Origin: a virus
Virus record (IMG/VR): IMGVR_UViG_3300020185_004424
Coordinates: 1-23,448 of that record
Length of the DNA: 23,448 nucleotides
Reading direction: 5' to 3' (one strand)
The notes under the pieces were generated by a model. It saw nothing but the letters and a program-made list of their open reading frames with translations. It was not told the DNA's origin and did not search any database. Of the stretch, positions 1 through 23,448 are shown piece by piece. The position numbers were made by a program, and so were the translations under genes. How positions within the stretch are numbered: position 1 is the stretch's first letter; each line of letters begins with the position of its first letter.

Positions 1-1
1 T

Positions 2-595
2 TCAGCTTTAGTTGAAGGTGGGGAGGATGTACCCGAAGGACATTATGAGCAAGATAATATGAAAGAAACAGTTGTTCCTAACAGGAATAAAATGTTTGCT
101 TCAATTACTCAAGCAGTAGCATTATCTATAGCAAATAGAACAGAAGACGTTTGTGATATTGCTTTAGGTATTCATGCTGGTGACCATGCAGTTTATCCTG
201 ATTGTAGGCAAGAATTTAGAGATGCTGATGATGCAGCCTTTAGAATAGGAAATTGGGATGCTGATAGAGTAGGTTATTTTACACCTTACTTAGATACTGA
301 TAAATTTGGTATCTTACAAGATGGAGAAAAATTATGTGAGATTTTAGGTATTGATTTTAATGAAGTTTATTCTAGAACAAATACTTCCTATAAACCAATT
401 AAAGTATATAGCAGACCTGAAACAAATGCTTGGGAATGGTATAGTGATTATAAATCAGCTTCATCAGTAGAACGTATTGAAGCATTTATTAAACTAGGAA
501 GACCTGATCCTGTTGGATATGCTGATGAGAGTGGTGTTGTTTCTTATGAGGTAGCAAAAACTCACGTTGAAAAGGTATTGGCTGAATATGTATAG
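2..595 (+). CDS. queC: 7-cyano-7-deazaguanine (preQ0) synthase QueC, C-terminal part, 5' end outside window
   Basis: QueC converts 7-carboxy-7-deazaguanine to preQ0 with ATP and ammonia. The reading frame is open to the left edge, so the ATG at 59 is internal and the N-terminal ATP-binding loop lies outside the window. Family signatures seen are VVPNRN, a GxHAGDHAVYPDCRQEF segment (compare YPDCR in E. coli QueC) and a C-terminal SVERIEAFIKLG/DP segment that matches the usual CVERxEAF region. All four zinc cysteines of the family (TxSCY and CxxCxxC before VER) are replaced by S, D, S and S. The family assignment is secure. Whether the product is preQ0, the amide intermediate or nothing is open. 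It may be the C-terminal domain of a longer fusion such as gat-QueC, which cannot be judged here. QueD, QueE and FolE follow downstream. Confidence 0.93.
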   Translation, partial: SALVEGGEDVPEGHYEQDNMKETVVPNRNKMFASITQAVALSIANRTEDVCDIALGIHAGDHAVYPDCRQEFRDADDAAFRIGNWDADRVGYFTPYLDTDKFGILQDGEKLCEILGIDFNEVYSRTNTSYKPIKVYSRPETNAWEWYSDYKSASSVERIEAFIKLGRPDPVGYADESGVVSYEVAKTHVEKVLAEYV

Positions 596-619
596 CAATA
601 TATTAAATTAATTAAAGTA

Positions 620-766
620 ATGACAACAAATCAAGAATCAAATAACGGACAGTCTCAAATTAATAGTACAAGGAATTCTTTTAACGATAAGGTATCTCGA
701 CTAAGTATATTAGGAAAAACTAAAAAAGTGCAATGGGACGGTAAAAGAAGAAACAGATCAATTTAA
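620..766 (+). CDS. Hypothetical protein, 48 aa
   Basis: A short ORF fills most of the gap after queC. It starts at an ATG preceded by the A/T-rich leader ATTAAAGTA and ends 14 bases before the next start. The product is polar, rich in Asn, Gln and Ser in its first half, and basic at the C-terminus (GKRRNRSI). No domain is recognised. Its position and coding-like codon use suggest a real small gene. Confidence 0.55.
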   Translation: MTTNQESNNGQSQINSTRNSFNDKVSRLSILGKTKKVQWDGKRRNRSI

Positions 767-780
767 TAAAAAATAAAAAT

Positions 781-1092
781 ATGGAAAAAAATTCATTTAG
801 AGAAGACCTTATGTTAATAAAGTCACAACCTAAAAATCAAAACTCAAATTCAGATAAGGTTAAAGAGGATCAATTAACTATCCCAAAAACAGAAAAACAT
901 CAAAGAGTACAACTTGATGAGGGTTTACCTAAAAAACAAGAATTACCTGATGCAAGAAAACACCAAATAATTAGCTTTATTAAATCTGCAATTCGTATAA
1001 TAGGTTATTCTTTTCTTCCTTTTAATTTGGAAGTAGCAACCATTATACTTATTTTTAGTGAAATAATTGGAATAATAGAAGAATTAGTTTAA
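781..1092 (+). CDS. Hypothetical protein with C-terminal hydrophobic segment, 103 aa
   Basis: Not recognised. The first 60 residues are charged and low in complexity (Lys, Gln, Asn), probably disordered. The last 40 residues are strongly hydrophobic (IISFIKSAIRIIGYSFLPF, then VATIILIFSEIIGII) and could form a membrane hairpin or a tail anchor. The start follows an AAAAATAAAAAT leader without Shine-Dalgarno sequence, as is typical in this window. It lies between queC and thioredoxin and is probably co-transcribed with them. A role at the membrane is inference only. Confidence 0.75.
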   Translation: MEKNSFREDLMLIKSQPKNQNSNSDKVKEDQLTIPKTEKHQRVQLDEGLPKKQELPDARKHQIISFIKSAIRIIGYSFLPFNLEVATIILIFSEIIGIIEELV

Positions 1093-1103
1093 ATTATAAA
1101 AAT

Positions 1104-1343
1104 ATGAAATTATATTATTTTAGTGCCCCTTGGTGCGGGCCTTGTAAAATGTTAGGACCACAAATGGAAAAAAGTGGTTTACCTTATACCAAAGTAAATG
1201 TTGATACTGATACTGAATTATCAACTAAATATGGAATTAGAAACGTCCCAACTTTAGTAAAAACGGATAGTGAAGGAAATGAAATTAGTAGAATAGTTGG
1301 TAATAAACCTATAACTGAAATTAAAAATTGGTATAATGGGTAA
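1104..1343 (+). CDS. Thioredoxin-like protein, 79 aa
   Basis: Small cytoplasmic dithiol/disulfide oxidoreductase. The active site is WCGPCK, with Cys11 and Cys14, and the cis-proline motif is NVPT near residue 48. At 79 aa it is shorter than host thioredoxin (about 105 aa) and closer to the minimal phage thioredoxin/glutaredoxin fold, with a truncated N-terminus. Phage versions usually reduce ribonucleotide reductase, but no nrd gene is visible here. It overlaps queD by 8 bases, so it is translated in the same unit as the deazaguanine genes. An alternative name would be NrdH-like glutaredoxin, but CGPC favours thioredoxin. Confidence 0.93.
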   Translation: MKLYYFSAPWCGPCKMLGPQMEKSGLPYTKVNVDTDTELSTKYGIRNVPTLVKTDSEGNEISRIVGNKPITEIKNWYNG

Positions 1344-1800
1344 ATTTCAATCAAGTAAAGTATTTGACGGTTTTAGTACAGTGTTTCGTCAATGGAAAGC
1401 AGAAACAACTCACTGTAGATTTGTACATGGTTATGGTATATCCTTTAAAGTATATTTTGAAGGTGATTTAGATGAAAGAAATTGGGTTTGGGATTTTGGA
1501 GGTATGAAACGTGCCAAAACACAAATTGATGGTAAATCTCCTAAAGAATGGATGGATTATACTTTTGATCATACTATGATTATTGCTGAAGATGATCCTG
1601 AATTAAAGGCATTCCAACAAATGGATGCTGCTGGTGTAGCCCAAGTAAGAGTAATACCAGCTACAGGTGCAGAGAAATTTGCTGAATTTATATTTAATAA
1701 GCTTAATTCCTTTGTATTAGAAGAAACTGAAGGTAGAGTTAGGGTTACTAAAGTAAAATTTATGGAACATGGTAAAAATGCAGCGTATTATATTGAATAA
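1336..1800 (+). CDS. queD: 6-carboxytetrahydropterin synthase QueD-like
   Basis: Second step of the preQ0 pathway: converts dihydroneopterin triphosphate to 6-carboxytetrahydropterin. Catalytic residues match the family: Cys27 in the THCRF motif, Asp78-His79 in FDHTMII, and Glu113 in TGAEKFAEF, which corresponds to the TxE motif. The length of 154 aa is slightly above the usual 120-145. The zinc site is unusual. The canonical HGH is HGY (His31, Tyr33), and the upstream AAH histidine is not evident because the segment reads VFRQWKAETTHC. This looks like the divergent FRQW...HGY branch of the family rather than a dead enzyme, since the catalytic residues persist. Adjacent FolE, QueE and QueC genes support the pathway. 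Confidence 0.9.
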   Translation: MGKFQSSKVFDGFSTVFRQWKAETTHCRFVHGYGISFKVYFEGDLDERNWVWDFGGMKRAKTQIDGKSPKEWMDYTFDHTMIIAEDDPELKAFQQMDAAGVAQVRVIPATGAEKFAEFIFNKLNSFVLEETEGRVRVTKVKFMEHGKNAAYYIE

Positions 1801-1841
1801 AAGTTATATAGTGAATAAAAAACCACTTAAAAAAATTTCTT

Positions 1842-2630
1842 ATGGAGCATAAAAAGCTAAAGCGTATTGAAGACTACGACAAAAATCTTCCAATTGTTGA
1901 AATTTATACAGCAGTACAATCAGAAGGATCAAGATCAGGATATCCCACAGTAGTAATTAGAACAACAGGATGCACCCACAGATGTTACTTCGGTGAAGGA
2001 GGCTGGTGTGATTCTTGGTATACATCAATCCACCCAGAAAAAGGGCATTTTAATTTTAACGACATTATTAAAGCATATGAGGATAACCCTCATATAAAGG
2101 AAATGATGTTAACAGGAGGATCTCCTACTATGCATCCTGCTCTTGTAAACGAACTAACACATTTTGCATATGAAAACGATATTTTTATTACTATCGAAAC
2201 TGAAGGAAGCCATTTTTTACCGACTGACTATCCTATTAATTTGCTTTCTATTAGTCCTAAGTTCTCCAATAGCGTACCTGTACTTGGGGTACCTACACCT
2301 CAAGGAAAAGATACAGATGAAAGAATGATTAAACAACATAATAAGCTTAGACTTAATGGAGAAGCAATTGTAAAATCTATAGAATATCATTCTGATTACC
2401 ATATAAAACCAGTATGGGATGGTAAAGATCAATTAGCATTAGGTGAAATAATAGATTTTATTAGAATGTTAGATATACCTCAAGATAAAGTATGGTTTAT
2501 GCCTGCGGGAGATTCAAGAGAAGGGTTATTTAAATCTTATCCACTAGTATTTGATTGGGTTAGAGATAACGGTTATAGAATGACCTGGAGACCGCATATA
2601 ATCGCATTTGAAGATCAACGTGAGGTATAA
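1842..2630 (+). CDS. queE: 7-carboxy-7-deazaguanine synthase QueE (radical SAM)
   Basis: Radical-SAM ring contraction of 6-carboxytetrahydropterin to 7-carboxy-7-deazaguanine. The N-terminus has the QueE substrate signature (EIYTAVQSEGSRSG...PTVVIRTTGC). Three cysteines bind the 4Fe-4S cluster: Cys44, Cys48 and Cys56. Their spacing is CX3CX7C, so an FGEGG-type insert widens the usual CX3CX2C. The GG motif for SAM is MLTGGSP (about residue 91), followed by a typical ETEGS strand. At 262 aa it is slightly longer than E. coli QueE (223). The start follows a 41-base gap with a T/A-rich leader. Its stop shares a base with the next start (TAATG), so the next gene is probably translationally coupled. 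Confidence 0.93.
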   Translation: MEHKKLKRIEDYDKNLPIVEIYTAVQSEGSRSGYPTVVIRTTGCTHRCYFGEGGWCDSWYTSIHPEKGHFNFNDIIKAYEDNPHIKEMMLTGGSPTMHPALVNELTHFAYENDIFITIETEGSHFLPTDYPINLLSISPKFSNSVPVLGVPTPQGKDTDERMIKQHNKLRLNGEAIVKSIEYHSDYHIKPVWDGKDQLALGEIIDFIRMLDIPQDKVWFMPAGDSREGLFKSYPLVFDWVRDNGYRMTWRPHIIAFEDQREV

Positions 2631-3217
2631 TGAAAAAAAAATTTAAGCATTTAGTAGTTATTGGTCATCCTGATCAAAAATCATTTTGTTATAATGGTAT
2701 ATTTAAAACTATTATAAGACAATTAAAAAAAAATAACGAAGTATATGAAGTTATTGATGTGTATGATGATAAACTCCATCGTAATAGAACTGAATTAATA
2801 AAAGAATATCAAGATTTAGTAACATGGTCAACCCATATTTATTTTGTATCACCAGTTTGGTGGTTTAGATTAGTCCCAAAAATGGAAACATTTTTTGATG
2901 AGGTATTTACACCTGGGTTTGCTTATAAGTTTGTACCCTTATTTGGTAAATATGCATATCCAAAACCATTTTTAAGTGATAAAAAAGTAAGAACTTACAT
3001 TACACATGGAGCACCTATGTTACCTGTTATTACTTTATACCTTAACTCTGTTAAGTTAAGATTGGTAATGGGAGTTTATACATTTGTATTTGGATGGAAT
3101 CTAAACAGATGGAGAAAGACTAAACAATTTTGGTCAGTCCCTTTTGTAGATGCAAAAAAACGAGCAAAATACTTACGAGTAGTAAAGGAAGATATAAGAA
3201 AAGACTTAAATTTATAA
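2630..3217 (+). CDS. Flavodoxin-fold NAD(P)H-dependent oxidoreductase
   Basis: A member of the Flavodoxin_2 family (NAD(P)H:quinone oxidoreductase, KefF or MdaB type), expected to bind FMN or FAD in the cytoplasm. Seen: an N-terminal beta strand and phosphate-binding loop (HLVVIGHPDQKSF), the motif VSPVWWFRLVPKMETFFDEVF characteristic of this family at about residues 73-94, and a FAYKF segment just after. At 195 aa it has normal family length. It sits between queE and folE. One inference is that it supplies electrons to the QueE Fe-S cluster, which in bacteria takes them from flavodoxin, but quinone or general redox functions are equally possible. Confidence 0.88.
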   Translation: MKKKFKHLVVIGHPDQKSFCYNGIFKTIIRQLKKNNEVYEVIDVYDDKLHRNRTELIKEYQDLVTWSTHIYFVSPVWWFRLVPKMETFFDEVFTPGFAYKFVPLFGKYAYPKPFLSDKKVRTYITHGAPMLPVITLYLNSVKLRLVMGVYTFVFGWNLNRWRKTKQFWSVPFVDAKKRAKYLRVVKEDIRKDLNL

Positions 3218-3227
3218 ATCAAAAGTT

Positions 3228-3407
3228 ATGAATAAAATAAAACAATTTTTAAACGTATGGTATCCAATCATCATAGCGCTTATTGCTATGCTATATTCTA
3301 TTGGATTAGGATTATTTGGTTACACAGAAGAGGCTCAATACTCGGCTCATTGGGCAGGAACTATTTTACTATTTGCCATAGCAATTAGACAAAGAAGAAT
3401 ATTATGA
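3228..3407 (+). CDS. Small predicted membrane protein, 59 aa
   Basis: A short ORF with leader CAAAAGTT before the ATG. It has two hydrophobic segments, about residues 11-31 (VWYPIIIALIAMLYSIGLGL) and 42-53 (WAGTILLFAIAI), separated by a short polar loop, with a basic C-terminus (RQRRIL). This is a two-helix hairpin with both ends probably cytoplasmic. The stop overlaps the next start (ATGA), suggesting coupling with another small membrane protein. Function is not recognised. Confidence 0.7.
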   Translation: MNKIKQFLNVWYPIIIALIAMLYSIGLGLFGYTEEAQYSAHWAGTILLFAIAIRQRRIL

Positions 3408-3562
3408 ATGTAGCTATGTTTATAATAGGTGCCTGTATATTCTCAGTATATATATACTTTACTATCTGGAATATATTTTATGGTGCTAGAAAGAACAAAG
3501 AAGAAAATTACCCAGATTATTATTCGAGACATAATTCTCCAAAACAAGACGAATTAAAATAA
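3404..3562 (+). CDS. Small predicted single-pass membrane protein, 52 aa
   Basis: It overlaps the preceding ORF by four bases (ATGA). Residues 3-26 are hydrophobic (AMFIIGACIFSVYIYFTIW), followed by a polar, charged tail (ARKNKEENYPDYYSRH...). This is the usual shape of a short N-terminally anchored phage membrane protein. Function is not recognised. The tandem pair at 3228-3562 may be an imm- or holin-like accessory, but nothing in the sequence shows this. Confidence 0.65.
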   Translation: MNVAMFIIGACIFSVYIYFTIWNIFYGARKNKEENYPDYYSRHNSPKQDELK

Positions 3563-3564
3563 TT

Positions 3565-3702
3565 TTGGATAAGCAAGAAGCTCTTTGTATATTAGAGGAA
3601 ATAGAAGAAAATATCAATACCTGCTGTGCTATAACTATGGAACCAGACGAAGTATTAGTATTAGTAGATAAATTAAAAAGTTATATAAATGAACAAACGT
3701 AG
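3565..3702 (+). CDS. Possible small protein, 45 aa, TTG start
   Basis: The reading frame between the previous stop and folE encodes an acidic peptide (DKQEALCILEEIEENINTCC... VLVDKLKSYINEQT) of helical character. The only usable start is TTG at 3565; there is no ATG before residue 25. It overlaps the folE start by 14 bases. TTG starts also seem to be used at 16268 and 22940. It resembles short phage ORFs that lie in front of enzymes, but a non-coding leader of folE remains possible. Confidence 0.42.
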   Translation: MDKQEALCILEEIEENINTCCAITMEPDEVLVLVDKLKSYINEQT

Positions 3703-4381
3703 AAAAATCCACGAACAATTAGAAGTGGTACAAGAGGGTTTTGCCAATGGTGTAGCACCCGGATTCCCATTTAACGATCAAGAAAAACAACATATGATAG
3801 AAGACGCAACGGAAGCTTATGGTAAGTTTTTAGATGCTCTAAAATGTGATTGGAGAAATGATCCTAATTCAATGGAAACCCCTAAAAGAGTAGCTAAAGC
3901 CTATGTTAACGATCTATGGGCTGGTAGATATACTGCAATGTCCCCTATTACATCATTCCCTAGTGATGGTTATGATGGTATTGTTATTGAACGTAATATA
4001 CCATTAACTTCAATGTGTTCACACCATCACCAAACAATTGGAGGGGTTGTTCATATTGGTTATATAGTAGGACAAGAAGGTAGAGTAATTGGTTTATCAA
4101 AATTAAACCGAATTGTAGAATTATTTGGTAGAAGAGGAGCAATACAAGAACAATTAACATCAGCTATTCATAATGCAGTAGATAAGATTTGTGAAAATAA
4201 TAAAGGTGTAATTGTTACTATAGTTGGAACACATAATTGTGTAAGCTGTAGGGGAGTTAAACATCAAGGTGCAGCTATGGTTACAACTAAAGCATCAGGT
4301 GTATTTAAAGAAAATAATAACTTAGCAAGAAAAGAATTTTTTGATTCATTAAAAATAAATAATGGAGGACACAATATATAG
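3689..4381 (+). CDS. folE: GTP cyclohydrolase I
   Basis: Opens the GTP ring to give dihydroneopterin triphosphate, the first precursor of preQ0 (and of folate). Seen: the N-terminal helix with TPKRVAKAY (residues 64-72), zinc ligands Cys110 and His113 in MCSHHHQTIGG and Cys184 in THNCVSCRGV (the position of E. coli Cys181), and GLSKLNRIVELFGRR (135-149), which is highly conserved in the family. At 230 aa it matches the bacterial type IA enzyme (222 aa). The start at 3689 (ATGAACAAACG) follows AAAAGTTATATAA. In context with queC, queD and queE it most probably supplies deazaguanine synthesis rather than folate. Confidence 0.96.
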   Translation: MNKRRKIHEQLEVVQEGFANGVAPGFPFNDQEKQHMIEDATEAYGKFLDALKCDWRNDPNSMETPKRVAKAYVNDLWAGRYTAMSPITSFPSDGYDGIVIERNIPLTSMCSHHHQTIGGVVHIGYIVGQEGRVIGLSKLNRIVELFGRRGAIQEQLTSAIHNAVDKICENNKGVIVTIVGTHNCVSCRGVKHQGAAMVTTKASGVFKENNNLARKEFFDSLKINNGGHNI

Positions 4382-4383
4382 TT

Positions 4384-4926
4384 ATGTTAAGAATAGAAAA
4401 AAATAAATTAAAATTAAGTTGGGATGATATTAGCAAATCAGTAGATGATTTATGTAAAAAAATTCCAATGGAATTACCTTTAATAGATTCAGTACATGGT
4501 ATAGCAAGAGGGGGTTTAATACCTGCTGTTATGATATCCCATAAACTAGATTTACCTTATGTAAATGCTGTTGGACCTAATACTTTAGTAATAGATGATA
4601 TTGCAGATAGTGGAGTTACTTTAGAAAAAGCACCTGGTGTTTATACCGCTGTACTACATTATAAACCTCATACTTCTTGTTTTAAACCTAATTTATGGGC
4701 AGACTTACATGAAAGTGATGAGTGGTTAATTTATCCTTGGGAAAAATATGATTCAAAACCAATGCAAGATTATCTACAAAGCAAAGAATTTTCAGAGTTT
4801 GCGGAAAATGAAGATAATAGTTTGGTTTGGCCCGAAGAAGATAGTAAATTACATACGATAGGAGGTTTAACAAATGATCAAGAAGGATCATTTATGAAAT
4901 TTGTAAATAAACAGAAAGATGAGTAA
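4384..4926 (+). CDS. Purine (Gpt-like) phosphoribosyltransferase
   Basis: Type I phosphoribosyltransferase fold. The PRPP-binding loop is TLVIDDIADSGVTL (residues 67-80). Upstream is HGIARGGLIPAVMISHKL (38-55), as in xanthine-guanine phosphoribosyltransferase (SRGGLVPG in Gpt). After the PRPP loop comes a W-x-x-YPWE segment (residues 113-119), which in Gpt carries base-recognition residues. Expected reaction: guanine or xanthine plus PRPP to nucleotide. Placement after folE suggests purine salvage feeding the GTP pool, or loading of a modified purine, which is inference. The C-terminal 50 residues (EDNSLVWPEEDSK...) extend beyond the core. It overlaps the next gene by 8 bases. Confidence 0.85.
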   Translation: MLRIEKNKLKLSWDDISKSVDDLCKKIPMELPLIDSVHGIARGGLIPAVMISHKLDLPYVNAVGPNTLVIDDIADSGVTLEKAPGVYTAVLHYKPHTSCFKPNLWADLHESDEWLIYPWEKYDSKPMQDYLQSKEFSEFAENEDNSLVWPEEDSKLHTIGGLTNDQEGSFMKFVNKQKDE

Positions 4927-5482
4927 ACAATTAAAGTTATTTAAAGAAGAAGAACTACCTGTATGGGTTAACGAAGTTCCATTTGTTAGCGAGGTAGAAA
5001 CGTTTAACAAAACATTTGGTAAACCAAACAACTATGAACCAACCATCCCAGAAAAAAAAGAATGGCAATTTGTATACGATTTCATCCTTGAAGAACTTGA
5101 AGAATATAGAGAAGCTTGCGAACGAGGCGACATTGTGGAAGTTTTGGACGCTTTGTGCGATATTACTTATGTTTCCCTTGGGAACGGTACTATGTTACAT
5201 GGCCTTAAGGATAAGATATGGCCAGCATATCAAGAAGTACAAGCAAGTAATATGTCAAAAGCTTGTAAAACTGAAAAAGAAGCCCTACTCACCATCAGCC
5301 AAAGAAGTGAGGAACAAGGTGAGGCCTGCCATTTTGAGAAGATTGCGGAAGGACGGTACATTGTCTACAGAACACGTGATAGAAAAGTGATGAAATCAAT
5401 AAATTATTTTAAACCTGATTTATCCCAATTTTTTACAGGGGATGAATTACAAAAATTTCACCAACCAGGAACTGTTATATAA
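4919..5482 (+). CDS. NTP pyrophosphohydrolase, MazG/HisE-like
   Basis: All-alpha NTP pyrophosphohydrolase (PRA-PH/MazG superfamily), which hydrolyses a nucleoside triphosphate to monophosphate and pyrophosphate. Metal-binding motifs: EELEE at residues 58-62 and EVLD at 74-77 followed by Asp81 in DALCDITYV. The C-terminal half (SNMSKACKTEKEA ... VMKSINYFKPDL) is the pattern I associate with Bacteroidetes phosphoribosyl-ATP pyrophosphohydrolase-like proteins. It probably cleans or balances the dNTP pool during replication and modification. GC is locally high (54 of 120 bases at 5281-5400 by my count). Another ORF in a shifted frame (5016-5390) is a shadow. The stop abuts the polymerase ATG. Confidence 0.88.
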   Translation: MSKQLKLFKEEELPVWVNEVPFVSEVETFNKTFGKPNNYEPTIPEKKEWQFVYDFILEELEEYREACERGDIVEVLDALCDITYVSLGNGTMLHGLKDKIWPAYQEVQASNMSKACKTEKEALLTISQRSEEQGEACHFEKIAEGRYIVYRTRDRKVMKSINYFKPDLSQFFTGDELQKFHQPGTVI

Positions 5483-7222
5483 ATGTATAGAAAATGTTAT
5501 CAAGGTAAAAAATTAGGTCATAATGTTTGGGAAATGCATCTGTGGGATGAAAAAGGACACCAAATTATCCCTTATGAAAATATAGCATATCAAGAATGTA
5601 AGGAAGAAGATCACACTAATATTGGACTAAATGGTGAATATTTAAAACATACTAATAATTGGTATTTTTCTAAAAACCCAAACTATAGTGATAAAAATAC
5701 TCCTGGTTTACATTTTCATGATATGAAAATTCATCAAAAGTTTTTAGTTGAAAGATATGGAACTAATGATGTACCTTCTACAGGACATAGGGAAGTATTT
5801 TTTGATATTGAATGTGAAATTGGAGGGGCATTAACTGAAGATTATATTGAAAGTGCCCCAATGCCTATTACATCAATTGCTTGGTGGGATAAAACCCCAG
5901 ATACTTGGCACATTTTAATCCTTGATAAAAAAAACCAACTTAAACATACTAAAGCTAGAAATAAAGAAATTATACCTTGTAGTACTGAAAGTCAATTATT
6001 AGCTAAATTTATTGAATTAATTAGAGATATTGACCCAGATATTTTAATTGGTTATAACTCAGATTATTTTGATATACCTTATTTATATTATAGAATGTGT
6101 AATACAATAGGTAAAGAATTTGCTGATCATTTATCTCCTTTAGGTAAAGTAGAATCTAAAAAATTCTCTAAATTTTTCTATAAACGAAATCAATATGTTG
6201 ATATTGTAGGAGTTGAATCACTTGATTATATTCGTTTACATAAAAAATATAGTTGGAAAGATGAACCAAGTTGGAAATTAGATGCTATTGGAGAGAAATA
6301 TGTTGGAATGAATAAAGTTGAATATGAAGGAAATTTAGATCAATTATTTGAAACCGATATACAAAAATTTATTCAATATAATTTTGTTGATGTTGAAATA
6401 CTTCAAAAATTAGATGAAAAATTACAATATATTGCTTTAACTAAAAACTTATCACATAAAGGTAAACATAATTATAGTGAAGTTTATTCTAATAGTGTTA
6501 CTCAAGATGGAGCAATTTCAGCTTATTTATTATCACAAAATATAATTCCACCACCTAAAGAACCTAACCCTCAAAAGAAAGATGGTTATGCTGGAGGATA
6601 CCTTTTTTGCCCCAAAGCGGGATTATACAAGTATATGTTTGATGAGGATTTAACATCGCTATATCCATCTATAATCATGTCAATTAACATTGGCAAAGAA
6701 ACATTTGTGGGTCGTATTATAGATGCAGATGACCGTAATAATAGATTGGGTCTTAACGATTTAAAAGAACGTGATCCTAAAGATCTATTATTAGTTGAAA
6801 ATGGAAAAAGACGTCAAACTAATATTGAAGCTGGAGAATTAGTAAAAATAATTAAATCACAAAATTTAGCAGTAGCGGCTAATGGTTCAATGTTTAGAAC
6901 AGATAAAGAAGCAGTATTATCAACTATACTTAAAAAATGGTTTGAAGAACGTGTTTTATATAAAGGACGTATGAAAAAAGCATATAAATCCGGAGATAAA
7001 GAAGCAGGTGAATATAATCATTTAATGCAATATACAATGAAAATTTTACTTAATAGTTTGTATGGAGCAACAGCATTACCTTCATTTAGATATGGTATGA
7101 ATCAATCTATATTAAGTGAAGCAATTACACTATCAGGTCACAGAATTATTCAAGAATCAGCTTTATGTGCTAACAGACACATGAATAAAGTAATAAAAGG
7201 GCAAATAAAATTAGAAATATGA
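5483..7222 (+). CDS. 43A: DNA polymerase gp43, N-terminal part (exonuclease and motifs A and B)
   Basis: N-terminal two thirds of a T4-type family-B replicative polymerase, 579 aa. The 3'-5' exonuclease is complete: Exo I Asp108/Glu110 (FFDIECEIG), Exo II Asp197 (YNSDYFD), Exo III Tyr299/Asp303 (YNFVD). Polymerase motif A is DLTSLYPS with Asp389, and motif B is KILLNSLYG with Lys520 and Asn524. The frame stops after ANRHMNKVIKG plus seven residues, before motif C. Motif C lies in the separate gene at 8621-9556. The two halves sum to 890 aa, close to T4 gp43 (898), so nothing essential seems lost. The stop overlaps the next start as ATGA. No homing endonuclease and no intein ends are seen. Confidence 0.96.
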   Translation: MYRKCYQGKKLGHNVWEMHLWDEKGHQIIPYENIAYQECKEEDHTNIGLNGEYLKHTNNWYFSKNPNYSDKNTPGLHFHDMKIHQKFLVERYGTNDVPSTGHREVFFDIECEIGGALTEDYIESAPMPITSIAWWDKTPDTWHILILDKKNQLKHTKARNKEIIPCSTESQLLAKFIELIRDIDPDILIGYNSDYFDIPYLYYRMCNTIGKEFADHLSPLGKVESKKFSKFFYKRNQYVDIVGVESLDYIRLHKKYSWKDEPSWKLDAIGEKYVGMNKVEYEGNLDQLFETDIQKFIQYNFVDVEILQKLDEKLQYIALTKNLSHKGKHNYSEVYSNSVTQDGAISAYLLSQNIIPPPKEPNPQKKDGYAGGYLFCPKAGLYKYMFDEDLTSLYPSIIMSINIGKETFVGRIIDADDRNNRLGLNDLKERDPKDLLLVENGKRRQTNIEAGELVKIIKSQNLAVAANGSMFRTDKEAVLSTILKKWFEERVLYKGRMKKAYKSGDKEAGEYNHLMQYTMKILLNSLYGATALPSFRYGMNQSILSEAITLSGHRIIQESALCANRHMNKVIKGQIKLEI

Positions 7223-7566
7223 AATATGAAGTAGAAAGTAGACCATGGGGTATGTATGAAGTATTATTAGATGCCCCCGAATGTAAAGTAAAACGAATTA
7301 CAGTTGCCCCTGAATCAAGATTATCATATCAATATCATTATAAAAGAAAAGAAACTTGGACTATTGTCAAAGGTAATTTAACTATCATTTTAAATGATGA
7401 AAAATTATTTAGAGGACCAGGCCAATCAATAAGAATCCCTTTGGGGGCAAAACATAGAGCTTGGAATGAAACTGATGAATTAGTTCAGTTTATAGAAGTA
7501 CAAACAGGAACATACTTTGGAGAAGACGATATTGTTAGAATTGAAGACGATTATAAAAGAAAATAA
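7219..7566 (+). CDS. Cupin protein, mannose-6-phosphate isomerase type II-like
   Basis: A single-domain cupin of 115 aa resembling the C-terminal isomerase domain of ManA/ManC-type enzymes. Signatures are RPWGMYEVLL near the start, LSYQYHYKRKETWTIVKG (residues 35-52, with metal-binding His and Glu), GQSIRIPLGAKHRAWN (third histidine) and a GTYFGEDDIVRIEDDYKR end, which is the standard close of type II phosphomannose isomerase. Predicted role: interconverting mannose-6-phosphate and fructose-6-phosphate, or binding a nucleotide sugar. It starts inside the polymerase stop codon (ATGA) and opens the cassette between the polymerase halves. The sugar isomerase role is inferred from the family. Confidence 0.87.
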   Translation: MKYEVESRPWGMYEVLLDAPECKVKRITVAPESRLSYQYHYKRKETWTIVKGNLTIILNDEKLFRGPGQSIRIPLGAKHRAWNETDELVQFIEVQTGTYFGEDDIVRIEDDYKRK

Positions 7567-7567
7567 T

Positions 7568-7831
7568 ATGACATTAAAAAAACAATCAATTAGGAAAAAC
7601 CAATTAATTAGTGTAAATGGAGAACCTGTTTCTAAGGATGAGTTAATAACTAGAAGTAAAAAATGGAGTGAAATTCAAGAAAAATTTTTTAAGAAAATGC
7701 TTAAACAGGGTGGAACCTTTAAAGTAGCAGGTATAAAATATAAAGTAAAACTAATCGAAAGAAGCGATTTAGATTCTAACGGAAATAAACCATTAACAAT
7801 TCCACCTTTACCAGGTGAAAGAACATTTTAA
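7568..7831 (+). CDS. Hypothetical basic protein, 87 aa
   Basis: Not recognised. The frame is open upstream to 7517, but the ATG at 7568 lies one base after the cupin stop, so I use it. The product is Lys-rich, with a predicted helix (SKKWSEIQEKFFKKMLKQGG) followed by a small beta-rich portion (GGTFKVAGIKYKVKLIERSD) and a proline-rich end (IPPLPGERTF). It belongs to the cassette inside the split polymerase. Nucleic-acid binding would fit the charge but is speculation. Confidence 0.7.
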   Translation: MTLKKQSIRKNQLISVNGEPVSKDELITRSKKWSEIQEKFFKKMLKQGGTFKVAGIKYKVKLIERSDLDSNGNKPLTIPPLPGERTF

Positions 7832-7842
7832 AAAATAAATAT

Positions 7843-8226
7843 ATGTTAGTAGAAATATCAAACGGAGAATTATTAGATAAAATTTCAATTTTAGAATTAA
7901 AATTACTTAAAATTGAAGATGAAGAAAAACTAATCAACATTAAAAAAGAATTTGAAACTTTAAATCCTTTAGTAGTAAAATTATTTGAAACCTATGATGG
8001 TCAATTGCAAAATCATTATCTTGAATTAGCTAAAATTAATGGTGAGCTTTGGGATATAGAAGATTGGATCAGAGATTGTGAACGTGAGAAGAGATTTGAC
8101 AAAGAATTTGTAGAACTAGCTCGTTCTGTGTATATTACTAATGATAAAAGATGTGAAGTTAAAAAATTAATTAATCTAATGACTTCATCGGGATTAGTAG
8201 AAGAAAAATCATATAAAAAATATTAA
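7843..8226 (+). CDS. DUF6165-like protein
   Basis: A 127-aa all-helical protein. The start MLVEISNGELLDKISILELKLLKI followed by Glu- and Lys-rich helices and a YELAKINGELWDIEDWIR-like central segment matches what I recall of DUF6165 proteins. Those occur in polysaccharide and glycosyltransferase clusters of bacteria and have no known biochemical function. The stop shares one base with the next start (TAATGG), suggesting coupling with the cytidylyltransferase-like gene. The family call rests on memory of the N-terminal motif, not on a search. Confidence 0.72.
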   Translation: MLVEISNGELLDKISILELKLLKIEDEEKLINIKKEFETLNPLVVKLFETYDGQLQNHYLELAKINGELWDIEDWIRDCEREKRFDKEFVELARSVYITNDKRCEVKKLINLMTSSGLVEEKSYKKY

Positions 8227-8624
8227 TGGTAAAAGGAGTTATAGCAGGAGCATTTGATGTAATACACCCAGGTTATATAAAAATGTTTAAAGAAGCAAAA
8301 CAACATTGTGATAGTCTTATAGTACTACTACATACAGACCCTACAATTGAAAGACCAGAAAAATTAAAAGCTATATTAAGTGTAGATGATAGAAAAGAAA
8401 TATTAATGTCTCTTAAATATGTAGATGATGTAATTAGATACACTTATGAAGAACAATTATATGATTTACTTAAAATGGGTGAATTTGATATTAGGTTCTT
8501 AGGGGATGATTATAAAGATGAGCCTTTTACTGGTGATAATTTAAGAATTTTAATTCATTATTTAAATAGAGACCATGGTTGGTCAACTACTAAGTTTAAA
8601 AAATTAATAGCACAATCTATATGA
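8226..8624 (+). CDS. Cytidylyltransferase-like nucleotidyltransferase (TagD/RfaE type)
   Basis: A single Rossmann-like HIGH-superfamily nucleotidyltransferase of 132 aa, the same length as glycerol-3-phosphate cytidylyltransferase TagD. Seen: GAFDVIHPGYIKMFKEAK (residues 8-25, the HxGH loop), LIVLLHTDPT (36-45), LSVDDRKEILMSLKYVDDVI (61-80), FLGDDY (102-107) and the C-terminal STTKFKKLI (119-127), which corresponds to ISTT. The HxGH motif reads HPGY, so the second histidine, usually catalytic, is tyrosine. It would couple a phosphorylated alcohol or sugar to CMP or AMP, giving a precursor for a surface polymer. The altered motif leaves activity uncertain. It ends in ATGA overlap with the second half of the polymerase. 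Confidence 0.85.
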   Translation: MVKGVIAGAFDVIHPGYIKMFKEAKQHCDSLIVLLHTDPTIERPEKLKAILSVDDRKEILMSLKYVDDVIRYTYEEQLYDLLKMGEFDIRFLGDDYKDEPFTGDNLRILIHYLNRDHGWSTTKFKKLIAQSI

Positions 8625-9556
8625 AACATTTAGAAGAAACACCTTGGTGGATATGTGATGCAGATGATGAGAATTACTGTGCTTATGTAGATACTGATTC
8701 TAATTATTTTAATGCTGAACCTATATTACTTCATTTATATCCTAATTTTGAAGAATTTACTGATAAAGAAAAAGATGATATTTTAGAAAAAGTAGCACTT
8801 AAATATCAAGATGTTATTACTGATCATTATGATATGTTAGCTAAAGAATGTTTTAACGTTCCAGAACATAGACTTGAAATGAAAACTGAATGTGTTATCC
8901 GTTCAGCTTATTTTAGGGCAACCCGCCGTTATGCCCAATGGATTACCAAACAGGAAGGTATTGAAAAAGAATCTTTAGATATTAAAGGTTTAGAATTTAT
9001 GAAAGCAAATTTTCCACCTATTTTAGGGGAATTTTTTAATGACATACTTCAACAAGTACTTAAAGGTGAAGAAAAAGCTAATATAATTAACCAAATTAAA
9101 GTTTTTAAAAAACAAATATTAGGTGGGGAAATACCACTAGCAAAATTAGGTAACCCAACAGCAGTTAAAAAATTACAAAAATATTCAGGTACAAGTGCTA
9201 GAGCAGGTGAAATGTTTACTGAAATACTTAAGGGTGCACCAGCACCAGTTAGAGCAGCTATTAGATATAATGATTTATTAAAATTATGGAAATTAGATAG
9301 AAAACATAATTTAATTACAATGGCAGATAAAGTAAAATGGATTTATTGTAAAGATAATCCATATAAAATAGAAGCATTAGCATTTTTTGATTATGATATT
9401 CCTGAAAAAGTACAAGAATTTTTAGATAGATATGCTGATAGGCAAAAAGTATTTGATTCAATATTATTAAATAAATTAGAAGGATTTTTTAGTGATTTAC
9501 AATGGTCATTAGATTTAAACCCTTATACAAATGCATTAAGTTCGTTTGAAATTTAA
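8621..9556 (+). CDS. 43B: DNA polymerase gp43, C-terminal part (motif C and thumb)
   Basis: C-terminal third of the family-B polymerase, 311 aa. Motif C is YVDTDS with catalytic Asp24 and Asp26, followed by the palm and thumb. The end (KLEGFFSDLQW ... ALSSFEI) parallels the T4 gp43 C-terminus (PLEGF ... SLFDMFDF), whose last residues bind the sliding clamp. The first 20 residues (MKHLEETPWWICDADDENY) precede the motif C strand, so the break falls in the connection between motifs B and C. The start codon sits in the stop of the preceding nucleotidyltransferase gene (ATGA), so translation is probably coupled. It must associate with the product of 5483-7222 to form an active polymerase. Confidence 0.95.
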   Translation: MKHLEETPWWICDADDENYCAYVDTDSNYFNAEPILLHLYPNFEEFTDKEKDDILEKVALKYQDVITDHYDMLAKECFNVPEHRLEMKTECVIRSAYFRATRRYAQWITKQEGIEKESLDIKGLEFMKANFPPILGEFFNDILQQVLKGEEKANIINQIKVFKKQILGGEIPLAKLGNPTAVKKLQKYSGTSARAGEMFTEILKGAPAPVRAAIRYNDLLKLWKLDRKHNLITMADKVKWIYCKDNPYKIEALAFFDYDIPEKVQEFLDRYADRQKVFDSILLNKLEGFFSDLQWSLDLNPYTNALSSFEI

Positions 9557-9575
9557 AATAAAATTCGTATATTAC
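9545..9575 (+). promoter_or_regulatory. Candidate Bacteroidetes-type promoter before the sliding clamp gene
   Basis: TTTG at 9545-9548, 19 bases, then TATATTAC at 9568-9575, close to the Bacteroidetes consensus TTTG-N19-TAnnTTTG. The decamer TTCGTATATT (9564-9573) recurs at 11228 and 13735. Transcription would begin at about 9580, at or next to the gp45 ATG, implying a leaderless or nearly leaderless mRNA. Pattern match only. Confidence 0.45.
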
Positions 9576-9579
9576 AGTT

Positions 9580-10302
9580 ATGATAAATAAAAGTCAATTA
9601 ACAAGTGTTATTTCCAAATATTACTTAAATGGTTTAAATAATCAGGTAAAATGGAGAATTAAAGATAATAAACTAACTATTTATGCAGGTGAATCAGGTA
9701 GGGTATGTAAAATAGAACATAGTAATTTCCCATTAGAGGATGCAGAATTAGGAGTATTTGATACACATAAATTAAGTAAACTGATATCTATTACCAATGG
9801 TGATTTAATGGTTTCATTAGAAAAGATTAAAGCAGTTTATACTAAAATGCATATTGCTGATTTAAATTTCGATTTAACCTACTCATTAGCTGATATTCTT
9901 ATTTTAGGGAAAAATACATATTATGAAGACCCAGATTCATTTGAAATGGAGATTGATTTAGAAAGAGAAGATATTGATCATTTAATTAAAGCTAAAAGTG
10001 CATTAGCAGATGTAAATAATATGTTACTTACAAGTACTACAGATATGGATGGGAATAATATTTGTGAGTTTATATTTGGTGATAATACTGGATTTTCAAA
10101 TAAAATTACATATCAAATTCAAGGTAATATAACTAAAAGTGATATAGAAATCCCTTTTGATTCTGATATATTTAAAGATATTTTAAATTCAAATAAAGAT
10201 ATGGATAAAGGTACTTTAAAACTATCAGAACAAGGGATGCTAAAATTAAACTTTTATTCAGAAGAAGTAAATAGTGAATATTTTATAGCTAGGAATGAGT
10301 AA
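9580..10302 (+). CDS. 45: Sliding clamp (DNA polymerase accessory protein gp45)
   Basis: T4-type processivity clamp, expected to form a trimeric ring on DNA that tethers the polymerase. At 240 aa it is close to T4 gp45 (228). Recognised by the N-terminal segment (TSVISKYYLNGLNNQVKWRI), acidic and Asn-rich loops, the central GVFDTHKLSKLISI region, and its place next to gp43, gp44 and gp62. It has no catalytic residues. Clamp beta-strand repeats are weakly conserved, so this call rests on overall pattern and context. It overlaps the next gene by 8 bases. Confidence 0.88.
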   Translation: MINKSQLTSVISKYYLNGLNNQVKWRIKDNKLTIYAGESGRVCKIEHSNFPLEDAELGVFDTHKLSKLISITNGDLMVSLEKIKAVYTKMHIADLNFDLTYSLADILILGKNTYYEDPDSFEMEIDLEREDIDHLIKAKSALADVNNMLLTSTTDMDGNNICEFIFGDNTGFSNKITYQIQGNITKSDIEIPFDSDIFKDILNSNKDMDKGTLKLSEQGMLKLNFYSEEVNSEYFIARNE

Positions 10303-10675
10303 GAAACCAGATATGTACGCTGAAAATAAGGCGATAATGCCCTATGGGGATAGTGTTGCTGCCCCAAAAATAGAATTAGAAGATAATAATTCATGGGTAG
10401 CTAAACAAACCGTAGATGTAAATAATTATTTAGCAACTAAATTTGCTGAATTAAAAGAAGAATATGCTAGGTTAATTTCATTATATAAATGGAATGAACT
10501 AGTAAATAAAGCTGATTTTACTTTTATTCCTGTAAAAGGACATACTTACTTTTTATATCAACGAAAAGATGGAAATTTGTTTTTATCTCTTATTGAACCC
10601 GAATATTGGAACCAATTATTTGTAGGTAAAGTAAAACTAGATTCAGATAATAAATGGATAAAAGAAGAAAATTAA
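10295..10675 (+). CDS. DUF2452 family protein
   Basis: A 126-aa protein of unknown function. The pattern MPYGDSVAAPKIE (residues 15-27), a central KFAELKEEYARLISLYKWN helix, and the close FTFIPVKGHTYFLYQRKDGNLFLSLIEPEYW (about 76-106) match my memory of DUF2452, which is found in bacteria and in T4-like phages. It starts inside the clamp gene and is probably co-expressed with it. There is no membrane segment or signal peptide. No biochemical role can be read from the sequence. Confidence 0.8.
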   Translation: MSKKPDMYAENKAIMPYGDSVAAPKIELEDNNSWVAKQTVDVNNYLATKFAELKEEYARLISLYKWNELVNKADFTFIPVKGHTYFLYQRKDGNLFLSLIEPEYWNQLFVGKVKLDSDNKWIKEEN

Positions 10676-10698
10676 TATATGTATAATAGAACATAAGA

Positions 10699-10726
10699 TT
10701 GCAGCTAGGGCGCGTTGTTATGTTTA
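10699..10726 (+). promoter_or_regulatory. Candidate promoter for the Hsp20 gene
   Basis: Within the 95-base gap 10676-10770, TTG at 10699-10701 is followed after 17 bases by TATGTTTA at 10719-10726, one base from TAnnTTTG. A start near 10732 would place the C(TTCG)G hairpin at 10740-10754 close to the mRNA 5' end. Spacing is slightly short for the Bacteroidetes consensus. Confidence 0.4.
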
Positions 10727-10739
10727 AATTAAATTAACC

Positions 10740-10754
10740 GAGAGCTTCGGCCTC
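10740..10754 (+). promoter_or_regulatory. C(UUCG)G stem-loop in the hsp20 leader
   Basis: GAG(A)GC-TTCG-GC-CTC forms a five-pair stem with one bulged A and a UUCG tetraloop closed by C-G, an extra-stable type common in T4-family intergenic regions. A competing pairing of CCGA (10738-10741) with TCGG (10747-10750) is possible. It is followed by CACAAAAACTAAATGAT and the ATG, with no T-run, so it is not an intrinsic terminator. Confidence 0.6.
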
Positions 10755-10770
10755 ACAAAAACTAAATGAT

Positions 10771-11190
10771 ATGAGTACATTATTCAATGAACGTACACCG
10801 TTCGACTTACTTTTCCGTAACCTATTCAAGGCAGACGGAGTTTTTCAACCAACAACGTTTGAAAACAAACAACCACACCCACTAGATATTTTTTACGACG
10901 AAGAAGGGCTTCACTTTGAGATTGCCTGTACTGGTCTAACTAAAAAAGATATTCAACTAGAAATTGATGGAGATCTTTTAAAAATTATCTATGATAAACC
11001 TAATGAAGAAGATTTTGATTATAGTGGCTACATCTATAAAGGATTAGCTAAAAGATCTTTCAATTTAGGATATAAAGTAGCAGCTAAATTCGAACTTGAG
11101 AAATTAGAAGCAGAGATGAAAGATGGTTTGCTTCATCTATTTATTCCAATTTCTGAATCTAAAAAACCAAAATCAATTAAAATAAAATAA
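10771..11190 (+). CDS. Small heat-shock protein, Hsp20/alpha-crystallin family
   Basis: ATP-independent holdase chaperone of 139 aa. The N-terminal MSTLFNERTPFDLLFRNLF is the typical flexible arm. The alpha-crystallin domain spans about 35-135 (PLDIFYDEEGLHFEIACTGLTKKDIQLEIDGDLLKI ...), with the conserved A-x-M/K-x-D/N-G-L/L motif as AEMKDGLLHLFIPI, and there is a short IxI-like tail (SIKIK). T4-like cyanophages also carry Hsp20 genes. Its gene precedes GroES and GroEL, so the phage brings a chaperone set. The first 150 bases use more C-ending codons than the rest, which is an oddity I cannot explain. Confidence 0.94.
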   Translation: MSTLFNERTPFDLLFRNLFKADGVFQPTTFENKQPHPLDIFYDEEGLHFEIACTGLTKKDIQLEIDGDLLKIIYDKPNEEDFDYSGYIYKGLAKRSFNLGYKVAAKFELEKLEAEMKDGLLHLFIPISESKKPKSIKIK

Positions 11191-11209
11191 AAGTTTTACT
11201 AAAAAAGCG

Positions 11210-11239
11210 TGTCCTAGCGCAATATTGTTCGTATATTCA
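11210..11239 (+). promoter_or_regulatory. Candidate promoter before the pre-GroES gene
   Basis: TTCGTATATT at 11228-11237 gives a TATATTCA -7 element (11232-11239). TGTC at 11210-11213 lies 18 bases upstream as a weak -33 element. The ATG is 21 bases after the motif, preceded by AATAAATAAAGTTAT. It is the second of four TTCGTAnnTT copies in intergenic gaps. Confidence 0.42.
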
Positions 11240-11260
11240 CGTCCTAATAAATAAAGTTAT

Positions 11261-11584
11261 ATGACAACAAAAAACAAAAGAAAATCTATTCAAACTATTA
11301 CCGACCCCTTATTAGAACCATTCTTTATTACTAAAGATGAATACAGTTATACTGTAAAACAAAATGTAATATCTGATGCTTCTCATTTTAGGGCTAAAGG
11401 TAAATCAAAAACCTATGAAAAATCATTATATTATTTTGCTGATTTTGGAAAAGCTGTACAAAAAATAGCTAATTTAAAAGCAGATATGCAAAATTTTGAT
11501 AGTTTAGAAGAATATATTAACAATTATATAGAAATAAGTAATAATATTAAAAATTATACCGATGGAATTAGAAGCGCTATTTAA
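11261..11584 (+). CDS. Conserved phage-type hypothetical protein, 107 aa
   Basis: Not assigned to a named family. The segment ITDPLLEPFFITKDEYSYTVKQ (about residues 13-34), then KGKSKTYEKSLYYFADFGKAVQKIANLK and a final SLEEYINNYIEISNNIK helix, resembles small proteins in many phage genomes that I recall only as hypothetical. It is soluble and mixed alpha/beta, with no metal motif. The leader AATAAATAAAGTTAT precedes the ATG. It overlaps groES by 23 bases and is therefore the first gene of the chaperonin unit. Confidence 0.75.
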   Translation: MTTKNKRKSIQTITDPLLEPFFITKDEYSYTVKQNVISDASHFRAKGKSKTYEKSLYYFADFGKAVQKIANLKADMQNFDSLEEYINNYIEISNNIKNYTDGIRSAI

Positions 11585-11927
11585 CGCCGTTATTGTAAAA
11601 CCTATTGAAGCAGAAGAAACCACATATGGTGGTATTATTGTTCCTGATTTAGGAAAAGAAAAAAATGAAACAGCCCAGGTAGTATCAGTTGGGCCTGGTC
11701 AAGATACTATTCATGGAAAGTTTATTAAAACAACTATAAAAGTAGGAGATATTGTAGTTTTACCTACAATGGGTTTTACAAAACTTCCATATAATGGGGA
11801 AGAATATTATGTAGGACCCGAAAATCAAATTTTAGCTAAAATCAATACTCCAGTAAAGGATATATTAGCTCAAACTGAAGTTACAAAAGAAGAAATTAAT
11901 CACTTAACAGATTTATCAAATGAGTAA
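11562..11927 (+). CDS. groES: Co-chaperonin GroES
   Basis: Heptameric lid of the GroEL chamber. The N-terminal beta-barrel starts LFNAVIVKPIEAEETTYGGIIVPD (residues 6-29), with the mobile loop that contacts GroEL containing GGIIVP. It continues with AQVVSVGPGQ and VGDIVVLPTMGFTKLPYNGEEYYVGPENQILAKI, both typical. At 121 aa it is longer than E. coli GroES (97), because the C-terminus carries about 25 extra acidic residues (PVKDILAQTEVTKEEINHL...). It overlaps the GroEL start by 8 bases, so the two are coupled as in bacteria. Phages that carry both genes are less common than those carrying one, such as T4 gp31 alone. Confidence 0.95.
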   Translation: MELEALFNAVIVKPIEAEETTYGGIIVPDLGKEKNETAQVVSVGPGQDTIHGKFIKTTIKVGDIVVLPTMGFTKLPYNGEEYYVGPENQILAKINTPVKDILAQTEVTKEEINHLTDLSNE

Positions 11928-13536
11928 ACAAGTTACATTAGGAACAACAGCTAGGAAAAATCTAGTAGAAGGAATTGATATTTTAGCTGATGCTGTAGTA
12001 TCAACATTGGGACCAAATGGTAGAAATGTAGTAATTTCAAAACCAGGTGAATCCCCACAATCAACAAAAGATGGAGTTACAGTAGCAAAATCAATATCTC
12101 TATCGAATCCAGAACAAGAATTAGGAGTACAATTAGTTAAACAAGCAGCTATTCAAACAGCAGAAAAAGCAGGTGATGGGACAACAACTTCAACATTATT
12201 AGCCCGTGAGATGGTAAAAGCTGGATTAAATGCCTTAAATAATGCTGAAAATGCTGTACAAATTAAAAGAGATATTGATGATACAGTTAAAAAAGTTGTT
12301 TCTAACTTAAAAAAAGTATCAGAGGATATATCAGATGAAGAACAATTAGAACAAATTGCATCAATATCAGCAAATAATGACCCTGAAACAGGAAAATTAA
12401 TTGCTACTGCAATTAATAAAGTAGGAATGGAAGGGGTTGTCCATATTGAAGAATCACGTACTGGTGAAACATATCTGGAAACTGTGGAAGGGTTACAGTT
12501 TGATAGAGGGTTTAAATCACCTTATTTTGTTACTGATAATAATTCAATGTCTGCCACATTAGACAACCCCCTTATTCTAGTTGCTGATCAAAAATTAACT
12601 CAAGTAAAAGAATTATTACCTATTTTAGAAGCTGTAGGGGCACAAGCAAGATCTTTACTCATTATAGCTGAAGATATAGATAATGAAGCTCTAGCAACTT
12701 TAATTGTTAATAAGATGAGAGGTACTTTAAATGTATGTGCCGTAAAAGCACCAGATTTTGGAGATAGAAGAAAATTAGCTTTAGAAGATATAGCCATTAC
12801 AACAGGTGGTATGGTATTTGATAAGCAAAAAGGAATGAAATTAGATAAATTTAGCTGGGAATGGTTTGGTGAAGCAAGAACAATAACAGTAGAAAAGGAA
12901 CAAACAACTATAGTAGATGGAAAAGGAGGAATTGAACAAATTGAAGCACGTATTAAAGAACTACAACAACAAATCGATAAAGCAACAACACCGTTTGAAA
13001 CGGAAAAACTCCAAGAAAGACTCGCAAAATTTGTCGGAGGAGTAGCTATTATCCATGTAGGAGGAAATACTGAAACTGAAATGAAAGAGAAAAAAGATAG
13101 AGTAGATGATGCATTACATGCAACAAAAGCTGCTATTGAAGAAGGAATAGTACCTGGAGGTGGAACAGCACTACTTTATGCCTCATCAGGTTTAGAAGCT
13201 AAAACAACAGGTGCCCAAATTGTAATAGAAGCTTGTGCTAAACCATTTAGTCAAATTCTAGTAAATGCCGGATTTACTGAAGTAAAAGGACAAATATTAG
13301 CTGATAATTTAGTTAATTCAGGTAATGATACTTGGGCTGGGTTTAATATTAAAACTGAGGAAATAGTTGATATGAAAAAAGCAGGTATTATTGATCCTAC
13401 TAAAGTAGCTAGAGCAGCATTACAAAATGCAGCATCGGTTGCAGGTACAGTATTACTTACAGAATGTACTGTGGTTGATGAACCTAGTGATGATAATAAA
13501 CAACAACAAATGGACCCAATGATGGGTATGATGTAA
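11920..13536 (+). CDS. groEL: Chaperonin GroEL
   Basis: Full-length 60-kDa chaperonin of 538 aa (E. coli 548). Nucleotide-site residues are intact: GPNGRNV (31-37), Asp51 in KDGVTVAK, Asp86 in GDGTTT, and KKDRVDDALHATKAA with the catalytic Asp equivalent to Asp398. The equatorial C-terminal GIIDPTKVARAALQNAASVAGTVLLTE is also typical. The tail is QQQMDPMMGMM, a short Met-rich version of the GGM repeat. The apical domain contains SWEWFGEARTITVEKEQTTIVDGKG, as in bacterial GroEL. No frameshift or gap is seen. With the coupled GroES it should form a working folding machine for phage or stressed host proteins. Confidence 0.97.
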   Translation: MSKQVTLGTTARKNLVEGIDILADAVVSTLGPNGRNVVISKPGESPQSTKDGVTVAKSISLSNPEQELGVQLVKQAAIQTAEKAGDGTTTSTLLAREMVKAGLNALNNAENAVQIKRDIDDTVKKVVSNLKKVSEDISDEEQLEQIASISANNDPETGKLIATAINKVGMEGVVHIEESRTGETYLETVEGLQFDRGFKSPYFVTDNNSMSATLDNPLILVADQKLTQVKELLPILEAVGAQARSLLIIAEDIDNEALATLIVNKMRGTLNVCAVKAPDFGDRRKLALEDIAITTGGMVFDKQKGMKLDKFSWEWFGEARTITVEKEQTTIVDGKGGIEQIEARIKELQQQIDKATTPFETEKLQERLAKFVGGVAIIHVGGNTETEMKEKKDRVDDALHATKAAIEEGIVPGGGTALLYASSGLEAKTTGAQIVIEACAKPFSQILVNAGFTEVKGQILADNLVNSGNDTWAGFNIKTEEIVDMKKAGIIDPTKVARAALQNAASVAGTVLLTECTVVDEPSDDNKQQQMDPMMGMM

Positions 13537-13565
13537 ATTAATAATTAATAGATAAATAAAAAAGA

Positions 13566-13733
13566 ATGACAAAACAAGAAATTTTTGAGGTAATTGAAGA
13601 GAATTTTAATACCTTAGCAGAAAACAATAGTGGAACAACTAAAGCAAGTCAAGCACGAGCTAGAAAAGCAGCCCAAGCCATTAAACGAGTAATTACAGAT
13701 TATAAAAAAGCATCTGTGGCTGAGTCAAAATAG
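13566..13733 (+). CDS. Histone H1-like (Hc1-type) small basic protein, 55 aa
   Basis: A short ORF between groEL and the next gene. The acidic N-terminal helix (MTKQEIFEVIEENFNTLAEN) is followed by a basic Ala/Lys/Arg-rich helix GTTKASQARARKAAQAIK and the end DYKKASVAESK. This layout (acidic helix, then K-A-x-x-A-R-x-A-R-K-A, then K-x-A/V-S) resembles short Hc1/H1-like nucleoproteins of Bacteroidetes as I remember them. It would bind or compact DNA. The ATG follows AAAAAAG. The family call is by eye and moderate, but the coding status is well supported by frame and spacing. Confidence 0.65.
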   Translation: MTKQEIFEVIEENFNTLAENNSGTTKASQARARKAAQAIKRVITDYKKASVAESK

Positions 13734-13746
13734 TTTCGTATATTAT
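13715..13746 (+). promoter_or_regulatory. Candidate promoter/TTCGTATATT element overlapping a start codon
   Basis: TTCGTATATT at 13735-13744 ends directly at the ATG at 13745, and TGTG (13715-13718) lies 20 bases before TATATT. If this is a promoter, the transcript would start inside the annotated gene, so either the element has another role or the translation start is different. Confidence 0.38.
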
Positions 13747-14014
13747 GGCTACAAAAATTGAAGAAAAAAATATCCTAATCGCTCGGAGAGTTCCTCCGGG
13801 CGATAAATGGAGATTAGTTGCAAATGAACCAGATGGCCCTATACATAAAACATTAACTGATACTTTAGAAGCATATATGGTTAAAACAGGATTTAAAGGT
13901 AGTTATAGATTAGAACCACTAAAAAGTAACTTATATGCAATTGATTCAACAGAAACAGAAGTAGTACCAGAACCAGAAAAAAAATATTCAATATATGGAG
14001 AGTTTGGAGAATAG
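13745..14014 (+). CDS. Hypothetical protein, 89 aa, preceding gp44
   Basis: Not recognised. The product is mixed: NILIARRVPPGDKWRLVANEPDG near the start, a central helix (KTLTDTLEAYMVKTGFKG), a short strand (YRLEPLKSNLYAID), and an acidic Pro/Glu tail (VVPEPEKKYSIYGEFGE). A TTCGTATATT element directly abuts the ATG. It overlaps gp44 by 20 bases, so it is probably co-translated with the clamp loader. The next in-frame ATG is at residue 45, which would halve the protein, so I keep the first ATG. Confidence 0.7.
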   Translation: MATKIEEKNILIARRVPPGDKWRLVANEPDGPIHKTLTDTLEAYMVKTGFKGSYRLEPLKSNLYAIDSTETEVVPEPEKKYSIYGEFGE

Positions 14015-14939
14015 TTTATTAGTAGAAAAATACCGACCAAGTAAGTTAGAGAACTATGTTGGTAATGAAAATATTAAAAAATCTATTTCTAAATATCTAG
14101 AACAAAATGATATTCAAAACCTTATTTTCTACGGCCCAAGTGGTACAGGAAAAACTACCTTAGCTAAATTAATAATTAAAAACTTAGATTGTGATCACAT
14201 TTATATTAACGCTTCTGACGAGCGTGGGATCGAAACTATTAGGGATAAAGTCTCTGGTTTCGCATCGGTTGCTTCATTTAAGCCCCTCAAGGTTGTTATC
14301 TTGGACGAGGCGGATTTTCTCACGATTCAAGCGCAAGCGTCGCTCAGAAACATAATTGAAACATTTTCTCGTACTACAAGATTTATTATGACTTGTAATT
14401 TTGTAGAACGTATTATTGATCCTCTACAATCTAGATGTCAAGTACTTAAAATTGTACCTCCAACTAAAAAAGATGTTGCTAAACATTTAAATTGGATCCT
14501 ACAACAAGAGTCTATTACTCACGACATAAATGATTTAGTGCCTTTAGTTAATCAATATTATCCTGATTTACGTAAATGTATTAATACTATACAATTATCA
14601 ACTGTAGATGGTGGTGCAAATGATTTATATCTTAAACTAGACCAATCAGTATTAGTATCATCTAATTATATAGATAAAGTAATTAATGCTCTATCAGAGG
14701 GATCTAAACACAATAAAATAGACTGTTATAATGATATCCGTCAAATTATAGCAGATGCTAATGTAGATGATTTTGATGAGCTATTTAAAGCATTATACGA
14801 ACGTGCCTCTGAATATTTACAAAATAAAGAAGGTACAGCAGCTATTTTAATAAATGAACACCAATATAAAGCTAATTTCCGTATCGACAAGGAAATAAAT
14901 ACAATGTCATTAATTCAACAAATATTAAATAATAAATAA
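13995..14939 (+). CDS. 44: Clamp loader large subunit gp44 (AAA+ ATPase)
   Basis: T4-type clamp-loader ATPase that, with gp62, opens and loads the gp45 ring. Seen: the YRPSKLENYVGN box at residues 13-24, Walker A GPSGTGKTT at 47-55, Walker B VVILDEAD at 100-107, sensor 1 MTCN at 132-135 and the arginine-finger motif SRC at 146-148. At 314 aa it matches T4 gp44 (319). Bases 14211-14350, which encode the stretch through Walker B, are markedly richer in G+C than their surroundings, with codons such as GCG, CTC and GAG. The start overlaps the previous gene by 20 bases. The downstream 81-aa gene follows after two bases. Confidence 0.97.
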   Translation: MESLENSLLVEKYRPSKLENYVGNENIKKSISKYLEQNDIQNLIFYGPSGTGKTTLAKLIIKNLDCDHIYINASDERGIETIRDKVSGFASVASFKPLKVVILDEADFLTIQAQASLRNIIETFSRTTRFIMTCNFVERIIDPLQSRCQVLKIVPPTKKDVAKHLNWILQQESITHDINDLVPLVNQYYPDLRKCINTIQLSTVDGGANDLYLKLDQSVLVSSNYIDKVINALSEGSKHNKIDCYNDIRQIIADANVDDFDELFKALYERASEYLQNKEGTAAILINEHQYKANFRIDKEINTMSLIQQILNNK

Positions 14940-14941
14940 TT

Positions 14942-15187
14942 ATGCAACAACAACAACAACAAGGCCCACCTATTGATTTAAAAAACACATCAGAAATTAA
15001 AACCTCAGATGGAGGTATTATTTTTAAACAAGGATTTATACTACGTACTGTTTCTAAATTTATTACTGGAACAGATGAAGATGCTCTTTTACCTATCCCT
15101 GTATTTTATGATCCTGTTTCAAATAAAATTTTAGAAGGTTCTATACCTAAAGATTTAAGAGAAGAATATAAAAGTCAAATCATTTAA
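14942..15187 (+). CDS. Hypothetical protein with N-terminal poly-Gln, 81 aa
   Basis: Not recognised. It begins with six consecutive Gln residues (CAA repeats), then GPPIDLKNTSEIKTSDGG, a FKQGFILRTVSKFITG strand-like region, and VFYDPVSNKILEGSIP near the end. The pattern suggests a small beta-rich protein with a disordered start. It lies between gp44 and gp62 in the clamp-loader unit. The stop (TAATGA) overlaps the gp62 start by one base, so the two are probably coupled. Confidence 0.75.
   Translation: MQQQQQQGPPIDLKNTSEIKTSDGGIIFKQGFILRTVSKFITGTDEDALLPIPVFYDPVSNKILEGSIPKDLREEYKSQII
14945..14962 (+). repeat. CAA trinucleotide repeat (six units)
   Basis: Six CAA codons directly after the ATG at 14942 encode poly-Gln. 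A repeat this short could change length by slippage without changing the reading frame. Confidence 0.8.
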
Positions 15188-15600
15188 TGAATTCTATCTT
15201 TAATTGGACAAAGATAATTAATACATCCAAACCCCCAATTAAATCTTTCACAGATAAAGATTGGGAAGTTTGGAATAGTTATATGGTTCATAGAATACTT
15301 AGTATGAATCCTGATTTTTTAGAATTAGTTAATGAAGTCCAAAAAATATTACCCCAAAATAAAAAAGAAATATACTCTATCTATAAAGAGTTTATTCCTA
15401 AAAATAATAAATGGAGTAAATATATTAAATCTAAGGTAAAACAACCTAACAAAGATTTAGTAGAATACATTAGAAATTACTTCCAATGTTCAAGTAAAGA
15501 ATCAAGAGAATATATAAATATATTGGATACCCAAAAGATAAGTCATATATTGACTGATATAGGATTAAACAAAAAAGAAATAAAACCACTATTAAAATGA
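15187..15600 (+). CDS. 62: Clamp loader small subunit gp62
   Basis: Partner of gp44 in the T4-type clamp loader. It has no ATPase motif. Recognised by the N-terminal FNWTKIINTSKPPIKSFTDKDWEVWNSY followed by MVHRILSMNPDFLELVNEVQ (residues 32-51), a pattern typical of gp62 in T4-like phages, and by the conserved gene order with gp44. At 137 aa it is shorter than T4 gp62 (187). The end is rich in Lys and helical (YIRNYFQCSSKESREYINILD). It overlaps the next gene by four bases (ATGA). Confidence 0.85.
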   Translation: MNSIFNWTKIINTSKPPIKSFTDKDWEVWNSYMVHRILSMNPDFLELVNEVQKILPQNKKEIYSIYKEFIPKNNKWSKYIKSKVKQPNKDLVEYIRNYFQCSSKESREYINILDTQKISHILTDIGLNKKEIKPLLK

Positions 15601-15830
15601 CAAAAGAATTATACACTATGTTAAAAACATCTGCAGAAGCAGATAAAGCAAAAGCATTATTATCCCTTGAATTGTTAGGTAATAATGCAGTTGGAATTGG
15701 AGACCATTCAACTGAAGATTTTTATAAAAATGCTGAAGAAGCACTTGTTATGTTAGTTGATGCTGATGATAGACTAGGAGCCATAGAACAATATTTTAAT
15801 ATTTATAGAGCAGTACAAGTAAATGGGTGA
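15597..15830 (+). CDS. Hypothetical protein, 77 aa
   Basis: A small acidic, all-helical protein (LKTSAEADKAKALLSLELL ... GDHSTEDFYKNAEEALVMLVDADDRL) with no recognised domain. ATGA overlap with gp62 and an 8-base overlap with the following Nmad1-type gene place it firmly in the operon. It sits where T4 has the translational repressor regA, but length, charge and sequence do not look like RegA. Confidence 0.75.
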   Translation: MTKELYTMLKTSAEADKAKALLSLELLGNNAVGIGDHSTEDFYKNAEEALVMLVDADDRLGAIEQYFNIYRAVQVNG

Positions 15831-16266
15831 TTCAGTTAAAAAATACTTTAAAGATATGAGTGATAGAGAAATTATGAATTCTAAATATTCAAGTAAAAAA
15901 ATCCAAGAATATATGGATGATGAATCAAATCAAATTATAACTATTTTTGAAGAGGAATATCCTGAGTTATCAAACGAATTTCAAAAAATACAAGAAGAAA
16001 TGTATGAAATGTTTGCTCGTAAACATTTAGACTACGGTTTAAATAATATTGCTTTAGGCGGAGATATCGTTAATAACAGCGATGATAAGAAATTCTCATT
16101 AACTGGGTTAGCCATTAGACTAACTGATAAAATATCACGTTTAAGAAACTTGATGGTTAATGGTAAAAACTATGTTCAAGGCGAAAGCATGGAAGATACT
16201 TTTATAGATATAGCCAATTATGGAATAATCGGTCTTTTAGTTGGTAGAAATAAGTGGAAAAAATAG
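15823..16266 (+). CDS. Nucleotide modification-associated (Nmad1/DUF1599) protein
   Basis: A 147-aa helical protein. The second half, ARKHLDYGLNNIALGGDIVNN followed by LTGLAIRLTDKISRLRNLM (about residues 66-109) and EDTFIDIANYGIIGLLVGR (123-142), is the DUF1599 pattern now called nucleotide modification-associated domain 1. The family is frequent in phages with modified bases and may act on nucleotides, but its reaction is not established. Its presence fits the FolE-QueD-QueE-QueC genes at the left of the window. It overlaps or abuts the nuclease gene that follows. Confidence 0.85.
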   Translation: MGDSVKKYFKDMSDREIMNSKYSSKKIQEYMDDESNQIITIFEEEYPELSNEFQKIQEEMYEMFARKHLDYGLNNIALGGDIVNNSDDKKFSLTGLAIRLTDKISRLRNLMVNGKNYVQGESMEDTFIDIANYGIIGLLVGRNKWKK

Positions 16267-16267
16267 T

Positions 16268-17242
16268 TTGGCTAAAAAAATACCTAAAATAGTAAAGGAG
16301 ATTAGAAATAATCCCCCATCACCTATAAATTTTGCATTTCAAAAGAATATTTCTTATTCTCAAATGTCAATATTTAGAGGATGCCCTCATAGGTGGAAAT
16401 TACAGTATAAAGATAAAATCAAACGATTTACATCTTCTATACACACTGTATTTGGGACAGCTATACATGAATCAATGCAACATTATTTAGATGTGGCATA
16501 CGAAAAATCATTTGCGGCAGCAGATAGGGAAATAAATATAGAAGATCATTTCCAAAATGCTTATATATCTGAATATCAAGCTCAATACAAGAAAAATAAT
16601 AATGAGCATTTTTCGGATGCTTCAGAAATGAGAGAATTCTTTGAAGATGGTGTAGCAATATTAGAGTGGTTTAAGAAAAAACGTAGTAGGTATTTTAGTA
16701 AAAAAGACACATATTTAGTTGGTTGTGAGTTACCAATTATAATTGCACCGAATAAAATGTATAATAACGTATTATATATGGGGTATCTAGATGTTGTCAC
16801 ATATAACGAAACAACAGATACATTCAAAATAATCGACATAAAGACAAGTACTAAAGGTTGGAATGATTATGCTAAAAAGGATGAAGATAAACAATATCAA
16901 TTATTATTATATAAACAATATTTTTCTGAACAATATGGAATACCATTAGATAAGATTGAAATTGAGTTTATGATATTAAAAAGAAAAGTGTTAGACATGG
17001 ATGATGAAAATATTATGTCACCATATCAAGCATATAGAGTACAACAATTTACACCTCCAAGTGGTAAAATAAAATTAGGTAGGGCAAAAAGTGCCATTAA
17101 TAATTTTATCAATGAATGTTTTGATTCAAGTGGGAAAATAAAAGAAAAAGATTACCCAAAATCCCCTTCTAAATGGAATTGCACATTTTGTCCTTATGGA
17201 GAAGATGAAGAATTATGTGGAGCCAAACAACATTTTTCGTAG
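16268..17242 (+). CDS. PD-(D/E)XK nuclease, Cas4/AddB-like, with probable Fe-S cluster
   Basis: RecB-family exonuclease domain of about 324 aa. Seen: YSQMSIFRGCPHRWKLQY (with Cys39) and FGTAIHESMQHYLD, as at the N-terminus of PDDEXK_1 proteins, the catalytic core GYLDVV (Asp175) and IIDIKTS (Asp190, Lys192), then QYQLLLYKQYF. The C-terminus has CX2CX8C (Cys305, 308, 317). Together with Cys39 this gives the four-cysteine arrangement that binds a 4Fe-4S cluster in AddB and Cas4. A role in phage recombination or DNA-end processing is likely. No ATG is available. I use TTG at 16268, two bases after the upstream stop; TTG at 16241 is the alternative. Confidence 0.88.
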   Translation: MAKKIPKIVKEIRNNPPSPINFAFQKNISYSQMSIFRGCPHRWKLQYKDKIKRFTSSIHTVFGTAIHESMQHYLDVAYEKSFAAADREINIEDHFQNAYISEYQAQYKKNNNEHFSDASEMREFFEDGVAILEWFKKKRSRYFSKKDTYLVGCELPIIIAPNKMYNNVLYMGYLDVVTYNETTDTFKIIDIKTSTKGWNDYAKKDEDKQYQLLLYKQYFSEQYGIPLDKIEIEFMILKRKVLDMDDENIMSPYQAYRVQQFTPPSGKIKLGRAKSAINNFINECFDSSGKIKEKDYPKSPSKWNCTFCPYGEDEELCGAKQHFS

Positions 17243-17245
17243 GTT
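17216..17245 (+). promoter_or_regulatory. Candidate promoter before the ribbon-helix-helix gene
   Basis: TTCGTAGGTT at 17236-17245 is a variant of the TTCGTATATT element. TGTG (17216-17219) lies 20 bases before its TA, the same geometry as at 13715-13746. The ATG follows 48 bases later, after an A/T-rich leader ending TAATAAATAAAGACT. The glycan genes could be served from here. Confidence 0.35.
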
Positions 17246-17246
17246 C

Positions 17247-17258
17247 ATACATATGTAT
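17247..17258. repeat. 12-bp perfect palindrome ATACATATGTAT
   Basis: It lies in the gap 17243-17293, just after the TTCGTAGGTT element and before the ribbon-helix-helix gene. Its position near a possible transcription start would suit an operator. In AT-rich DNA such a palindrome can also arise by chance. Confidence 0.4.
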
Positions 17259-17293
17259 ATATATAATAAATAATGTTTTAATAAATAAAGACT

Positions 17294-17494
17294 ATGAATA
17301 TAAAAAAACCAATGACATTAACTAGTGTTAAAGTCAAAAGCGATTTATTCGAGAATTTTAAAATTGAATGTGTAAAACGTAAATTTTCTTTCCAAAAACT
17401 TGCTGATCGAGCTTTGTTTTTATATCTTACAGATGAAGATTTTCGTAAACAAATTACTAATCAAATTAATCTCGATATAAAAAACCATGAATAA
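17294..17494 (+). CDS. Ribbon-helix-helix-like DNA-binding protein, 66 aa
   Basis: A small basic protein with the shape of a ribbon-helix-helix repressor: beta strand TLTSVKVKSDLFENFK, first helix ENFKIECVKRK and second helix SFQKLADRALFLYLTDEDFRKQI. Similar short proteins with the LADRALFLYLTDEDF-like end are common in T4-like phages. It would dimerise and bind DNA in the major groove. It is preceded by its own candidate promoter and a 12-bp palindrome, consistent with autoregulation (inference). It overlaps the following glycosyltransferase by 8 bases, making it the first gene of the glycan unit. Confidence 0.75.
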   Translation: MNIKKPMTLTSVKVKSDLFENFKIECVKRKFSFQKLADRALFLYLTDEDFRKQITNQINLDIKNHE

Positions 17495-18926
17495 AGACTT
17501 TAAGTATATCCCTAAGGATAAAAGAAAAAAAATACTTCTAATTTGTGATGATATTAGAGTACATTCTGGGGTGGCTACTGTAGCCAAAGAAATAGTTTTA
17601 TTTACTTCCCACCATTTTAACTGGGTACAAATGGGAGGTTCTATTAAACATCCTGATCAAGGTAAAATTTTAGATTTATCTGAATCTACTAATAAAGAAA
17701 TGGGGTTAAATGATGCTCAAACTATATTATACCCGGTTAATGGGTATGGAAATAGTAATATTGTTAGAGAAATTATAGCCCGAGAAAAACCAGATGCTTT
17801 AATGTTATTTACTGATCCTAGATATTTTATGCATATATGGAATATGGAAATGGAAATTAGAAAAAAAATTCCAATTGTATATTTAAATATTTGGGATGAT
17901 TATCCTGCCCCAATGTATAATAAACCTTACTATGAAGCTTGTGACCTATTAATGGGGATTTCAAAACAAACAGTTAATATTAATAAGTTAGTTTTAAAGG
18001 AATCAGAAAAAAATACAATATTTAGATATTTACCTCATGGTAAAAACCCAAAAACATTTTTCCCAATAGAAGATACTGATAATGGGGTGGAGTTACTGAA
18101 AAAACAGTTATTTCAAAATAATGAAGTAGATTTTATATTATATTTTAATTCTAGAAATATTAGAAGAAAACAAATTCCTGATACTATAATGGCTTATAGA
18201 TTATTTTTGGATTCACTCCCAAAAGAAAAAGCTAAAAAATGTAGATTAGTAATTAAATCAGAAGGTATTACAGATGCCGGAACAAATCTTTATAAAGTAA
18301 CAGATTATTTACTAGGTGAAGATTATGAAAATACTTATGTGATTTTAGATCGTTCCTTTTCTGAAAAAGAATTAAATTATCTTTATAATTTAGCAGATGT
18401 TCAAATATTATTAACATCAAATGAAGGATGGGGATTAACATTAACTGAAGCTATATTAACAGGAACACCTATTATAGCTAATGTTACAGGTGGGATGCAA
18501 GATCAAATGAGATTTGTAGATGATAAAGGTAAATGGTTTGAACCCGATGCTGATGTACCTTCTAACCATAGAGGTACTTATAAAGAACATGGTGAATGGG
18601 CATTCCCAGTTTACCCAACTAGCAGGTCAATTCAAGGTTCACCTCCAACACCTTACATTTATGATGATAGGTGTGATTACGAAGATGCATCAAAAAGAAT
18701 TAAAGAATGTTATGCTCTAGGTAAAGAAGAATTAAAAAGAAGAGGTAAAAAAGGAAGAGATTGGGCATTAAGTGATGAAGCAGGTTTTACATCTGAACAT
18801 CAAGGAAAAAGATTTATTAAAGCTTTAGATACATTATTTGAAACTTGGACCCCTCGAGAAAAATATGAATTAATAAATGCAACAGAATATAAGGGTAAAT
18901 TTTTAAACCATAAAATTATATATTAA
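17487..18926 (+). CDS. Glycosyltransferase, GT4-like (GT-B fold)
   Basis: A 479-aa predicted retaining glycosyltransferase. The N-terminal Rossmann half begins KKILLICDDIRVHSGVATVAKEIV, with the donor/acceptor glycine region. The C-terminal half carries the GT4 EX7E signature EGWGLTLTE (Glu313, Glu321) followed by TGTPIIANVTGG. A conserved phage-like insert (YPTSRSIQGSPPTPY) occurs late. The donor sugar cannot be deduced. No membrane segment is present. Expected to be cytoplasmic, adding sugar to a surface-glycan precursor, to a phage protein or to modified DNA. It ends in a one-base overlap (TAATG) with a second glycosyltransferase gene. Confidence 0.9.
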   Translation: MNKDFKYIPKDKRKKILLICDDIRVHSGVATVAKEIVLFTSHHFNWVQMGGSIKHPDQGKILDLSESTNKEMGLNDAQTILYPVNGYGNSNIVREIIAREKPDALMLFTDPRYFMHIWNMEMEIRKKIPIVYLNIWDDYPAPMYNKPYYEACDLLMGISKQTVNINKLVLKESEKNTIFRYLPHGKNPKTFFPIEDTDNGVELLKKQLFQNNEVDFILYFNSRNIRRKQIPDTIMAYRLFLDSLPKEKAKKCRLVIKSEGITDAGTNLYKVTDYLLGEDYENTYVILDRSFSEKELNYLYNLADVQILLTSNEGWGLTLTEAILTGTPIIANVTGGMQDQMRFVDDKGKWFEPDADVPSNHRGTYKEHGEWAFPVYPTSRSIQGSPPTPYIYDDRCDYEDASKRIKECYALGKEELKRRGKKGRDWALSDEAGFTSEHQGKRFIKALDTLFETWTPREKYELINATEYKGKFLNHKIIY

Positions 18927-20215
18927 TGAATAAACCACGTTTTGTAATAAGTTGCCCATTTGATACTTACTCAGGTTATGGGGCACGTAGTAGAGATATA
19001 GTAAAATCTATTATTAAAACTAATAAATACAATGTTGAATTATTATCCCAAAAATGGGGTGAAACTTCTTGGGGTTTTTGTAATGAAAATCCTGAATGGG
19101 AGTTTTTACTTAACCATCTAGCAAAACATGATTGGAATAAAACTCAACCTGATATTTGGATGCAAATAACTATTCCAAATGAATTTCAAAAAGTAGGAAG
19201 ATTTAATATTGGATGTACCGCTGGTATTGAATCTACAATGTGTAAAGGGGAATGGGTTGAAGGTTTAAATAGAATGGATTTAAATTGGGTTTCATCCAAC
19301 CATGCTAAAAGAGTATTTGAAAGTGCTAAATATGATAGAATAGATCCTAAAACTAAACAAAAAGTAGGAATAGTAACTTTAACTAAACCTATAGAAGTTA
19401 TATTTGAAGGAGTTAATTTAGATGTATATAAACCCTTAAAAGATGATAAATTAAAAACATTCAACTTATCAGATATAAAAGAATCATTTTGTTATTTATT
19501 TGTAGGACATTGGATGAATGGTGAGCATGGTCATGATAGAAAAAATGTAGGAGTTTTAATTCAACAATTTTTTGAAACTTTTAAAAACTCAAAATCTAAA
19601 CCCGCTTTAATTTTAAAAACATCAGTAGGTACTTCTTCATATGTAAGTAGAGAAGAAATTTTAGATAGAATTAGGGCTATTAAAAAAACAATTAATTCAA
19701 AAAACTTACCTAATGTATATCTTTTAAGTGGGGAATTTAGTGATAGTGAAATTAATGAGTTATATAATAATCCTAAGGTTAAAGCTATGGTAACTACTAC
19801 TAAAGGAGAAGGATTTGGAAGACCTTTACTTGAATTCTCAGCCGTAGGAAAACCTATTATTTCCACATCATGGTCAGGACATATGGATTTTTTAAACCCC
19901 CAATATGTTTATTTATTACCTGGAGTTTTAGAAAATGTTCACCCTAGTGCTGCTAATAATTGGTTAATAAAAGAAAGTCAATGGTTTAAAGTTGATAATA
20001 ACCAATTAAAAAAATCATTTAAAGAAATGTTTAAAAAGTATAAAACATATGCCATTAAAGGTAAACAACAAAAACAATATGTTATAAATAATTTTAGTAT
20101 TGAGAAAATGCAAGAAATAGTTGAAGCCTCATTAGATAAAAATACATCAGATCTTCCTACACAATTAAGTTTAAATTTACCTAAATTAAATTTACCTAAA
20201 TTAAAAAAAATATAA
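18926..20215 (+). CDS. Glycosyltransferase, GT4-like, with C-terminal LNLPK repeats
   Basis: A 429-aa GT-B glycosyltransferase, probably related to its upstream neighbour. It starts PRFVISCPFDTYSGYGARSRDIVKSI, an acceptor-side Rossmann motif with SGYG. The EX7E motif is EGFGRPLLE (Glu295, Glu303), then GKPIISTSWSGHMDFL. It contains a VGHWMNGEHGHDRKN stretch at about 192-206. The last residues are LSLNLPKLNLPKLKKI, encoded by a 15-bp tandem repeat, an unusual amphipathic tail that could bind membrane or a partner. Donor and acceptor are unknown. Confidence 0.88.
   Translation: MNKPRFVISCPFDTYSGYGARSRDIVKSIIKTNKYNVELLSQKWGETSWGFCNENPEWEFLLNHLAKHDWNKTQPDIWMQITIPNEFQKVGRFNIGCTAGIESTMCKGEWVEGLNRMDLNWVSSNHAKRVFESAKYDRIDPKTKQKVGIVTLTKPIEVIFEGVNLDVYKPLKDDKLKTFNLSDIKESFCYLFVGHWMNGEHGHDRKNVGVLIQQFFETFKNSKSKPALILKTSVGTSSYVSREEILDRIRAIKKTINSKNLPNVYLLSGEFSDSEINELYNNPKVKAMVTTTKGEGFGRPLLEFSAVGKPIISTSWSGHMDFLNPQYVYLLPGVLENVHPSAANNWLIKESQWFKVDNNQLKKSFKEMFKKYKTYAIKGKQQKQYVINNFSIEKMQEIVEASLDKNTSDLPTQLSLNLPKLNLPKLKKI
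20171..20205 (+). repeat. 15-bp tandem repeat encoding LNLPK
   Basis: TTAAATTTACCTAAA occurs at 20171-20185 and 20186-20200, followed by a partial copy (TTAAA, 20201-20205). It encodes the repeated tail of the second glycosyltransferase. Copy number could vary by slippage or recombination without frame change. Confidence 0.85.
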
Positions 20216-20220
20216 TAAAT

Positions 20221-20664
20221 ATGAATTTCGATGAATTAACAGACTGTACTAGATGCGGTTCAGATGCTTGTTATAAACAAGAAATAAATAAAGAAATTAG
20301 AATTGAATTATGTTATGGTTGTGGTTTTCAACATAATTCAATAATGAAAATTGGTTCTGAATTACTCGAAAAGCAAATGGAATTGCTCCCTGAATTATAT
20401 AAGGAATTATTAGATAAAGAAGAAGAAAGTGATAAAGTTTGGATGCCTAGTACTATTAATGTTAAAGAAAAAGGTATGGTATTTGCTAATGGTTCTGATA
20501 GATATAATTGGACTTGGGGTGCTGTTAAATCAGTTAAAATTCCAAAAGATGAAAGAGAAAAATATAATGGTGAAAAATATAAAGCCGATATGTCTACATT
20601 AGAACAGTTTGGGGAGCGTGATTTTATAGGAGCATTAAGTTACATAGGAATACTCCCAGAGTAG
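20221..20664 (+). CDS. Zinc-ribbon hypothetical protein, 147 aa
   Basis: The N-terminal zinc ribbon has CX2C at Cys9/Cys12, an additional Cys17, and a second CX2C at Cys31/Cys34 (CYGCG). After it comes a helical region (SELLEKQMELLPELYKELLDKEEES), then a beta-like stretch (VWMPSTINVKEKGMVFANGSD) and a C-terminal LEQFGERDFIGALSYIGILPE. The family is not recognised, but similar zinc-ribbon proteins occur in T4-like phages near structural or glycan genes. The ribbon suggests nucleic-acid or protein contact. It lies between glycosyltransferases, with starts and stops a few bases apart. Confidence 0.8.
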   Translation: MNFDELTDCTRCGSDACYKQEINKEIRIELCYGCGFQHNSIMKIGSELLEKQMELLPELYKELLDKEEESDKVWMPSTINVKEKGMVFANGSDRYNWTWGAVKSVKIPKDEREKYNGEKYKADMSTLEQFGERDFIGALSYIGILPE

Positions 20665-20666
20665 AT

Positions 20667-21293
20667 ATGAAAATAAGTTATGCAATAACAGTTTGTAATG
20701 AATTTGTAGAAATACAAAGACTTGTTAATTTTTTACGTAAGAATAAAAGACAGCAAGATGAAATAGTAGTACTCTATGATCAAAAGAATGGTGATGAAGA
20801 AGTAGCTAAATGGTTAACCAAGCAGTCTAAATATCCAAACTTTCAGTTTTGGAGAGGGTTAGATTTTAATGGACATTTTGCTAATTGGAAAAACCAATTA
20901 ACTAATTATTGTACTGGTGATTATATATTCCAAATAGATGCTGATGAAACCCCAGATAAGTCTTTAATAGATAATCTACCTCTAATTTTAGAAGCAAATC
21001 CTGACAATGAAGTTTATTTAGTCCCTAGAATTAATACCGTAGAGGGATTAACTCAAGAACATATTAATAAATGGGGTTGGAACGTAAATGAAAAAGATTG
21101 GGTTAATTGGCCAGATTACCAATGGAGAATCTGGAAAAATAAACCAGAGATTAAGTGGGTAAATAAAGTACATGAAAAATTAGAAGGATTTAAAACCTAC
21201 GCTGCACTTCCTGCTGAAGAAGGTGTAGCCCTTTATCACCCAAAAGATATTAAAAGACAAGAGAAACAGAACGCTTACTACGATACATTATGA
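20667..21293 (+). CDS. Glycosyltransferase family 2-like protein
   Basis: A GT-A fold protein of 208 aa. Seen: the start ISYAITVCNEFVEIQRLVNFLRK, DEIVVLYDQKNGDEE, and a metal-binding DXD motif in FQIDADETPD (Asp91, Asp93), as in GT2 enzymes of the SunS and WaaE type that read DADE. The C-terminal half (WRIWKNKPEIKWVNKVHEKLEGF) is typical of small family-2 transferases, where VHE is conserved. No transmembrane helix is seen, so it is probably a soluble transferase acting on a lipid-linked or protein acceptor. Donor unknown. ATGA overlap with the PseB-like gene argues for a joint pathway. Confidence 0.9.
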   Translation: MKISYAITVCNEFVEIQRLVNFLRKNKRQQDEIVVLYDQKNGDEEVAKWLTKQSKYPNFQFWRGLDFNGHFANWKNQLTNYCTGDYIFQIDADETPDKSLIDNLPLILEANPDNEVYLVPRINTVEGLTQEHINKWGWNVNEKDWVNWPDYQWRIWKNKPEIKWVNKVHEKLEGFKTYAALPAEEGVALYHPKDIKRQEKQNAYYDTL

Positions 21294-22222
21294 TGAAAAA
21301 TAAAAAAATATTCATTACTGGTGGAGCAGGATATTTAGGTAAAAACTTAGTTAAACGTTATTACAACGATAATGAAATTACTATCTACTCCAGAGATGAA
21401 GCAAAACATTATTATTTAAAAAAAGAATTTCCTAATATTAAATGTATAATAGGAGATATTCGTAATTACGATTTATTAACCCGTTCTGCTTTTGGACATG
21501 ATATAGGAATATTTACTGCTTCTTTAAAACAAATAGGAGCTGTAGATCAAAATGTTGAAGAATCAATTAAAGTCCTTATAGACGGTGCTATTAATTCAAG
21601 AAGAGCAGCTGAAGATAATAATTTTGAAGCAGCATGTTTTATATCATCAGATAAGTCAAGAGCAGCTACTACATTATATGGTGCAATGAAATTTGTAGCA
21701 GGTGAGTCATTTATAGTTAATGCTGAAGAATCTAATGTGCGTTTATCTACCGCGATATACGGTAATGTTATTAATTCTACTGGTAGTATTATACCATTAA
21801 TTTGGGACTCAATTAATAAAAAATATCCATTAACTTTATACTCAGAAAAAATGACTCGTTTTGTAATTGATATAGAAGGAGCTATGAATCTAATTGAACA
21901 GGGATTAAAAGTTACAGGATATAATTTAATCCCTAATCTAAAATCATTTAAAATAAAAGATTTATTTGAAATATTTAATGAAGAATATAATTTAGAATAT
22001 ACATTAGGAACACCTCGTATATCAGAAAAACTTCATGAAATGATGATTTCAAAAGAAGAATTACCAAGAACACATTATAACCCGCTTGATAATACTTACT
22101 ACATGCATTATAAAGAAATTCAAGAAAAATGGGATAGTCGTGAATTTACTAGTGATGTTGTGTGTATGTCTAAAGATGAATTAAAAAATATATTAAAAGC
22201 TTATAATTATTTTAAACCATGA
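21290..22222 (+). CDS. UDP-sugar 4,6-dehydratase/epimerase, PseB/CapD-like (extended SDR)
   Basis: An NAD(P)-dependent extended SDR of 310 aa. Seen: the dinucleotide loop GGAGYLG (residues 11-17), IYSRDEAKHYYL, GDIRNYDLL, TASLKQIGAVDQN (like AALKQV in PseB), and the active-site segment SSDKSRAATTLYGAMK with Asp121, Lys122, Tyr130 and Lys134. This matches the D-K-(x7)-Y-(x3)-K arrangement of PseB/FlaA1, where serine/threonine-DK replaces the usual SDR serine. MTRFVIDIEGAMNLI and EKLHEMMIS are also family traits. Likely reaction: UDP-GlcNAc to a 4-keto-6-deoxy-hexose, a step towards pseudaminic, legionaminic or fucosamine-type sugars. It is coupled to neighbours by overlaps on both sides. Confidence 0.9.
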   Translation: MMKNKKIFITGGAGYLGKNLVKRYYNDNEITIYSRDEAKHYYLKKEFPNIKCIIGDIRNYDLLTRSAFGHDIGIFTASLKQIGAVDQNVEESIKVLIDGAINSRRAAEDNNFEAACFISSDKSRAATTLYGAMKFVAGESFIVNAEESNVRLSTAIYGNVINSTGSIIPLIWDSINKKYPLTLYSEKMTRFVIDIEGAMNLIEQGLKVTGYNLIPNLKSFKIKDLFEIFNEEYNLEYTLGTPRISEKLHEMMISKEELPRTHYNPLDNTYYMHYKEIQEKWDSREFTSDVVCMSKDELKNILKAYNYFKP

Positions 22223-22950
22223 AAGTATTAATACTAGGACATAAAGGGATGTTAGGGCATATGGTACTAAAGTATCTAAAACATAATAATCCTTATAGTG
22301 AATTTGTAACAATAGATAAAAGATGGCCTTCACCTAAATTTAAAGAATCTATTAAAGAATTTGATGGAGAATTTATTATTAATTGTATAGGAGCAATACA
22401 TCAAAGAACAAACCAATTTAATATTAATTGGGAACTACCTCAATGGTTAGATGAAAATGCTAATTGCAAAATTATACACCCAGGTACTGATTGTGAAATG
22501 GATGATGATGATTATGGTAATTCTAAAAGAATAGCAGCAGAATGGATTAAATCCTCAAGTAAAAATACTAAAATTATTAAAACTTCTATTTTAGGTCCTG
22601 AACTTAATACAAAAGCAAGTTTAATGGAATGGTTTTTATCTCAGAATGGAACAATAAATGGCTATTCAGAATGTTATTGGAATGGAAATACTACTTTAAT
22701 GTGGGCTAAACATTGCACCTTTTTAATGGCTAATTGGGATACACAACAAATAGAAACTATATTAGAAGGTGAACGTGTCTCAAAATATCAGTTGTTATTA
22801 ACCTTAAAAGAAGTATATGGTCGATATGATATTAATATTAACCCTGTTAATAAACCTGTAGTAGATAAATGTTTAAAAGGTAATATTAAAACCCCCAATT
22901 TAAAATCACAATTAATAGATTTACAATACTTTAACAATATTGAAGGATAA
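22219..22950 (+). CDS. RmlD-like sugar-nucleotide reductase (extended SDR)
   Basis: An NAD(P)-dependent SDR of 243 aa, resembling dTDP-4-dehydrorhamnose reductase (RmlD/StrL). Seen: GHKGMLGHMVLKYL (GxxGxxG loop, residues 7-20), INCIGAIHQR (54-63), HPGTDCEMD (87-95), and the catalytic Tyr99/Lys103 in YGNSK. Following the PseB-like dehydratase, it plausibly reduces the 4-keto sugar, as in UDP-FucNAc synthesis (WbjC partners). Substrate assignment is inference from order. Shorter than RmlD (about 290 aa). It overlaps the upstream gene by four bases and the next by 11. Confidence 0.85.
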   Translation: MKVLILGHKGMLGHMVLKYLKHNNPYSEFVTIDKRWPSPKFKESIKEFDGEFIINCIGAIHQRTNQFNINWELPQWLDENANCKIIHPGTDCEMDDDDYGNSKRIAAEWIKSSSKNTKIIKTSILGPELNTKASLMEWFLSQNGTINGYSECYWNGNTTLMWAKHCTFLMANWDTQQIETILEGERVSKYQLLLTLKEVYGRYDININPVNKPVVDKCLKGNIKTPNLKSQLIDLQYFNNIEG

Positions 22951-23448
22951 ATTAAACATAACTATATCAATTGATGATATTAACCCATTAAAAGGTTGGG
23001 GGGCTGAAGGAGATATTCAGATGTCTTACTTAGAAGATCTACATAGAGAATTTGGTGCTAAATTTACACTATTTATTCCTTCTAATTACCATAAACAAGC
23101 CCCATTATCAAAACATAAGGATTGGGTTGACTGGTTAAAATCAAAAGAATATTTTGAATTAGCTGCTCACGGACACTATCATGAATGTGAAAATAAAGGA
23201 ATTGGTGAATGTGAATTCTTGGAATTAGATACAGAACAAAAAGCTAAAGATAGAATTAATTTAATGTTAAAAGAATGGGAAGCTGTAGGATATAAACCAG
23301 AAGGGTGGAGAAATCCTGGTTGGTTAGCTAATCCTATTGCTATTAAGGAATTAGGTAAACATTTTAAATATTCGGCCGTACATTATGAACATAATCGTAA
23401 TAATAAATGGTTATGTAAAACATTCTATGGAGCAGATGGTATTGATAT
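22940..23448 (+). CDS. Polysaccharide deacetylase-like protein, truncated by window end
   Basis: The frame is open to the right edge and codes for at least 169 aa. The most plausible start is TTG at 22940 (TTG AAG GAT), overlapping the upstream gene by 11 bases. No ATG precedes the first motif. NodB-type motifs: ISIDDINP (residues about 8-15, catalytic and metal Asp pair) and AAHGHYHE (about 75-82, metal histidines), then GWRNPGW with the conserved Arg and Pro. It probably removes N-acetyl or other acyl groups from a surface glycan. It continues beyond the window. It could alternatively be a related DUF2334-type hydrolase. Confidence 0.82.
   Translation, partial: MKDKLNITISIDDINPLKGWGAEGDIQMSYLEDLHREFGAKFTLFIPSNYHKQAPLSKHKDWVDWLKSKEYFELAAHGHYHECENKGIGECEFLELDTEQKAKDRINLMLKEWEAVGYKPEGWRNPGWLANPIAIKELGKHFKYSAVHYEHNRNNKWLCKTFYGADGID

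Follow-up and report, generated by a model that had tools for sequence, protein, structure and literature searches.

The four cysteines that bind zinc in QueC are replaced by Ser, Asp, Ser and Ser in a phage clade to which a truncated viral queC gene belongs. The loss spans hundreds of phages, and bacteria and archaea are found in which a zinc-less protein is the sole QueC. We consider it likely, with a probability of about 0.8, that the clade enzyme is a zinc-independent preQ0 synthase feeding DpdA-type 7-deazaguanine DNA modification, and that a metal-free segment has replaced its zinc knuckle. The zinc site is described as a hallmark of QueC that is kept even in the repurposed proteins QatC and Cap9, and its loss is seen across domains.

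Zinc-ligand positions in the phage clade

The window is the whole 23,448-base stretch analysed, virus record IMGVR_UViG_3300020185_004424, and its first ORF (2-595, +) is the queC fragment. The features of this fragment are as follows.

2..595, +, queC, 5'-truncated: C-terminal part of 197 aa; PF06508, 61.5 bits; 95% identical to relatives L002-L004
74..88, +, VPNRN motif (VPxRN), kept: invariant in 80/80 clade members
194..205, +, YPDC motif, kept: its Cys is the sole invariant Cys of the clade
386..388, +, Ser for zinc ligand C188 (E. coli numbering): the kept Tyr189 equivalent comes next
446..448, +, Asp for zinc ligand C197, by alignment to E. coli K-12 QueC
455..457, +, Ser for zinc ligand C200, by the same alignment
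464..466, +, Ser for zinc ligand C203, by the same alignment

The frame is open from the first contig bases to a TAG stop, and the start of queC is missing because the contig begins inside the gene. The fragment matches the Pfam QueC profile at positions 69-185 of 210, and its 61.5 bits exceed the curated PF06508 cut-off of 22. Full-length zinc-less relatives have 262-316 aa versus 231 for E. coli QueC, to which the clade proteins are about 30% identical. The TIGR00364 equivalog cut-off of 150.3 is missed by the full-length QueC of phage immuto (122 bits) and by the window fragment (59 bits); E. coli QueC scores 296 bits. Annotation rules requiring this cut-off or the zinc motif would misfile a whole phage and microbial QueC branch.

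A scan of viral contigs with QueC matched at least 600 stretches, of which at least 596 were confirmed as relatives and the best 80 were read. The alignment contains 79 relatives, namely 78 full-length IMG/VR proteins and the QueC of the isolated Flavobacterium phage immuto (L082), and 80 sequences with the window. Among these best 80 of at least 596, the zinc positions are S/D/S/S in 79/79 relatives and in 80/80 sequences when the window is counted, so that the motif C(x)8CxxCxxC of canonical QueC is absent throughout. Such uniformity across all 79 relatives puts the loss of the zinc ligands far beyond chance. An earlier note on this DNA had read the four zinc cysteines as S, D, S and S, and alignment with E. 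coli K-12 QueC bears this out. The note was also right that the three remaining Cys lie elsewhere (in EDVCD, YPDCR and EKLCE), the part present having no further Cys, and that the QueC core is kept, VPNRN and YPDC being invariant in the clade. The Cys of EDVCD occurs in 68/79 relatives and that of EKLCE in 74/79. The note had allowed for cysteines elsewhere in the full-length protein, but the 79 relatives hold no conserved replacement set. Their alignment also rules out that the N-terminal stretch absent from the window holds the zinc cysteines, as no conserved Cys cluster was found there. With the ligands invariantly gone from a large conserved clade and no substitute Cys set, a QueC branch without zinc is supported at the level of sequence.

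The catalytic signature is otherwise complete in 79-80 of the 80 aligned zinc-less QueCs. The SGGxDS phosphate-binding loop and YxQxHxxE are kept in the 79 full-length relatives, as are the equivalents of Y35, Q37, H39 and E42 (E. coli numbering); the window's contig begins downstream of this region. VPxRN, YPDC and the Lys165 and Tyr189 equivalents are kept in 80/80, including the window. The dN/dS of queC against its nearest relatives is about 0.06-0.15, which indicates a gene maintained by purifying selection rather than one that is decaying. The predicted model of full-length relative L002 (pLDDT 81, pTM 0.83) has the QueC structures 2pg3 and 3bl5 as its best PDB matches (TM 0.68-0.77, depending on the target), and Cap9 is the fourth match. 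At the site of the zinc knuckle the model places, with good confidence, a beta-hairpin made of strands 217-222 and 227-233 and followed by the VER helix.

Gene neighbourhood and the candidate DpdA

Downstream of queC the order of genes in the window is thioredoxin, QueD, QueE, flavodoxin-like, FolE, PRTase-like, MazG-like and family B DNA polymerase. This cluster is a GTP-to-preQ0 gene set with its 5' end cut off.

1104..1343, +, thioredoxin-like protein: PF00085; between queC and queD in many relatives
1336..1800, +, queD (6-carboxytetrahydropterin synthase-like): PF01242, phrog_2389
1842..2630, +, queE (7-carboxy-7-deazaguanine synthase-like radical SAM): phrog_2076, 173 bits; TIGR03365, 52 bits, below cut-off
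3689..4381, +, folE (GTP cyclohydrolase I): PF01227, 145 bits
4384..4926, +, phosphoribosyltransferase-like protein: phrog_8995; in 40/80 loci (best 80 of at least 596)
4919..5482, +, MazG-like nucleotide pyrophosphohydrolase: PF01503, phrog_671; in 43/80 loci (best 80 of at least 596)

Among the best 80 of at least 596 loci, queD is present in 62 and queE in 57; both are also in the window. Possible targets of the PRTase-like and MazG-like proteins are the modified base or the dGTP pool. The family B DNA polymerase of the window is split in two genes (5483-7222 and 8621-9556) with unrelated small genes between them; the N part ends after the KxxxNSxYG region and the C part begins with YVDTDS. 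The same split, with varying inserts, occurs in L002, L005, L016, L041, L060 and other relatives. GroES-like and GroEL genes lie at window positions 11562-13536, and groES and groEL are also present in immuto; a small heat-shock-like ORF was noted by eye at 10771-11190.

The complete genome of immuto encodes QueC, QueD, QueE, FolE, the PRTase-like and MazG-like proteins, an annotated DpdA and QueF. Its QueF scores 263 bits on TIGR03138, below the cut-off of 293, and lies above the cut-offs of PF14819 and PF14489. QueF also occurs together with zinc-less QueC on the large contig G030. Immuto and each of four further large genomes (G027-G030) yielded no QueC besides the zinc-less one. QueF is present in 5/80 loci (best 80 of at least 596) and in 2/5 large genomes, and was not seen in most phages of the clade within the sequence covered by the loci. 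This distribution suggests that the DNA base would be dPreQ0 in most clade phages and dPreQ1 where QueF occurs.

A DpdA-like gene is present in 63/80 loci (best 80 of at least 596) and in all five large genomes, so that DpdA is encoded with folE, queD, queE and queC in these relatives. In L003 and L004, whose QueC is 95% identical to that of the window, it lies about 1.4 kb upstream of queC; the dpdA of the window would fall beyond the contig end. The immuto DpdA, gp206 (L242:7090-7884), belongs to phrog_19058, listed as of unknown function. The AlphaFold2 model of the L003 protein (pLDDT 95) has DpdA 7ui4 as its best match (E 1.4e-6), and the structures that follow include mouse tRNA-guanine transglycosylase; by predicted fold, phrog_19058 is a divergent DpdA. 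Pfam TGT models gave no match to the clade DpdA and also missed the other phage DpdAs tried; the clade DpdA was therefore sought with immuto gp206 as BLAST query and by structure comparison. Known phage DpdAs, used as BLAST queries, did not detect the clade protein. The literature searched, which did not cover the Immutovirus description (Hoetzinger et al. 2021), contained no nucleoside mass spectrometry of clade DNA.

Zinc-less QueC outside the clade

The genome-contig scan, with the QueC of L002 as reference, recovered cellular zinc-less QueCs that are 39-55% identical to it; the nearest matches (at least 63% identity) probably come from phage contigs that were binned into cellular genomes. 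S/D/S/S, the same as in the phages, is found in isolates of Cysteiniphilum, Facilibium and a Thiotrichales bacterium. The zinc positions are mostly S/H/T/D in Pirellulaceae MAGs and mostly S/S/S/D or S/S/T/D in Poseidoniales/Thalassarchaeaceae MAGs, and Verrucomicrobia and Neomarinimicrobiota MAGs also carry zinc-less QueC. In a survey of Planctomycetota the four Cys are kept in 49/49 QueCs recovered, the Pirellulaceae start genome excluded, and zinc loss is thus the exception in this phylum.

The zinc-less protein is the sole full-length QueC in 25/25 genomes checked (19 bacterial, 6 archaeal); other QueC-profile matches in them are of P-loop type and reach at most 27 bits on their own. Six of the 25 genomes are isolates, and most are MAGs. 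A second QueC could be missing from MAG assemblies, but the six isolates argue against this as a general cause. QueF is present in 18/19 of the bacterial genomes, TGT in 16/19 and QueA in 17/19, and the Cysteiniphilum and Facilibium isolates with S/D/S/S have all three. The six archaeal genomes have a TGT of archaeal length. The genes are also neighbours: the order is queF-queC-queE in L118 and folE-queE-queC-msrB-queD in L116, queF adjoins queC in G021 and G022, and queD and queE lie beside queC in L105. QueF is the preQ0 reductase and acts on the nitrile preQ0. Its occurrence with a sole zinc-less QueC means that the cellular zinc-less QueCs very probably make preQ0.

Many Poseidoniales have a zinc-less QueC that carries an MsrB (SelR) domain at its C-terminus (L113:2505-3641, L126:6001-7158 and others); in L116 msrB is separate and directly downstream of queC. 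A link between thiol loss and oxidation repair through MsrB would be a guess.

A tree of 112 QueCs, calculated without the knuckle columns and including a few rows with long branches, groups the phage clade with Cysteiniphilum and relatives (support 99/100), inside mostly zinc-less cellular proteins. The zinc state changes five times on this tree, with at least four changes forced by well-supported branches and with losses and regains indistinguishable; a single change is ruled out. The zinc-bearing Bacteroidales L173 and L174 sit inside the mostly zinc-less group, a placement that is weakly supported (88/77). Many of the carriers are marine, though not all, and zinc scarcity at sea as a cause is speculation.

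A second zinc-less phage group, that of Acinetobacter phage HD01 (L093:2740-3555, L177-L207), has mostly S/T/N/N. It has zinc-bearing close sisters in the scan, HD01 is placed elsewhere in the tree, and its zinc-less state arose separately from that of the S/D/S/S clade. The HD01 queC cluster includes a DpdA of CAjan type. The record H80 (L086, CAKLQF020000007), labelled Acinetobacter phage MD-2021a, was dropped as phage evidence because its queE and queC are flanked by the bacterial housekeeping genes dapD, cbl, bcp and paaF; it looks like a bacterial chromosome.

Product, mechanism and known systems

Since bacteria and archaea are found whose sole QueC is zinc-less, preQ0 most likely remains the product of the clade enzyme. 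FolE, QueD and QueE, encoded nearby, would supply 7-carboxy-7-deazaguanine; the PP-loop ATPase would adenylate it, and the adenylate would be amidated with ammonia to ADG. A second adenylation and elimination of AMP would then give the nitrile preQ0, as in ordinary QueC. The zinc knuckle is taken to be structural; a putative metal-free segment (NTSYKP...YSDYKSASSVER, modelled as a beta-hairpin) would stand in its place and still present the essential Tyr189 equivalent. Insertion of preQ0 into phage DNA would be the task of the small divergent DpdA, whose gene closely precedes queC in the nearest relatives; in those relatives that have QueF, the base probably undergoes reduction to preQ1. In sum, we infer the metal-free state, preQ0 as the product and its incorporation into DNA; the textbook zinc of QueC is probably dispensable. 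Several points weigh against this reading. The preQ0 used by QueF might be imported or, in phages, come from the QueC of the host; the gene content of clade phages in which QueF was not seen does not demand preQ0; and QueC is described as needing zinc (PMC13329287), a site that QatC and Cap9 keep.

That the site still binds a metal through O/N ligands (Asp, Ser, Thr, His), altered rather than metal-free and with preQ0 still the product, is unlikely. The replacements do include Asp, and in Pirellulaceae His, Thr and Asp, and they are strongly conserved within each lineage. Their identity nevertheless varies between lineages (S/D/S/S, S/H/T/D, S/S/S/D and, in HD01, S/T/N/N), which fits loss better than a new metal site; Ser is a poor zinc ligand, and in the L002 model a hairpin replaces the knuckle.

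The earlier note had proposed either a branch without zinc or altered chemistry, and suggested that zinc loss makes the enzyme stop at the amide. The first part is supported by sequence, the ligands being invariantly gone; the second is not supported, and phage DNA carrying dADG for this reason appears quite improbable. ADG is an established intermediate of QueC, dADG has been found in the DNA of phages (PMC6884629, PMC8306585), and most clade phages have no QueF in the sequence covered. Against this, phage CP220, whose DNA is reported to have dADG at 100% of G (PMC8306585, citing earlier work), retains the zinc cysteines. Cells whose sole QueC has this same S/D/S/S also carry QueF, TGT and QueA, which make up a pathway dependent on preQ0, and immuto, itself a clade member, has a QueF with the SNCxVTxQPDWG motif intact. 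In addition, Y35, R99, Y131 and Y189, essential for preQ0 formation by E. coli QueC according to mutagenesis (PMC13329287), are all kept. The note had also named preQ0-making QueCs without the cysteines as evidence that would count against it; genomic inference points to such enzymes, and no published assay of any zinc-less QueC was found in the literature searched.

The four cysteines are also kept in CAjan, Ares (Rosebush-genus), the haloviruses HCTV-1 and HVTV-2, phages Finch, Sour, CRB2, Mufasa8 and BcepGomr, and Bacillus phage BSTP5. dPreQ0 was measured in the DNA of CAjan and Rosebush (PMC6884629). Since the dADG phage CP220 and the dPreQ0 phage CAjan both have the cysteines, the product does not follow the zinc state. 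The CP220 QueC (L084:4779-5438) has Phe for the Tyr of YPDC, and a Phe of this FPDC type is also found in a divergent zinc-bearing Planctomycetota group (L306-L321). E. coli QueC with Y131F is only partially active (PMC13329287), so this Tyr is perhaps a better lead to ADG than zinc. A dedicated ADG synthetase restricted to the S/D/S/S phage branch (QueF-less phages with dADG), with the cellular zinc-less enzymes still making preQ0, is likewise improbable. The least tenable explanation is a protein that is repurposed, for example for protein deazaguanylation as in Cap9 and QatC, or inactive: repurposing is known in PF06508 (PMC13329287, PMC13279940) and Cap9 is among the matches of the model, but Cap9 and QatC keep the zinc cysteines (PMC13329287, PMC13279940), queC is located with queD, queE, folE and dpdA, the immuto annotation names neither a CD-NTase nor a qat gene, and inactivity is contradicted by the dN/dS.

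The phage, bacterial and archaeal proteins quite probably make up a group of zinc-independent preQ0 synthases that crosses domains; if so, the zinc of QueC is not catalytic. Proteins that keep everything else in the active site, and that occur where no second QueC is encoded, make it testable whether zinc is catalytic or structural, and they are natural variants for the study of enzymatic nitrile formation.

The 2026 PF06508 survey presents QueC as a zinc enzyme that needs the metal for function, treats the four-cysteine motif as a hallmark of canonical QueC and, in the parts drawn on here, does not mention a zinc-less canonical branch (PMC13329287). The clade enzyme has in common with canonical QueC (E. 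coli, B. subtilis 3bl5, 2pg3) the fold, SGGxDS, YxQxHxxE, VPxRN, YPDC, K165/Y189 and the queD, queE and folE neighbours, and differs in lacking all four zinc cysteines, in its greater length and in falling below the TIGR00364 cut-off. The dPreQ0 phages (Rosebush group, CAjan) also have pathway genes and DpdA in the genome, but they keep the zinc cysteines and their DpdA has no BLAST-detectable similarity to that of the clade. CP220 QueC shares the core motifs; unlike the clade, it has the four cysteines and FPDC, and in the stretch seen its queC is separated from queD and queE and adjoins a gene for DNA polymerase. QatC and Cap9 are of the same superfamily, and Cap9 shares the active-site core (PMC13329287). 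Both keep the zinc cysteines that the clade has as S/D/S/S, act on proteins and lie in anti-phage defence operons (PMC13329287, PMC13279940); their partner genes (qatA/B/D, CD-NTase) are not named in the annotated immuto genome. LarE and GMP synthetase, which form PF06508 clusters, are PP-loop ATPases without a QueC-type zinc motif, as is the clade enzyme (PMC13329287), but they lack the QueC catalytic motifs that the clade keeps. Gat-QueC of archaeosine-type phages is a glutamine amidotransferase fusion, whereas the full-length QueCs of the clade start at the SGGxDS domain.
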